Of a stretch of DNA of 64,000 nucleotides, positions 1 to 64,000 are shown one piece after another. Where the stretch lies: the NCBI RefSeq assembly GCF_001723305.1, contig NZ_LPWF01000029.1:62001-126000 (forward strand), read 5' to 3'. Both the position numbers and the translations under genes were made by a program. This DNA comes from Methyloceanibacter superfactus (GTDB taxonomy: Bacteria > Pseudomonadota > Alphaproteobacteria > Rhizobiales > Methyloligellaceae). The number at the start of each line of letters is the position of its first letter. Within the stretch, counting starts at the first letter, position 1. The notes under the pieces were generated by a model. The model had not been told where the DNA came from and made no database searches. It saw only the letters and a program-made list of their open reading frames with translations.

Positions 1-998
1 GCGAGGAAGCCGCGGGCAAGATCGAAATAGGCACGGGCATCGTCGCGTATCTGCGCCGCGGTGCCCGCCTCCGCCGCGTCCGCGCGCAATAGCTCGACCT
101 TGGCGCGGATCATCGCCCGCAGCGACAAGAAGAACGGCAGCGCCGCGAGCCCCAGGAGGTTTCCCGAGCTGTCGCCGCCATCGAGATAGGCGTTGAGGAC
201 AGCATTGGCGTGGGGCCGAAGCCCGCGCTTGCCGAGATCCATCAGCAGAAAGGCGAGGTCGTAGAGGACATCGATGGTGGCGAGACTATCGTCGAACTCA
301 AGCGCGTCGAACAGCACCGGCCGGCCATCGATCTCCACGATGTTGCGCAAATGGAGATCCCCGTGGCAGTGGCGCACATAGCCGTCCTGCGCCCGCTCCC
401 GCAGCGTGCCGATCAAGGCCAAGAATGTCTCGCGGGTCCGGCGCGCCAAGTCTTGCGCCGCCTCCGTCCCAAATACGTCCGACCGTTCGGCCAAGACCGT
501 CTCATGATCGGCGACGACGCCGCGCAGCGGCCGCACGGCTTGATCGGCGGTCAGATCCCGATCCGCCGCCGCGTGCAAGGCGGCGATCGCCGTCGCCAGG
601 TCCCCCATGGCCTCGACCGGCAAGCGACCCCGTTCGGCCAAGCGGTCAAACAGGCCGTCTTGATCGAATCGGCGCATCACCAGCACCCATTCCACCACCG
701 TCCCGGCGCCACGAAGCTGTAAACCGCCGTCCGGCTGGGCGGTTACCGGTACGACCTCAAGATAGAGCTGAGGCGCGGTGCGGGTATTGAGGCGGAGCTC
801 GTTGACGCAGGCCGCATGGCGCTTCTCCAAAGTCGAAAAGTCGAGAAAGGGGTATTTGACGGCCCGTTTCACCTTATAGGCGAAGTCCCCGGCCAAGAAG
901 ACGAAGGAGGCGTGGGTCTCGATACAATCGACGGTTGCGGGCTCAAGGCTGTACGCCGCCGCCCCACCCAGGAAATTCAACACCTTTTTCTGTTGCAA
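1..998 (-). CDS. aminoglycoside phosphotransferase-like kinase, N-terminal part (3' end outside window)
   Basis: The gene runs leftwards off the window, so only about 332 codons are visible. The translation carries the phosphotransferase signature HCHGDLHLRN (H-G-D-L-H-x-x-N catalytic loop) followed by LFDALEFDDSLATID, the second metal-binding Asp region. The pattern LPFFLSLRAMIRAKVE near the window edge is typical of the bifunctional APH/AAA-ATPase family, whose C-terminal P-loop kinase half would lie outside. I start at a TTG (998) because the block AAGGGGGA lies about eight bases upstream; a GTG five codons in is an alternative. Substrate is unknown; these proteins are rarely true resistance enzymes. 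No frameshift is seen. Confidence 0.8.
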   Translation of the reverse strand, partial: MQQKKVLNFLGGAAAYSLEPATVDCIETHASFVFLAGDFAYKVKRAVKYPFLDFSTLEKRHAACVNELRLNTRTAPQLYLEVVPVTAQPDGGLQLRGAGTVVEWVLVMRRFDQDGLFDRLAERGRLPVEAMGDLATAIAALHAAADRDLTADQAVRPLRGVVADHETVLAERSDVFGTEAAQDLARRTRETFLALIGTLRERAQDGYVRHCHGDLHLRNIVEIDGRPVLFDALEFDDSLATIDVLYDLAFLLMDLGKRGLRPHANAVLNAYLDGGDSSGNLLGLAALPFFLSLRAMIRAKVELLRADAAEAGTAAQIRDDARAYFDLARGFL

Positions 999-1186
999 AC
1001 TCTGCGTCCCCCTTACGTTAACCATAGCATGACAATCCCGTGCCCCCAGAGACACAGAGGCCTTGAAAACACTCGTAAAACGCGAGGGCCCACTTGCCGC
1101 CAAAGGGTTAACTAGCTAACGTTTTTTGCGCGTGGGCGGATTTTGCGGGATCAACCGCAACGCTCCTCGGAAAGGCCGAGCGGAAT

Positions 1187-2527
1187 ATGAGGGTATGGGG
1201 AAAACTGGCAATCGCCATCGCGGTTGCCTGTCTCGTTGCGGGCGGGACGGTACCTACCTTCGCTGCGGAGGCCGGCCTGGAGTCACGCCGCGAGACCTTG
1301 TTGCGGGAAATGCTCGCGCGCCCCAACGACCTCGACCTCGCTTTTGAATATGCCAAGCTCTCCTCGGATGCCGGCGACTACGAAGGCGCCATCTCCACCA
1401 TGGAGCGCATGCTGATCTACGCGCCCAATACACCGCGCATTCAGCTCGAGCTTGGCATCCTCTATTACCGCCTCGGCGCCTATGACGTGGCGCGCAGCTA
1501 TTTCGAGCAGGTCTACGCCAATCCGAACGTGCCGCGCGACATCGCCGACCAAGTGCGTCTCTATATCCAGCAGCTTTCGATCGCCGCCGACCCGCCCGCC
1601 TTCTCCGCGTCGATCTTCAGCGCCATCCGCTACGAGACCAACGCCACGGCCGGTCCCGGCACCAACAGCGTCACGCTGAACGGCATCGACTTCACCCTCG
1701 ACGATCAGGCGGTGGGCAAGCCCGGCTGGAGCGCGCTGAATATCGGCACCCTGCACTACTCCTACGATTTGAAGAAGCAGGGCGACCGTATCGAGTTCGA
1801 CTTCCTCGCTTATTCGACGGCCTATTTCGACAACGACCTGTCGGACATCGATCTCGACTTCTTCGAGGTCACGCTCGGCCCCTCGTTCAACCTGAAGCGC
1901 TGGGGCATGAATTCGAGCCGGCTGTATGTCTACGCGATCGGCGATCTCGCCTATCTCGGCTACGACAACTATTTTCACGCGCCCGGCGCCGGTATCCGCT
2001 TCCTGAGCTTCGCCGCCGAGCGCAGCGTGCTCGATGCACGAATCGAGACCCGCATTCGCGAGTTCAACGACTCGAGCGAGCTGCCCACCAACTCGTTGCG
2101 CGACGGCCCCCAGACCCGGGTCGGCGCCACCTATTCCTATTACTTCACGCCCGGCTTCGTCGGCACCGTTCAAGGCTATGCCCAGCGCGAAGATGTCGAG
2201 GCGGACTTCTATTCCGATTGGGAAGTGGCCTTCTCCGGCGGCTTCGCCTGGACCTTCGCCAACCCGCTGTGGCAGGGCAAATATCCTTGGACCTGGCAGC
2301 TTGGCGGCGGAATGATTCGCCGGGACTACGACGATCCCGACCCGACCATCGACATCACCCAGGCCGAGCAGGACGATATTTGGTGGACCCGCACGGCCCT
2401 AGTGCTGCCGGTGGCCGAAACCTGGGCCCTGGTCCCACAGGTTGAATATCGCGATCAGAGTTCTAACTATGATATAAGGACGTTTGACAATCTGACCACT
2501 CTTCTCGGGGTGCAGAAGAGGTTCTGA
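1187..2527 (+). CDS. TPR plus outer-membrane beta-barrel protein, Slam / type XI secretion-like
   Basis: The protein has 446 residues. A signal peptide (about 1-27, cleaved near TFA/AEAG) precedes a helical TPR region at about 35-150 (FEYAKLSSDAGDYEGAIS, then LGILYYRLGAYDVARSYFEQ). About 290 residues follow of alternating aromatic/polar strands ending in a terminal Phe, the standard outer-membrane barrel ending. A periplasmic TPR domain followed by a C-terminal barrel is the layout of Slam (DUF560), the type XI secretion translocon, and the length is close to known Slams. The next gene starts four bases downstream and encodes a plausible cargo, which strengthens the call. Family membership is inferred from architecture and strand pattern; another TPR-barrel family is possible. 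Confidence 0.65.
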   Translation: MRVWGKLAIAIAVACLVAGGTVPTFAAEAGLESRRETLLREMLARPNDLDLAFEYAKLSSDAGDYEGAISTMERMLIYAPNTPRIQLELGILYYRLGAYDVARSYFEQVYANPNVPRDIADQVRLYIQQLSIAADPPAFSASIFSAIRYETNATAGPGTNSVTLNGIDFTLDDQAVGKPGWSALNIGTLHYSYDLKKQGDRIEFDFLAYSTAYFDNDLSDIDLDFFEVTLGPSFNLKRWGMNSSRLYVYAIGDLAYLGYDNYFHAPGAGIRFLSFAAERSVLDARIETRIREFNDSSELPTNSLRDGPQTRVGATYSYYFTPGFVGTVQGYAQREDVEADFYSDWEVAFSGGFAWTFANPLWQGKYPWTWQLGGGMIRRDYDDPDPTIDITQAEQDDIWWTRTALVLPVAETWALVPQVEYRDQSSNYDIRTFDNLTTLLGVQKRF

Positions 2528-2530
2528 GGG

Positions 2531-4331
2531 ATGACGGCAACATACTCGTCTGCTGACGTGGCCGGCTCGCGCGGGACGCGCACGGCTGCCCTTATGCTTG
2601 GCCTGGTTGTCGGGCTCACCGCCGGCCTTGGCGCGGCCGTCGGCCCGGCCCAAGCCGAGAAGGTTGGCGTCGCCGCGGCCGTCAATCCGGACGCCTTCTC
2701 CAGCCTGAGCGGCACGCCCAACAAGCAGCTCAGCATCGGCAAGAACATCTTCTACAGCGAGCGCATCAACACCACGGCGAGCGGCCTGGTGCAGGTGCTG
2801 CTGCTCGACGGCTCGACCTTCACGGTCGGCCCGAACTCCGATCTCGTCATCGACAAATTCGTCTACGACCCGAAGAAGAAGACCGGCGAGATGATCGCCA
2901 CCTTCTCCAAGGGCACCATGCGCTTCATCGGCGGCAAGCTCTCCAAGAACGAGGGCGGCGTCACGGTGAAGACGCCGTCGGGCGCGCTCGCCATCCGCGG
3001 CGGCATGTTCCAAGGCAGCACCTCGCGCGGGATCTACTCCTTCCTGTACGGCCACTCGCTCACCTTCAGCGGCCGTAACGGACAGTCCCAAACCATCTTC
3101 CAGCCCGGCTATTCGTTCGACTTCTCAGGGCACGGCTCCAATATCCGGCCGACAACCCGCGCCGATATCAATGCCATTCTTGTCGCCTTGACCAATAAGA
3201 ATACGAACTGGCAGGTCGGTGGAAATGATACGGCTCGCGCTGCAAGCGCGACCCCTGACGCGACTAATTTTTTCAGCGAGGGCGAGCCTGATGAGATTAT
3301 CAGCACTGCCACTGCGACGCGTCTGCAGGACGATATTCTAAATACGTTGGGCAAGCTCAAGACGGCGTCTACGCAGACCCCCACGGGCAACACTACGTCG
3401 CCCAATGGTGGAACGCCTGGAGGCGGGACACCTGGCGGCGAAGAAGAGCCGCCGGTTAGAACCTTTAACGGTTACGCTGCAGGATTCCGTTTGAATGGTT
3501 CTCGGGAACCAAGCTTGGTAGCGAATCTTTCGCCACAAGATTTTCAGCTAGCCCTGCCTCCGGATAGTCCCGACGGTGTCACCGCTGGCCTCAAAGTCAA
3601 GGAGTTTGACCCGACAAGTTTTCTCAAACTCCTTGCTGGTGGATTAGTATCGACGAGTTATGACATGAGCTTTGGCGGAGCGACTACGTCAATGACTATT
3701 CATTCTCCGCACCTAGCAACCCAGAAGCCGGTGTCGCAACACGGATCCTGGTTTGGGATATTACAACGACGGGTTCCGCTCAAGGCGCGATAGCAAGTGA
3801 CGTTTCCCCGGATGGGCTTTGCGAGTCGTGCGACTTCATCAAATGGGGCGCTTGGGCCAATACAATTAATTACAAATATGGGCCTTTTAAATTCACCGAT
3901 GCGCTGAATGGTTGGTGGGTCGCGGGCGACATCTCCTCTGATGACGATCTTTCACCTCTCCAGGGGGAAGCTACTTATCAGGGCCATGCGGTTGGTAATG
4001 TCGCCAACAAAATTGGGCGGCGAGAGTGGGAAAGATATGTCGCGACCGGCGACATGAATATGACCTGGAACTTCGGTACCCGGGACGGTCGGATTGACAT
4101 TACGAATTTCGACAATCGGAGTTTCGGGGGCCCGCTGTGCGGTGCAAATGTGTTGTGCAGCAATAACCAATTCGCTGGACCACTCTCCGGCGCGGGCGAC
4201 TTGAAGGGCGCCGCTATTGGTTCCTTCGTAAACAATGGTCCGGAAAAAGCTGCCGGGGTCATCGGCAACTTTGGTGTTGGAAACAACAACTGGAAGGCTA
4301 ACGGCATCTTCGGCGGAGCCGTGTGCCATAA
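2531..4331 (+). CDS. secreted FecR-domain protein with C-terminal TbpB-like barrel (frameshifted as read)
   Basis: A Sec signal peptide (cleaved after GPAQA, no lipobox Cys) leads into a FecR domain at about 45-200 with the hallmark DGSTFTVGPNSDLVIDKFVY and KTPSGALAIRGG. A Pro/Gly linker (GGTPGGGTPGGEEEPP) follows, then a C-terminal region. As read, the frame closes at 3793, but coding continues in another frame from about 3680 with barrel-like strands (GWWVAGDISSDDD, WNFGTRDGRIDITNF, GVGNNNWKANGIFGG). One missing G near 3679 joins the two. A second missing base near 4314 would give the natural ending GGSRVP and stop at 4331; without it the frame runs to 4404. Repeated short strands ending in GIFGG resemble the TbpB-type barrel of Slam cargo. 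The 3' half is AT-richer than its neighbours. The native ligand is unknown. Confidence 0.65.
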
Positions 4332-4469
4332 ACGTGCCGAGCAATCGGCCTTTTTACCTACCTACCCCTTGACCAGCCTCAAGGTCATTCCCTCGCAATC
4401 CTGAACAGTGATAGCCATCTCGCGCCTGCTCTCTTCGGGCGCCGTTTCCGCACGCTTAGGAGACTCCCC

Positions 4470-5250
4470 ATGCGCGCCACACCTCTTGCTTCTCTGGCGT
4501 TCGCCGCCGGCCTCGCCCTTCTCGTCCCCGGCATGGCCCTCGCCGAGCCCACCGAGATAACGATCCGTGTACTGAGCAAGGACGGCAAGTTCGTCGGCAC
4601 CAGCATGGGCGGCGCCCGCGTATTTTGCGCGACGCCGACACCGGAGAGATTCTAGCGCAAGGCGTCACGGCCGGCGGCACCGGCGACACCGCGCGCATCA
4701 TGCATGAAGACGGCGGCCGCCGTGCCACGCTCTCCGACGACAGCGCCGCCAAGTTCACCGCCACGCTCAATCTCGATGAGCCCCGATTGCTCGAGGCGGA
4801 GGTCATTGGGCCGCTCGCACAGCGCCAGAGCGCGGGCCGCGCCACCGCCACCCATTGGGTCGTGCCGGGCAAGAACATCACCGGCGGCGACGGCTGGGTC
4901 CTGGAGCTGCCTGGCTTCGTGGTCGACGTGCTGGCGCCGCCGGCCCATGTGAAGCTGCCGCCGGATACGAACACAGTGGCCGTGCGCGCCAACGTGGCGC
5001 TGATGTGCGGCTGCCCCATCGAGCCCGGCAAGCTGTGGGATGCCGACGCGCTGGAGGTCGGGGCGATTGTCATCCGCAATGGGAAGCGCTGCCCCCCCGT
5101 GGCGCTCAAATATGCCGGCGAAACCAGTCAGTTCTCGGGCAACATTTCCGTCTTCGGCGCAGGCTCTACGACGTCACGGTCTATGCTTATAACCCGGCCA
5201 ACGGCAATACCGGCGTGGACCGGACGACTTTCATTGTGGCAGAAAAATGA
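4470..5250 (+). CDS. secreted protein of unknown function between two FecR genes (two frameshifts)
   Basis: I do not recognise the family. The start at 4470 follows a Shine-Dalgarno-like AGGAGA and encodes a clear signal peptide ending in PGMALA. As read, the frame is lost at the run TTTT near 4626 and again at GGCTC near 5163; restoring one T and one C gives a continuous 260-residue protein. The mature part is beta-rich and Ig-like in feel, contains a CGC pair plus one more Cys (ALMCGCPIEPG, GKRCPP), and ends with VTVYAYNPANGNTG just before the stop. Its position between two FecR-domain genes suggests it belongs to the same envelope cassette, perhaps as a partner or second exported substrate; that is inference only. 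Confidence 0.55.
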
Positions 5251-5301
5251 ACGAGGAATCAGATACTTAAAGCGTAGGTTTGGGGGTTGCCCGCCCCCTT
5301 G

Positions 5302-5340
5302 CCCGTCCCCATATAGCCCTGGTCACGATTGGACGGGGAC
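5302..5340 (+). promoter_or_regulatory. possible hairpin masking the ribosome binding site of the second FecR gene
   Basis: CCCGTCC (5302-5308) can pair with GGACGGG (5331-5337), or GTCCCC (5305-5310) with GGGGAC (5335-5340). The right arm is the purine-rich block immediately before the ATG at 5343, so the fold would hide the ribosome binding site. In GC-rich DNA such short complementarity can be chance. Confidence 0.25.
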
Positions 5341-5342
5341 CC

Positions 5343-6315
5343 ATGCAAACATCAGTGATCCTGCCGACGTCGGCCGCTTTCGCGGCGCTCCTATTTTCGA
5401 GCCTTGCCGCCGAGCCGAGCCAGGCCGGAGAGAAGATCGGCGTCGCCGCCGCGGTCACCCCGCAAGCCACCAGCCAGCCGCCGGGCGGCGCGAGCAAAAC
5501 CCTCAAGATCGGCAAGTCCGTCGTCTACAACGAGCGCATCGCCACTTCTGCCAACGGCGTGGTGCAAGTGCTGCTGCTCGACGGCTCGACCTTCACGGTC
5601 GGCCCGGGCTCGGATCTCGTGATCGACAAATTCGTCTATAACCCCAGCACCGGAACGGGCGAGTTGGCCGCCAGCTTCTCGAAGGGCGCGCTGCGCTTTG
5701 TCGGCGGCAAGCTGTCCAAGAACGAGCCCGGCGTGAAGGTGAAGACTCCCGCCGGCACGCTGACCGTGCGCGGCGGCATCTTCCAAGGCATCGTGCGCAG
5801 TTCCAATCAGGCCGTGTTCGCGTTCGTGTTCGGCCACCATCTGTCGCTCAACCGCCATGGCCGCCGCTATACGCTCAACCAGTCCGGCAATCTCTTCGCC
5901 ATCGGCAATGCCGCGCGCCGATCATGCGGCCGACCAACGCCGCCGACACCAATCTCATTCTCGCCGCCGTCTCCGGGCGCAGCTTCGGCACGAAGCTCTA
6001 TCGGGTCAAAGGCACTGGCTGGCCGTTCTATTACGGCATCCAGCCCACCGGCCGGTACCCCGACGAGCCTTTCATCAAGGAGCTCTATTACGACGGGCCG
6101 TTCACGGGGCGTCTGACGCGCGTGCCGGTGCCGACGGTTCCGAATAATATCCCCCACGTCACGCCGCACACGCCGCCGCCGCCCATCACCAACCCGCTGC
6201 CCCCGGTCACGCATACTCCGAACATCACCGCGCTGCCCGAACTGCTAGCGAGGTCAGCCTCTCGGCCTCCGGCGTTCTCGAGCCCTTGCACCGCGGCCTC
6301 ATCGTTCCCAGATAA
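5343..6315 (+). CDS. second FecR-domain secreted protein (two frameshifts)
   Basis: This is a paralogue of the protein encoded at 2531. After a signal peptide ending in PSQA, the mature protein begins EKIGVAAAV (EKVGVAAAV in the first). The FecR core is nearly identical (LLLDGSTFTVGP, SDLVIDKFVYNP, GGKLSKNEPGVKVKTPAG). Restoring one base near 5915 and one C at GCGAGG (about 6248) gives 324 residues ending in RGLIVPR, stop at 6315. The C-terminal half differs: no linker and barrel, but a Pro-rich stretch (TPHTPPPPITNPLPP) and a short tail. It may lack the export handle, or be a structural partner of the first. The start at 5343 is preceded by GGACGGGGACCC. Confidence 0.6.
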
Positions 6316-6435
6316 TGGGACCGCGCGGCCCAGCCGGTCGTCGGGCCTGCCACTTGACCTGCCTCATTCTCTAAGGCTTTTGCTTGACGTTAACATCGGT
6401 CGGGCAAAGCGGACGGGAGACCACAGCGAGGCGCC

Positions 6436-6832
6436 ATGCGTGACCCAAAACATCTGATGTTCGCGGAGGCCTGCGCCCTCATCAAGCAGGCCGAGCAGCT
6501 TCACCGCCAGTTCTTCGAGCCGTCCCGCGAGGCGCGCGCACGGCCCGCTGGGAGCCGCCTGTCGATGTCTTCGAGACCGAGCGGGAGTTGACGATCATCA
6601 CGGCGCTTCCCGGTGTCGCACCCGAGGATGTCCGCGCCGAGATTGAAGGCCAGACCCTGATCATCACCGGCACGCGGCCCCTGCCGACCGCCGGGCGCCG
6701 CGCCAATATCGTGCGGCTCGAGATTCCCTACGGCCATTTCGAGCGGCGAATCTCACTGTCGCGCCGTCATCGAGCTGCGCCCGCGAACTGAAGAATGGTT
6801 GCCTGGTGCTCACCTTCACTAAGGCTGGCTAA
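6436..6832 (+). CDS. Hsp20/alpha-crystallin small heat-shock protein (two frameshifts)
   Basis: The restored 132-residue product has the Hsp20 layout: N-terminal MRDPKHLMFAEACALIKQAE, then WEPPVDVFETERELTIITALPGV and IEGQTLIITGTRPLP as the alpha-crystallin core, then RLEIPYGHFERRISL, and a closing LKNGCLVLTFTKAG. As read, the frame breaks at a CCC run near 6546 and again near 6778; one base added at each restores it. Hsp20 proteins hold unfolding proteins in a soluble state without ATP. The lon protease gene begins 22 bases downstream, so holdase and protease are probably cotranscribed as a protein-quality unit. Confidence 0.75.
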
Positions 6833-6854
6833 CCTTAAGACAGAAGTCCGGACC

Positions 6855-9291
<2,437 letters not shown>

Positions 9292-9298
9292 CCCCACC

Positions 9299-10237
9299 GT
9301 GCCCCCCGGCCCTGCCAAGCCAACCCATAAAGTCGGACTTGCACTTGGTAGCGGTGCGGCGCGCGGTTGGGCGCATATCGGCATCATCGATGGCCTCGTG
9401 GAGGCCGGCTTCAAGCCCAGCGTGATTTGTGGAGCGTCGATGGGGGCGCTGGTTGGCGCCGCATACGTGGCCGGCCGGCTGCCAAACTTGCGAAATTGGG
9501 CAGAGGCCGTGAGCTGGCGCGAGATCATGCGCCTCGTGGACATTCGCCTGTCCGGCGGCGGCGTGGTTGACGGCAAGCAGATTGTCACCTTCTTGCGCGG
9601 CCTGGACATCTCGGCACCCATCGAGAGCTACCCGAAGAAATTCGCCGCGATCGCCACCGATCTCGTGACCGGACGCGAGATCTGGCTGCAAACCGGTCCC
9701 ATCGACGACGCGGTACGCGGCGTCGATCACCTGCCCGGCATTTTCCGGCCCCATAAGATCGGCGATCAATGGTTGCTGGACGGCGGCTTGGTCAATCCCG
9801 TGCCGGTCTCGACCTGCCGCGCTCTGGGGGCCGAGATCATCATCGCCGTGAACCCCAACGGCGACCTCCTAGGCCGACGCTTCAAGGCCAAGCCTCCCAA
9901 GGCTGGCAGCGAATCCAAGCGTCCGTCCAATGACTTCTTCGCCCAGCTTCATAGTCAGATGCCGGCCTCGATCCGGCAGCAGATCGACGTTCTCGCGCCC
10001 AAGCTGCTGCAGCCGGAGGCGCGCAACCCCGGTTATTTCCAGGTGATCGCCACGGCCATCAACATCATGCAGGATCACATCACGCGCACCCGTCTTGCTG
10101 GCGAGCCACCGCACGTGCTGCTGGTGCCGCGCCTGGCGCATGTCGGACTGCTGGAGTTCAACCGCGCCAAGGAGGCGATCGACGAAGGCCGCGCCTGTGT
10201 CGAGCGCGCGCTGCCGACCTTGCGCGAGTATCTGTGA
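9299..10237 (+). CDS. patatin-like phospholipase
   Basis: This is a 312-residue cytoplasmic serine hydrolase of the patatin (RssA/YchK-like) type. The oxyanion loop GSGAARG lies at residues 17-23, the nucleophile elbow GASMG has Ser47, and the catalytic Asp is D161 in DGGLVNPVPV. The GTG start at 9299 is chosen since it directly follows the lon stop and leaves the usual short lead before the oxyanion loop. No signal peptide or membrane segment is visible. It would hydrolyse acyl-ester bonds in lipids; the physiological substrate is unknown. The segment VRGVDHLPG near residue 140 departs from the usual VRASxxLPG and could conceal a compensating indel pair. Confidence 0.85.
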   Translation: MPPGPAKPTHKVGLALGSGAARGWAHIGIIDGLVEAGFKPSVICGASMGALVGAAYVAGRLPNLRNWAEAVSWREIMRLVDIRLSGGGVVDGKQIVTFLRGLDISAPIESYPKKFAAIATDLVTGREIWLQTGPIDDAVRGVDHLPGIFRPHKIGDQWLLDGGLVNPVPVSTCRALGAEIIIAVNPNGDLLGRRFKAKPPKAGSESKRPSNDFFAQLHSQMPASIRQQIDVLAPKLLQPEARNPGYFQVIATAINIMQDHITRTRLAGEPPHVLLVPRLAHVGLLEFNRAKEAIDEGRACVERALPTLREYL

Positions 10238-10275
10238 GCGCGGGCATGTGGCCCGCGGCAAACCGGGAGCGAACC

Positions 10276-10560
10276 ATGAGAAGCATTTTCTGCGCATCGC
10301 TTACGTTGATGCTGATGCCGAGCGCCTACGCCGCCTCATTGCCGGGCGACAGCGCCGAGGGCAAGCGCTTGCTCGACGCGAACTGCATGGAGTGCCACCA
10401 AACCGATGTCTACACCCGCAAGGATCGCAGCGTTCAGTCGCTGGAGGGGTTGAAGGAGCAGGTGGCCAGCTGCACGCATATGGCAAAGAAGGACTTCTCC
10501 GCGAGCGAGATGCAGGACCTCATCAAATATCTGAACGATACGTTCTATCACTTCGAGTGA
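10276..10560 (+). CDS. small periplasmic class I cytochrome c
   Basis: A 94-residue protein with a signal peptide (cleaved near AYA/ASLPG) and one haem c attachment site CMECH (Cys37, Cys40, His41). The C-terminal helix QDLIKYLNDTFYHFE is typical of mono-haem cytochromes c. It would shuttle or accept electrons in the periplasm. It lies 38 bases after the patatin gene and converges on the cbb3 oxidase locus, so a role as an electron donor to cbb3 is possible but not shown. The axial sixth ligand is not obvious; CTHMAKKD contains a candidate Met. Confidence 0.8.
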   Translation: MRSIFCASLTLMLMPSAYAASLPGDSAEGKRLLDANCMECHQTDVYTRKDRSVQSLEGLKEQVASCTHMAKKDFSASEMQDLIKYLNDTFYHFE

Positions 10561-10567
10561 GCGCGCT

Positions 10568-11461
10568 CTAGCGCAGCAACAGCCCCGGGAAGTGAGAGTT
10601 GCACGCCATTACATGGGTGATGGCCGCGCGGTCATATTCGTCGCCCGACCGGTAACGGTCGAAATAGGCATTGAGCGCATCCACCCGGTCCGGCATGGCG
10701 ACCACGGCCTGCAAACCCACCGAGACCCCGTAATTGGCGAAGGCGATCCGCACATGCGGCAGATAGGGCTCGCGGGCGAAATAGCCTTCCTGCATCCACA
10801 CGCGGTCCAGCATGTCGAGCGAGCGCCGGCGCTGGATCACCGCCCAGTCCTCGTCCGGGAAGAACTGCGTCATCCATAGCATCATGCCGAGCCCGAGATC
10901 CTGGGTGATGGCGAGCTCGCCGGCGATCTGATCGATGATCGTCTTCATCTCTGCGATCTCCGGCGCCAACGCCGTCTCGTCGAGCAGCCGGTAGGACACA
11001 TAGCCGTCGAACGCATCGAGTGCGCCGAAGCCGTAGCCGGGATACGGCCCGCTCAAGTCTTCTTGCATCTTCCAGACGACGCCGCGGCCGGGGATCACGA
11101 AGGGTCCATGAATATCGCGGGCGAGCGCGACGCCCTCCTCGCGAAATTTTGGATCGAAGCGCCCGAGCACGTGGAGCGCATAGAGCCACATGGCGAGATA
11201 ATGGAAATACTGGCCGTCGCGGTCGGGCTCCTCGCCGATGCGGATGCCACGCTTACGCCCCAACACACGCTTGACCTCCGACACGACCCACAGGGCCTCA
11301 TCGAGATATCTCTGGTCTTTTGTCGCTTCGTAGAGCGAGGCGAGCAGGACGACGCCGAATGCGTCCGTCCACAGATAGCGCAGGCCGTTCGGCCAAATAT
11401 GCTCGGCGCGCAACCATGCGAGCTTGCTCAGGACGGTGTCGATGTCCTGAAGCCCCCGCAT
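10568..11461 (-). CDS. uncharacterised alpha-helical (six-hairpin-like) protein at the end of the cco operon
   Basis: A 297-residue protein with no signal peptide. It is rich in amphipathic helices with repeated aromatic/Gly patterns (LRYLWTDAFGVVLLASLYEA, YFHYLAMWLYALHVLGRFDP, GLGMMLWMTQFFPDEDW) that look like an alpha/alpha-toroid such as six-hairpin glycosidase-like folds. The ATG overlaps the ccoS stop (TGATG), so it is translationally coupled to the cbb3 assembly genes. No catalytic motif is recognised. It could be an enzyme on a sugar-like substrate or an assembly factor; I cannot choose. Longer upstream starts exist but would overlap ccoS fully. Confidence 0.6.
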   Translation of the reverse strand: MRGLQDIDTVLSKLAWLRAEHIWPNGLRYLWTDAFGVVLLASLYEATKDQRYLDEALWVVSEVKRVLGRKRGIRIGEEPDRDGQYFHYLAMWLYALHVLGRFDPKFREEGVALARDIHGPFVIPGRGVVWKMQEDLSGPYPGYGFGALDAFDGYVSYRLLDETALAPEIAEMKTIIDQIAGELAITQDLGLGMMLWMTQFFPDEDWAVIQRRRSLDMLDRVWMQEGYFAREPYLPHVRIAFANYGVSVGLQAVVAMPDRVDALNAYFDRYRSGDEYDRAAITHVMACNSHFPGLLLR

Positions 11462-11619
11462 CAGGTGATCTCGTCGTCCGGAGGATCGTCCTCGAGCGCG
11501 CGATAGGCAGCGCCCTCCATATCGTCGAACTGGCCCGAGCGCAGCGCCCACAGGAAGGCGCCGAGGCCGAGCGCACCCAACACAAGCGCGGCGGGAATGA
11601 GCCAAGCGAGCGCCGTCAT
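11461..11619 (-). CDS. ccoS: CcoS, cbb3-type oxidase maturation protein
   Basis: A 52-residue single-pass membrane protein: MTALAWLIPAALVLGALGLG forms one hydrophobic helix, followed by the family-typical WALRSGQFDDMEG and a short acidic tail (EDDPPDDEIT). CcoS is needed for inserting haem b and CuB into cbb3 oxidase. Its ATG overlaps the ccoI stop (ATGA) and its own stop overlaps the next ATG, so the three genes are translationally coupled. Confidence 0.9.
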   Translation of the reverse strand: MTALAWLIPAALVLGALGLGAFLWALRSGQFDDMEGAAYRALEDDPPDDEIT

Positions 11620-13793
11620 GACCGCCCTCTCCCCGCCAGCCGCGCCGCGTTGAGCGTTACCAGGATCGAGGAGCTCGACATGACGATGGCCGCGATGAGC
11701 GGCGTGACGAAGCCGGCCATGGCGAGCGGCACGCAGATGATGTTGTAGACCCCCGCCACGCCGAAATTCTGAATGGCCATGGCGTGCGCGCGCTTGCCCG
11801 TGCCGATCGCCTCGGCCACGGGCGCCAGCTTCGCGCCTTGGAACACGAAATCCGCGGCGCGCTGGCTGAGATCGGCGGCCGTGGCCGGTGAGATGGAAGC
11901 GTGCGCCGCAGCGAGCGCAGGCGCATCGTTGAGGCCGTCGCCCGCCATCAGAACCTTGTGGCCCTCATCTGCGCGCGCCTCCAGCCAGGCAATCTTGCCG
12001 GCGGGCTTGAGCTCCGCGTGCCACGTCTCGATACCGGCATCGCGCGCAGCTGCTCGCCGCGGCGGTCCGGTCACCCGAGAGCAGCGCCACCGCGAAGCTT
12101 GGCGTTTCAAGGCCGCCACCGTCTCGGCCGCGTCCGGCCGCATCGTGTCGACGAAACGGAATCGCACGGGCCGACCATCGCCCTGCCGGTACCAGACCTC
12201 GGCACCTTCACTCTCCTCGCCCTCGGCGCCGCACCACGCCGCCGAGCCGAGACGTGCTTCCCCGTGCGGCGTCATGATTGCCAAGCCTTCGCCGGGGGTC
12301 TCAGCCACATCCCGAAGCGGGCACGACCGCGCCGAGCCGCTGCTCCGCGCCCGCGACCAGGGCCCGCGCGAAGGATGCCGGCTGGCTGCCGCCAGGGCCG
12401 CCGCGCGCGCCAGCAAATCGTCGGAAACCGCCTCGTTATCAATGAGTTGTGGCTTGCCGAGGGTGAGCGTGCCGGTCTTGTCGAACACCACCATGTCGAT
12501 CTCGGCGATGCGCTCCAGCCCATCGGGCGCCTTGACCATGATGCCGCGGCGGAACAGACGGCTCGCAGCGGCGATCTGCACCGCAGGGACGGCCAGCGCC
12601 AGCGCGCAGGGGCAGGTGATAATGAGCACGGCAATGGCATAGGTGAGTGCCGTCTGCCAGCCGGCGCCGAACGCCAGCCAGCCGAGAAAAGTCGCGAGGC
12701 CCAAGCCATGCACGGCCGGCGCGTAGATTTGCGCGGCACGGTCGGCGAGCCGACGGTAACGCGCCTTGCCCTGCTCCGCCGCCATCATCAACCGGCTGAT
12801 CTCCGCCAGCAGCGTCGCGGTGTCGGCGGCGGTGACCTCGATCTCCAAAGCCTGCGTCAGGTTGAGGGTTCCCGCATAGACTTGGGTCCCGGCGGCGACG
12901 GTGGCGGGCGCCGTCTCACCCGTGATGAAGACTCTGTCGACTTGTCCCTTACCCGCCGACACGACGCCGTCGGCGGCAACCCGCTCGCCCGCCGCGACTA
13001 GCAGGCGATCGCCCGGCCGCAGCGCATGGGCCGCCACTTTGCGGCGGGTCCCGTCCGCGTCGATGACCGTGGCGACGCCGCCCTGAAGGCTGAGCAGATT
13101 TTGTGCCTCGCCGCGCGCCCGCACGCGCAAGGACTCGTCGAGATAACGGCCGACCAGGAGGAAGAACAGCAGCGTGACGGCGGCGTCGAAATAGACCTGC
13201 TCGTTGCCGAGCATGGTTTGATACAGGCTCATGCCCGTCGCCAGAATGATGGCGAGCGAGATTGGCACGTCCATGTTGAGGCGATGGCCCTTGAGCGCGG
13301 CAACGGCCGAGGTGAAGAAGGGTTGCCCGGCATAGACCACGGTGGGTAAGGCGATCAATGCCGACAGCCAGCGGAACAATCCGGCGAGCGCCGGGTCCAT
13401 GTCGCCGCCCTCGCCTGACCAGACGGCGATGGACAGAAGCATGATGTTCATGGCGGCAAAGCCCGCCACCGCCACCCGCCGCAGCAGATATTTCTGCCGC
13501 GCATCGCCGCGATCCTGCTTCGCCGTCTCGATCGGCGCGGCGGTGAAACCGATGCGGTCGAGCGCGGCGATCACATCGACTTCGCTGGCGCGTCCCGGAT
13601 CGTAGGTGACGGTGACCCGCTTGGCCGCGAGCGATGCCCGCGCGCTTATCACGCCCGGAACGCGCAAAGCCGCCCGCTCCACCGAGCGCAGACACGCGCC
13701 GCAATGCATCTCATCGACGGCCAGAACAAGAGTATTTGGCGAGACGTCCGGCACCTGCGCGGCGAGAGCCGCCGGAGGCACGTGGGCGGTCAT
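11616..13793 (-). CDS. ccoI: CcoI copper-exporting P-type ATPase (internal paired frameshifts)
   Basis: About 725 residues. The N-terminal heavy-metal domain has MHCGAC; then come transmembrane helices, the CPC motif (ITCPCALALAVP), the phosphorylation loop DKTGTLT, and hinge GDGLNDAPAL. This architecture defines P1B copper ATPases; the place between ccoH and ccoS identifies CcoI, which delivers copper to the CuB centre of cbb3. Two stretches read out of frame: near 12310-12390 (expected HPFARALVAGAEQRLG) and near 12045-12110 (expected around LLSGD). Each is entered by a lost base and left by a compensating change, so the ORF stays open but about 50 residues are wrong as translated. The start overlaps the ccoH stop (ATGA). 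Confidence 0.9.
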   Translation of the reverse strand: MTAHVPPAALAAQVPDVSPNTLVLAVDEMHCGACLRSVERAALRVPGVISARASLAAKRVTVTYDPGRASEVDVIAALDRIGFTAAPIETAKQDRGDARQKYLLRRVAVAGFAAMNIMLLSIAVWSGEGGDMDPALAGLFRWLSALIALPTVVYAGQPFFTSAVAALKGHRLNMDVPISLAIILATGMSLYQTMLGNEQVYFDAAVTLLFFLLVGRYLDESLRVRARGEAQNLLSLQGGVATVIDADGTRRKVAAHALRPGDRLLVAAGERVAADGVVSAGKGQVDRVFITGETAPATVAAGTQVYAGTLNLTQALEIEVTAADTATLLAEISRLMMAAEQGKARYRRLADRAAQIYAPAVHGLGLATFLGWLAFGAGWQTALTYAIAVLIITCPCALALAVPAVQIAAASRLFRRGIMVKAPDGLERIAEIDMVVFDKTGTLTLGKPQLIDNEAVSDDLLARAAALAAASRHPSRGPWSRARSSGSARSCPLRDVAETPGEGLAIMTPHGEARLGSAAWCGAEGEESEGAEVWYRQGDGRPVRFRFVDTMRPDAAETVAALKRQASRWRCSRVTGPPRRAAARDAGIETWHAELKPAGKIAWLEARADEGHKVLMAGDGLNDAPALAAAHASISPATAADLSQRAADFVFQGAKLAPVAEAIGTGKRAHAMAIQNFGVAGVYNIICVPLAMAGFVTPLIAAIVMSSSSILVTLNAARLAGRGRS

Positions 13794-14307
13794 GGCCGGT
13801 CAGCGACGAACAGCGCCGCTTGAGGCGGTAGCTGGCTTCACCCTCCGCGCCCGCGCGCGAGGCAAGCGAAACGATCCACGTCCCCGGTGCGAGCGCGACG
13901 TCCGTCGCGTAGACGCCGGGCGAAACTTCGACGAAGTCGACGGCGCGGTCTTCCCGGTCGGTGGCCGGCCGGCTCACCTTGGCATCCAGCGCGAGATTGG
14001 TGACCGGCACCTGCGCCTCATCCAGCACGCTCAACGTCAGGCGTCCCTGGCTGTCGTCATAGGCCATCTCGGTTTGCCAGCCGAGCGCCGCTTGGCGCTT
14101 TCCCGCCTCGATCGTCTCATTGTAGTTCAGACCGCTGCGGTAAGGGTCCGGCCGATCGCCGCCGCTGAAGGTGTCGAGAGCGTAGTAGACGAGCAGACTA
14201 TTGGCGGCGAGCATCACCCCAAAAAACACGATGAGCCCCATGAGTACATGGCGCCCCTCGATGCCGTTGGCGAACCAGCCTTGCAAAAAACCGCCTTCAG
14301 ACTTCAT
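13790..14307 (-). CDS. ccoH: CcoH (FixH) cbb3 oxidase assembly protein (one frameshift near 3' end)
   Basis: The restored length is 172 residues. One N-terminal membrane helix (VLMGLIVFFGVMLAANSLLVYY) is followed by a periplasmic Ig-like domain with YRSGLNYNETIEAGKRQAALGW, characteristic of FixH. One C is missing near 13815 (minus-strand CGCCTG read as CGCTG); restoring it gives the ending KRRLFVADRP and a TGA that overlaps the ccoI ATG. Without the repair the frame would run on antisense of nothing recognisable inside ccoI. CcoH stabilises the cbb3 assembly intermediate. The ATG overlaps the ccoG stop. Confidence 0.85.
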
Positions 14308-15827
14308 CGCGGCGGCCCCTGGAATGTCGCCCCATGCTCGGTCCGCGCGCCACTGGCGATATCGGTGATCACGAAGGAGAACGGAGTCGCCGCCGAGGTC
14401 AGGGCCTTCACGCCAGGCTTGTCGAGGGTCAGATAGATTCGGACGGACTGGAGGTTGTCGGGAGGCACCGGCACCACGGCGCCGCCCTCATGTCCGATCA
14501 GATCGAGCGTGGCGCCCGGCAAGCCCTCCACGCCGATGGAGAAGGCCCGCGGCAGATAGAGCTTGTTGAGCAGCTTGATCGTGTAGCCATTGCGGACGCC
14601 GCCGTCGGATAACCGCACGTAGAGCGGGTTGCGGTCATGCAGAACATTCACGTCGAGCTCGGGCCGCGTCAGGAGCGCGATGAGCATGATGATGGCGACC
14701 GCGGCCATGGCGACGGCATAGAGGATGACCCGGGGGCGGAACAGATTGAGGGGCTCGGCGCCGACATCGCCCGCCTCGAGATTGCGCACCGTATCGTAGG
14801 CGATGAGACCGGTCGGCCGGTTCACCTTGGTCATGATCTCATCGCAGGCATCGATGCACAGCGCGCACTGAATGCATTCGAGCTGCGGTCCGTTGCGGAT
14901 GTCGATGCCGGTAGGACAGACGGCCACACATTGGCGGCAGTCGACGCAATCACCCCGCCCGTCCCAGGTCTCGCCCTTCCGGTGAGGACCGTGCGGCTCA
15001 CCGCGCCACGTGCGGTAGGAGATGAGCAGCGAATCGCGGTCGAACATGGCACCCTGGATGCGGGGCCACGGGCACATATAGATGCAGACCTGCTCGCGCG
15101 CGATGCCGCCAAGCACATAGGTCGTCGCCGTAAAGATGCCGACGAACAGATAAGCCGTCGTCGGCGCGTCGAAATCCCAGAATTGTTTGGCAAGCGTCGG
15201 TGCGTCGGCAAAATAGAAAACAAACGCGCCGCCGGTGGCGATAGCGATCAGCAACCAGGACAGATGCGTCGCCGCCTTCCGCCACAGCGTTTCGAAAGAC
15301 CACATATGTTTGTCGAGGCGAAGCCGCGCGTTGCGGTCGCCTTGCCAAAAGCGTTCGACCGCGATCATCAGATCGGTCCACACCGTCTGCGGACAGGTGT
15401 AGCCGCACCACACGCGCCCCGCCACCGAGGTGACGAGAAACAAGGCGAGCGAGGCGAGCACCAGCAGGCCGGTGATGTAATAGAATTCCTGGGGCCAGAT
15501 CTCGAGGAAGAAGAAGTAAAAGCGGCGCGCCGGCAAATCGATGAGCACGGCCTGGTCGGGAAGGTAGGGCCCCCGGTCCCAACGAATCCACGGCACGAGA
15601 TAATAGATGCCGAGCGTCACGGCCATGACGATCCATTTGACCGTCCGGAATGTCCCGTGGGCCTCCTTGGGGTAGACCTTGACGCGGCCGGCATAGAGCG
15701 AGCGGCCCTCGCCCGTGACCGTGGGCGTGTCGCTCCGCATGACGCCGGGCGCAGCTTCCACGGGGGCTGAATCCCCATTGCGCCCACTAGGCGCGCTGGA
15801 TCGTTCTTGCACTTCGGTCATAGTCAC
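14304..15827 (-). CDS. ccoG: CcoG (RdxA/FixG) iron-sulfur cytochrome oxidase accessory protein
   Basis: A 507-residue polyferredoxin with several membrane helices, the CGYTCPQTVWTDL signature, and two 4Fe-4S motifs (CVDCRQCVAVCP and CIQCALCIDACD). The C-terminal third is a periplasmic domain. CcoG is reported to reduce Cu(II) for cbb3 maturation. The gene lies between ccoP and ccoH in the normal order. The N-terminal about 60 residues are polar and poorly conserved, so the exact start is uncertain; 15827 leaves 16 bases from the ccoP stop. Confidence 0.93.
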   Translation of the reverse strand: MTMTEVQERSSAPSGRNGDSAPVEAAPGVMRSDTPTVTGEGRSLYAGRVKVYPKEAHGTFRTVKWIVMAVTLGIYYLVPWIRWDRGPYLPDQAVLIDLPARRFYFFFLEIWPQEFYYITGLLVLASLALFLVTSVAGRVWCGYTCPQTVWTDLMIAVERFWQGDRNARLRLDKHMWSFETLWRKAATHLSWLLIAIATGGAFVFYFADAPTLAKQFWDFDAPTTAYLFVGIFTATTYVLGGIAREQVCIYMCPWPRIQGAMFDRDSLLISYRTWRGEPHGPHRKGETWDGRGDCVDCRQCVAVCPTGIDIRNGPQLECIQCALCIDACDEIMTKVNRPTGLIAYDTVRNLEAGDVGAEPLNLFRPRVILYAVAMAAVAIIMLIALLTRPELDVNVLHDRNPLYVRLSDGGVRNGYTIKLLNKLYLPRAFSIGVEGLPGATLDLIGHEGGAVVPVPPDNLQSVRIYLTLDKPGVKALTSAATPFSFVITDIASGARTEHGATFQGPPR

Positions 15828-15843
15828 AACGAGAGCCTAGAGG

Positions 15844-16707
15844 CTACTGACCGCCGCCAAGCGAGTGGACGTAGATGGCAAGTTCCTTGATCGTCGCAGG
15901 ATCGAGGCGCCCCGTCCAGGCCGGCATCATGCCGCCGCGGCTATTGGTAATCGTCTCCACGACGGTCGCCTTGTCTCCACCGTAGAGCCAAAGTTCGTCA
16001 GAGAGGTTCGGCGCACCGAGCGCCTGATTGCCTTTGCCTTCCGCGCCATGACACATAGCGCAGTTGGCGGCGAAAATCACCTGGCCGCGCTTCGCGGCCG
16101 CGTCGTCTCCGGCATTGCCGGAGAGAGACAAGACATACTCCGCCACATCGGAAACCTGATCCGGCTTCAACATGCCGAGCTTGCCGAAGGCCGGCATCTG
16201 GCTGTTGCGCGTCGTGGGGTCTTCCGCCCGAATGCCATGGCTGATCGTTTGATGGATGGCATCGAGCGAGCCGCCCCACAGCCACACGTCGTCGCGCAAA
16301 TTCGGATAGCCGAAGGCACCTTGCGCGCCACGGCCATGACACGGCGCGCAGTTGTCGCCGAATGCCGCCGCACCGCCAGCCATTGCGAAGTTCAGAAGCT
16401 CGGGATCGGCCTGGATGGTCGCCAAGTCGGCGCTGGCGATCTTATCCCGGAATGTGGACTTGTCGGCCTGCGCGGCTTCCAGATCCTCGGAGACCTTCTC
16501 GCGCTGGCTATAGCCGAGAACGCCCTTGCTGTAGCTCGAGACCAGCGGCCACGCCGGATAGACGATCCAATAGCCGATTGCCCAGATGATGCAGGCATAG
16601 AACGTATAGAGCCACCATTTGGGCAGCGGCTTGTTCAGCTCTTGGATGCCGTCCCATTCATGGCCGGTCGTGCCGGCATCCCCTGTATCGCCGTCTTTCT
16701 TGGCCAT
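15844..16707 (-). CDS. ccoP: CcoP, di-haem subunit III of cbb3 oxidase
   Basis: A 287-residue subunit with one membrane helix (WWLYTFYACIIWAIGYWIVY) and two cytochrome c domains with haem sites CAPCH (Cys120, Cys123, His124) and CAMCH (Cys216, Cys219, His220). Candidate axial Met residues are in SQMPAFG and GGMMPAW. It passes electrons from soluble cytochrome c to CcoO. It follows ccoQ closely (three bases). Confidence 0.95.
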   Translation of the reverse strand: MAKKDGDTGDAGTTGHEWDGIQELNKPLPKWWLYTFYACIIWAIGYWIVYPAWPLVSSYSKGVLGYSQREKVSEDLEAAQADKSTFRDKIASADLATIQADPELLNFAMAGGAAAFGDNCAPCHGRGAQGAFGYPNLRDDVWLWGGSLDAIHQTISHGIRAEDPTTRNSQMPAFGKLGMLKPDQVSDVAEYVLSLSGNAGDDAAAKRGQVIFAANCAMCHGAEGKGNQALGAPNLSDELWLYGGDKATVVETITNSRGGMMPAWTGRLDPATIKELAIYVHSLGGGQ

Positions 16708-16710
16708 GGC

Positions 16711-16887
16711 TCAGTCGTCTTTCTCGTTCTTTGGCTCAGGGTCCTGCTCGAGAGGCAGCTTCGCCGCCTCTTCGAAACGCTTCTTGTTGCCGGGCCAAAA
16801 CGCATAGACCAGAACCCCGACGAACAGGGCGATGAAGAACAGGAGCGCAGCCACCTGGCTGATCGATGCCACTTGCTCATAGGTCAT
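16711..16887 (-). CDS. ccoQ: CcoQ, small cbb3 oxidase subunit
   Basis: A 58-residue protein, MTYEQVASISQVAALLFFIA and onward, with one membrane helix, then FWPGNKKRFEEAAKLPLEQD, the family-typical basic and acidic tail. CcoQ stabilises the complex and the CcoP association. It lies between ccoO and ccoP as expected. Confidence 0.93.
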   Translation of the reverse strand: MTYEQVASISQVAALLFFIALFVGVLVYAFWPGNKKRFEEAAKLPLEQDPEPKNEKDD

Positions 16888-16897
16888 CGTGCTATCC

Positions 16898-17632
16898 TCA
16901 CCTTAGGTTCGGTCCGGCGGCGTCGAACGTCGCGAAATCGACCAGGGTCCCGAGCATCTGCATATAGGCAATCAGCGCATCGAGCTCGGAAACGTAACCC
17001 GGCTCACCGTCGAACTCCCTGACCTGCGCCTTGGGGTAACGCGCGAGGAACTCCTTGAGCCCCTCCGTATTGGCGCCGGCCTGCAGCTCGACGTCCGTCT
17101 TGGCGCTCTCGATCATCTCTTCGGTATAGGGCACGCCGACAATGGCGCTGACCTTCAGGCGCTCCGCGATATCGCCATAGTCGAGCTCACGCTTGGCGAG
17201 AAACGGATAGCCAGGCATCACCGATTCCGGCACCACGGCCCGCGGGTCTGTCATGTGGGCGCGGTGCCATTCGTCGGAATATTTGCCGCCGACGCGCGCG
17301 AGATCCGGACCCGTGCGCTTCGACCCCCATTGGAACGGATGATCGTACATGCTCTCGGCGGCGAGGCTGTAATGGCCGTAGCGCTCGACCTCGTCCTTCA
17401 GCGAGCGGATCATCTGGCTGTGACAAAGATAGCAGCCCTCGCGAACATAGATGTCGCGACCGGCCAGCTCGAGCGGGGTGTAAGGCCGCATGCCCTGCAC
17501 CTTCTCAATGGTCGAGCTCAGCCAGAACAGCGGCGCGATCTCGATCAGGCCGCCAATGGCGACAACGATGAGAATGCCGATCAGTAGAAGGACCGAACTT
17601 TTCTCGAGGACTTGATGTTTTGCCCAGCTCAT
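16898..17632 (-). CDS. ccoO: CcoO, mono-haem subunit II of cbb3 oxidase
   Basis: A 244-residue subunit: N-terminal membrane anchor ([20 protein letters not shown]), then a cytochrome c domain with CYLCH (Cys67, Cys70, His71), and MPGYPFL providing the probable Met ligand. It transfers electrons from CcoP to the CcoN haems. The ORF starts nine bases after the ccoN stop. No frameshift. Confidence 0.95.
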
Positions 17633-17641
17633 CTCATCCCC

Positions 17642-19315
17642 CTACTCGGCCGGTGCCGTATATTCGCCTGGCCGGAATTCAGGCGCCGCGGCAACTGCCG
17701 GCTGATCCCTCGCGTCGACAGGCTCATCGCCGCGGGCCGTGCGCCATAGATTATAAGTCATGAGCAGCGCGCCGATAAGGAACAGCAAGCCGCCGGCCGC
17801 ACGGATCACGTAGAAGGGATGCATGGCCTCTACGGTCTCGACGAAGGAATATTCGAGGAAGCCGAGGCTGTCGTAGGCCCGCCACATCAGCCCTTGCAGG
17901 ATGCCCGACACCCACATGGAGGTGATGTAGAGCACGATGCCGAGCGTCGAGATCCAGAAGTGCCACTCCACCAGCCGCTGCGAGTACAGAGCCTTGCGAT
18001 GCCAGAGCCAGGGCACGAGGCAATACAGCGCCCCGAAGGTGATGTAGGCGACCCAGCCGAGCGCGCCGGAATGCACGTGGCCGATGGTCCAGTCGGTGTA
18101 GTGCGACAGCGCATTCACCGACTTGATGCTCATCAGCGGCCCCTCGAAGGTGGACATGCCGTAGAAGGCGACGGCCACGATGAGCATGCGGATGACGGGA
18201 TCGGTCCTGAGCTTGTCCCACGCGCCTGACAGCGTCATCAGGCCGTTGATCATGCCACCCCAGGACGGCATCCACAGGATGATGGAGAAGGTCATGCCCA
18301 GCGTCTGCGCCCAGTCGGGCAGCGCCGTGTAATGCAGGTGGTGCGGACCGGCCCAGATATAGATGAAGATCAGCGACCAGAAATGGACCACCGAGAGCCG
18401 GTACGAATAGATCGGCCGCTCGGCGCGCTTCGGCACGAAATAATACATCATGCCGAGGAAGCCGGCGGTGAGGAAGAAGCCGACCGCGTTGTGGCCGTAC
18501 CACCACTGGGTCATGGCGTCCTGCACGCCGGAATAGATTATGTAGCTCTTGGTGCCGACGAGCGAGATCGGGACCGCCAAGTTGTTGACGATATGCAGCA
18601 TCGCGACGGTGACGATGAAGGCGAGATAGAACCAGTTCGCGACGTAAATATGCGGTTCGCGGCGCTTGGCGATCGTGGCCACGAAGACAAGGAAATAGAC
18701 CACCCAAACGGCGGTGAGCCACAGATCCACGTACCACTCGGGCTCGGCATATTCCTTCGATTGGGTGACACCGAGGACGTAGCCGGTGGCGGCCAGCACG
18801 ATGAAGAGCTGATAGCCCCAGAACACGAACCACGGAGACCATTTGCCGGCGAGCCTCGCGCGGCACGTGCGCTGCACGACATAAAATGACGTCGCAATCA
18901 GCGCGTTACCGCCGAAGGCGAAGATGACGGCCGAGGTATGCACCGGCCGCAGACGGCCGAAATTGGTCCAGGGCAGATCGAGATTGAGGACCGGAAAGGC
19001 CAACTGCCAAGCAATGACGTCGCCGATCAGGAAGCCGGCAAGTCCCCAAAAGACGGTGGCGATGACGCCGGCCCGGATAACGCCGTCCGCATAGCTCGTG
19101 GCGTCGTGCGGCTCCTTCTTCTCGATGATCTGCGTCAGCATATAGAGGAAGGAAAGGCCCGCGGCGCCCAGCAGAATGCAGCCGTGAAACGCGATCACCC
19201 GGTCTTCGCCGGCGAGAGCCAGAATCAGGCCGACGACAACGAGAAGTCCCGCCGCACCGAGCGCCAGGAAATCCGAGAACGCCTTCCACTCGTCACGCTG
19301 AAGCATTGCTGCCAT
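17642..19315 (-). CDS. ccoN: CcoN, catalytic subunit I of cbb3 oxidase
   Basis: A 557-residue multi-pass protein of the haem-copper oxidase superfamily. Expected ligand histidines are visible in [17 protein letters not shown] (low-spin haem), [12 protein letters not shown] (CuB) and [13 protein letters not shown] (CuB pair), and in [14 protein letters not shown] (haem b3/b). It reduces O2 with high affinity and pumps protons, supporting microaerobic growth. The promoter region holds a perfect FNR/FixK-type palindrome 52 bases upstream of the ATG. Confidence 0.96.
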
Positions 19316-19367
19316 TAGCCCATCCCCTCATCTTGGTGAGAATTGCTCTAGGCTGGAGCCCGGAACC

Positions 19368-19381
19368 TTGACCAAGATCAA
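19368..19381 (-). promoter_or_regulatory. FNR/FixK-type binding site upstream of ccoN
   Basis: TTGACCAAGATCAA is an exact TTGA-N6-TCAA palindrome, the consensus for FNR/FixK/Anr regulators, 52 bases upstream of the ccoN start. That spacing allows a site near -41.5 with a leader of about 18 bases. FixK or FNR control of ccoNOQP under low oxygen is established in Rhizobiales. Binding here is inferred from the match. Confidence 0.8.
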
Positions 19382-19556
19382 ACTCTCGACAGAGAGCCTG
19401 CGACAGAGGCACCAGGCCACGGCCATGGCCGAGCCGTTCGCCCTAGAAGCGTATCAAGGCCAAGGACAACCAGAGCGATCGAGCGCCCCTCGCTCAATCT
19501 AACTTCCTCTCGTCATCCCGAGCCACTATCATTGCAGAATTGTTCAGTGGGGGCAC

Positions 19557-19753
19557 ATGCGACTTTTAGTTGGAATCATTCTCGGCGCAGTGCTCACGAT
19601 CATCGGCGTCTACATCGTGGACATGGGCGCCGACGGGACCGAGCAGCGGCACATGGTGAACTGGGACGTTGTCGGGGCGCGGATCAGCGACCTGACCTCG
19701 GGCCTCAAGCGATCTGGGCCGACTTCACCCGTGAGATCACGGGCCCCACCTAA
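19557..19753 (+). CDS. small single-pass membrane protein, function unknown (one frameshift)
   Basis: Restored length 65 residues: MRLLVGIILGAVLTIIGVYI is a membrane helix, then VDMGADGTEQRHMVNWDVV and a short amphipathic tail ending in DFTREITGPT. The frame breaks at AAGCGATC (19708), where AAGGCGATC restores it. GTGGGGGC precedes the ATG. It is transcribed divergently from ccoN. Unknown role; it has the look of small inner-membrane proteins. Confidence 0.55.
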
Positions 19754-19826
19754 GCCACGTCTTCATCGTGATTTTTGACGATCGTCGGGCCTGCGGCCCC
19801 GAGCTGGGTGCTTGCCTGCGCGCGGC

Positions 19827-19919
19827 TGGCGGAGACGGGGGGATTCGAACCCCCGATACGGCTTTTGACCGTATAACGGTTTAGCAAACCGCCGCCTTCA
19901 GCCTCTCGGCCACGTCTCC
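19827..19919 (-). tRNA. tRNA-Ser (anticodon GCT)
   Basis: The minus-strand sequence begins GGAGACGTGGCCGAG and has a long variable arm typical of class II tRNAs. The anticodon loop TTTGCTAA gives GCT, reading AGC/AGT Ser codons. The T arm is GGGGGTTCGAATCCCCC, the acceptor closes CGTCTCC, the discriminator is G, and CCA is encoded at 19827-19829. Confidence 0.96.
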
Positions 19920-20181
19920 GTTCGACGCAAAGGCTTACTGATCCGGCGATGGGCGGTCAACACGACACCGTGCCCACCCGGCGAGATACTTGGCGCCTCA
20001 CGCCAGCCGAATCCGGCGTCCGGGCCCGGCATTGTCCTGCGGCCCGCCACCGCGCCTTGCAAGCGGCTCATGAGAAATGGCTGGAAACGGCCTCTCGGTG
20101 GTCTATCGGCCCTTCTGTTTTGCTGTGCCCGAGGATGTGCTAGGATTTTCAGCACTTCTTCACGGGGATGACGGGATCACC

Positions 20182-20913
20182 ATGGGCCGGCGTGCTTGCC
20201 CAAGACCGTTTCTACACGCGGCGCTTATCGCCGGCGCTCTCGCCTGCGCGAGTTCCGCCGCGCTCGCCGCCGACGCCGAGTATTGCGTCACCTGCAAGAA
20301 CCCCGATCAGACCTATCGCTGCAAGATCACCGGCGTCGGCAAGAGGCCGACCGATGCGCTGAAGCTCTATTGCGTCATCCGCACCGCCAAGGACGGCAAC
20401 CATGCCTCGTGCAAGGCGGAAGTCGCATCCGCGGCCTGCAACGGGCTGGCGAAGGTCTATAATTATGAAGGCCCGTCCCTGCCCCCGGAGGTTGCCGCCG
20501 ACCCCCGCGTGAGAGAGCTCAAGCAAAGGGTCGACCAAGACCGGCGCACCTTCGCCGAGCCCACAGACAAGGCCAAGGGCGAAGCCCCGAAGACGCTCTT
20601 CGAGCTTGGCGGCCGCGCAGTGGACGCTTCGGCCAAAGGCTTGCGCGGCGCCCGTTCGGCTCTCGGCGGATCGTCCGATGATCCGGCCCCCGCACCCGCT
20701 AAGGCCCCTGCCCCGACGACGGGCTCGCTGCCTGTCGCAGCGCCGGCGCCCGCGCCGCAACCCACCGAGAGCGTCAGCACGGCCGGGCGCGTCAAACAGG
20801 CAGCCCAGAGCACAGGCTCAGCCGTGAGCGGCTTTGCGCGCAAGAGTTATAACTGTGTCCTCTCGCTCTTCCGCCATTGCAGCGAGGAAGCAGGAGACGG
20901 AGCACCGGAATAG
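20182..20913 (+). CDS. secreted Cys-containing protein with Ala/Pro-rich tail, function unknown
   Basis: A 243-residue protein. Signal peptide (HAALIAGALACASSAALAA) is followed by a compact Cys-rich domain (EYCVTCKNPDQTYRCKITGV, LYCVIRTA, ASCKAEVASAACNG) probably disulphide-bonded. Then comes an Ala/Pro-rich spacer (APAPAKAPAPTTGSLPVAAP) and a short C-terminal YNCVLSLFRHC. I do not recognise a functional family. The ATG at 20182 is chosen because the signal peptide begins right after it; an upstream in-frame ATG at 20077 would add a non-signal-like segment. It follows tRNA-Ser on the opposite strand and appears to stand alone. Confidence 0.65.
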   Translation: MGRRACPRPFLHAALIAGALACASSAALAADAEYCVTCKNPDQTYRCKITGVGKRPTDALKLYCVIRTAKDGNHASCKAEVASAACNGLAKVYNYEGPSLPPEVAADPRVRELKQRVDQDRRTFAEPTDKAKGEAPKTLFELGGRAVDASAKGLRGARSALGGSSDDPAPAPAKAPAPTTGSLPVAAPAPAPQPTESVSTAGRVKQAAQSTGSAVSGFARKSYNCVLSLFRHCSEEAGDGAPE

Positions 20914-20954
20914 CTCCGGCGCCCCTCCCCTTACGAGCAATCAATCTCTGAAAG

Positions 20955-21220
20955 CTAGTTGGTCTGCAGCCACTCGCGCGCGAGCTTCTGAGCCTCGGCG
21001 ACCTGATCCGCCGACATCTCCTGGGCAAGCTCGAGGCGATAGGTCAGAGCCGTGGCGTTGCCCGCGCGGCGGCGAGGTTGAACCATTTGTGGGCCACCAC
21101 GAGATTGGCATCCACCACCCGGCCCGTCGAATAGAGCATCCCCAGCTCGAACAGGGCGTCGGCCCCACCGGTCTGCGCCGCGAGCTCCATATGCCCAGCC
21201 GACATATCCATCCGTGCCAT
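20955..21220 (-). CDS. small Sel1-repeat protein (one frameshift)
   Basis: The restored length is 88 residues. MARMDMSAGHMELAAQTGGA leads into ALFELGMLYSTGR and VAHKWFNLAAARGNATAL, a Sel1-like repeat pair, then LAQEMSADQVAEAQKLAREW. The frame breaks near 21060 (GGGG read as GGG); repair joins the two halves. AAAGGGGGACGCA sits just before the start. Sel1 repeats mediate protein contacts; short alphaproteobacterial ones are of unknown function. Confidence 0.7.
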
Positions 21221-21512
21221 TTTTTGCGTCCCCCTTTGCACTCATCTTGGAACCTGCGTTTCCCCCGCAAAGGTTCATCGAGTGTTGTTCAACTTCAATA
21301 CGGGGATCATGCGAGAGCACTTTCAACAACTCCTGAAGAGGCGTGATTAATGCAAAATAACTAAAGGTAAAATGCATGGTAATATTGGTTTACACTGCAC
21401 GCGTTTGCGCGGGGTATTGATTAAGATTGGCGTTTTGAAAGATTCTCTTGACCATTCCGAGTCATGCGCCGGTAACCACGCAAAAACGTTGTCGGCTGGC
21501 CTGCGGAAAAAA

Positions 21513-23071
21513 CTATTGCGGCGTGGCGCGGGACGGCGCCGTGAAGGTGACGCGCCAGGACCAGTCCCGGTCGGCCTTGGGCGAGCCGAAGGACGACCAG
21601 GGCACGCGGACCTCTTGCGATGCACCCGCGAGGCCCGACCCCATCTTGGCGAGTTCCGCCGCCGCGCCTTTTGGGGGTTCTTCACCCTCGGCGGCGCGCC
21701 AGACCAAGGCACCTGCCGTCTCGCGATCCACGGGGCGAACCGGAGGCGCGTAGTGCGGATTGCGCAGACAGACGATGCGCGCATCGGAAAGAGACGGCGG
21801 AGATTGCCGGCGTCATCGCGATTGGTCGCGATGACCGTCCCCGACCGGAAGCCACCCGCGCGCAGCGCCTCACCCAACCCGTCATAGGGAATCGCCATCC
21901 GGCACTTACCGCAACCGGGGCCCATCGAGTTCATCAGATCGTAGGCGCGCAGCGGCGCGACCAGCACGGTGAGCACGAGGATCAGCCCCGCCAGCACCTT
22001 CACCTTGCGCTCGGCGTTGCCGGTACGCTCCACGAGCACCAGCAGCCATAACGGGGTCAGCAGGAAGAACGGGTGCATGTAGCGCTCGAGATAATGCGTG
22101 GCTCCCGTCAGCAACGCCCCGAGAATCAGAAAGACGAACCCGCCAATCGTCATATGCAGCAGGAGCAGCGGCCAGTCCGGTGTGCTGCCCGGCCAGTCGC
22201 GCGGCCGCACGCTCTGTTTGAGCGCCGCCCATCCCTGCGGCACCATGCGCGGAAATCCCACCAGCAAGATCGCGATGAGAGGCAACAGAAAGCCGAACGG
22301 CGCATAGAGCGCGCCCACGAAGCCGATGGCCCTCGCCTTCAGCCACTCCGATGCTCTCGGGGCAACGGCATCGTCGAAGACGGCGACCAGGTCGCGTTGC
22401 CCCTTGATTAGCCAATACGTGAACGGCGCGGTGACGACCGCGGCCATGGCCAATGAGAGAAGCATCCGCCAATCGAGCAGCCGCGCCCGCAAGGCCGGCT
22501 GCAGAAGCGCACATATCAGCAGGATGACCAGAAAGCCGACGAAGTTGTATTTGCTGAGCAGGCCGAGGCCGATGAAGAGGCCGAACAAGAGATAGTCGCG
22601 CGCCCCACCCCGCTCCACCAAGCGCATGAAGGACCAGAACGACGCCGCGACCATGCAACTCAGCATCATCGTGTGCGTCACGCCTTCATGCAGGTTCCAA
22701 CCAAACTGGAACAGCAGCAGCGGCGTCACGCCGGCGACGACTTGCCAGTGCCAGTCGCTGAAGATCCGCGTGGCGGCGAGATAGAGAAAGGCGAAGGTCG
22801 CGCTGAGCAGCGCGTATTTGATGAGAAGGAAGCTCAGGAGGTTCGGTCCGGTGAGCTGCTGCACCGACCACAGCACCCATTCATAGAGAGGCGGCTGCCG
22901 TTCGACATAGCCAAGCGACAATGTCTGGGCGAGCACATTGGCCATCGCATCGTCGAGCGTCAGGTTGTCGGACAACGCGAGCCGCATGCCGCCAAAGACG
23001 AGGCCGTAGACCGCCCCAATCAGGATGACGGCCCACAAGCCAAAAGACCGGCCCTGCGCTTGAACCGACAT
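21513..23071 (-). CDS. ArnT/PMT-like glycosyltransferase family 39 membrane protein (one frameshift)
   Basis: The restored length is 519 residues with about ten to twelve hydrophobic helices. The first periplasmic loop has the acidic pair in LTLDDAMANVLAQ, and GYVERQPPLYEWVLW matches GT39 enzymes that use polyprenyl-phosphate sugars to modify lipids or proteins. The frame breaks near 21793 (CCGGATG read as CCGATG); after repair a short soluble tail ends at 21513 with FTAPSRATPQ. The start at MSVQAQGRSF (23071) is preferred to a longer one with a charged lead. Acceptor unknown; lipid A or another envelope glycan is plausible. Confidence 0.75.
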
Positions 23072-23182
23072 TGATGGTTTCCAACCCCGCGTTCGAGATT
23101 TCGGGTGCAAATAGAGCCCGTTACAGGTGCTGCATATCAGATTTATGTAAGGCGGCGCCCGGCCCGATGGCGAGCGCGCGCC

Positions 23183-24157
23183 TTACGGAATGAGGAGTGT
23201 CGACCCCGTCGTCAGCCGTCCTTCGAGCTCGCGATGGGCGCGCTCCGCCTCCGCCAACGGATAGGTCTGGTTGACGGCGATCTTCACCTTGCCCTTGGCG
23301 ATGACGCCGAACAGATCGTTGGCGGTGGAGACCAGCTCCTTGCGGGTGGCGATATAATCGCCGAGCGCCGGCCGCGTGGCGAAAAGTGAGCCCTTCTGGG
23401 CCAGAAGATTGATCCGGAATTCCGGCACCGGCCCAGACGCCTGGCCGAAGCTCACCCACATGCCGCGCCGCTTGAGGCAATCGAGTGAGGCCGGGAAGGT
23501 ATCCTTGCCGATGGAATCGTAGACCACGTCGACCCCCTCGCCTTTGGTGTAGTCCTTCACCTTCGCGACCACGTCCTCCTCGCGATAGTTGATGACGTGG
23601 GTGCAGCCGTGGGAGCGCGCGATCAGCGCCTTGCCCGACGAGCCGACCGTGCCGATCACCGTGGCGCCGAGCGAGGCCGCCCATTGGCAGGCGATCATCC
23701 CGACCCCGCCGGCCGCCGCATGAAATAGAAGTGTCGTCTCCGGCCCCACTTTATAGGTCCGGCGCAACAGATATTGCGCCGTCATGCCCTTGAGCATGAT
23801 CGAGGCCGCGGTCTCGTCGCTCACCGTCTCGGGGATCCGCACCACGCGGTCCGCCGCGATCAGCCGCTCCTGCGCATAAGCGCCGACCGGCCCGGCATAG
23901 GCCACACGGCGGCCGACTTTCAAATCGCGCACGCCCTCGCCGATGGCGGTCACCACGCCGGCGCCCTCCATGCCGGGAATGAACGGCAGTTGGTCCTGAG
24001 GGTAGAGCCCGGTCCGGAGATAGACGTCGATATAGTTGAGCCCGATCGCGGTCTGCTTGATGCGCACCTCGCCGGGGCCGGGGTCGCCGACCTCGACCTC
24101 CTCCCACTGAAGCGCTTCGGGCCCACCATAGTCGTGGACGCGGATCGCATGCGTCAT
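23183..24157 (-). CDS. NADPH:quinone oxidoreductase (zeta-crystallin/Qor family)
   Basis: A 324-residue MDR-superfamily enzyme. The N-terminal GroES-like domain has IKQTAIGLNYIDVYLRTGLY and GMEGAGVV; the Rossmann fold has the Qor signature AAAGGVGMIACQWA (nucleotide binding), and ATVIGTVGSS. No zinc-binding Cys/His set is present, as expected for Qor. It would reduce quinones with NADPH. It lies 53 bases upstream-of-transcription side of gatB on the same strand but the gap suggests only loose linkage. Complete and in frame. Confidence 0.9.
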   Translation of the reverse strand: MTHAIRVHDYGGPEALQWEEVEVGDPGPGEVRIKQTAIGLNYIDVYLRTGLYPQDQLPFIPGMEGAGVVTAIGEGVRDLKVGRRVAYAGPVGAYAQERLIAADRVVRIPETVSDETAASIMLKGMTAQYLLRRTYKVGPETTLLFHAAAGGVGMIACQWAASLGATVIGTVGSSGKALIARSHGCTHVINYREEDVVAKVKDYTKGEGVDVVYDSIGKDTFPASLDCLKRRGMWVSFGQASGPVPEFRINLLAQKGSLFATRPALGDYIATRKELVSTANDLFGVIAKGKVKIAVNQTYPLAEAERAHRELEGRLTTGSTLLIP

Positions 24158-24209
24158 CGTCCAATCCCTCCGAGATGGGTCATAAGAGCGCTTTGGGCCG
24201 TAAAAGCGG

Positions 24210-25682
24210 CTAGTCGATGCCGAGCTTGGCTTTGAGCAGTTCGTTGACCGCCTGCGGGCTTGCCTTGCCTTGGGTCGCCTTCATCACCTGGCCCACGAAC
24301 CAGCCGATCAGCGCCGGCTTCTCCTTGGCCTGCTCCACCTTGTCCGGGTTGGCGGCGATCACCTCGTCGACCGCCTTCTCGATAGCGCCGGTATCGGTGA
24401 CCTGCTTCAAGCCCCGTGCCTCGACGATCTCCGCCGGGTCGCCGCCCTCGGTCCACACGATGTCGAACACGTCCTTGGCGATCTTGCCCGAGATGGTGCC
24501 GGACTTGATCAAATCGACGATGGCGCCGAGCTGATCCGCCGTCACCGGGCTATCGACGATGGTGCCGCCTTCCTTGTTGAGTCGGCCGAACAGCTCGTTG
24601 ATGACCCAGTTCGCCGCCTGCTTGGCGTCGCGCCCCTTCGCCACCGCCTCGAAATAGTCGACACTTTCACGCTCCGACACGAGCACGTCGGCGTCATAAG
24701 GCGTGAGCCCATACTCGGCGATGAAGCGCGCGCGCTTCTCGTCGGGAAGTTCGGGCAGGTCTTTGGCGAGGTCGTCCACAAAGGCTTGCGTCAGCTCGAG
24801 GGGCAGCAGATCTGGGTCGGGGAAATAGCGGTAGTCGTGCGCCTCCTCCTTGGACCGCATGGAGCGCGTCTCGCCGGTCTTGGCGTCGAACAGCCGCGTC
24901 TCCTGATGGATCTCGCCGCCGTCCTCCAGAATCTCGATCTGCCGGCGGGCCTCATACTCGATGGCCTGGCCGATAAAGCGGATCGAGTTCACGTTCTTGA
25001 TCTCGCAGCGCGTGCCGAACTCGTCGCCGGGACGCCGCACCGACACGTTGACGTCGGCGCGCAAACTGCCCTGCTCCATATTGCCGTCGCACGTGCCGAG
25101 ATAGCGCAGGATGGTGCGCACCTTGCTCACAAAGGCGCGCGCCTGCTCGGACGAACGCAGGTCGGGCTTCGACACGATCTCCATGAGCGCCACGCCGGAG
25201 CGGTTGAGGTCCACATAGGAGAACTGCGGATGCTGGTCGTGCAGGCTCTTGCCCGCGTCCTGCTCCAGATGCAGCCGCTCGATGCCGACGATGACGCGCT
25301 CGCCACTCAGCAGGTCGACGATGACCTCGCCCTCGCCGACGATCGGATTCTTGTACTGGCTGATCTGATAGCCTTGCGGCAGATCGGGATAGAAATAGTT
25401 CTTCCGGTCGAACACCGAGTTCAGGTTGATCTGCGCCTTGAGCCCAAGCCCCGTACGGATGGCTTGTGCCACGCAACCTTCGTTGATCACGGGCAGCATG
25501 CCCGGCATGGCCGCGTCGACCAGGCTGACATGCGAGTTGGGATCGCCGCCGAACTCCGTCGAGGCACCCGAGAACAGCTTGGCGTTCGACGTGACCTGGG
25601 CATGGATCTCCATGCCGATCACCATCTCCCAGTCGCCGGTGGCGCCTTCGATCAGGTTCGACTTTTCCGTCTTGGCGTCCAT
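24210..25682 (-). CDS. gatB: Asp-tRNA(Asn)/Glu-tRNA(Gln) amidotransferase subunit B
   Basis: A 490-residue protein with [13 protein letters not shown] at the N-terminus, [30 protein letters not shown] and RADVNVSVR of the GatB kinase-like core, then the C-terminal YqeY-like tail ending in [11 protein letters not shown]. It phosphorylates the misacylated tRNA carboxylate for amidation in the cytoplasmic GatCAB complex. Here gatB is separated from gatA by a chorismate mutase and a RidA gene. In frame over its whole length. Confidence 0.95.
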
Positions 25683-25691
25683 GGGCCGCCG

Positions 25692-25966
25692 CTACTCCTT
25701 ACGATCCGAACGCAGTCTTTCTTCTTCGTACTGGATGAACCAGCCGATCATCTGCCGCCACAACGCTTCCACCAGCTCCGGCGGCAAGTTGTTCTCGGTG
25801 GCGCGCGCCTTCACCTTGTCGATCACCTGCTGGATGCGCCAGGGCACCCGCGCGTCGGCCGGCGCGTCTTGAGCTGCCAGGCCCGGTCCACATAGGCGAA
25901 GCGCTCGCAGATGAGATCCACCATGGCCTGGTCGATACGATCGATCTCGACCCGGACCTCGTCCAT
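25692..25966 (-). CDS. chorismate mutase, AroQ class (PchB-like) (one frameshift)
   Basis: The restored length is 91 residues: MDEVRVEIDRIDQAMVDLIC is the first AroQ helix, with RFAYVDRAWQLK as its Arg/Lys continuation, and then RVPWRIQQVIDKVKARA and WRQMIGWFIQYEEERL. Conserved Arg, Lys and Glu positions fit chorismate mutase or the related isochorismate-pyruvate lyase. The frame breaks at CGCCGG (about 25867, CCC read as CC). ATG at 25966 opens the family N-terminus; an upstream extension is blocked by a stop. It sits between ridA and gatB with nine bases to the gatB start. It would convert chorismate to prephenate. Confidence 0.75.
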
Positions 25967-26011
25967 GTTCTGGCATTTCTGAGCTTCGCGCGTGCATGGC
26001 AGACTCTCTGG

Positions 26012-26407
26012 TTATCCCGATGTCTCAGGTAGCACGGCTTCGACCTCGATCTCGACCAGCCAGTCCGGGCTGACGAAACGGGAGACCTGAAGGGTCGTGT
26101 TGGCGGGGCGAATGTCGCCGAAAACCTCGCCGTGAACCCGGCCCACCGCGTCGAAATCCGCCATGTCGACGAGATAGACGCGCGTGCGGACAACGTCCTT
26201 GAAGCTCGCCCCGGCCTCCGCCAGCGCCGCGCCGATGGTCTCGAAGATGGCGCGGGTCTGCGCCGCCGGATCGCCGATGGCCACGGGCTTGCCGCCCGAA
26301 GCGGCCGTGGTGCCGCTGACCGCCACGATATTGCCGACGCGCACCGCACGGCTGAAGCCGATCGTCTTCTCGTATGGGCTTCCGGAACTGACGAGACGCC
26401 GGCTCAT
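26012..26407 (-). CDS. RidA family protein
   Basis: A 131-residue YjgF/RidA-family protein: [52 protein letters not shown], and [12 protein letters not shown] with the conserved Glu of the active site region. RidA enzymes hydrolyse reactive enamines/imines from pyridoxal-phosphate enzymes. The ATG (26407) overlaps the gatA stop (ATGA), indicating translational coupling. A longer start in gatA is possible. Confidence 0.85.
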
Positions 26408-27891
26408 GCTGATTTGCTCCACCAATCTGCGGGGCTAGGACGAGGCCCCGTCGCATCTTCGATCACCTGCGCTGTGCGGAACAGGGTCTCCTCGTCGAAG
26501 GCGCGGCCGATGAGCTGAAGCCCGAGCGGCGTCCCTTCCGACGATAGACCCGCCGGCACGGAGATGCCGGGCAGTCCCGCCATGTTCACCGTCACCGTGA
26601 AGATGTCGTTCAGATACATCTCGACCGGATCGCCCGACTTCTCGCCGAGCGCGAAGGCGGGACCCGGCGTGGTCGGCGTCAGGATCGCGTCGACCCCTTC
26701 CGAGGCCTGGTCGAAATCGCGCTTGATCAAGGTCCGCACTTTCTGCGCCTTAAGGTAGTAGGCATCGTAATAGCCGGCCGACAGCACATAGGTGCCGATC
26801 AGGATGCGCCGCTTGACCTCGGCGCCGAAGCCGGCCTCGCGCGTGTTCTCGTACATGGAAAGCACGTCGGCGCCCGGCTCGCGCAATCCGTAGCGCACGC
26901 CGTCATAGCGGGCGAGGTTCGAGGACGCCTCCGCCGGTGCGACAATATAATAGGACGGCAGCGCGTATTTGGTGTGCGGCAGGCTGACCTCTTTGATCTC
27001 GGCCCCCGCATCCCTCAGCCAAGCGATCCCCTGCTGCCACAGCGCCTCGATCTCCGGCGCCATGCCCGGCATGCGGTATTCTTTCGGGATGCCGATGGTG
27101 AGGCCTTTGACGCCCTTGCCGACCGCCGCCTCGAAGTCGGGCACGACCGCGTCCACGGATGTCGTGTCCTTCGGATCGTGGCTCGCCATGGCTTTCAGCA
27201 GGATCGCGGCATCGCGCACCGTGCGTGCGATGGGCCCCGCCTGATCCAGCGACGAGGCGAAGGCGACGATGCCCCAGCGCGAGCAGCGGCCATAGGTGGG
27301 CTTGATGCCGACGGTGCCGGTGAAAGCCGCGGGCTGGCGGATGGAGCCGCCGGTATCGGTCGCCGTGGCGCCCATGCACAAACGGGCGGCAACCGGCCGC
27401 CGACGAGCCGCCGGACGACCCGCCGGGCACGAGCTTCGCGTCGGAGCCGGACCGCGCCAGGGATTGATCACCGGGCCGTAATGGCTCGTCTCGTTTGGAG
27501 ACCCCATGGCGAACTCGTCATTATTGAGCTTGCCGAGCATCACCGCGCCTTCCGCCCACAGATTGGTCGTGACCGTGGACTCGTAGGTCGGGGTGAAGCC
27601 GTCGAGGATATGCGAGCAGGCCGTGGTGCGGACGCCCTTCGTGCAGAACAAATCCTTGATGCCGAGCGGAATGCCCTCGAGGCTGCCGCCCTCGCCCTTG
27701 CCGAGACGGGCATCGCTCGCCGCCGCCATCTCCAACGCCCGCTCCGGCGTCGGCAGCACATAGGCGTTGAGCGCCGCGTTGGCCGCCTCGATGGCATCGA
27801 CATGAGCCTGCGTCAGCTCGCGCGCCGTGAACGACTTGCCGCGCAAACCATCTCGCGCTTCGGCAATGGTGAGATCTGTCAGGTCGGTCAC
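26404..27891 (-). CDS. gatA: Asp-tRNA(Asn)/Glu-tRNA(Gln) amidotransferase subunit A (internal paired frameshift)
   Basis: A 495-residue amidase-family enzyme. [14 protein letters not shown] contains the catalytic Lys, and [16 protein letters not shown] carries the cis-Ser/nucleophile Ser. The Gly/Ser loop just before (expected [14 protein letters not shown]) reads as nonsense because one G is missing near 27445 and one is gained near 27395; the alternative frame contains it exactly. The overall frame is therefore preserved. It hydrolyses glutamine and supplies ammonia to GatB. The start at 27891 lies 12 bases from the gatC stop. Confidence 0.93.
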
Positions 27892-27903
27892 AAGCCGGCT
27901 TCC

Positions 27904-28191
27904 CTACTCGACGATCTTGGGCACGACGAAATAATGATCGTCGGCCTTGGGCGCATTCTTAAGGATGTCGTCGGCGCAAAAGCCGTCGGTCACCTCGTCC
28001 TTGCGCTTCTTCATGGTCATGGCTTCCACCCGCGTCATGGCCTCTACCGCGGACGTATCGAGCTCATCAAGCTGGGCCACCCAATCGAGAATGCCGGAAA
28101 GCTCGGTCTCCAGCCGCGCCGCCTCCTCATCGGTGATGGCGATGCGGGCAAGGCGGGCAATGCGGCGGACTGTGGCGCTGTCGACGGACAT
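27904..28191 (-). CDS. gatC: Asp-tRNA(Asn)/Glu-tRNA(Gln) amidotransferase subunit C
   Basis: A 95-residue protein: MSVDSATVRRIARLARIAIT, then TELSGILDWVAQLDELDTS and DEVTDGFCADDILKNAPKAD, and VVPKIVE at the end. GatC clamps GatA and GatB together. It is the first gene of the gatC-gatA-ridA-aroQ-gatB run. Its start opens after a 105-base gap that probably holds the promoter. Confidence 0.95.
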   Translation of the reverse strand: MSVDSATVRRIARLARIAITDEEAARLETELSGILDWVAQLDELDTSAVEAMTRVEAMTMKKRKDEVTDGFCADDILKNAPKADDHYFVVPKIVE

Positions 28192-28296
28192 GGCTGTGAG
28201 CTGGCTTCTCGAGGGGGGTTTCCGATGCGGCGTTCCTAGCACTGGGCCGAAAAACCGGCAACTTGGCTTGTCACCACGGCTTTAGGACCTAAAGCC

Positions 28297-28998
28297 TCAC
28301 CCCTCGAAGGGAACCCCGACCTCGGGCACCAGGACCCTGTTTCCGCCCATCTCCGCGACAAACTTGTCCGCCGTCTGATCGATGACCGGAAAGGTCCCGT
28401 AGTGGCACGGCACCACGGTCTCGAAGTTGAAGAAGCGCTTGCAGGCGAGCGCCGCGGTCATGGCGCCCATGGTGTAGCGGTCGCCGATCGGCACGAAGCC
28501 GACTTGCGGCCGGTACAGCTCGCTGATCAGAGCCATGTCGGAGAAGATGTCGGTATCGCCCATATGGTAGGCCGTCTTGCCGTTGCGGGCCGCGACCACG
28601 ATTCCGCACGGATTGCCGAGATAGACGGGGCGCCCATCCACCATGTTCGAAGACGAGTGCAACGCCGGCACGAAGGTAAGGTCGAAATCCTCGTGGGGGA
28701 TGGTGCCGCCGGTATTGCCGGGATCGACCTTCTCGACCCCTTGCGCCTGGAGATAGCTGGCAAGCTCATGCACCGCGATAACGGGCGCGCCCGTTTCCTT
28801 GGCGATAGCGACGGTATTGCCGAGATGGTCCTCGTGGCCGTGGGTCAGGGCCACATGGGTCACGCCTTCCGTCACCTGGTCCATGGGAATGCCGGAGGTC
28901 TCGAAGATGGCGTTGCCGGTCAAAAACGGATCGATCAGGATACCGCTTGCGCCCGTGTCGATACGAAAGCAGGAATGACCGAACCACGTAATCTTCAT
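28297..28998 (-). CDS. metal-dependent hydrolase, UPF0173 metallo-beta-lactamase fold
   Basis: A 233-residue MBL-fold protein. [13 protein letters not shown] is the family N-terminus, and the zinc motif is [10 protein letters not shown] (HxHxDH-type). [12 protein letters not shown] gives the bridging Asp and [12 protein letters not shown] the last His. The family hydrolyses an unknown substrate, and is widely conserved as UPF0173. ATG 28998 has the better ribosome-binding spacing (AGGGG); ATG 29001 is also possible. Divergent from ruvX with 23 bases between starts. Confidence 0.9.
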
Positions 28999-29021
28999 CA
29001 TCTCACCCCTTAGATTGTCCC

Positions 29022-29510
29022 GTGACAGCAGAACCACCCCTTCCTATCGAAGACTTGGCTTCGACGCTACAGCCCGGGGCCCGGCTGCTTGGCCTCGACG
29101 TCGGCACCAAGACCGTCGGGCTGGCGCTGTCCGACGTCACGCGCACGATCGCCACGCCCTATGAGACGCTGCGCCGCGGCAAGTTCACCGCCGACGCCAA
29201 GACCATTGCCGCAATGGTCGAAAAGCAAGGGGTCGGCGGCCTCGTCATCGGCCTCCCCTTCAATCTTGACGGGTCCGAGGGCCCCCGGGCGCAATCCACC
29301 CGCGCCTTCGCCCGCAACCTCGCCGTCCATGTCGCCGTGCCGATGGCATTTTGGGACGAGCGGCTGTCGACCGCGGCCGTGGAGCGTCATCTGATCGAGG
29401 CAAATGCCTCGCGCAAGCGCCGCGCCGAGGTGGTCGACCGCATGGCCGCCGCCTACATCCTGCAAGGCGCGCTCGACCGCATGAAGCGGTTCAGCGCACC
29501 CGCGGACTAG
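29022..29510 (+). CDS. ruvX: putative pre-16S rRNA nuclease / Holliday junction resolvase YqgF
   Basis: A 162-residue RNase H-fold protein. [17 protein letters not shown] has the first catalytic Asp, [12 protein letters not shown] is the second motif, and [11 protein letters not shown] and the Asp in [12 protein letters not shown] complete the site. YqgF matures the 5' end of 16S rRNA in E. coli; the older name RuvX implies resolvase activity. Its stop overlaps the dsbB stop on the other strand by four bases. Confidence 0.92.
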
Positions 29511-30064
29511 TTCGTCGCGGTCTCGAACAGCATGTAGTCTTTCGGACTGTCGGGGCAGAACCCGGCGCCGCACAGCGCCACGGTCGAGGCGACATTAGTC
29601 ACCGCCAGCACGAGAAACATCAGAAGCGCCGTCAGCGGCAGCACCTTCAAGCGCATCGAAATGGGCTCGGCCCGGGAAAATTGCCGGTCGTCGAGTAGCA
29701 TGACGGCGCAGCCCACGATCATCAGCGCGAAGGCGATGAACGCCCAGGTATAGAGATGCATCCCGAAGATCGCGTTGCCGTAGGACCCCGTGCCCGGAAC
29801 GATGTGCAGCAGGATCTGGCGCATCGATATGATGCCGCCGGCGATCGCCCCGAGAATGGCGATGCCGTAATGGCTCGGCTTCGGACCGAAAAAGAGATTG
29901 AGCGCGATGCCGAAGCCGGCGGCGAAGAAGCCCGCCCGCTGCAGGATGCATAAGGGACACGGCAGGTCGCGGAACCACAACTGATCGACGAAAGCGAGGA
30001 CCAGCACCGTATCGAGGGCGATCAGCGCCAAGGCATTGAGGAGCCTCGAAAGGTCGGCGGTCAC
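29507..30064 (-). CDS. dsbB: DsbB-like disulphide bond formation protein
   Basis: A 185-residue protein with four membrane helices. The quinone-proximal cysteine pair is in LPCPLCILQRAGFF (CxxC), and a second pair is found near the C-terminus (LCGAGFCPDSP). DsbB reoxidises DsbA and passes electrons to quinone. The C-terminal Cys pair placement is slightly unusual but typical of the alphaproteobacterial branch. DUF5993 gene directly upstream is a familiar partner. Confidence 0.85.
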   Translation of the reverse strand: MTADLSRLLNALALIALDTVLVLAFVDQLWFRDLPCPLCILQRAGFFAAGFGIALNLFFGPKPSHYGIAILGAIAGGIISMRQILLHIVPGTGSYGNAIFGMHLYTWAFIAFALMIVGCAVMLLDDRQFSRAEPISMRLKVLPLTALLMFLVLAVTNVASTVALCGAGFCPDSPKDYMLFETATN

Positions 30065-30079
30065 GCTTACCTCCTGACG

Positions 30080-30235
30080 TCAGAGCCCGATATTCAGCAC
30101 TTCGGTGACGTGGACGCGGAATAGCACGAGCATCACCACGAGTCCCACGACCCAGAAGCCCATGGCCACGCCGCGATGGCGCAGCCAAGCCGCACCCAAC
30201 GCGCAGGCAAAGAAGAGGAAGGGTAAGCTCATCAT
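30080..30235 (-). CDS. DUF5993 family small membrane protein
   Basis: A 51-residue protein: MMSLPFLFFACALGAAWLRH and then VAMGFWVVGLVVMLVLFRVH with two membrane helices, ending in VLNIGL. It sits 15 bases before dsbB on the same strand, the usual place for DUF5993 in Hyphomicrobiales. Function is unknown; a role beside DsbB is inferred from neighbourhood only. GGGAGAG precedes the ATG pair. Confidence 0.75.
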   Translation of the reverse strand: MMSLPFLFFACALGAAWLRHRGVAMGFWVVGLVVMLVLFRVHVTEVLNIGL

Positions 30236-30474
30236 CGCGCGGCTCTCCCGTTCGTCCCCCTGCCAGCGTTCATCGCCGCTGGCCTTTTTGATCTTATTGA
30301 TTCGTTCAAGCTGCAACCTATGGAGAATCTGGGCACGCTGACAAGCCCCCAGTCATGGGGAATCTCCTTAAGGGCAAACCTTCCCGCCTGCGTCAGTGCC
30401 GTTAGGAACGGCTTACCTTAAATCCGTGCCCGCGCTTGATGCTTGGATCGCGCAGGCTTATACAGTGCCCTTTA

Positions 30475-31428
30475 ATGAGCATTGCGGCAGAAGCTTCCAC
30501 ATCCTCCTTTCCTCACCGCCATCTTCTTGGAATCGAGGGTCTTTCGCGCTCCGAGATCACGGCGCTGCTCGACCTGTCCGAAGACGCCGCCAAGCTCGGC
30601 CGCCAAATCCATAAAAAGCGTGACGATCTCCGCGGCCGCACCCTGATCAATCTGTTCTTCGAGGCGTCCACCCGGACCCAAAGCTCGTTCGAGCTGGCCG
30701 GAAAACGGCTCGGCGCCGACGTGATGAATATGTCGATCCCCACCTCCTCCATCCAAAAGGGGGAGACCCTGATCGACACGGCGGTCACGCTGAATGCGAT
30801 GCGTCCGGATCTCCTGGTGGTGCGCCATCATGCCGCCGGCGCGGTCGAGCTGCTCTCCCAGAAGGTGGATTGCTCGGTGATCAATGCCGGCGACGGCAGC
30901 CACGAGCATCCCACCCAAGCCCTGCTCGACGCGCTGACCATCCGCCGCCACAAGGACCGGCTCCAAGGGCTGATCGTGGCGATCTGCGGCGACATCCTGC
31001 ACTCACGGGTCGCGCGCTCAAACATCCTCCTCCTCAACACGCTCGGCGCCCGGGTGCGCGTCATCGCCCCCTCCACCCTGCTCGGCGCCGGCATCGAGCG
31101 CCTCGGGGTCGAGGTCTTCACCTCCATGCGCGAGGGGCTGGCCGATGCGGACGTGGTCATGATGCTGCGCCTGCAGCGCGAGCGCATGGTGTCGAGCCTG
31201 ATCCCCAGCACCCGGGAATATTTCCACTTCTTCGGGCTCGATTACGACAAGCTCGCCCGCGCCAAGCCGGACGCCTCATCATGCATCCCGGCCCCAAACC
31301 GGGGCGTGGAGATCGACTCCAACGTGGCCGACGATCCGCGCAGCGTCATCCGCGAGCAGGTCGAGATGGGCGTCGCCGTCCGCATGGCCGTGCTCCAGGC
31401 GCTTGCCCGCCACCTGCCGAACGAATGA
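30475..31428 (+). CDS. pyrB: aspartate carbamoyltransferase catalytic subunit (internal paired frameshift)
   Basis: A 317-residue enzyme. [20 protein letters not shown] has the STRT carbamoyl-phosphate loop, and [15 protein letters not shown] the HPTQ motif. [10 protein letters not shown] matches the R..HP-type loop of this branch. LIMHPGP near the end reads out of frame as SSCIPAP (31276-31305): one C is missing at GCCTCATC and two more bases follow, so the frame recovers. It makes carbamoyl-aspartate for pyrimidine synthesis. Start 30475 is chosen at the ATG preceding [11 protein letters not shown]; pyrC begins 6 bases after the stop. Confidence 0.93.
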
Positions 31429-31433
31429 TCGCC

Positions 31434-32749
31434 ATGCAAACCCACGACCACGATCATCGCAACCCGCACCGACCGCTCAGCCTCGTCACGCGCGGCTGAT
31501 CGATCCGGCGACCGGCCTCGATGCCTTCGGCGGCCTGCTGATCGCCGACGGCGTCATCGCCGATCTCGGCATGCACATCACCGAAGGCTCGGTCGAGGGC
31601 GCCGAGTCTCTCGATTGTGGTGGCCGTACCGTGGCGCCCGGGCTCATCGACATGATGGTGTTCGCCGGCGAGCCCGGCCACGAGCACCGCGAGACGCTGG
31701 CGACGGCGAGCCGCGCCGCCGCGGCCGGCGGCGCACCACTATCTTATGTATGCCCAACACCGAGCCCGTCATCGACGACGTGGCGCTGGTCGACTTTATC
31801 TTGCGCCGCGCCCGCGACACCGCCCTCGTGCATGTCCATCCCATGGCGGCCATGACGCGCGATTTGCGCGGCGAGGAGATGGCGGAGATCGGTCTCCTTA
31901 AGGAGGCGGGCGCCATTGCCTTCACCAACGGCAAGACATCCGTCGCCAATGCGCGCGTCATGCGCAACGTGCTGGCTTACGCCAGGGATTACGGCGCGCT
32001 GATCGTCCACCACCTGGAGGATGCGCCCCTCACCCAGGACGGCGTGATGAACGAGGGTGAGGTGGCGACCCGGCTGGGCTTGCGCGGCATCCCGACCGCG
32101 GCCGAGACCATCGTGCTGGAGCGCGACATTCGTCTCGTCGAGCTGACGGGCGGCCGCTACCACGCCGGCCAGATTTCCGCCGCGCCTCGCTCGATGTCAT
32201 CCGCGCCGCCAAGGCGCGCGGCCTGCCCGTCACCTGCGGCGTGTCCGTCAATCACCTCACGCTGAACGAGAACGACATCGGCTCCTACCGTACCTTCTTT
32301 AAGATGAAGCCGCGCTGCGCGCCGAAGACAGACCGGCGCGCCATGGTGGAGGGCGTGGCGAGCGGCGACATCGACGTGATCGTCTCCGCCCACGATCCGC
32401 GCGGCGCCGAAGGAAAGCGCCGCCCCTTCGCCGAGGCCGCCGAGTGCGCGGGGGGCCTGGAGACGCTACTGGGCGCCGCCTTGCGCCTCTATCACAACGG
32501 CGAGGTCACCTTGCACCGCTTGCTCGAGGCGCTGTCCGCCAACCCGGCCCAGCTCCTCGATCTCGGCAGTGGCCGCTTGTCCAAGGGCGCGCCGCCGACC
32601 TCGTCCTCATGGATCTCGAAATGCCCTGGACGGTCGAGCCCGAGCGGCTTTGCTCGAAATCCAAGAACACGCCTTTCGACGGAGCGCGCCTCGAGGGCCG
32701 GGCGCTCGTCACATTCGTTGCCGGACGTCCCGTCTATCACTACGGTTGA
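31434..32749 (+). CDS. pyrC: dihydroorotase-like protein lacking metal ligands (PyrC'-type; four frameshifts)
   Basis: The restored length is about 439 residues. Four missing bases (near 31493, 31727, 32183, 32590) and a compensated pair near 32320 are needed; each fits a shortened homopolymer, so I do not regard it as decayed. ARLIDPATGLDAFGGLLIADG and PGLIDMMVFAGEPGHEHRETL are class I dihydroorotase landmarks, but the expected HxH after PGLIDM is MVF and the expected DHAPH is SAHDPRG. VSVNHLTLNENDIG matches the PHHL strand in part. In Pseudomonas an inactive PyrC' assembles with PyrB; the same role is plausible since pyrB ends six bases upstream. A genuine dihydroorotase would then be elsewhere. 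Confidence 0.75.
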
Positions 32750-32780
32750 ACAGCCTCGCGGCATTGAAAGGGGATGATCG

Positions 32781-33416
32781 ATGCCCGCTTCCGAGGACTG
32801 GAGCGCCGTTCTCCCGTTCATGCTGGGATTATGCCTCTTCAGCTTTGTCGTCGGCTATCTGCTCGGCTCGATTCCGTTCGGCCTGATCCTTACCAAGCTC
32901 TCCGGCGGCGGCGACGTTCGCAAGATTGGCTCCGGCAATATCGGTGCGACCAACGTCCTGCGCACCGGCAATAAGCCTCTGGCCGCGCTCACCCTGTTGC
33001 TCGACGTGCTGAAGGGCACCGCCGCCGTTTTGATCGGCGCGCAATTTGGCCCCGCGGCCGCGGTCGCCGCAGGGCTCGGGGCATTCCTCGGTCATCTCTT
33101 TCCGGTCTGGCTCGGCTTTCGCGGCGGCAAGGGCGTGGCCACCTTTATCGGCGTGGCGCTCGGCCTGTATTGGCCGGCCGCGGTCGCCTTCTGCGTGGTT
33201 TGGCTCCTGGTCGCCGTCACCACCCGCTATTCTTCCCTCTCGGCACTGGTGGCGAGCGCCGCCACGGTTTGTGCGTTCGCCGTCACCGGCAGATGGTGGC
33301 TCGCGGCGCTGTTCTTCGTGCTCACCATCCTTCTTTATGTCCGCCATGCCGCGAATATCGAGCGGCTGATGAAGGGCCAGGAGACGCGCATTGGTCAGAG
33401 CAAGCAAGGAAGCTAG
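32781..33416 (+). CDS. plsY: glycerol-3-phosphate acyltransferase PlsY
   Basis: A 211-residue five-helix membrane protein. The three PlsY motifs are present: [29 protein letters not shown] and [19 protein letters not shown]. It transfers acyl groups from acyl-phosphate to glycerol-3-phosphate at the inner membrane, the first step of phospholipid synthesis. The dprA start overlaps its last 26 bases. No frameshift. Confidence 0.95.
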
Positions 33417-34542
33417 AGCCGGCGCGCGCCTCAACGCCCGTCAGCGCCTCGCTTGGCTGAGGCTAATTCGCAGCGAGAATGTCGGCCCAGCCACGTTCCG
33501 CGCCCTGGTCAACCAATTCGGCGGCGCGGAAGCCGCCATCGAGGCCCTGCCGGCGCTTTCCAGACGTGGTGGCCGCGCGCAAGCCATCCGTCTATGCAGC
33601 GCGGCGGAAGCCGAGGCGGAGATCGATGCGGCGGATCGGATCGGTGCGCATCTCGTGGCGCTCGGCGAGCCCGGCTACTCGCCGGCGCTGGCGCAGGTCG
33701 ATGCCCCGCCGCCGCTCATATACGTGAAAGGCCGTCTCGATCTTGCGGACATGCCGATCGTCGCCATCGTCGGCGCGCGCAACGGCTCTGCCGTCGGTCA
33801 GAAATTCACCCGCCAGATCGCCAACGAGCTCGGCCTCGAGGGTTTCGTCGTCGCCTCGGGGCTCGCCCGCGGCATCGACACTGCCGCGCACACCGCAGCG
33901 CTCGATCACGGCACCATTGCCGTGGTCGCGGCGGCATCGACATCATCTATCCGCCGGAGAATGAACGGTTTGCAGCAGGCGATCGGCGAGCAAGGTCTCC
34001 TCGTCAGCGAACGTGCTCCCGGTTTCTCACCGCGCGGCAAGGACTTCCCACGCCGCAATCGGCTGATCTCCGGCATCTCCCTGGGCGTCGTCGTGGTCGA
34101 GGCCGCGGAGCGCTCCGGCTCGCTGATCACCGCCCGGCTCGCCGGCGAACAAGGACGCGAAGTCTTCGCCGTACCGGGAAGTCCGCTCGACCCGCGGGCA
34201 ACCGGCACCAACAACCTGTTGAAGCAAGGCGCGACGCTGGTCACCAGCACGGCCGACATCGTCGAAACCCTGGCCCCGATCCTGGGACGCGCCCCGGCCC
34301 CACCAGCCATCGAGCTCTCGTCTTCGGACGCGCAGGAGACACCCGCCCCTCTTCCCGATGTCGAGCCGACCGAGCGCAGCATCGTGATCGGCGCCCTCGG
34401 GCCGTCTCCCGTCGATATCGACGAGTTGATCCGGGCCACCGGCGTCGAGACACGAAAGGTGCATATCATCCTGTTGGAACTCGACCTGGCCGGCAGGCTG
34501 CAACGCCATGGACAGCAGCTCGTCTCGCTGACCGGATCGTGA
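33391..34542 (+). CDS. dprA: DNA-processing protein DprA (internal paired frameshift)
   Basis: A 383-residue protein with an N-terminal SAM-like helix set ([19 protein letters not shown]), a Rossmann-like DprA core ([72 protein letters not shown]) and a C-terminal winged-helix-like domain ([14 protein letters not shown]). Between 33925 and 33970 the frame is lost (G missing) and regained (T extra); the expected [13 protein letters not shown] is present in the other frame. DprA loads RecA on incoming single-stranded DNA. TTG start at 33391 overlaps plsY; a later start is possible. Confidence 0.9.
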
Positions 34543-34546
34543 CGCC

Positions 34547-34789
34547 TCAGTCGCGCTCCGACTTTTCGTCCTTGGCCTCTTCCAGGGCGACACCGATTAG
34601 ATAACCCAGGAACGGCAACTGGGCGCGATGCGCCACGAGGCGCAAGCCTTCGAGCAACGACGCGATATATTCCGCCGCCTCCTGGCGCTTTGGTGCGGAT
34701 GCCCCGCCGAGCTGGTCCGCGCTTTCCGGAGGCTGGGCGTTGGACCCTGCCATTCCATTTCGCCTTGCTTCGTGCTCATTGGCCCCCAT
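34547..34789 (-). CDS. small conserved protein, function unknown
   Basis: An 80-residue protein: a polar Asn/Gln/Ser lead (MAGSNAQPPESADQLG) and a conserved C-terminal helix pair AAEYIASLLEGLRLVAHRAQ then LPFLGYLIGVALEEAKDE. Similar short ORFs with the AEYIASLLEGL motif are common beside dprA/topA in Hyphomicrobiales. No function is known. The ATG at 34789 is preferred; one at 34753 (MAGSN) is also possible. It is convergent to dprA with four bases between stops. Confidence 0.65.
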   Translation of the reverse strand: MGANEHEARRNGMAGSNAQPPESADQLGGASAPKRQEAAEYIASLLEGLRLVAHRAQLPFLGYLIGVALEEAKDEKSERD

Positions 34790-35016
34790 CGCCGACCCCC
34801 GAATCGCTGTATTCGGCGGCAGTTGCCGCATCAAGAGCACACTTCAGTTTAACATCCTATAGTTGTTATTAGTTAGTATACACAGCTAGAAGTTGTCAAT
34901 CGTCCGTTCGCTGAATTTGACAGCGGCGGTTCGAGTCACCATTTTCGGCGCGTACAAGGGTCGATTCCGAACCCAACCCTGAGCCGGACGCTATTTCGCG
35001 CGGCTAGGAAGTCTCA

Positions 35017-37649
35017 ATGAACATCGTCATCGTCGAATCGCCAGCCAAGGCAAAGACCGTCAACAAGTATCTCGGGTCCGGATACCGTGTGTTCGCATCC
35101 TATGGACACGTGCGCGACCTGCCCTCGAAGAACGGCTCGGTCCTGCCGGACAACGACTTCGAGATGCTGTGGGATGTCGACCCAAAAGCCGCCAAGCGTC
35201 TGAGCGAGATCGCTCAGGCCGTGAAGGGCGCCGACAAGCTGATCCTCGCCACCGACCCGGACCGCGAGGGTGAAGCTATCTCCTGGCATGTGCTGCAAGT
35301 GCTCGACCGCAAGAAGGTGCTCGGCAAGATCCCCGTCGAGCGCGTGGTGTTCAATGCCGTCACCAAGGAAGCGGTGCTCGAGGCCATGCGCCATCCCCGC
35401 GAGATCGACGGACCACTGGTCAACGCGTATCTCGCACGCCGGGCGTTGGACTATCTCGTCGGCTTCACCCTGTCGCCCGTGCTGTGGCGCAAGCTGCCGG
35501 GCGCCCGCTCCGCCGGCCGGGTGCAGTCGGTGGCGCTCAGGCTCGTGTGCGACCGCGAGCTCGAGATCGAGAAATTCAAGACTCAGGAATATTGGTCGAT
35601 CATCGCCGAGCTCGCGACCGGCAAGGCCGAGACCTTCCAGGCAGACTTGTCTCGGCCGAAGACAAGAAGCTCGAGAAGTTCGACATCCCCGACCAAGAGA
35701 CCGCCGAGCGGCTCAAAGCCGCGCTCGAAGGCGGCCGCTTCACCGTCGGCAACATCGAGAGCAAATCGCAGCGCCGCAATCCGGCTGCGCCCTTCACCAC
35801 CTCGACGCTCCAGCAAGAGGCGTCGCGCAAACTCGGCTTCTCGCCGCGCCAGACCATGCAGCTCGCGCAGCGGCTCTATGAGGGCGTCGATCTCGGCGGC
35901 GAGGCCGAAGGTCTCATCACCTATATGCGAACCGACGGCGTGCAAATCGTGCCCGAAGCCGTGAGCGCGATCCGCAATCTGGTCACCGGCCTTTACGGCA
36001 ACCGCTACGTGCCACCCTCGCCGCGCCAATACGAGGCGAAGGCCAAGAACGCGCAAGAAGCCCATGAGGCAATCAGGCCCACGGATTTCAGCAAGGCGCC
36101 CGAGAAGGTCAGCCGCTATCTCGAGCCGGACGCCGCCAAGCTTTACAAGCTTATCTGGCAGCGCACCCTCGCAAGCCAAGCCTCGAGCGCGGAGATCGAG
36201 CGCACCTCCGCCGATATTGATGTCGCCGGCAAGGACGGCAAACCTTACGGCGTCCGCGCCACCGGGTCGGTCATCCGCTTCGACGGCTTCCTCAAGATCT
36301 ACGAGGAAGGCGTCGACGACGTCGTTGGCGAGGATGGCGCCCTGCCCGCCTTGTCCCAAGGCGACGCACTCGATCCGCGTACCATCGAAGCCAAGCAGCA
36401 CTTCACCGAGCCGCCGCCGCGCTACAGCGAGGCGACGCTCATCAAGAAGATGGAAGAGCTCGGCATCGGCCGGCCGTCCACCTACGCCACGACCCTCAAC
36501 GTGCTCCGCGAGCGCGATTATGTCCGCATCGACAAGAAGCGGCTCTATCCGGAAGACAAGGGACGCCTGGTCACCGCCTTCCTCGAAAGCTTCTTCAAGC
36601 GTTACGTCGAATATGATTTCACGGCCGACCTCGAGGAGAAGCTCGATCTGATCTCCGCGGGCGAGCTCGAATGGAAGGACGTGCTGCGCGACTTCTGGCG
36701 CGACTTCATCGGCGCGGTGAACGAGATCGGCGATCTCCGCATCACCCAGGTGCTCGACGCGCTCAACGATCTGCTCGGGCCCCATATCTTCCCCGACACG
36801 GGCCAAGGCGGCGACACCAGGGCATGCCCGTCCTGCGGCGAAGGCCGCTTGAGCCTCAAGGTTGGCAAGTTCGGCGCCTTCGTCGGCTGCTCCAACTATC
36901 CCGATTGCCGCTATACGCGGCAGCTCGCCGAAACCGGCGACAAGGCCGCTCTCGCCGACGGCAAGGTCCTCGGCACCGATCCCGACACAGGCCTCGAGGT
37001 GAGTGTCCGCACCGGCCGCTTCGGGCCTTACGTTCAGCTCGGCGAGGCCGTTGACGGCGAGAAGCCCAAGCGCGGGTCGATCCCCAAAGGCAACGATCCC
37101 GACGCCATCGATCTGTCGCGCGCGCTACAGCTCTTGTCTCTGCCGCGCGAGGTGGGCATCCATCCCGAGACCGGCAAGCCGATCTTGGCCGGCTACGGCC
37201 GCTATGGGCCCTATGTCCTCCATGACGGGAAATATGCGAGCCTGAGCACGCCCGAGGAGGTTTTCGAGGTCGGCGCCAATCGCGCCATCAGCCTCCTGGC
37301 CGAGAAGGCCGCGAACCGGAGCCCGCGCGGCGCCACCGTTATCAAGGAACTCGGCGAGCACCCGGAAGGCGGCGGCAAGGTGCAAGTGCTGAGCGGCCGC
37401 TACGGGCCCTATGTGAAGCACGCCAAGATCAATGCCACCCTGCCCAAGGACCGCGAGCCCGAACAGGTCACCATGGAAGAGGCAGTGGAACTGATCGCCG
37501 CCAGGGCCGCCAAGGGGCCGGCCAAGAAGAAGGTGGCGAAGAAGGCGCCAGCCAAGAAGACCGCGGCTAAGAGGACGGCGAAGAAGGCCGTGCGCAAGAC
37601 CGGCAAAGCCGGCAAGAGCAAGGAGGCCGCCGAGGAGGCGGCGAGCTAA
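35017..37649 (+). CDS. topA: DNA topoisomerase I (one frameshift)
   Basis: The restored length is 877 residues. The Toprim domain has IVESPAKAKTV and TDPDREGEAISWHV; the catalytic Tyr is in GLITYMRTDG; a C-terminal Cys-based zinc finger is CPSCGEGRLSLKVGKFGAFVGCSNYPDC. The frame breaks at TTGTC (35650; TTGGTC restores it) within the second domain. The extreme C-terminus is a Lys/Ala tract (KKKVAKKAPAKKTAAKRTA) as in Hyphomicrobiales TopA. It relaxes negative supercoils. rnr starts 9 bases after its stop. Confidence 0.94.
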
Positions 37650-37658
37650 GCGGCGCAC

Positions 37659-40007
37659 GTGGCCAGACCGAAACAGCCTGCCCCCAAAAAGAAGGCGGCG
37701 CCCGCCAAGAGCGGGAGCAAGGCCGCGGGCAAGCTTCCGTCCAAGCAAGAGATCCTCGACTTCTTGAAAGAGTCGACCGCGCAGGCCGGCAAGCGCGAGA
37801 TCGCCCGCGCCTTCGGCATCAAGGGCGCCGAGCGCATTGCGCTCAAGGCGCTCTTGCGCGACAGGCCGATGAAGGCTCATCGAAGGCTCCAGCGGAAGCT
37901 GTCGCGGCCCGGCGACCTGCCGCCGGTCACCGTGCTGGAGATCACGGCCCGCGACGCGGACGGCGAATTCATCGCCAGGCCGGCGACGTGGGACGAGGAG
38001 CACGGCACACCACCCCGCATTCTCATGGTCGAGAGCAAGCGCGATGGGGCTGTTGCGGCGGCGGGCATCGGCGATCGGGTGCTGGCGGCGCCTCACCGCG
38101 CTCGGCGCCGACGCCGACTATCCCTACCAGGCACGCACCATCAAACGTCTGCCGCGGACCACGCGCAGCCTGCTCGGCATCTTCCGCGCGCTGAAGGACG
38201 GCCGCGGCGTCATCGACCCGTCGACAAGAAGCAGCTGAAAGAATGGACGGTGCCGCGCGGCTCGACCGGCGATGCGGAGAACGGCGAGCTCGTGCGCTTC
38301 GAGATGGCGCGCTCGGCGCGCTACGGCATCCCGACCGCCCGCGTCGTCGAACGGCTCGGTAACCCGGAAGCGCAGCAGGCCACGAGCCTCATCGCTATTC
38401 ATGCCCACGGCATTCCCGACACATTTCCGACGGCGGTGATCGCCGCGGCCGACGCCGCCAAGGAGCCCGAGCTCGGCCGCCGCGAGGACTTACGGGATAT
38501 CCCCTTGGTCACCATCGACCCGTCCGACGCGCGCGACCATGACGACGCGGTGTGGGCGGAAGCCGATCCCGATCCGAAGAACCGGGGCGGCTGGGTCGTC
38601 ATCGTCGCCATCGCCGATGTCTCCCACTACGTCACGCCGGGCAGCCCACTCGATGAGGAAGCGCGCAAACGAGGAAACTCCGTCTATTTTCCCGATCGCG
38701 TCGTGCCGATGCTGCCCGAGCGCATCTCCAACGACCTCTGCTCGCTGAAAGAGGACGTGGCGCGCCCTTGCCTCGCCGTCCGCATGACCTTCGACAAGGA
38801 CGGGCGGAAGCTAAGGCATCGCTTCGTCCGCGGGCTGATGCGCTCCGCCGCGAGCCTCAGCTACGAGCAGGCGCAAGCCGCCATCGACGGCCGCACGGAC
38901 GAGACGACAGGCCCCCTGTTCGACACCGTTCTGCGACCGCTCTGGGGCGCCTATGCGAGCCTCGTGCTGGCGCGAACCGAGCGTGGGCCGCTCGATCTCG
39001 ATCTGCCGGAGCGCAAGATCCTGCTCGACGACAAAGGCAAGGTCCGCGGCGTGACCACCCCGCCGCGCCTCGATGCCCATCGGCTGATCGAGGAGTTCAT
39101 GATCGCCGCCAACGTGGCCGCCGCCGAGACCTGGGAGGCCAAGCGCACGCCGCTGATCTACCGCGTCCATGACGAGCCGTCGAAAGAGAAGCTCGCTTCA
39201 CTGGCTGAGTTCCTGGCCACGATCGGCCTCAAGCTCCCCAAGGCGGGCACGCTGAGGCCGGCCCAGTTCAATCGCATCCTGGCGGAAACGCGGGCGACGC
39301 CCACGGCCGATCTCGTCGCCGAGGTGGTGCTGCGAAGTCAGTCGCAAGCGGAATACAGCCCGAACAATTTCGGCCACTTCGGGCTCAACCTGCGCCGCTA
39401 CGCCCATTTCACCTCGCCGATCCGCCGCTATGCGGACCTCATCGTGCATCGCGCGCTGATCCGGGCCCTCGATCTGGGCGCCGGCGGCTTGACCGACACC
39501 GAGATCGGCGAGCTGGAGGAAATCGCCACCGCTATTTCCGCCACCGAGCGCCGGGCCATGGCGGCCGAACGCGATACCACCGACCGCCTCATCGCCGCCT
39601 ATCTGGCGACCCGGATCGGCGCGCAGTTCCCGGCCCGCGTCTCAGGCCTGGTGCGGACGGGCCTGTTCGTACGTCTGGCCGAGACGGGCGCGGACGGGTT
39701 CGTGCCCGCCTCAGGCATCGGCCACGAATATTTCTACCATGACGAGGTCAGGCAGGCGCTGGTGGGCGAGGATACCGGGCTTGCCTATCAGCTCGGCGAC
39801 CCCGTGGACGTCCGGCTGGTGGAGGCGATCCCGACTGCGGGGGCGCTACGCTTTGACATGTTGAGCGAAGGGCGCAAGATCGGTATCAAGCCTGGCCGCC
39901 CGAGAAACACGGGCTTTCAGGGCCGCCCACAGACAAAGGGCCGTCCGCAAGCAAAGGGACGCCCGAAAACCAAGGGCAAGGGCCGGGCCCCCCGCAAGCG
40001 CCGGTGA
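37659..40007 (+). CDS. rnr: ribonuclease R (internal paired frameshift)
   Basis: A 782-residue 3'-5' exoribonuclease. A Lys/Ala-rich N-terminus precedes the helix-turn-helix-like part and cold-shock domains; the RNB catalytic core has TIDPSDARDHDDAVW with the metal-binding Asp cluster and CSLKEDVARPCLAVRMTF, then S1 domain ARVSGLVRTGLFVRLAETGADG and a basic C-terminal tail. Residues 142-188 read out of frame: a G is gained near 38088 and one lost near 38220 (GACCCGGTC read as GACCCGTC); the other frame gives LTALGADADYPYQARTIKRL. Degrades structured RNA. GTG start at 37659. Confidence 0.93.
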   Translation: MARPKQPAPKKKAAPAKSGSKAAGKLPSKQEILDFLKESTAQAGKREIARAFGIKGAERIALKALLRDRPMKAHRRLQRKLSRPGDLPPVTVLEITARDADGEFIARPATWDEEHGTPPRILMVESKRDGAVAAAGIGDRVLAAPHRARRRRRLSLPGTHHQTSAADHAQPARHLPRAEGRPRRHRPVDKKQLKEWTVPRGSTGDAENGELVRFEMARSARYGIPTARVVERLGNPEAQQATSLIAIHAHGIPDTFPTAVIAAADAAKEPELGRREDLRDIPLVTIDPSDARDHDDAVWAEADPDPKNRGGWVVIVAIADVSHYVTPGSPLDEEARKRGNSVYFPDRVVPMLPERISNDLCSLKEDVARPCLAVRMTFDKDGRKLRHRFVRGLMRSAASLSYEQAQAAIDGRTDETTGPLFDTVLRPLWGAYASLVLARTERGPLDLDLPERKILLDDKGKVRGVTTPPRLDAHRLIEEFMIAANVAAAETWEAKRTPLIYRVHDEPSKEKLASLAEFLATIGLKLPKAGTLRPAQFNRILAETRATPTADLVAEVVLRSQSQAEYSPNNFGHFGLNLRRYAHFTSPIRRYADLIVHRALIRALDLGAGGLTDTEIGELEEIATAISATERRAMAAERDTTDRLIAAYLATRIGAQFPARVSGLVRTGLFVRLAETGADGFVPASGIGHEYFYHDEVRQALVGEDTGLAYQLGDPVDVRLVEAIPTAGALRFDMLSEGRKIGIKPGRPRNTGFQGRPQTKGRPQAKGRPKTKGKGRAPRKRR

Positions 40008-40040
40008 TCGGCGATAGCGCTGCCATGAAGGGATGACGGA

Positions 40041-40494
40041 ATGCAGAAGTCAGTTGAGCCCGCGCGGCCGCACCAGCATAACGGCCGATCGACGGGCCCC
40101 GCGACGTCTGGCAATCGCTGTTCCGGGTGCCCGGCTCAAATGCCCGGCCTGCGGCACGGGCGCCATGTTCCACCGCTATCTGAAGGTGTCGGATGACTGC
40201 CCCCATTGTGGCGAGGCATTGCATCATCACCGCGACGACGCGCCGACCTATTTCACCATCGTCATTGTCGGCCATGTGGTGGTCAGCCTGGTTCTGGCCG
40301 TGGAGATGGCCTACCGCCCGCCCATGTGGCTTCATGCGGCGCTATGGCTGCCCCTGACCGTCCTTCTGGCGCTCGTTGTGCTGGCGCCGGTCAAGGGAGC
40401 GCTGGTCGGCCTGCAATGGGCCCTTCTGATGCATGGCTTCGATCCCGAGGCCAAAGAGGAGCTCGGCGACCAGTTCGCCCCACCCTCGTCTTGA
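40041..40494 (+). CDS. DUF983 family membrane protein (two frameshifts)
   Basis: The restored length is 151 residues. Two bases are missing: near 40091 and in the GGG run near 40125. The repaired N-terminus is MQKSVEPARPHQHNG then DVWQSLFRGARLKCPACGTG. A Cys4 zinc ribbon (CPACGTGAMF, CPHCGEAL) precedes two membrane helices (TIVIVGHVVVSLVLAVEMAY, AALWLPLTVLLALVVLAPVKG), ending QWALLMHGFDPEA. Function is unknown; it is widely conserved in alphaproteobacteria, usually near rnr or cytochrome oxidase genes. Confidence 0.8.
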
Positions 40495-40556
40495 CTTCCA
40501 GCCGCGACCTATTAGGTTCCGCCGAAAATCCGTTATAGCGATTACCCGAGGACGAC

Positions 40557-40724
40557 ATGGCCAAGCCCGTCACCCAGAAGATCAAGCTCGTGAGCAGCGC
40601 CGGCACGGGCTATTACTACGTGACCAAGAAGAATCCGCGCAATCAGACCGAAAAGCTCATCTTCAAGAAGTACGATCCGGTCGCGCGCAAGCACGTAGAA
40701 TTCAAGGAAGCCAAGATCAAATAA
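40557..40724 (+). CDS. rpmG: 50S ribosomal protein L33
   Basis: A 55-residue protein: [20 protein letters not shown] then [20 protein letters not shown] and [10 protein letters not shown], matching bacterial L33 of the Cys-free type. It binds the 50S E site region. The family-typical length and in-frame start leave little doubt. 62 bases downstream of the DUF983 stop. Confidence 0.96.
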
Positions 40725-41331
40725 GGCCTTTGGCGCGCCGATAGACTTGGCCCTGCCCAGGGGCAGGTCTCGGCAAGCCACGCCAATGGTCCGCCCGGCG
40801 CGCACCACTGCCTGCCGCATGGGCAGCCGCCCCTCGTCGCGAGAAACGCGGCGAAGAACCCCAAATTTTCGAGAAGAAGCCAGTAGACCGGCGAATAAGG
40901 GTGGCCGGCCGAAACGCGGCGCTTACGAGGAGGCCACTCAACCGCGTTCCGGCCAGCCGAACCCCACGGACCCAGGAGATGCGGCGGACCTGAGCACTCC
41001 GTAGGGTTATTCTGAGGTTTGGAAGGAAACGTTCAGGAAGGCGCGCCGGTTCTCCGCGCTAGCCCCCTAGCCATTTCTCGCTCCGCACCAATTCAGTCTG
41101 AACTAAGTCAAATCATAAAAACAATCGACAGAGGAACGAAATCAATCGTCTCCTTGTACTTAATATGACAAAAAATGAGCGAGTGTAAAGCCTTAAGCAT
41201 AAGGCCTCAGTTCCAAGGTCAAGTGGCAAATCAGCAAGCCGACTGGCCTCGGGCGAGATCGGAGACAATTGGGCGCAAAAGTGATTCGCCCGCCCGGCCG
41301 CATCGGGGCGCCGGCACCACTGATGGGTCCG
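40725..41331. other. 607-base stretch with no gene I can support
   Basis: Between rpmG and pleD. The left half is GC-rich with a short perfect repeat CTGCC-CAGG-GGCAG at 40753-40766 and open frames of biased composition but no recognisable domain. The middle (about 41095-41190) is an AT-rich island with runs such as CATAAAAACAATCG and ATATGACAAAAAATGAGCG, which could hold a promoter but starts no recognised gene. No tRNA or other RNA fold was recognised. A heavily frameshifted small gene cannot be excluded. Confidence 0.4.
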
Positions 41332-42704
41332 CTACGCCGCGTCGGCGACGACCCGGTTTCGTCCGTCACGCTTGGCGCAGTAAAGCGCCTGGTCCGCCCG
41401 CTTCAGAATGAGGTCGGGGGTATCGTCCGGGAATTCCAGTGCGGCGACACCCACGCTTGCGGTGACATCGAGACCGCCAATCCGCTCACCGGCGAAGAAC
41501 GGCGCGGTGGCAATGCATTGTCTGAGCCGCTCGCCAACCACATAGGCCTTGGCGAGATCCGTATCCGGCATCACGACGACGAACTCCTCGCCCCCGAGCC
41601 GGCAGGCAAGATCGATCCCCCGAATATTGCGCCGCAAGCGCGCGGCGAATTCGCGCAGAACTGAATCCCCCGCGTCATGGCCGTGACTGTCGTTGATCAC
41701 CTTGAAGTGGTCGATGTCGAGCACGAGGACCGAAAGCGGCTTGCCGCGCTGAGCCGACTCCTCGAATAAGGTCTTCAAGTGACTGGCCATGTAGCGCCGA
41801 TTATGGAGCGCCGTCAGCGGATCGAGGATCGCCATCTCGACGGTCTCTTCGAGTCGCGTGCGCAAGTGGTCCGTATACCGCTTGCGCTTGATCTGCGTGC
41901 GCACGCGCGACAGCAGCTCGTTCGGATCGACCGGCCGCACGATATAGTCGTTCACGCCCATATCGAGTCCGCGAAGCAGGCGTGCCTCCTCCCCCGGCTC
42001 GACGACGATCATGATGGGCAAATGCCGGGTCCGGTCGAGCGACCGCATTTGCGAGCAGAGCCTCAAGCCGTCGGCATTCTCCAGATTGAGACTGACGATC
42101 ATGAGGTCGAAATTGCCGTCTGGCACTTCCAGCAAAGCGCGCGCCGGATCGGCCTCGCGCTCCACATATTGCTCTTCCTCGAGCGCCTTCATGATGCGCT
42201 CGGCCGCGCGCTCGCGGTCCTCGACCAGCATCACGCGGCCGCCGCGTCCGGCTTCCTCGAGCCGCGCGCCCATGACCGCGGCGAATCCCATCTGCTCCTC
42301 GGTCGAGGCACGCATCAGCATCTCGTCGGTGAGCAGCTTGAGCCGTGCCAGATTCTTGACCCGGGTGACGAGTGCGAGATCGTCGACCGGTTTCGTCAGG
42401 AAATCGTCGGCGCCGGCTTCGAGCCCCTTCACGCGGTCGGTGGGTTGGTCCAGCGCCGTCACCATGATGACGGGGATATGCTGCGTGCGGGGTTCGGCCT
42501 TGAGCCGGCGGCAGACCTCGAAGCCGTCCATGCCGGGCATCATCACGTCGAGTAGGACGACATCCGTTCCCTCGCGCGTGCAGATCTGCAGCGCTTCCGG
42601 GCCGCTATGGGCGGTGCGCACCTCGAAATACTCGGCGGTGAGCCGGGCTTCGAGCAGTTTTACATTGGCGTCGACATCGTCGACTACGAGACGCGCGCCG
42701 TCAT
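41332..42704 (-). CDS. pleD: PleD, two-receiver diguanylate cyclase response regulator (one frameshift)
   Basis: The restored length is 457 residues, as in Caulobacter PleD. The first receiver has Asp53 in LLDVMMPGMDG; the second is degenerate (DLMIVSLNLENADGL, no phosphorylatable Asp in the usual place); the GGDEF domain has RLGGEEF with the RGID inhibitory I-site five residues upstream. The N-terminus reads MTARV then a stop; adding a C (GTCTCGTAG to GTCCTCGTAG at about 42690) gives MTARVLVVDDVDANVKLLEA. It makes c-di-GMP after phosphorylation by PleC/DivJ-type kinases. DivK lies six bases upstream of the pleD start, the usual pairing. Confidence 0.92.
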
Positions 42705-42710
42705 TTATCC

Positions 42711-43085
42711 CTACCGTGCTTCACCAATGAACTGCCTGACCGTTTCGAGGAACATCGCCACGGAGATGGGCTTCGAGATGTAGGCCTCGCAACCGCCTTC
42801 GCGAATGCGTTCCTCGTCGCCCTTCATGGCGAAGGCCGTGACGGCCACCACGGGAATCTCCCGCAGGTGATCGTCTTCCTTGAGCCACTTCGTCACTTCG
42901 AGGCCGGAGACCTCGGGCAACTGGATATCCATAAGAATGAGATCGGGGCGGTGCTCGCGCGCGAGCTCAAGCGCCTCCATGCCGTTACGGGTCTGGAGCG
43001 TCTTGTAGCCATGGGCGTCGAGGAGGTCGTGGAAGAGCTTCATGTTCAGCTCGTTGTCCTCGACAATCAAGACAGTCTTGGTCAT
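42711..43085 (-). CDS. divK: DivK, single-domain cell-cycle response regulator
   Basis: A 124-residue receiver domain: [20 protein letters not shown], phosphoacceptor Asp53 in [13 protein letters not shown], switch [16 protein letters not shown], and Lys in [19 protein letters not shown]. DivK links PleC/DivJ to CtrA control in alphaproteobacteria. Start at MTKTV has the better Shine-Dalgarno spacing; MPMTKTV (43091) is an alternative. Cotranscribed with pleD. Confidence 0.94.
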
Positions 43086-43352
43086 TGGCATCGGCCCCGG
43101 CGATTCGGTCCGTCCATGATCGGCGATCTGGTCATATTGTGCCATGGCAGCTGGAGCCGACCTGACCTTCCAGAACATTGAAGTCCGTCCCCCGTGTTGC
43201 GCGGAGTGTCGCCGCCAACCTGTAACCAAACCCTTTAGAGGCCCGGCAAAACGGGCCGAAAACCTTGGCTTTGTCATTCTGGGACGCGCCGAAGCCGCTG
43301 CGCGGGCTATCAACCCCCGCGCGCGCGCCAATTGCCATGCAACCTAGGGTGC

Positions 43353-44219
43353 CTAACGGCAATCTTTGGCCTGAAGATATTCGAGCGAGGTGAGCGTGCC
43401 CTGGATCGAGAAGTCGCCGTAGTCGATCAACAGTTCGCGGCTGACGCCGTTCTCATAGAGACGGAAATCGATCTGATAGCTCGGCGTGAGGTCACCGTTC
43501 TTCGGCTCGAAATAGCCGATCGACACGGGCCATGAGGGAAGCTCACCGAGCTTCTTCTCCTTGGCCGGCGCTTCGAGCTTCGTCTCGTCGGCGCCCGGCT
43601 TGACGACCGTGCCGATAAACGCCGTCGTCTCGTAAACCTTCCGCCCCTTCTCCGAGCCGTCGTAGATCCGGGCTTGGAACAAGGACTGCCCGGAGACGGC
43701 TTTTTCGATCAACGCGATGCTGTGCTGGGTAGGAAAGAAGACCTGGCCCGACAGATCGAGCTCGGCGCGCGACGGCTGGCTGAGATTGACCTTCACGGTC
43801 TCGCTGGGATCCGCGCGGACCGCGCGCCCCATGGTGACGTCGCCAAGCTTGTCGTTCAGATACTGCGCCGACTGGAAGCGGAACTTCTTGCCGTCGCCCT
43901 GCTCCCAAGTCGAGGAGCGCAGATCCGTCAAGTTCGTCTGGCCTTGCGTGTCGGTCATCTGCGTGACCATGCGCATGTTGAGCGAGTAGCCGTCGCAAGG
44001 CGAGCCGGTGAATTCGAACACCATGCGCCCGTCGATCCCGGTGATGCCGGACGCGGAGCGCGCGCCGTCCAGCGTCATCTCATAGATGGCGCGATGCGGA
44101 ACGAGCTTGCTCGGCGCCTTGGCCGCGAGCGCGGACGCTTGTTGCGGAAACGCGCAAGCCAGCCCACCAGCCGCCGCGAGGGCCGCCACCAGCGCCAGTG
44201 TCCGTTTCACAGCCAGCAT
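43353..44219 (-). CDS. eipB: EipB-family cell envelope integrity protein (DUF1849)
   Basis: A 288-residue periplasmic protein. A signal peptide (MLAVKRTLALVAALAAAGGL, cut near SALA) is followed by LVPHRAIYEMTLDGARSASG and SPCDGYSLNMRMVTQ, then YLNDKLGDVTMGRAV and a C-terminal KDCR. The two Cys fit the conserved disulphide of EipB, a beta-spiral protein needed for envelope integrity in Brucella. Start 44219 is chosen since the signal peptide begins there. Complete and in frame. Confidence 0.9.
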   Translation of the reverse strand: MLAVKRTLALVAALAAAGGLACAFPQQASALAAKAPSKLVPHRAIYEMTLDGARSASGITGIDGRMVFEFTGSPCDGYSLNMRMVTQMTDTQGQTNLTDLRSSTWEQGDGKKFRFQSAQYLNDKLGDVTMGRAVRADPSETVKVNLSQPSRAELDLSGQVFFPTQHSIALIEKAVSGQSLFQARIYDGSEKGRKVYETTAFIGTVVKPGADETKLEAPAKEKKLGELPSWPVSIGYFEPKNGDLTPSYQIDFRLYENGVSRELLIDYGDFSIQGTLTSLEYLQAKDCR

Positions 44220-44385
44220 GCTCTTCGCCCCGCTTCTGCGTCTCCCGCCGTAGGTCACGGTGGAACCCTAGATTCTTGGCACCAACTCGCGCGCCCGACA
44301 AGAGCCTGATGAGCGGCAAGCTAAGGCTTGCGAGCCCGCCCGATTTGCTCAATGGTCGGGAGACCTTCGACCCGTGAGAGGAAGC

Positions 44386-44850
44386 ATGGCAGGGCAGATA
44401 GAAGCAAGACTTAAGGCGCTCGACCTCGTTTTGCCCGAGGCCAAAGCCGCCATCGGCACCTATGTCCCCTTTGTCCATTTTGGCGGCCAGCTCCTCATTT
44501 CCGGGCAGTTGCCCATGAAAGACGGCGCCATCGCGGTTGCCGGCACCCTTGGCGACGGCGTCGATGTGGCGCAAGGCCAGGAGGCCGCCAAGCTCTGCGC
44601 CCTGAACATCCTCGCCCAGGCCAAGGCGGCGCTCGGCGATCTCGACCGCATCGTGCAGCTTCTCCGCCTCAACGGCTTCGTCAGCGCCACACCTGGTTTC
44701 GGCGATCATCCCAAGGTGATCAACGGCGCGTCCGATCTCATGGTGGAGATCCTGGGCGATAAGGGACGCCATACCCGCATCGCCGTCGGCTGCGCCAGCC
44801 TACCCTTGAACGCAGCCGTCGAGATCGATGCGGTTTTTGCCATAGACTAA
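44386..44850 (+). CDS. RidA family protein (YjgF-like, long variant)
   Basis: A 154-residue protein of the long YjgF branch: LVLPEAKAAIGTYVPFVHFG, LLISGQLPMKDGAIAVAGTL, AKLCALNILAQAKAALGDLD, RIVQLLRLNGFVSATPGFGD and LMVEILGDKGRHTRIAVGCA. ATG at 44386 after AGAGGAAGC. It is the second RidA protein in the window; this branch lacks the Arg of canonical enamine hydrolases in the position I can see, so its reaction is uncertain. Confidence 0.85.
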   Translation: MAGQIEARLKALDLVLPEAKAAIGTYVPFVHFGGQLLISGQLPMKDGAIAVAGTLGDGVDVAQGQEAAKLCALNILAQAKAALGDLDRIVQLLRLNGFVSATPGFGDHPKVINGASDLMVEILGDKGRHTRIAVGCASLPLNAAVEIDAVFAID

Positions 44851-44873
44851 CTCCCCAACGGGGACCCCGCATT

Positions 44874-45617
44874 ATGGCCGAGCTCTACTGGCTGAAACGG
44901 CCGATCGCCCATCGCGGTCTGCACCACGCCGCGAGCGGCGTCATCGAGAACAGCGCCGCCGCGGTCACGGCCGCTCTTGGGCACGGCTATGCCATCGAGG
45001 TCGACCTGCAATGCGCCGCCGGCCGCATGCCGGTCGTGTTTCACGACGCCACCCTCGACCGCCTCACCGGCGAGACCGGCGCGGTCGCCGACCGCGAGGT
45101 CGAGGCGCTGCGCGCCATCCCCTTACGCGGCACGACCAACCGCATTCTTTCGCTTCCCGACCTGCTGGCGCTGGTGGGCGGTTATGTGCCGCTCGTGCTC
45201 GAGGTGAAGAGCACCTGGACCCGTGACGGCGAGTTCGAGGCGAACATCGCCGGGCAGCTCGCATCTTATGACGGACCAATCGCCGTCATGTCGTTCGATC
45301 CTTATTCGGTGGCTGCCTTCCGGGAGGTGGCTCCCGCCCTGCCCCGCGGCCTGATCGGCTGCCGCTTCGCCGCCGCCGATCACTGGGCGGACCTCTCGCA
45401 TCCCCAGCGCTTCGCCATGCGGCATCTCCTCACATCCGCCTTCGCACGGCCCCACTTCATCGCTTACGATATCGGTGCGCTGCCGGCGGTCGCGCCGCTC
45501 ATTGCCAAGTACATGTTCGGGCTGCCGCTGCTGACCTGGACCGTACGGACCGAAGCCGATCGCGCGCGTGCGCTTCGTTATGCCGACGCCATGATTTTCG
45601 AAGGGATCGAGCCCTGA
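44874..45617 (+). CDS. glycerophosphodiester phosphodiesterase
   Basis: A 247-residue GDPD TIM barrel. RPIAHRGLHHAASGVIENSA contains the first His and catalytic Glu, AIEVDLQCAAGRMPVVFHDA the metal-binding E-D pair and catalytic His, and LVLEVKS a third metal-binding Glu. It hydrolyses glycerophosphodiesters to glycerol-3-phosphate and an alcohol. No signal peptide, so cytoplasmic. It starts 23 bases after ridA and overlaps nothing; the next gene starts three bases after its stop. Confidence 0.92.
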   Translation: MAELYWLKRPIAHRGLHHAASGVIENSAAAVTAALGHGYAIEVDLQCAAGRMPVVFHDATLDRLTGETGAVADREVEALRAIPLRGTTNRILSLPDLLALVGGYVPLVLEVKSTWTRDGEFEANIAGQLASYDGPIAVMSFDPYSVAAFREVAPALPRGLIGCRFAAADHWADLSHPQRFAMRHLLTSAFARPHFIAYDIGALPAVAPLIAKYMFGLPLLTWTVRTEADRARALRYADAMIFEGIEP

Positions 45618-45619
45618 GC

Positions 45620-46846
45620 ATGGGCGACGTGGAGAGAGACCCGGCAGACGCGCCGCAGCTGGACGCCGATGAAGGCGTGGTGGTGCGCGTCTCCCGCCGT
45701 ATCGCCGACGTGCCCGCGAGCGACTGGGACGCTGCGCGCCGGCGGGTCGGGATCAAAACGTCAACACGCAAGCCTAACCCATTCGTTTCACACGCATTTC
45801 TGAAAGCCCTGGAGGAGAGCGGCTCGGCTACGCGCGAGACCGGCTGGCTGCCGCAGCATCTCCTCTACGAGGATCGCAGCGGCCGCTTGCAGGCCTGCAT
45901 GCCCTGCTATCTGAAAAGCCACAGCCAAGGCGAGTATGTCTTCGATCATGGTTGGGCCGAGGCCTATATGCGCGCCGGCGGGCGCTACTACCCGAAGCTC
46001 CAGGCCTCGGTGCCGTTCACGCCGGTGACCGGGCCCAGACTGCTGGTGCGTGCCGGCGCAAGCCCCATCGAGCGTGACGCGGTCCTGCTCGAAGCTGGAC
46101 GGACGCTGACCAAGGAGCTCGGCGTCTCCTCGCTTCACATCACCTTCATGACGCGTGCCGAGTGGGAGCTGGCCGGCCGGCTCGGCTATTTGCGCCGCAC
46201 CGACCAACAGTTCCACTGGCTCAACGAAGGCTACGAGACCTTCGACGACTTTCTCGGCGCGCTCTCATCGCGCAAGCGCAAGACCATCCGCAAAGAGCGA
46301 CGCGCGGCGCTCGATGACGATATCGAAATCGAATGGGTGACGGGGAGCGACCTCACCGAGGCGCACTGGGACGCGTTCTTCGCCTTCTACACGGATACCG
46401 GCCTCCGCAAATGGGGGACGCCCTACCTGACGCGCCAATGCTTCAGCCTGCTGGGGCAGAGCATGGCCGACGCGCTCCTGCTGGTGCTGGCCAAACGGGG
46501 CGGCCGTTACATCGCCGGCGCGCTGAACGTCATCGGCGCCGACACGCTCTACGGTCGCTATTGGGGCGCGGTCGAGACACACGACTTCCTGCATTTCGAG
46601 GTCTGCTACTACCAGGCCATCGACTATGCCATCCGGCACGGCCTCGCCCGCGTCGAGGCCGCGGCGCAAGGCGGCCACAAGCTCGCACGCGGCTACCTGC
46701 CGGCCGAGACCTACAGCGCCCATTACATCGCCGATCCCGGCCTGCGGCGCGCCGTCGCCGACTATCTGGCGCGCGAGCGGCTGGCCGTCAGCCACGAAGC
46801 GGCGCTCCTCACCGAGGAGTCGCCCTATCGCCGGGACAAAGCCTAA
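45620..46846 (+). CDS. GNAT family N-acetyltransferase (DUF482, FemAB-like)
   Basis: A 408-residue protein. PFVSHAFLKALEESGSATRE, YVFDHGWAEAYMRAGGRYYP, FLGALSSRKRKTIRKERRAA and HFEVCYYQAIDYAIRHGLAR, with VEAAAQGGHKLARGYLP, match the DUF482 (peptidogalycan biosynthesis) family, a double-GNAT fold. The acceptor substrate is not established. It starts three bases after the GDPD gene, suggesting an operon ridA-gdpD-gnat. GTG or ATG starts nearby could trim the polar lead (MGDVERDPADAP). In frame. Confidence 0.85.
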   Translation: MGDVERDPADAPQLDADEGVVVRVSRRIADVPASDWDAARRRVGIKTSTRKPNPFVSHAFLKALEESGSATRETGWLPQHLLYEDRSGRLQACMPCYLKSHSQGEYVFDHGWAEAYMRAGGRYYPKLQASVPFTPVTGPRLLVRAGASPIERDAVLLEAGRTLTKELGVSSLHITFMTRAEWELAGRLGYLRRTDQQFHWLNEGYETFDDFLGALSSRKRKTIRKERRAALDDDIEIEWVTGSDLTEAHWDAFFAFYTDTGLRKWGTPYLTRQCFSLLGQSMADALLLVLAKRGGRYIAGALNVIGADTLYGRYWGAVETHDFLHFEVCYYQAIDYAIRHGLARVEAAAQGGHKLARGYLPAETYSAHYIADPGLRRAVADYLARERLAVSHEAALLTEESPYRRDKA

Positions 46847-46861
46847 GGCGTCGCGAGGCGG

Positions 46862-47065
46862 CTAGCCGTCGAGAACGAACGAGATCTTGGCGTTGATGCG
46901 GTACTTCTTGATCTTGCCCTTCTCGACCTGGGCCTCGAAATTCTTGATGTAGATCGAACGCACATTGCGCACGCTGTCATTGGCTTTGTTCACCGCATAT
47001 TGCGCGGCGTCTTCCCAGCTCTTGTCGGACTCGGCCAGAACTTCGATCACTTTGAGCATGGACAT
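46862..47065 (-). CDS. dodecin family flavin-binding protein
   Basis: A 67-residue protein: MSMLKVIEVLAESDKSWEDA, AQYAVNKANDSVRNVRSIYI, KNFEAQVEKGKIKKYRINAK, ISFVLDG. The helix and three strands fit dodecin; the usual Trp of the flavin pocket is W17 in KSWEDA. Dodecins form 12-mers that store flavin (or CoA/FMN). Convergent with the GNAT gene. Confidence 0.92.
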   Translation of the reverse strand: MSMLKVIEVLAESDKSWEDAAQYAVNKANDSVRNVRSIYIKNFEAQVEKGKIKKYRINAKISFVLDG

Positions 47066-47292
47066 GGGTTGCGCTCCTCCTTGGATGCGGGGTCTAGGAA
47101 ATTTCTTTGTTTTCCCTTCTCTTAGCTACCCTAGCGGTAGCCGCCTAGCATTGACAGGAATCAATGGGCGGAATGAGGCACACGGCGGCGACCGGCACGC
47201 ATCCTCATTATCCGGTTGACCGCACGCGTCTAAGGAATCGAAATGATTCCGAAAAATGCGGGAAGCCGAACGGCGGGAAGCGGAGGAACACG

Positions 47293-47718
47293 ATGGCGGC
47301 ATACGATCCGGGCAACATCTTCGCCAAGATGCTGAAGGGCGAAATCCCCTGCCACAAGATCTACGAGGACGACGACACCCTCGCCTTCCTCGACATCATG
47401 CCGCGCACCGAAGGCCACGCGCTGGTCATCACCAAGGAGCCAGCGGCGGACCTGTTCGCGGTCTCGCCCAAAGGGCTCGCCAAGCTCATGGCTGTCGTGC
47501 AGAAGCTCTCACCGAAGATCAAGCAGGCGGTCGGTGCCGACGGCGTGCTCATCCAGCAGTTCAATGGAGCGGCGGCCGGACAGACCGTGTTCCACCTCCA
47601 CGTCCACATCGTGCCGGTCAAGGAAGGAGTCGCCCTGAAGCCGCATGCGGGCGACATGGCCGATCCAGCCGAGTTAGCCATGACGGCGGAGAATATCCGG
47701 AAGGTGCTGAGCGCCTAG
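47293..47718 (+). CDS. HIT family nucleotide hydrolase
   Basis: A 141-residue protein of the Hint branch: FAKMLKGEIPCHKIYEDDDT, LAFLDIMPRTEGHALVITKE and the histidine triad FHLHVHIVP. Purine-nucleoside phosphoramidase or similar activity. GGAGGAA precedes the ATG at 47293. It converges on clpA with a four-base stop overlap. Confidence 0.93.
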   Translation: MAAYDPGNIFAKMLKGEIPCHKIYEDDDTLAFLDIMPRTEGHALVITKEPAADLFAVSPKGLAKLMAVVQKLSPKIKQAVGADGVLIQQFNGAAAGQTVFHLHVHIVPVKEGVALKPHAGDMADPAELAMTAENIRKVLSA

Positions 47719-50156
47719 TCCTCGCCGAGAGGGACTTTCGGCACGGCGCTCGGGCTGGGCTTGGAGCCGCCGCGCGGCTTGCGGGTCTTCTTGGCGCGCG
47801 GCTTCGCCGCCTTAGCCGAGGTCTCGGTCCCCTCGGACTCGTCGTCCTCCGGATCGCGCGGCTTGATCGGCGCGTCGGCCTTGATGTACTCGAAGCCAAG
47901 CCCCTTCTCGCCGTCCTTCTCCTCGACCACCACGCGCACGGTGCCGCCATCCTTCAGCGCGCCGAACAGGATCTCCTCGGCCAGCGGCTTCTTGATGTGC
48001 TCCTGGATCACGCGGGCGAGCGGACGGGCGCCGAACTTGTCGTCGTAGCCCTTCTCGGCCAGCCATTCATTTGGCTCCGGCGTCAGCTCGATGGTGATGT
48101 TGCGGTCGCTGAGCTGGGCCTCCAGCTGGAATACGAACTTCTCCACCACCTGCGAGATGACTGCCGGCGGCAGCGCGCCGAACGGGATGATCGCGTCGAG
48201 CCGGTTGCGGAACTCCGGCGAGAACAGGCGGTTTATCGCCTCCTCGTCGTCGCCCTCGCGCTTGGACCGGTTGAAGCCGATGGCGGCCTTCGCCATGTCG
48301 GAAGCGCCGGCATTCGTGGTCATGATCAGGATCACGTTCTGGAAGTCGACATGCTTGCCGTTGTGGTCGGTGAGCTTGCCGTGATCCATCACCTGCAACA
48401 GGATGTTGAACAGGTCCGGATGCGCCTTCTCGATCTCGTCCAGCAGCAGCACGCAATGCGGGTGCTGGTCGACGCCGTCGGTCAGCAGGCCGCCCTGGTC
48501 GAAGCCCACATAGCCGGGAGGCGCACCGATCAGGCGCGACACGGTATGGCGCTCCATGTACTCGCTCATGTCGAAGCGCAGCAGCTCGACGCCGAGCAGC
48601 GTCGCGAGCTGGCGGGCGACCTCAGTCTTACCCACGCCCGTGGGGCCTGAGAACATGTAGTTGCCGATCGGCTTGCCCGGCTCGCGAAGGCCCGCACGCG
48701 ACAGCTTGATCGCCGCGCCCAGCGCCTCAATGGCCTTGTCCTGGCCGAACACCACGCGCTTCAGATCCTCATCGATGCCGCGCAGCACCTCGGCGTCGGT
48801 CTTGGAGATCGTCTTGGGCGGAATCCGCGCCATGGTGGCGATGGTCGACTCCACCTCCTTGACGCCGATGGTCTTGCGCCGCTGACGCTCAGGGACGAGC
48901 ATCTGCGAGGCGCCGCTCTCGTCGATGACGTCGATCGCCTTATCCGGCAGCTTGCGGTCGTGGATGTATTTCGCCGACAGCTCCACCGCGGATTTGATCG
49001 CCTGGTTCGTATAGCGGACGCGGTGGAAGTCCTCGAAATAGGGCTTCAGCCCCTTCAGAATCTCGATGGCGTCCGGCACCGACGGCTCGTTGACGTCGAT
49101 CTTCTGGAAGCGCCGGACGAGCGCCCGGTCCTTCTCGAAATGCTGGCGGTATTCCTTGTAGGTCGTCGAGCCGATGCAGCGCAGCGTGCCCGACTGAAGC
49201 GCCGGCTTCAGGAGGTTGGATGCATCCCATGCGCCGCCGGAGGTGGCCCCAGCCCCGATCACCGTGTGGATCTCGTCGATGAACATGATGGCGCCGGGAT
49301 AGTTCTCGATCTCGCGCATCACCGCCTTCAGCCGCTCCTCGAAATCGCCGCGATAGCGGGTGCCGGCGAGCAACGCGCCCATGTCGAGCTGGAAGATGGT
49401 GGCGTCCATCAGGACCTCCGGCACATCGCCCATGACGATGCGCCGCGCCAAGCCCTCGGCGATGGCCGTCTTGCCCACGCCGGGATCGCCCACGAAGAGC
49501 GGGTTGTTCTTCTGCCGGCGGCACAGCACCTGGATGGTGCGCTGGATCTCGGGCCCGCGCCCGATCAGCGGGTCGATGCGGCCCGACCGCGCCTTCTGAT
49601 TCAGGTTGATGCAATAGACCTCGAGCGCATCGGCGCCGCGCTTCTTCTCATCCCCGCCTTCGACCGTGGCCGCGTCGTCGTCGACGCCCCGCACGGTGCG
49701 CGGCTCCGACGCCCCGCCCCGCTTGGCGATGCCGTGGCTAATATAGTTGACCGCGTCGAAGCGGGTCATGTGCTGCTCTTGCAGGAAGAACGCGGCATGG
49801 CTCTCCCGCTCGGCGAAGATGGCGACGAGCACGTTGGCTCCCGTCACCTCCTCGCGGCCGGAGGACTGCACATGCGCCACGGCGCGGTGGATCACCCGCT
49901 GGAAGCCCGCCGTCGGCTGGGCATCGCCGTGGGTGTCGAGCACCAGGCCCGAAAGCTCGTTGTCGAGATAGCCGGTCAGCTTGTCACGCAGCAGGTCGAG
50001 GTCGACGTCGCAGGCACGCATGACCGCGGCGGCGTCGCGGTCGTCCACCAACGACAGCAGCAGATGCTCCAGGGTGGCGTATTCGTGGCTGCGCTCGTTT
50101 GCATACTGCAGAGCGCGCCTCAAAGCCTGCTCAAGACTGGTCGAAAACGAAGCCAC
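47715..50156 (-). CDS. clpA: ClpA, AAA+ unfoldase of the ClpAP protease
   Basis: An 813-residue protein. The Clp-N domain ([20 protein letters not shown]) is followed by AAA1 with [15 protein letters not shown] and AAA2 with [16 protein letters not shown], plus the ClpP-binding loop region of AAA2. The last about 45 residues, after [15 protein letters not shown], are an extra acidic then basic extension ([32 protein letters not shown]), unlike E. coli ClpA. It unfolds proteins for ClpP, with ClpS as adaptor. clpS lies six bases upstream. In frame. Confidence 0.95.
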
Positions 50157-50162
50157 TGATTC

Positions 50163-50492
50163 CTACTCTTTCTCCATCGTACACTGCAGCGGGTGCTCGT
50201 GTTGACGGGCGAAACTCGTCACCTGCGCTACCTTAGTCTCGGCCACCTCGTAAGTGTAGACCCCGCAGATACCCACGCCCTTTTGATGCACGTGGAGCAT
50301 GATCCGGGTCGCCTCCTCCGGAGGCTTGTTGAAAAACCGCTCAAGCACATACACGACGAAATCCATCGGCGTGTAGTCGTCGTTGAGGAGCATCACCTTG
50401 TAGAGGCTTGGCCGTTTGGTCTTCGGCCGCGTCTTGGTGACGATATGGGTGCCGGTGTCGTCGTCCCGGCGATTGTCGCCGTTTCGCGCCAT
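50163..50492 (-). CDS. clpS: ClpS adaptor protein
   Basis: A 109-residue protein: a polar N-terminal tail ([15 protein letters not shown]), then the core [60 protein letters not shown] and [12 protein letters not shown]. ClpS brings N-degron substrates to ClpAP. The DDYTPMDF and HVHQKG elements form the N-degron pocket. The six-base gap to clpA suggests coupled translation. Confidence 0.95.
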
Positions 50493-50666
50493 CGTCAGCC
50501 TCTATGTGGCGTCGCGTGTGCCATCTGCCAAGGGAGCGCTATTCGCTCGTTCAAAGAAAACCCATGCTGGATGCATCTTAACGTCATCGGACGAGTCCCG
50601 GCAAACTGACCGGTTGCCTCAGGCTAGCATAGAGGGAGTTGCCGACAGGAAAACGGCAAAAAAAAA

Positions 50667-50690
50667 GACCCGGGGCGCGAACCCCGGGTC
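50667..50690 (-). terminator. rho-independent terminator after the phasin gene
   Basis: GACCCGGGG - CGCGAA - CCCCGGGTC is a perfect nine-base-pair hairpin. On the minus strand a run of nine T (A on the plus strand at 50658-50666) follows, so it ends transcripts from the phasin gene. The plus strand has TTTT on the other side, so it may act both ways. Confidence 0.9.
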
Positions 50691-50722
50691 TTTTCATTTG
50701 GGAAAAGGTGGAGCGCGATTCG

Positions 50723-51055
50723 CTACGCAGCCTTCTTGGTCATGGCAGCCTCGACCGGCTTGTAGGCATCCTTGGCCAGGCCGACATACATCTCGCCGAT
50801 CTTGGACATCTCGGCCATGTAGGTGTCATAGGCCTTCTTGGCGAACTGAGACTGAATCTCGATAGCCTGCTCGACAGACTTGGCGCCGACGAGCTGCTCG
50901 AAAGCGCGAGTGGAGTCCTCGAACGCCTTCTTGGAATAGTCGGTCATCTCAGCGGCAATGGCCTGGAAACCCTTGTTCATCTCACCGAATGAACGGACAT
51001 AGGCATCGAAACCGTCTTTGCCTACTTTCTGGAACTCTTCAAAACCTTTGAGCAT
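50723..51055 (-). CDS. phasin family protein
   Basis: A 110-residue, mainly helical protein: FEEFQKVGKDGFDAYVRSFG, KGFQAIAAEMTDYSKKAFED, AKSVEQAIEIQSQFAKKAYD and KIGEMYVGLAKDAYKPVEAA. Phasins coat polyhydroxyalkanoate granules and can bind other storage bodies. The start MLKGF (51055) is chosen; an upstream in-frame extension is not phasin-like. A strong hairpin terminator lies 32 bases after the stop, and two TGCANTGCA sites in front of it look like PhaR operators. Presence implies PHA storage. Confidence 0.9.
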   Translation of the reverse strand: MLKGFEEFQKVGKDGFDAYVRSFGEMNKGFQAIAAEMTDYSKKAFEDSTRAFEQLVGAKSVEQAIEIQSQFAKKAYDTYMAEMSKIGEMYVGLAKDAYKPVEAAMTKKAA

Positions 51056-51106
51056 GGGGCCCTCTTCTGGGATAGAGAATTGCTGCGAACGCGAAAGCAT
51101 ATATAT

Positions 51107-51147
51107 GCAATGCACAAAAAACGTCAATGGCAAATTTTTGCACTGCA
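51107..51147 (-). promoter_or_regulatory. two TGCANTGCA operator-like sites upstream of the phasin gene (putative PhaR sites)
   Basis: TGCAATGCA at 51107-51115 and TGCACTGCA at 51139-51147 are both perfect TGCA-N-TGCA palindromes with centres 32 bases apart, about three helical turns. PhaR-type repressors of phasin genes bind TGC-rich inverted repeats in Rhodobacter and Paracoccus. The sites lie 52 and 84 bases before the ATG. Binding by PhaR is inferred from the match and location; no phaR gene is in the window. Confidence 0.6.
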
Positions 51148-51310
51148 CAAAACCTTCGCTTAACGCTTTGGCAATAGCCAGATTTTAGCCTGCTCCATTC
51201 ACCACCCTGGCTCCCCGCGGACGGCGCGGTCGGCGCGGGCCAGAAGGTCGGGCGCGCATAGGAAATGCGCGGGGGAAGGTCGTCAAACGGGGGGAGGCTC
51301 ACGCCTTCGA

Positions 51311-52633
51311 GTGTTCGTGGAAGTCCTTAGAGTTCGAGTATGGGCGCCGTTGCGCCGGTTCGTCTGCCTTAAGCTTGTGCTGTTGCTCAGCCTTGGAGCG
51401 GTGCTCACGCCTATAAACCAGGCCGCCGCCGCGAGCGCCGTCAAGGCAGCCATCATCGTCGACATGAACTCCGGCAGCGTCCTCTACACACAGGCGCCCG
51501 ATGCCCTCCGCTCGCCGGCATCGCTCACCAAGATCATGACGCTTTACATCCTGTTCGCCTATTTGCGCGCCGGGAAGGTCACTTACGACACCGACCTTAA
51601 GGTCTCCGCCCACGCGGCGAGCCAGTCGCCCACCAAGCTCGGCCTGAAGCCCGGCTCGACCATCAAGGTCGTTGACGCCATCAAGGCCCTGGTGACCAAG
51701 TCGGCCAACGACGCCGCCGCCACCATCGCCGAAAATCTCGGGGGCACCGAGGAGAACTTCGCCCGGATGATGACCCAGACGGCGCGCAACCTCGGCATGA
51801 AGAACACCACCTTCCGCAATGCGTCGGGCCTGCCCAACGACGAGCAGCTGACCACGGCGCGGGACATGGCCATTCTCGCCACCCACGTGATGAAGGATTA
51901 TCCGGAATATTACGGGCACTTCGAAACCCGCTACTTCACCTACAAGGGCCGCAAGTACCGCAACCACAATCGGCTGTTGTTCGGCTACAAGGGCACCGAC
52001 GGCATCAAGACCGGCTACACGCGGGCCAGCGGCTTCAACCTGACCGCCTCGGTGAAGCGCGGCGACAAACATCTGGTCGGCGTGGTCCTCGGCGGCCGCA
52101 CTGGCGCTCAACGCGATGCCGCCATGCGCGCGCTCTTCGACCAGCACTGGGCCAAGGCTCGAGCGGGAAGTCCTCGGCAAGCTCGCTGATCGCCTCCCTC
52201 ATGGGCTCGTCTTCCCCGCCGCCGCCCTCCAGGAAACCCGCTTTCGCCCTCGCCGCTGCGACCCCGTCCATGCTTCTCGGCGGGCCACAGGAAGAAGGCG
52301 ACGCCAGCGGTCCGGGAGACAGCGTCCCGGCGAGCCTGTCGCCCAACCGCCCGGCGCCCCGCAACGCCGCCAGATCCACGCAGCCGATGGGACAGTTCCA
52401 TGTCCAGGTCGCGCCTACACCTCGCTATCCGATGCCCAGAACCGCCTCGGCATGGTTCGCCAACGGGCGCCTCGGTGCTCGACGGGCACATTCCCTTCGT
52501 CGCCACCTTCACCAAGGGCAGCACGGAATGGTATCGCGCGCGCTTCGCCGGCTTCTCCAAGTCCGATTCACAGTCGGCCTGCGCGGCCCTGAAGCGCATG
52601 TCGCTCGACTGCATCGCCATGGCGGCCGAATAG
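51311..52633 (+). CDS. D-alanyl-D-alanine carboxypeptidase (PBP5-like) with SPOR domain (three frameshifts)
   Basis: The restored length is 441 residues. A signal-anchor (LKLVLLLSLGAVLTPINQAA) is followed by the low-molecular-weight PBP fold: SxxK in PASLTKIMT, SxN in KSANDAAAT, KTG in GIKTGYTRAS. After a variable Ser/Pro linker the C-terminal SPOR domain is FHVQVGAYTSLSDAQNRLG and FATFTKG-type strands. Frameshifts are at GGAAG (about 52169), GTCGCG (about 52410) and GCGCCTC (about 52472), each curing by one added base. It trims pentapeptides in peptidoglycan; SPOR binds denuded glycan at the division site. Starts at GTG 51311. Confidence 0.85.
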
Positions 52634-52656
52634 ACCGTCACATGCCCCGGGCCGGT

Positions 52657-53366
52657 CTAGCCGCCCAGCAGCACTTCCTTGGCTTCGTTGATCCGCGCCG
52701 CGAGATAGGTGGAGCCGCCCTGGTCGGGATGCATCTTCATCATCAGCCGCCGGTGGGCTTGTCTGATGTCCTCATCGGACGCCTCGGGTCCGACCTCGAG
52801 CACGGCCCGGGCCTCTTCCGCGGTCATGCCGCCCTTGGCCCGCGCGCGGCCACGTCTCGCCCTGGCGGCGCCGTCCTCGTCCTCAGCTCTGTCGCGCCAT
52901 CCGGCCAAGCGCCAGTCGAGATAAGCTCCATGAGCGCGGCCTCTTTCAGCCCGTCCATCTCGAACTCCTGGTAGAGCTCGACCGCCTCCCGATCGCTGAG
53001 GGATGACAGGGTGCGGCCGGCGAACCGTCCCACCAGGCACCTGCCGTCCATTTGGCCGGTGTCGTGATCGAGCTGCATTTCGAGCCGCTCGGTACCCACT
53101 TGCGACGTCTGCCCCGGCGACTTCTGTGACGACCCGAGAATGCCGCCGAGACCGCGCCCGCCGACGAGCGCCAGGCCGAAGGCGGCCAGGGGAATGGCCA
53201 GGGGCAGTGCGCCGCGGATGACCAGGAAGCCCGCTGCCGCCAACGCGGCGACGCCGCCGCCTTTCCGCAAGACCACGGCGAGCTTTCGCGCATCGAGGCT
53301 CGTCACGAGCCGTGCGCCGAGGACGATCAGCACGAGGAGTGCGCAGCCGGCGAGGAAATAGACCAT
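52657..53366 (-). CDS. membrane-anchored DnaJ-domain protein (TIM14-like; one frameshift)
   Basis: The restored length is 236 residues. An N-terminal membrane helix region (FLAGCALLVLIVLGARLVTS and a second at AALAAAGFLVIRGALPLAIP) precedes a soluble part with EAVELYQEFEMDGLKEAALM, a low-complexity Arg-rich linker, and a C-terminal J domain with HPD in MMKMHPDQGGS and INEAKEVLL. Repair at TTATC (about 52925; TTT read as TT) joins the halves, giving ELYLDWRLAGW. Layout (membrane anchor, C-terminal J) matches bacterial relatives of mitochondrial TIM14/PAM18. Partner would be a DnaK. The linked VWA gene lies 12 bases upstream. Confidence 0.75.
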
Positions 53367-53378
53367 GTCAGCCGCCCA

Positions 53379-54122
53379 TCAGCCGAGCTGCTCGAGCAGG
53401 CGCACCGCCGCGCCGCTTCGCGTCTCGTCGCTGAGATGTTGCAGAGCCTTGCGGCCGCCGCTGGCATAGACGGCCACCGCGGTCAGCAACTCGCGCAGCT
53501 GGGCCGAGGAGCCCGCATCGAACCGGCAATAAGCGCCGCGCGACAGCCGCGCGATCTCCTTGAAGGCACGGGCGGCGCGGGAATCGTGGCCTTCCTGGAA
53601 CAGGAACACCGGCACGCCGACGAGCCCGAGCTCGCCCGCGAGTTGACTGAGATCGTCGATATTCTCCTCCATGCAATCGCCCACATAGACGAGCGCGTTC
53701 ACTTTCGTCTTCTGGGTCTCGCTGCGTGCATGGGTCAGAACCTTGCGGATCTGCGTGTGGCCGCCTTCGCAATGAACCTGGCGCATCAGGCGCGCGAGCG
53801 CGTCCGGATCGCCGACCCAGCGGCTGGTCTGACATTCGTTGAAGCCACGGAAATAGACGAGTTGCACGTCGAGGCCACCCACCTCTTTCACTGCGCGAAA
53901 CATCTCGCTCTGGAGCGTCAACGCGAGATCCCAGGAGGGCTGACGGCTCATGGTGGCGTCCATCGCGAAGATCAGCCGCCCGCGCCCGGAAGCCGCCGGC
54001 TGAAGCGTACGCACCTGCTTCAGGAACGCATCGACTTCCGCGCTGGAGGCCGGCTTGCGGGCCATCTCGCCGCTCGCCGTCTTCGCTGGAGCCTTTCGCT
54101 CCGCTGATTTGGGCTCGGACAT
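53379..54122 (-). CDS. VWA-domain protein
   Basis: A 247-residue cytoplasmic protein: a Lys/Ala-rich lead (SAERKAPAKTASGEMARKP), then a von Willebrand A fold with LIFAMDATMSRQPSWD (MIDAS-like D-x-T-x-S), GGLDVQLVYFRGFNECQTS, and VNALVYVGDCMEENIDDLS. VWA domains bind metal and partner proteins. No partner is known here; it lies next to the J-domain gene, on the same strand. Similar DUF-type VWA proteins are of unknown function. Confidence 0.75.
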   Translation of the reverse strand: MSEPKSAERKAPAKTASGEMARKPASSAEVDAFLKQVRTLQPAASGRGRLIFAMDATMSRQPSWDLALTLQSEMFRAVKEVGGLDVQLVYFRGFNECQTSRWVGDPDALARLMRQVHCEGGHTQIRKVLTHARSETQKTKVNALVYVGDCMEENIDDLSQLAGELGLVGVPVFLFQEGHDSRAARAFKEIARLSRGAYCRFDAGSSAQLRELLTAVAVYASGGRKALQHLSDETRSGAAVRLLEQLG

Positions 54123-54237
54123 CTTTAAGCTCTACCGGAACCGGTCTCCGTCATGCCGCTCAAACTCCACGGCAAATCTAGTCTCCCCCTATAGATGGAC
54201 CCTTAACCGGCCCCCGACAATGCCACCCTGTTCGCCG

Positions 54238-57200
54238 CTACTCGTCGCCGCCGGCCGCGAGCAGGCTCGCATTGCCGCCCGATGCCGTGAGGTCCGTCGT
54301 GCGCACGCGCTCCACGGCAAAGGCTTCCGTATAGCGGGGGGCGCCGGCCTTGGGCCCGGTGCCCGACAGCCCCTCGCCGCCGAAGGGCTGCACGCCCACC
54401 ACGGCGCCGATTTGGTTCCGGTTGACGTAGAAATTGCCGACCTTGACCCGCGCCGCCACGAAGTCGGCCGTCGCCTTGATCCGGCTGTGCAGACCGAGGG
54501 TCAGGCCGTAGCCCATCCGGTTGATGGCTTCGCAGACATCGCCCAGCCGCTCCCCGTCGAAGCGGACCACATGCAGGATTGGCCCGAACACTTCTTTCTC
54601 CAGCACGGCGATGTCGGGGATCTCATAGATGGCGGGGGTCACGAAGCTGCCGGCGGCATGGCGTTCGCTCAAGGGCAAGTCGAGCAGCTCACGGTGCTGC
54701 CCCCGCATCTTGGCCTTATGGGCTTCCAGCATCGTCTTGGCCTCCGCATCGATCACGGGGCCGATATCGATCGCGTAGTCGAACGGATCGCCGACGCTGA
54801 GCTCCCGCGCCGCGCCGATCAGCATCTCCAGCGTACCGTCGGCGATGTCCTCTTGCAGGAACAGCACGCGGAGCGCCGAGCAGCGCTGCCCGGCGCTGTC
54901 GAAGGCGGAGGCGAGCGCATCGTCAACCACCTGCTCGGGCAGAGCCGAGGAGTCCACGATCATGGCGTTTGAGCCGCCGGTCTCGGCGATCAGCTTGGCG
55001 ATCGGCCCGTCGCGGGCGGCGAGCGCCCGGTTGATGGCAAGGCCGGTGTCGGTGCCGCCGGTGAAGACGACGCCGTCCGCGCGGATCGGCGACCAACGCG
55101 GCGCCGGTGACCGCGCCGCGTCCGGGCAAGAGATGCAGCAGGTCACCCGGAATGCCGCCCGATGCAGCAGCCGCACCGCATGGGCAGCCGTCAGCGGTGT
55201 CTGCTCGGCCGGCTTCGCCACCACCGCATTGCCGGCGGCCAGCGCACCGGCAATCTGGCCGGTGAAGATGGCGAGCGGGAAGTTCCACGGCGAGATGGCC
55301 GCGAACACGCCGCGCCCGTGCAAAGCAATCTCGTTTCGCTCGCCGGTGGGGCCAACGAGCACCCGTGGCATCTCAAACTTGGCACGGGCTTCCGCCGCGT
55401 AGTAGCGAAGGAAGTCCACCGCCTCTCTGAGTTCGGCTTGCGCGCTGACGAGCGTCTTGCCCGCCTCCCGCACCATGAGCGCCATCAACCGCGCGCGATC
55501 CGCCTCGAACAAATCCGCAGCCCGCTCGAGCGCCTCCGCCCGCTTCACGCCGCCTGTCCGGTCCCAAGCCTCGCACGCCGCTTTCGCCGCCGTGAGCGCC
55601 GCGTCCATGGTCTCGGGATCGGCATTCCGGTAGGTGCCGGCGACGATCCGGTTGTCCTGGGGCGATCCGATCTCGACCACCTCGCCCCCCGTCTCGATCT
55701 CCTGTCCTGAAACGATGGGGTTCGCCGTGGCCGGCGCCTTCAGCGCCTCGCCCATGACCCCGAGCAAGGGCGCGCGGATCGACGGCTCCCATAAGGCAAG
55801 GCCGAGACTGTTCTTGCGGGCCGGGGCGAAGAGCTTCGGCGGCGGCGGGATCGACGGGTTGGCCTTCTCGCGGAGAGCCGCCGCCTTCTCGACTGGGTCG
55901 GCGACGATGGCGGTGATAGGGGCTTCGTCGTCCGCCAAGCGATTGACGAAGGAGGTGTTGGCGCCGTTTTCCAGGAGTCGCCGCACGAGGTAAGCGAGCA
56001 GATCCCGATGGCCACCGACCGGCGCATATATACGGCACGGCTTTCCCAGCCCTTCCGGATGCACCACCTCGCGATGCAGCGCCTGCCCCATGCCGTAGAG
56101 CCGCTGGAACTCATACGGACGGTTCCCGGCAAGCTCGGCCACGGCCGCGATCGTGTGGGCATTATGGGTGGCGAATTGCGGATAGAAGCAGTCGGGCCGC
56201 GCCAGCAGCGCTTTCGCCGCCGCCAAATAGCCCCGTCGTGTCACCTTGCGCGTGAACACCGGATAGTCCGCGAGACCCGCTTCTTGCGCCCATTTTATCT
56301 CGCTGTCCCAATAGGCGCCCTTGACCAGACGGACCGGGATGCGGCGCCCCGTCGCCTCCGCCACGTCCGCGAGCCAATCGATCAGCGGCAGTGCCCGCTT
56401 CGAATAGGCCTGAACCGCGAGCCCGAGCCCGTTCCAGCCGGCAAGCGCGGGATCGGTGAACAGGGGTTCGAGCATGGCGAGCGACAGGTCGAGCCGCTCC
56501 GCCTCCTCCGCGTCGATGGTGAGCGGCAGCCAGGCCGCGCGCATGGCGCCGGCAAGCTCGGTGAGACGCGGCACCAGTTCCGCCTGCAACCGCGCTTCCT
56601 GCGACGGGTGATAGCGTGGGTGGAGCGCCGAGAGCTTCACCGATAGGCCGGGCCTTTGGTGCAGCACGTCGTCGGTCCGGTCCGGAGGATCGCCGGCCCA
56701 ATCCGCAATGGCCGTCACCGCCGCATCGTAGCGTGCCGTATAGCGCCGGGCGTCGTCCTCGGTGCGCGCCGCCTCGCCCAGCATGTCGAATGAAAAGCGA
56801 TAGCCCTCCCCGGCGTCGTCCTCGGCATTCTCGAGCGCCGCCTCGATGGTCTCTCCCAGCACGAACTGGTTGCCGAGGATGCGCATGGCCTGCCGCAACG
56901 CCTGGCGGATCACCGGCTCGCCGCTCCTCCCGATCAGCCGTTGCACCAGACTTGCAAGGTCGTTGCCTTTGCCCTCGCCCCAGTCGACCACATGCCCCGT
57001 GAGCATCAGGCCCCAGGTCGAGGCGTTGACCATCACGGACTCGGACTGGCCGAGATGACGCGCCCAATCGCCTGAGCCGATGGTGCCCGCGATCAGCCGA
57101 TCGGCCGTGGCGGCGTCGGGAATGCGCAGCAGCGCCTCGGCGAGACAGAGCAACAGCACGCCCTCCTCGCTCGACAGCCCATACTCGTGGAGAAAGGAGT

Positions 57201-57408
57201 CGACGCCGCCGGACTCATGCCGGCCGGCCCGCGCCGCCTCGACGAGCCGCGTTGCGACCGCCGCGATACGGCCCCGCTCGGCGCCGCTGAACCGCGCGCG
57301 CGCAATCAGCGCCTCGACCAGCCTGCCTTCGTCCGCCAGCAAGGCTTCGCCGATGGCTTGCGTTGGCAATTGGGTCATGGCGGCGATGTCGGCCTCGGGC
57401 TCGCCCAT
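54238..57408 (-). CDS. putA: PutA, bifunctional proline dehydrogenase / glutamate semialdehyde dehydrogenase (internal paired frameshift)
   Basis: A 1056-residue protein without the N-terminal ribbon-helix-helix of regulatory PutAs. The proline dehydrogenase barrel has VNASTWGLMLTG, PLIDWLADVAEATGRRIPVR, LVKGAYWDSEIK and FATHNAHT; the aldehyde dehydrogenase half has ISPWNFPLAIFTGQIAGALA, IAETGGSNAMIVD and the catalytic Cys in AFDSAGQRCSALRV. Between 55090 and 55160 about 20 residues read out of frame (expected GIPGDLLHLLPGRGAVTGAA) and the frame recovers. It oxidises proline to glutamate. A later Met (MTQLPTQ) is a possible start. Divergent from panC. Confidence 0.92.
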   Translation of the reverse strand: MGEPEADIAAMTQLPTQAIGEALLADEGRLVEALIARARFSGAERGRIAAVATRLVEAARAGRHESGGVDSFLHEYGLSSEEGVLLLCLAEALLRIPDAATADRLIAGTIGSGDWARHLGQSESVMVNASTWGLMLTGHVVDWGEGKGNDLASLVQRLIGRSGEPVIRQALRQAMRILGNQFVLGETIEAALENAEDDAGEGYRFSFDMLGEAARTEDDARRYTARYDAAVTAIADWAGDPPDRTDDVLHQRPGLSVKLSALHPRYHPSQEARLQAELVPRLTELAGAMRAAWLPLTIDAEEAERLDLSLAMLEPLFTDPALAGWNGLGLAVQAYSKRALPLIDWLADVAEATGRRIPVRLVKGAYWDSEIKWAQEAGLADYPVFTRKVTRRGYLAAAKALLARPDCFYPQFATHNAHTIAAVAELAGNRPYEFQRLYGMGQALHREVVHPEGLGKPCRIYAPVGGHRDLLAYLVRRLLENGANTSFVNRLADDEAPITAIVADPVEKAAALREKANPSIPPPPKLFAPARKNSLGLALWEPSIRAPLLGVMGEALKAPATANPIVSGQEIETGGEVVEIGSPQDNRIVAGTYRNADPETMDAALTAAKAACEAWDRTGGVKRAEALERAADLFEADRARLMALMVREAGKTLVSAQAELREAVDFLRYYAAEARAKFEMPRVLVGPTGERNEIALHGRGVFAAISPWNFPLAIFTGQIAGALAAGNAVVAKPAEQTPLTAAHAVRLLHRAAFRVTCCISCPDAARSPAPRWSPIRADGVVFTGGTDTGLAINRALAARDGPIAKLIAETGGSNAMIVDSSALPEQVVDDALASAFDSAGQRCSALRVLFLQEDIADGTLEMLIGAARELSVGDPFDYAIDIGPVIDAEAKTMLEAHKAKMRGQHRELLDLPLSERHAAGSFVTPAIYEIPDIAVLEKEVFGPILHVVRFDGERLGDVCEAINRMGYGLTLGLHSRIKATADFVAARVKVGNFYVNRNQIGAVVGVQPFGGEGLSGTGPKAGAPRYTEAFAVERVRTTDLTASGGNASLLAAGGDE

Positions 57409-57477
57409 GCGTCCAATTTAGACCTTCCAGCCCCGTCCTACGAGACGCTATGGTCGCTGCCCGCTGGAGACCCGCCG

Positions 57478-58332
57478 ATGGCACGAAGCATCGACACTGT
57501 TAGAACCGTCCATGACTTGCGCACGCGCGTCGCCGCTTGGCGCGAGGCCGGCGAGACGGTCGCGCTCGTGCCGACCATGGGCGCCATCCACGCCGGGCAT
57601 CTCTCCTTGGTGACGCTCGCCAACAGCCTCGCCGACCGGGTTGTAACCTCGCTGTTCGTCAATCCGCTGCAATTCGGCCCGCGCGAGGATTTCCACGCCT
57701 ATCCGCGCGACGAGGCTCGCGATGCGGCGGCACTGTCTGACGCGGGCAGCGATCTCCTCTACGCGCCGGATGCCGGCGAGATGTATCCGCCGGGCTTCTC
57801 CACCAAGGTGAGCGTCAGCGATCTCACGGAGGATTTGTGCGGCGCGTCCCGGCCCAACCATTTCGATGGCGTCGCCACCGTGGTGACCAAGCTGCTCCTG
57901 CAATGCGCCCCGGATAAAGCCATTTTCGGTGAGAAGGACTATCAGCAGCTTCTGGTTATCAAGCGCTTCGTCCGCGACCTGAATATTCCGGTGGAGATCG
58001 TCGGCGGCGCCATCGTCCGCGAGGCGGACGGGCTCGCGCTCTCCTCGCGCAACGCCTATCTCTCGCCGGCGGAGCGCACGATAGCGCCCGTGCTGCATCA
58101 GACCATTTGCCAAGTCGCCGACGATCTTGCCAAAGGGCGCGGCGCCGACGATGCGTCCGAGGCAGCCCGCTTCAAGCTCGAGTCGGAAGGCTTCCGTGTG
58201 GACTACGTGGCGGTCCGCGACCCCGAGACGCTGAAGCCGCTGCACGGCCCGGTGACGGCGGCGCGGGTGCTGGCCGCTGTCCATCTCGGCAAGACCCGTC
58301 TCATCGACAACGTGCCCGTTCCGGCGCGCTAA
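57478..58332 (+). CDS. panC: pantoate-beta-alanine ligase
   Basis: A 284-residue enzyme. PTMGAIHAGHLSLV is the HIGH-like ATP motif, FVNPLQFGPREDFHAYPRD binds pantoate, and GEKDYQQLLVIKRFVRDLNI and SSRNAYLSPAER are further family signatures. It joins pantoate and beta-alanine for coenzyme A synthesis. TGGAGA lies nine bases ahead of the ATG. Convergent with the DUF1489 gene. In frame. Confidence 0.95.
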   Translation: MARSIDTVRTVHDLRTRVAAWREAGETVALVPTMGAIHAGHLSLVTLANSLADRVVTSLFVNPLQFGPREDFHAYPRDEARDAAALSDAGSDLLYAPDAGEMYPPGFSTKVSVSDLTEDLCGASRPNHFDGVATVVTKLLLQCAPDKAIFGEKDYQQLLVIKRFVRDLNIPVEIVGGAIVREADGLALSSRNAYLSPAERTIAPVLHQTICQVADDLAKGRGADDASEAARFKLESEGFRVDYVAVRDPETLKPLHGPVTAARVLAAVHLGKTRLIDNVPVPAR

Positions 58333-58335
58333 CCC

Positions 58336-58779
58336 TCACCCATCGATCAGCCGAAGCTCGCGCAACGCTTCACGCATGCCGGGCGGCATGTCGCGATCGG
58401 CCTGCTCGAGCGTGCGCATGTCGGGCGGCGCGTCGGCCGCCTCCAAATAGCGCCAGCCCTGAAAGGCACGGCGCGGATGCGGCCGCGTCCCGACAAGCTT
58501 GGGATCGAGCACGATGCCGCAACACGCCCGGCCGTCGTCCTTGGTGTCGGCCCGGAGCGCGACAATACGCTGACGCACGATCACGAAGCCCTTCACGACC
58601 CAATAGAGCGAGCCGCCGTCGAGGACGTCCTCGCGCCGCCGGGGTGCTTGCAAGGTGCGGTGGCAGAGTTCCGGCGTCTTGCCTTCGCGCGACAGCCGCC
58701 GCAACCGCTCAGCCTGCCAGTCGCGCAAATCCTGGACCGTCTCGACCCCGACACAGAGCTTGACGAGATGCACGGTCAT
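58336..58779 (-). CDS. DUF1489 family protein
   Basis: A 147-residue soluble protein: MTVHLVKLCVGVETVQDLRD, GSLYWVVKGFVIVRQRIVAL, LDPKLVGTRPHPRRAFQGWR and YLEAADAPPDM. This is the DUF1489 signature, widespread in alphaproteobacteria and of unknown function. It begins one base after the Usp stop region and overlaps nothing important. In frame. Confidence 0.85.
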   Translation of the reverse strand: MTVHLVKLCVGVETVQDLRDWQAERLRRLSREGKTPELCHRTLQAPRRREDVLDGGSLYWVVKGFVIVRQRIVALRADTKDDGRACCGIVLDPKLVGTRPHPRRAFQGWRYLEAADAPPDMRTLEQADRDMPPGMREALRELRLIDG

Positions 58780-58780
58780 G

Positions 58781-59613
58781 TCAGTGCGCCATGAAGAGCG
58801 GGATGTTTGCTTCCTCGAGCATGGTGAGCGTCACTCCGCCCAGGATGAACTCGCGCCAGCGGGAATGGTGAAACGCGCCCATGACGATCATGTCCGCCTC
58901 GAGCGATTTCGCCTGCGATAACAGCAAGCGCCCGACATCGCCCTCGCCCGTCGGCACCCGCACCACGTCTACCGACACGCCGTGGCGCTCCAAATGAGAC
59001 ATCATGTAGTCGACCGGCGGTGCGTCCTTCTCGGCGGCGCCATCGGCAACCCCGACCAGCACCACCACGCGCTTGGCCGGCTTGAGGAAGGTGAGCGCGT
59101 CATTGAGCGCGCGCGGCCTCGGCGCTGCGTCCCAGGCGGCCACGATGGTGCCATCGAGCGCCACCTCGCTCAGTCCTGCCGGCACGATGATGACGGGGCG
59201 CCCCGAGGCGAACAGGCATCGCTCCACAAGCGCATATTGGCCGACGAGAGGATCGCCGTCGCGCGGCTGTCCAAGAATCGTCACGTCCACCTGGCGCGCG
59301 AAATAGGCGAAGTCGTGCGGGAACTCCTCGCTCATGCCTTGCATGAGCCGTCCCTCGGCGCTGACGCCCGCGGCGGCGGCGCACGCCTGAACCGTTCCAG
59401 AGCCGCCTCACCTTGCGCCTTCACGTCCTGCAACACGCCGCTCATGTCGGCGAAACCGACATCGGCGCCGTAAAGCGGCAGCAGCGCCCTCGGGGCAAAG
59501 GCGAGCCCAATGAGATGGGCATCCTGCTCCTTGGCCAGCGCCACGGCGAACGCGACGCGCGCCTTGGCCGCCTCCGTGCCGTCCACATAAACAATGATGT
59601 CGTTGTAGCTCAT
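58781..59613 (-). CDS. tandem universal stress protein (one frameshift)
   Basis: The restored length is 277 residues with two Usp folds. The first opens MSYNDIIVYVDGTEAAKARV and contains HLIGLAFAPRALLPLYGADV; the second has ALDGTIVAAWDAAPRPRALN and MIVMGAFHHSRWREFILGGV, the ATP-binding G-x2-G-x9-G(S/T)-like end. The frame breaks at GCGCCGCCG (about 59385; GG read as G). Usp proteins act in stress survival; no sensor is linked here. Confidence 0.8.
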
Positions 59614-59834
59614 GTCGGTCTCCCGGCGCGATCATAGCCCGCCGTCTTCCGCACCGGTATGGGCGATGGCGCGTTATGCAGGGCCGAATTGCTACTTCCT
59701 GCGCGCGGTCACGGGCCCGCACGAACTGTCACAGAGCTTTGAACAGGCGTGACGCAAGGGCTCATGGGATGGGGGCTATAGATTCTGCGTGGCCCTGCGC
59801 CACGCGAACCCGAACTAATCTCAAGGAGAGGACC

Positions 59835-60089
59835 ATGAAGCTCAATCGCAAATCCGGCGCGACGATCGCCATGACGGCAGCCGCCATGCTCATTACTGGC
59901 ACGTTGGCCAGTACCGCCATGGCCGAGACGGTCAAGGGTCAGTGCTTCGGCGTCAACGGCTGCAAGGGCCAAGGCGCGTGCAAGGGTGCCAGCAACGACT
60001 GCAAGGGCCACAATGCATGCAAGGGCAAGGGCTGGCTGTCGATGACCGAAGAAGACTGCACCAATCAGGGCGGCACCTACAAGAGCTAA
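59835..60089 (+). CDS. BufA1-type bufferin metallophore precursor
   Basis: An 84-residue DUF2282-family precursor. Signal peptide (about 1-30, ending STAMA) is followed by a Cys-rich core: Cys37, 43, 49, 56, 62 and 75, in repeats CKGQGACKG and CKGHNACKGKG. BufA peptides are ribosomal copper-binding metallophores whose Cys are modified by BufB/BufC. AGGAGAGGACC precedes the ATG. A long inverted repeat after the stop separates it from bufB, which could favour higher bufA expression. The whole operon is buf-like: A, B, C in order. Confidence 0.9.
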   Translation: MKLNRKSGATIAMTAAAMLITGTLASTAMAETVKGQCFGVNGCKGQGACKGASNDCKGHNACKGKGWLSMTEEDCTNQGGTYKS

Positions 60090-60099
60090 GGCTCACGAT

Positions 60100-60139
60100 G
60101 CATCGGGGCCGGGCGCTTTTAGGCGGCCGGCCTCGATGC
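60100..60139 (+). other. long inverted repeat between bufA and bufB
   Basis: GCATCGGGGCCGG (60100-60112) and CCGGCCTCGATGC (60127-60139) form a 13-base-pair stem (one G-U), loop 14 bases. No T-run follows on the plus strand, so it is not a standard terminator. It may stabilise the 3' end of bufA mRNA or attenuate entry into bufB. Confidence 0.6.
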
Positions 60140-60186
60140 AAAAACGCCGTTCTCAAGCTAAGATCCCATGCGAGAAGGAGCGCGCC

Positions 60187-61041
60187 ATGACCGATCATAA
60201 GCCCCCTTATCTCGGCTTCGGCTTGGGACTTCGGCCCCAGCATTACGAAGAGATCCTTGGCGGCAATCCCGCCATCGACTGGTTCGAGGTGATCTCGGAA
60301 AATTACATGATTCCCGGCGGCCAGCCGCTGCGCATCCTGGACCAGATCCGCGAGCGCTATCCGGTCGTGATGCATGGCGTATCCATGTCGATTGCCTCCA
60401 CCGCCCCCCTCGACACGGAATATCTCGTGGCACTGAAGACCCTCGCCGACCGCGTCGAGCCGAAATGGATTTCCGATCATCTCTGCTGGACCGGCGTGCA
60501 CGGCGTGAATCTGCACGATCTCCTGCCGATTCCCTACACCGAGGAGGCTCTCGGCCACGTGGTCGATCGCGTGAAGCAGGTGCAGGACGTTCTCGGCCGT
60601 CGCCTCACACTGGAGAACGTGTCGAGCTACGTCACCTTCGGCCAATCGGAGATGAGCGAGTGGGAGTTCGTCAGCGAGGTCGCCAAGCGCGCCGATTGCT
60701 GGCTCCTGTTCGACGTCAACAATGTCTATGTGAGCTCCTTCAACCACGGCTTCTCCACGGATGATTTCCTCCATGGCGTGCCTCGTGACCGTATCGTCCA
60801 GTTCCATGTCGCCGGTCATAGCCACGAGGAAAGTCACATCATCGATACCCACGATCATCCGGTGTGCCCCGAGGTGTGGGATTTCTATCGTGAGGCGGTC
60901 GCCCATTTCGGGCCGATCTCGACCATGATCGAGCGCGACGACAACATTCCGCCGCTCGCCGAGGTGGTCGCCGAGCTCGACATCGCACGTCAGATTGCCC
61001 GTGAGGTGCGGGACGGCGCGCAACTCACAGCAGCCGAATGA
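60187..61041 (+). CDS. BufB, multinuclear iron enzyme (DUF692 family)
   Basis: A 284-residue TIM barrel of the MNIO family, related to MbnB. Signature pieces: YLGFGLGLRPQHYEEILGGN, WFEVISENYM, VVMHGVSMSIAS, SDHLCWTG, LENVSSYVTFG, FDVNNVYVSSFNHG, HVAGHS and MIERDDNIPPL, which include the metal-binding His/Asp/Glu set. MNIO enzymes convert Cys in precursors to thio-oxazole-type groups for copper binding. Its TGA overlaps the bufC ATG (ATGA). Confidence 0.92.
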   Translation: MTDHKPPYLGFGLGLRPQHYEEILGGNPAIDWFEVISENYMIPGGQPLRILDQIRERYPVVMHGVSMSIASTAPLDTEYLVALKTLADRVEPKWISDHLCWTGVHGVNLHDLLPIPYTEEALGHVVDRVKQVQDVLGRRLTLENVSSYVTFGQSEMSEWEFVSEVAKRADCWLLFDVNNVYVSSFNHGFSTDDFLHGVPRDRIVQFHVAGHSHEESHIIDTHDHPVCPEVWDFYREAVAHFGPISTMIERDDNIPPLAEVVAELDIARQIAREVRDGAQLTAAE

Positions 61042-61877
61042 CCAGCCTCAAGGAACTTCAGGAGAGCTTCCAGGCCGGCATCCTCGCCGGGGACGACGCC
61101 ATTCTGGGCGAGGTCAACGACAGCGCCCGCGAAGAGCGCACAATTTTGTTCGGCGTCTACCGCAACGCCTATGTGCTGCGCCTCGCCGAGATTCTCAGCA
61201 CCGACTACGAACAGGTTCACGCTTATCTGGGGGACGCTGGGTTCTCCAAGCTGGCGAAGGACTACATTGCCGCCAACCCGTCCGATCAGCGCAATGCGCG
61301 ATGGTTCGGGCGTCACCTTCCGGCCTTTGCCCGGAAGACCGCGCCGTTCGCCGATCATCCTGAAGTGGCCGAGATCGCCGCCCTCGAAAAGGCGCTCTCC
61401 GACGCCTTCGACGGCCCCGATGCCGCGCCGCTTGCTCTTGAGGCCCTGGCGGCTATTCCGGGCGAGGATTGGCCGCGTCTGGTGTTCGAGCCGCACCCCA
61501 CGGCGATCCGCCTCACGTTTCATACCAACGCCACCGAACAATGGACCGCGCTCAAGGCCGAGACCGCCCCGCCGCCGCCTGCACGCTTGCCGGAGCCGCA
61601 AGCGCTGCTGGTCTGGCGGCAAGACTTCATGGCGCGCTTCCGGCCCTTGGATGCCGAAGAGGCCATGATGTGGAACGAAGCCGCCAAGGGCGTCGGCTTC
61701 GGCGTGCTGTGCGAGATGGTGGCGACCTTCGGCGGCGAGGACGAGGCAGAGCTTCGCGCTGCGACTTATCTTAGGGGGTGGATCGACTTGGGGCTGCTGG
61801 CCGGCTGCCGGCTCGAGGCGGATCGCCCGCCTAGTCTTTCTCCGGCCCCGGGAACAGCGCATCCGTCCGCCCCGTGA
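61038..61877 (+). CDS. BufC (DUF2063, HvfC/BufC family) partner protein
   Basis: A 279-residue protein: SLKELQESFQAGILAGDDAI, LFGVYRNAYVLRLAEILSTD, YEQVHAYLGDAGFSKLAKDY and QALLVWRQDFMARFRPLDAE. The N-terminal helical DUF2063 domain delivers the precursor to BufB. The last about 15 residues read past a natural-looking end and overlap the YdcF stop on the other strand by 47 bases, so the true end may be near 61877 or slightly earlier. Translation is coupled to bufB. Confidence 0.88.
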   Translation: MTSLKELQESFQAGILAGDDAILGEVNDSAREERTILFGVYRNAYVLRLAEILSTDYEQVHAYLGDAGFSKLAKDYIAANPSDQRNARWFGRHLPAFARKTAPFADHPEVAEIAALEKALSDAFDGPDAAPLALEALAAIPGEDWPRLVFEPHPTAIRLTFHTNATEQWTALKAETAPPPPARLPEPQALLVWRQDFMARFRPLDAEEAMMWNEAAKGVGFGVLCEMVATFGGEDEAELRAATYLRGWIDLGLLAGCRLEADRPPSLSPAPGTAHPSAP

Positions 61878-62649
61878 TCCAATAGGCCAAGAGACCGACC
61901 CATTCGCGGCTCGTCACGTCCACCCGCCGCAAGCCCTCCGAGACCTTGTCGAACGGCCGCATGGCATCCTCGGGCCCCCTGGTGCGGTAATCCACCGGCC
62001 ACGGCTCGACGGTGAAGCCCGCTGCGCGGAACGCGCCCATCGAGCGGGGCATATGATAGGCGGAGGTGATCAGCAGCCAGCGCTTGGATGGGTCTAGCTC
62101 CCCTTTCGCCGCCAGCTCCTTCTTGAGGAACACCGCGTTCTCGTAGGTATCGCGTGCATCGGACTCGAGGATGAGCCGGTCGCGGGGCACGCCGAGCTGG
62201 GTGAGAAGGGCTGCTGCGCCCTCCGCCTCGCTATCGGCCTTGTAGAGGATTCCGGCATCGCCGCCGGAGAAGGCGATTTTGGCGTCCGGGAAGCGGTGGG
62301 CGAGGATCGCGCCCTCCAGCAGACGCTCGCCTGCCTCGTTCAGCGTCGGTGCCTTGCGCGCGCTACCCACCAGCCGGTCCTCCGCGCCGCCGAGGATGAT
62401 GATGCCGGTGGGCGGCGGCGGCACGTCGAGATCCGCACGTGGGAACCGGTCCTCAAGTGGCACGATCAGCGCGTTGCCGAGCGGCGATAGGCCGGCGACA
62501 AGGAGCAGGATAGCGCCGATGGTGACGAAACGGCGTCCCCAACGGGCCCAGCCGGTCCAAATGAGAATAGCGCCGTAGCCGATCAGCAGCGCAATCAGCG
62601 TCGACGGCTGCAGCACGAACCACACCGCCTTAGCGAGATAAAAGAACAT
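61831..62649 (-). CDS. YdcF/DUF218 family membrane protein
   Basis: A 272-residue protein: two N-terminal hydrophobic helices (LAKAVWFVLQPSTLIALLIG, FVTIGAILLLVAGLSPLGNA) and a periplasmic DUF218 domain (TGIIILGGAEDRLVGSARKA, LILESDARDTYENAVFLKKE, WLLITSAYHMPRSMGAFRAA). The family (ElyC, SanA) has links to envelope integrity and undecaprenyl-linked glycan synthesis. Its stop overlaps bufC on the opposite strand. Confidence 0.85.
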   Translation of the reverse strand: MFFYLAKAVWFVLQPSTLIALLIGYGAILIWTGWARWGRRFVTIGAILLLVAGLSPLGNALIVPLEDRFPRADLDVPPPPTGIIILGGAEDRLVGSARKAPTLNEAGERLLEGAILAHRFPDAKIAFSGGDAGILYKADSEAEGAAALLTQLGVPRDRLILESDARDTYENAVFLKKELAAKGELDPSKRWLLITSAYHMPRSMGAFRAAGFTVEPWPVDYRTRGPEDAMRPFDKVSEGLRRVDVTSREWVGLLAYWITGRTDALFPGPEKD

Positions 62650-62665
62650 CGCCCCCCCTACGCCC

Positions 62666-64000
62666 CTACACTAACCATAATGCGGCCAGTCCGAGAAAGG
62701 CGAAGAAGCCCACGACATCCGTGACGGTGGTGACGAACACGCCGGACGCAATCGCCGGATCGAGATCGAGCTCCTCGAGCCCCAGGGGAATGAGGATGCC
62801 GGCGAGCGCCGCGGCGAACAGGTTGACCACCATGGCGACCCCGATCACCAGCCCCAGCGTGTCGCTCCCGAACCAGAAATAGGCAATCGCCGCCATGATA
62901 AGGGCGAACAAGATTCCGTTCAGCAGGCCGACCGCGGATTCGCGCATGATGATCCTGACGGCGTTGACCGGACCGAGATCCTGTGTCGCCAGCGCTCGCA
63001 CTGCCACCGTCATGGTCTGCGTCCCGGCATTGCCGCCCATGGAGGCCACGATCGGCATGAGCACGGCGAGTGCCACCATCTGCTCGATGGTCGCCTCGAA
63101 CAGGCTGATCACATAGGACGCCAAAATGGCGGTCACCAGATTGGCGGCGAGCCAGGTGAACCGGAGCCGTGTCGTCTCCCACACCGTGTCGCTGACGGAC
63201 TCGCCGGCGACACCACCCATGCGCAGGATGTCCTCCGATGCCTCCTCCTGAACCACCTCGACCACGTCGTCGGCGGTGATGACCCCCACCAGGCGCTTGT
63301 CCTGGTCGACCACCGGGGCTGATGTGAGATTGTAGCGCTCGAACTGGCGCGCCACTTCCTCCTGATCGGAGTCGACGGGGATGGGGCGGATATCCTCGCG
63401 GGTGATGGATTCGATCGTCGTCGGCCGCCGGGACCGCAGCAGGCGGTTCAGCGCCACCGAGCCGATCAGGTGATAGGCGGGATCGACGACGAAGATCTCA
63501 TAGAAGCGGTCCGGGAGATCCTGGGCCACGCGCATATAGTCGATGGTCTGGCCAACAGACCAAAAGGGCGGCACGGCGATGAGATCGGTCTGCATGATGC
63601 GGCCGGCGGAGTCTTCCGGGTATTCCAGGCTCCGCTGCAGCGCGATCCGCTCGAAATAGGGCAGCTTGGCGAGAATGTCGGTCTGATCTTCCTTGTCCAG
63701 ATCCTCGAGCAGATAAACCGCTTCGTCCGAGTCGAGCTGTTGCAGCGCCTCGGCCACCTGCTCCGGAGGCATGTCCTCCAGGACCTGGTCGCGCACCGCT
63801 TCGTCAAGCTCGGGCAGCGCGGCCGCCTTGAAGTCCTCGCCGAGTGTCGCGATGAGGCCCGCGCGCTCCTCGGGACGGAGCACCTGGATGAGATCGGCGA
63901 GATCGGCTTCGTGCAGGTCGAGGGTGAGCGCCCGCGCCCGCGGCGCGTCGCCTTCCTCGAGCGCGGTCGAGACGGCGTGGAGGAAGTCGGAGCGAATGTC
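62666..64000 (-). CDS. mgtE: MgtE magnesium transporter, C-terminal part (5' end outside window)
   Basis: 445 codons are visible; the N-terminus lies beyond the right edge. The MgtE_N domain (DMPPEQVAEALQQLDSDEAV, FERIALQRSLEYPEDSAGRI) is followed by two CBS domains (YEIFVVDPAYHLIGSVALNR, PVVDQDKRLVGVITADDVVE) and the membrane channel (TWLAANLVTAILASYVISLF, PIVASMGGNAGTQTMTVAVR with the GNAGTQ pore motif). MgtE is a Mg2+-gated Mg2+ channel. The GNAGTQ segment places the selectivity pore. In frame. Confidence 0.93.
   Translation of the reverse strand, partial: DIRSDFLHAVSTALEEGDAPRARALTLDLHEADLADLIQVLRPEERAGLIATLGEDFKAAALPELDEAVRDQVLEDMPPEQVAEALQQLDSDEAVYLLEDLDKEDQTDILAKLPYFERIALQRSLEYPEDSAGRIMQTDLIAVPPFWSVGQTIDYMRVAQDLPDRFYEIFVVDPAYHLIGSVALNRLLRSRRPTTIESITREDIRPIPVDSDQEEVARQFERYNLTSAPVVDQDKRLVGVITADDVVEVVQEEASEDILRMGGVAGESVSDTVWETTRLRFTWLAANLVTAILASYVISLFEATIEQMVALAVLMPIVASMGGNAGTQTMTVAVRALATQDLGPVNAVRIIMRESAVGLLNGILFALIMAAIAYFWFGSDTLGLVIGVAMVVNLFAAALAGILIPLGLEELDLDPAIASGVFVTTVTDVVGFFAFLGLAALWLV

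Follow-up and report, generated by a model that had tools for sequence, protein, structure and literature searches.

A predicted divergent type XI (Slam/DUF560-like) export pair whose cargo carries a FecR domain as a putative periplasmic anchor

One locus in the window (the whole 64,000-nucleotide stretch of Methyloceanibacter superfactus DNA analysed here) encodes an outer-membrane protein (OMP) and an adjacent secreted protein that very probably form an exporter and its cargo, with export itself and its direction being what we infer. Taking the locus as a whole, we favour on balance a divergent type XI (Slam/DUF560-like) export pair in which the FecR domain of the cargo serves as a periplasmic anchor. 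The anchoring step, as opposed to a ligand-binding role, is put forward more tentatively, though FecR may well act in this way. A sequence-only reading of the locus had proposed a Slam-like cassette with a FecR cargo. The homology of the OMP and of the cargo barrel bears this out, but FecR as the ligand-binding half of the cargo is not supported by the data presented below.

All the features described here are on the forward strand. The OMP is encoded by an open 446-aa frame (1187-2527) with a signal peptide, recognized by inspection, a TPR region (about 1367-1522) and a C-terminal barrel (about 1595-2524); we assigned it with Pfam, a barrel-only hhalign comparison and a tree. The cargo gene starts at 2531, three bases past the OMP stop. 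Its N-terminal frame (2531-3676) encodes a Sec signal peptide, a FecR domain (2762-3016), a Pro/Gly/Thr-rich linker and the start of a pre-barrel region. After a frame-change region (3677-3681), for which relatives have intact copies, the C-terminal frame (3682-4332, the open frame continuing to 4404) encodes a putative TbpB/fHbp-type barrel, with a Pfam match below cut-off at about 3955-4317. The barrel domain is entered at a CxxC (LCESCDFIKWG, 3820-3831), and both cysteines are invariant across the 18 sequences of our cargo-barrel alignment, A1. Further downstream are a secreted protein of no named family, spread over three frames in the window (4471-5250; the copy in relative L031 has no Pfam match above any cut-off), and a FecR-only paralogue without a barrel (5343 to about 6139), with a frame change near 5.91 kb. 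In L027, L028 and L030 the paralogue is intact, with open frames of 310-355 aa. Both genes are neighbours of the pair that may or may not belong to the export unit.

The first protein had been described as a signal peptide followed by TPRs and an outer-membrane barrel, and this description stands: the frame scores 40.1 bits with the Pfam model TPR_19, in keeping with the N-terminal TPRs of a type XI (T11SS) OMP. The proposed profile search against DUF560/Slam gave a divided answer, with clear barrel homology but a SlipAM score of 15.7 bits against a cut-off of 22. SlipAM exceeds its cut-off in three of the 11 OMPs that were scanned singly (L035, 22.8; L038, 22.5; and the canonical Slam L040, 67.5), and a match at E≤0.1 is missing from the OMPs of two out of ten relatives. 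L035 comes from another genus of the same family. The TPR_Slam model has no match in the window and matches two of 13 members at E≤1. When barrels alone are compared by hhalign, 33 rows of the OMP clade align to 14 canonical Slams (>390 aa) at 99.8%, with an E-value of 7.9e-29 and a score of 203 over 281 of 310 columns; nine rows from the family of the window alone still give 98.0% and 1.8e-13. By these profiles, the barrel of the OMP and those of the canonical Slam/DUF560 proteins are homologous. A quick tree sets the OMP clade apart from the canonical Slams by one split (SH-aLRT 100). The window proteins lie below the SlipAM, TbpB_B_D and FHBP_C cut-offs, and we therefore regard them as a divergent branch.

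For the cargo, profile matches and a moderate-confidence, eight-stranded model of a relative's domain indicate that the C-terminus is of the TbpB/fHbp type, which agrees with the barrel-like C-terminus noted earlier. The Pfam scores in the window are low (TbpB_B_D, 13.8 bits, cut-off 26; FHBP_C, 14.2 bits, cut-off 28.1), and the best Pfam E-value among the 18 A1 sequences is 5.4e-5, with FHBP_C. A genus-level cargo-barrel profile searched against the PDB at E≤10 returns 21 sequences, every one of them fHbp, NHBA or TbpB, counting three labelled only 'lipoprotein' that we take to be fHbp. When the profile is widened, 28 matches are obtained, of which the top 22 are fHbp, NHBA, TbpB or LbpB (best E 2.1e-4). 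We modelled the barrel domain of M. marginalis, which is 54% identical to that of the window, using AF2 with the window as second row, and obtained eight strands with a pTM of 0.69 and a pLDDT of 60. Among 50 fold rows compared with this model by VIA-align, ranks 1-27 are all Slam cargo (Z 7.9-9.5); OmpX (7.9) is level with the last of these, and OmpX, Ail and PloI4 are among the lower rows. Foldseek finds nothing at E≤0.001 with the same model; its list is headed by TbpB (E 0.016), with fHbp and TbpB alongside lectins, OmpA, OmpX and Ail. A model of the full-length cargo from three rows has eight strands at 458-590, and was set aside as unusable at a pLDDT of 33. The sequence-only reading had named a non-Slam barrel in the first protein, and a cargo C-terminus lacking both a TbpB-barrel match and an eight-stranded model, as results that would speak against it; neither was found.

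The two genes also travel together. In the genus, the OMP is followed by a FecR gene in all nine other genomes that have it (16 were searched), although in one of these, L034, the FecR and barrel parts are in two frames. The FecR-only paralogue is seen in six of these nine loci, and a contig of 4.5 kb makes up one of the remaining three. Genome-wide searches of 297 genomes of the order, with profiles A1-A3 built from OMP neighbours, placed 38 of 38 cargo-barrel matches no more than 4.3 kb from an OMP match and on the same strand, a count that includes two weak matches (G199, 26.6 bits; G115, 21.9 bits) before canonical Slams. A FecR start lies at most 300 bp downstream of 44 of the 50 OMPs in these genomes, and a barrel domain is missing within 6 kb of 20 of the 50; profile A2 includes the canonical Slam L040/G051, itself one of the 50. 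The partner count between FecR and OMP matches, 82 of 104, is at least that high, because FecR matches were taken to 100 bits and OMP matches below 45 bits only in part; the weak partners include many stretches with TPRs alone, of which some lie on the opposite strand. FecR-barrel cargos recur across the Alphaproteobacteria. There are 29 class-level match places, one being that of the window, of which 20 were fetched and eight left out. An OMP lies alongside in 11 of 16 class-level cargos, and the other five have none in the stretch fetched, two of them at contig ends. The 46 full cargos were selected for being full, the class-level ones for having FecR, so that its presence in 44 of them should not be read as a frequency; the class-level count is the 11 of 16.

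The OMP profile reaches at least 150 bits in 47 of the 297 genomes of the order. Pfam SlipAM is found in only 18, and just two of these (G018 and G051, the latter with the canonical Slam) are among the 47. Most of the branch would therefore escape a DUF560-based census, as would a set of FecR-barrel cargos that lack a lipobox. The pair in the window resembles type XI systems (SlipAM, PF04575; cargo TbpB, fHbp, NHBA, haemophilin) in its TPR and barrel OMP, as judged by the barrel-only profile, and in an adjacent cargo with a C-terminal TbpB/fHbp-type barrel. It differs in its Pfam scores below cut-off, its separate OMP clade, a cargo without a lipobox, and an N-terminal FecR domain that does not figure among the cargo architectures in section 15 of PMC12282271. 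Sections 17-18 of that paper describe marine cluster 3 systems of Rhodobacteraceae/Roseobacteraceae, likewise alphaproteobacterial DUF560 proteins with rare TbpBBD cargo; their partners there are DUF1194, glyoxalase, thymidylate synthase and SPII lipoprotein cargo, whereas the branch of the window has FecR and, in many relatives, CHASE2.

The FecR domain and Pro/Gly linker reported earlier for the second protein are both present. PF04773 scores 32.3 bits (cut-off 24) at residues 78-162, straight after the signal peptide, and the linker follows, with 11% Pro and 11% Gly over 44 cargos. Between FecR and barrel lies a variable stretch of 112-649 residues. By inspection the signal is of the Sec type (AQA/EK) without a lipobox. 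A lipobox pattern flagged two of 47 cargos and both were rejected by eye, so the SPII lipid signal of a Slam surface lipoprotein was not found among them. For TXISS-1B, soluble cargo with an SPI signal is described (PMC8406197, in part). A wide FecR profile has one significant relative in the PDB, 5ix9 (E 2.7e-8; the next match has E 0.24), which we take to be the domain that anchors a giant adhesin to the membrane. FecR domains are found in other periplasmic proteins as well, and homology to 5ix9 is thus no proof of anchoring. The NCBIfam LapA retention model NF033682 finds all 17 FecR members at E≤0.1, at best with 4.7e-6, and the window scores 15.8 bits against its cut-off of 50. No barrel is hidden in the 12 FecR-only proteins tested (best -0.1 bits).

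We propose that the cargo would cross the inner membrane via Sec, with an SPI-like signal and unlipidated, and that its C-terminal TbpB-type barrel would be the handle recognized by the TPR-barrel OMP. The middle and C-terminal parts would be moved to the surface, while the N-terminal FecR domain, placed before the long Pro/Gly-rich linker, would fold in the periplasm and hold the exported protein at the OMP. FecR would then take the role of the N-terminal lipid in classical Slam surface lipoproteins, and of the retention module in LapA-type adhesins; T1SS and T5bSS adhesins are anchored by such periplasmic modules (PMC13090378, in part). LapA-type (T1SS) and P. aeruginosa type Vb adhesins share with the cargo an N-terminal periplasmic beta domain, the FecR profile matching 5ix9. 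They differ in their exporter, and a LapG-type [TAP]AAG site near the linker is missing from 44 of 46 cargos. With that site in only two cargos, LapG-type release was rejected. A Peptidase_C93 gene occurs in 56 of 61 genomes whether or not the OMP is there, and so carries no information on such release. The pairing makes it testable how an unlipidated T11SS cargo stays on the surface.

A reading that is compatible with the anchor, but which we consider unlikely, is that of a signalling relay. In this scheme a sensor would be displayed at the surface by the OMP, and FecR, in the periplasm, would relay the state to an adenylate cyclase of the inner membrane by way of the cyclase's CHASE2 domain, export being the means and cAMP the output, much as FecR passes on the state of FecA. 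FecA-FecR siderophore signalling also has a periplasmic PF04773 domain beside an outer-membrane protein, but in the window FecR is the N-terminus of a protein predicted to be exported or tethered. Of the 50 OMPs, 22 have a CHASE2 gene no more than 10 kb away, against an expectation of about 0.35 for genomes assigned a size of about 4.3 Mb; in 16 cases the distance is 174-395 bp. This count uses 76 of 79 matches, omitting three split-gene fragments, with G008 and G016 left out of the search. All six CHASE2 neighbours scanned with Pfam carry a cyclase domain, a Paracoccus one included, and in Paracoccus aminophilus pAMI5 and Shinella sp. H4-D48 an annotated cyclase is encoded in one row with the OMP and a FecR-barrel cargo. 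In many relatives this suggests signalling from the surface to cAMP, but the locus of the window has no such neighbour: within 10 kb of the OMP, no CHASE2 gene was found in its genome or in the seven other genus genomes searched, and adjacency is not interaction.

Two described systems bear on the relay. In S. meliloti, as far as the excerpts of PMC13001267 and PMC5498481 go, the CHASE2 cyclases CyaD1, CyaD2 and CyaK signal with the outer-membrane barrel NsrA, and the FecR gene smc02177 adjoins cyaD1 (SMc02176), judged by gene number; CHASE2 cyclase, barrel and FecR are in one pathway or neighbourhood. Plant-signal perception nevertheless did not need smc02177 (PMC5498481, in part). NsrA is far longer, with its barrel at residues 600-1200 (PMC7529298, in part), and we found no homology of the window OMP to it: tblastn of one OMP gave one plasmid record, from Azospirillum, and none from Sinorhizobium. 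NsrA as the same OMP is thus unsupported. In the Burkholderia BiofilmReg operon a LysM-FecR protein is encoded next to a CHASE2 sensor, here a histidine kinase with a response regulator and not a cyclase; the excerpt of PMC5192318 mentions neither an outer membrane nor a Slam-like OMP or barrel cargo. The association of FecR with CHASE2 is therefore not new as such. CHASE2 signals were called unknown there in 2016, and the pairing offers a candidate outer-membrane partner. More speculatively, and in our view rather improbably, this may be a class-wide alphaproteobacterial T11SS branch in which the cargo is threaded through its own exporter with a periplasmic FecR plug, one molecule spanning the outer membrane and reporting surface contact to a CHASE2 adenylate cyclase. 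If so, it would be a third route with N-terminal retention, after T1SS and T5bSS, and CHASE2 would gain its outer-membrane partner.

The view that FecR is instead the exposed ligand-binding (effector) half of a T11SS cargo, secreted or held at the surface by another route, is doubtful. Described T11SS cargo does have an N-terminal effector, with the barrel as a putative targeting domain (PMC12282271, in part), and FecR members match the NCBIfam models Lsa33 (17 of 17), LipL45 (11) and Lsa19 (7) at E≤0.1. Two of these three are named adhesins. The window, however, is far under the cut-offs of those models that match it, FecR directly follows the signal peptide, and 5ix9 is the one significant relative that FecR has in the PDB. 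Moreover, FecR almost always accompanies the OMP clade, also where a TbpB-type barrel is missing, the cargos lack a convincing lipobox to hold them otherwise, and the variable stretch between FecR and barrel is a better effector candidate.

The frame changes could mean that the locus is decaying in this strain and that a functional cargo is not made, but this is improbable. Aligned to the 607-aa M. marginalis cargo, residues 1-367 correspond to frame 2 (2531-3676) and residues 373-607 to frame 1 (3682-4332), confirming the suspected break as a single frame change near 3.68 kb. The secreted protein at 4471-5250 and the FecR-only paralogue are broken as well, as decay would have it. However, the adjoining hsp20-like and lon genes downstream are also frame-broken, which indicates indel errors in the contig, and eight of the nine other genus loci have at least one single-frame cargo.

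Finally, it is very improbable that the OMP belongs to some other TPR-barrel, porin-like family beside a neighbour carrying its barrel by chance, since despite its sub-cut-off SlipAM score and an alignment of clade barrels to 11 BBP2_2 rows at 93.0%, the control scores 58 against the near full-length 203 for Slam in the same hhalign test, and the 38 of 38 pairing with a TbpB/fHbp-like domain would otherwise be hard to account for. BBP2_2 was used in place of Porin_2, which gave too few matches; it falls to 5.9% against the nine-row set and is about as alike to canonical Slam barrels (89.1%, score 52) as to the OMP clade. Scans for promoters and terminators carried little information, with two promoters where 1.3 are expected and nine terminators where 5.1 are expected.

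The OMP, a predicted Slam-like outer-membrane exporter, and the adjoining cargo make up a predicted export pair that is well supported by computation. As the sequence-only reading had it, the OMP (1187-2527, 446 aa) carries a signal peptide, TPR and a barrel-like C-terminal region (signal peptides were called by eye). That region resembles SlipAM, the Pfam DUF560/Slam barrel. Three bases lie between its stop and the start of the cargo gene (2531-4332, forward strand), whose FecR domain (PF04773) scores 32.3 bits, over the Pfam cut-off of 24. Alignment to the Methyloceanibacter marginalis cargo places one part in a frame that ends at 3676 and the rest in another frame, 3682-4332. The host genome (38 contigs, 3.1 Mb) shows frame changes against its relatives within 2531-9252, in the cargo, an unknown secreted protein (4471-5250), a FecR-only paralogue (5343 to about 6139), an hsp20-like gene and lon. 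Because the last four are broken as well, indel errors in the contig appear the likelier cause.

That the OMP belongs with Slam had been proposed earlier, with a profile match as the check. In the window the region falls short of the SlipAM cut-off (15.7 bits against 22), but the proposal is upheld by its relatives. SlipAM was matched by 11 of 13 OMPs at E≤1, and its cut-off was exceeded by L035 (from another genus of the family), L038 and the canonical L040. When the barrels alone were compared with hhalign, 33 FecR-associated OMPs aligned to 14 canonical Slams, the classical DUF560 set, at 99.8% (E 7.9e-29, score 203, 281 of 310 columns), and the nine rows of the window's own family did so at 98.0% (E 1.8e-13). 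The control barrel family BBP2_2 reached 93.0% (score 58) against the 33 OMPs, 5.9% against the nine rows and 89.1% (score 52) against the canonical Slams. In a quick tree of the 47 sequences, one branch (SH-aLRT 100) parts the canonical Slams from the FecR-associated OMPs, and across the tree of the latter the barrel cargo takes three changes.

The cargo was likewise expected to end in a TbpB-type barrel. Its C-terminal piece in the window misses both relevant Pfam cut-offs (FHBP_C 14.2 bits, TbpB_B_D 13.8 bits), yet the expectation stands on PDB profile matches and on an eight-stranded model of the M. marginalis domain. Among 18 cargo C-terminal domains, FHBP_C was matched by 10 and TbpB_B_D by 5 (E≤1). 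Searched against the PDB at E≤10, a profile of these 18 hit 21 different sequences (best E 0.0061), all of them fHbp, NHBA (GNA2132) or TbpB; 1ys5, 3kvd and 2kc0, labelled just 'lipoprotein', are fHbp. With a wider profile of 24 domains the best E was 2.1e-4; the first 22 of 28 matches were fHbp, NHBA, TbpB or LbpB, and unrelated proteins came in from E 2.2 on. The AF2 model of this domain, for which the domain from the window was the sole second row, has a pLDDT of 60.4 and a pTM of 0.69 (M. marginalis sequence). Foldseek returned no match for it at E≤0.001. Re-alignment of the Foldseek list with VIA-align put fHbp, NHBA and one TbpA-TbpB complex chain, taken as TbpB, at ranks 1-26 (Z 8.2-9.5), followed by HphA (Z 7.9) and then OmpX (Z 7.9). 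A Z of about 8 can reflect a common arrangement, and the assignment of the cargo barrel to the TbpB/fHbp type, predicted as it is, therefore rests on the agreement of profile and fold, not on Z alone. Of 46 full cargos, 36 begin their barrel domain with a motif of the form CxxC or CxC-x-F-L-x-W-G (3820-3831 in the window), which may be a disulfide or a metal site.

The two genes keep close company across the order, Hyphomicrobiales, to which Methyloceanibacter belongs. In 297 genomes the cargo C-terminal profile gave 38 matches (30 genomes), every one with an OMP-profile match within 4.3 kb on the same strand; two of the 38 are weak and precede canonical Slams. The OMP profile reaches 150 bits or more in 50 matches, spread over 47 genomes; Pfam SlipAM passes its cut-off in 18 of the 297. 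For 44 of the 50 a same-strand FecR match starts no more than 300 bp downstream, and for three a FecR match lies 4.3-4.5 kb upstream. The remaining three have none by the FecR profile: in two the cargo N-terminus is divergent but FecR-like (Pfam 18.0 and 19.6 bits against a cut-off of 24), and the other is a canonical Slam. A barrel domain lies within 6 kb of 30 of the 50 (28 genomes). Seen from FecR, the OMP profile matches no further than 6 kb away from at least 82 of 104 FecR matches of 100 bits or more, though many of these OMP-profile matches are weak TPR stretches. More divergent pairs of TPR protein and FecR, often on opposite strands, occur outside the studied clade (G065:C34:58610-61983, G046:C3, G041:C6, G157:C1 and others). 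Near the OMP of several loci (family f41: L063 4242-5960, L076, L069 and L072) there is a 5'-nucleotidase/metallophosphatase gene, which in L063 and L076 separates the OMP from a FecR gene lying upstream.

A search of 61 genomes, the window's own among them, located the OMP in 21 (E≤0.001); these include 9 of 16 other genomes of the genus, several of the remainder being incomplete. Its best segment in M. marginalis R-67177 is 81% identical to the window's. The next gene encodes a FecR protein in all nine of these loci, and in eight that frame continues into a C-terminus resembling that of the window; in the ninth, L034, the two parts occupy two frames. Six of the nine have two barrel cargos, in five cases with a FecR-only paralogue after them. 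In the genomes G092 and G266, second cassette copies (L065 and L066) come after a gene that in L065 encodes a Crp-like HTH with TPR, and their cargos carry no CxxC motif.

Among 240 genomes of the class Alphaproteobacteria, own included, the wider barrel profile matched in 24 and the OMP profile in 58 (E≤1e-10). We inspected 20 of the 29 places with a barrel match: 16 hold FecR and barrel in one frame, two are cut by a contig end, one has two lipoproteins without FecR and one a different N-terminus. An OMP match lies in the stretch around 11 of the 16 cargos. Because the other five show none nearby (two are at contig ends), the FecR-barrel cargo can occur alone. L107, L111 and L115 each have such a cargo away from a contig end and no OMP match in the 7.5-8 kb inspected, as an orphan or with a distant exporter. 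Judged from sequence, the system forms a divergent branch of type XI secretion, found across the class, whose cargo is headed by FecR and lacks a lipobox.

We found no description of this pairing among the matches listed in the literature searched, which mostly excludes subscription papers and preprints. About ten T11SS cargo architectures are given in PMC12282271, and none with FecR was found there; a text search listed no occurrence of the word in that paper or in PMC8406197. One Acinetobacter genome report contains both 'FecR domain' and 'transferrin-binding protein-like'.

What might FecR do at the head of a cargo? It directly follows the signal peptide and is separated from the barrel by 112-649 residues in the 44 cargos measured; Pro and Gly each make up 11% of the first 100 of these residues. 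A barrel is absent from the FecR-only partners (12 proteins, filters off, best -0.1 bits). Against the PDB at E≤5, the FecR profile matched 5ix9 alone (E 1.1e-4), a wider profile gave it E 2.7e-8 with the next match at 0.24, and the single domain from the window gave E 0.07. The entry, named 'Antifreeze protein', is presumably the N-terminal region of a Marinomonas primoryensis adhesin. PMC13090378 traces the first description of a membrane-anchoring domain to an adhesin of that species and states that retention modules remain periplasmic, where they anchor adhesins of T1SS and of type Vb. Given this likeness, we hypothesize that the cargo FecR may be an anchor. Three points speak against this reading: a LapG-type site lies near the linker in just 2 of 46 cargos, the NCBIfam LapA-type retention model (NF033682) matched below its cut-off, and FecR domains are widespread in general. 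No co-mention of 'FecR domain' with retention-module terms appeared among the literature matches listed. In one genome, G044, the FecR partner is followed by a frame (L038 8693-13846, oriented) for an RTX repeat protein with 17 HemolysinCabind stretches, which recalls adhesins with retention modules. The FecR-only proteins of L041, L028, L030, L027 and L076 end in two close Cys (e.g. CANC, CPNC, CQPYCN), in most cases preceded by a tail rich in Pro or Gly.

A further neighbour is a CHASE2 gene, found within 10 kb of 22 of the 50 OMPs (9 with barrel cargo, 13 without), where about 0.35 in 50 would be expected by chance in genomes of 4.3 Mb. All six such neighbours scanned with Pfam have both CHASE2 and a cyclase domain, and phmmer with one of them found a similar protein in 11 of 36 loci. 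The single CHASE2 gene of the window's genome is on a different contig. We hypothesize a cAMP relay involving OMP, FecR and CHASE2. PMC13001267, PMC5498481 and PMC7529298 offer a precedent in S. meliloti, in kind and not in family, and FecR beside CHASE2 is already described for Burkholderia, there with a histidine kinase (PMC5192318). Elsewhere in the class, genes for OMP, FecR-barrel cargo and cyclase stand in one row on Paracoccus aminophilus pAMI5 and Shinella sp. H4-D48 p1. Azospirillum thermophilum carries OMP and FecR but no barrel, and Ensifer sp. PDNC004 a TPR protein of 104 aa, a FecR protein of 220 aa and a cyclase. On the Shinella and Ensifer plasmids (L086 and L084), NHLP-type bacteriocin export genes adjoin the FecR/cyclase row.
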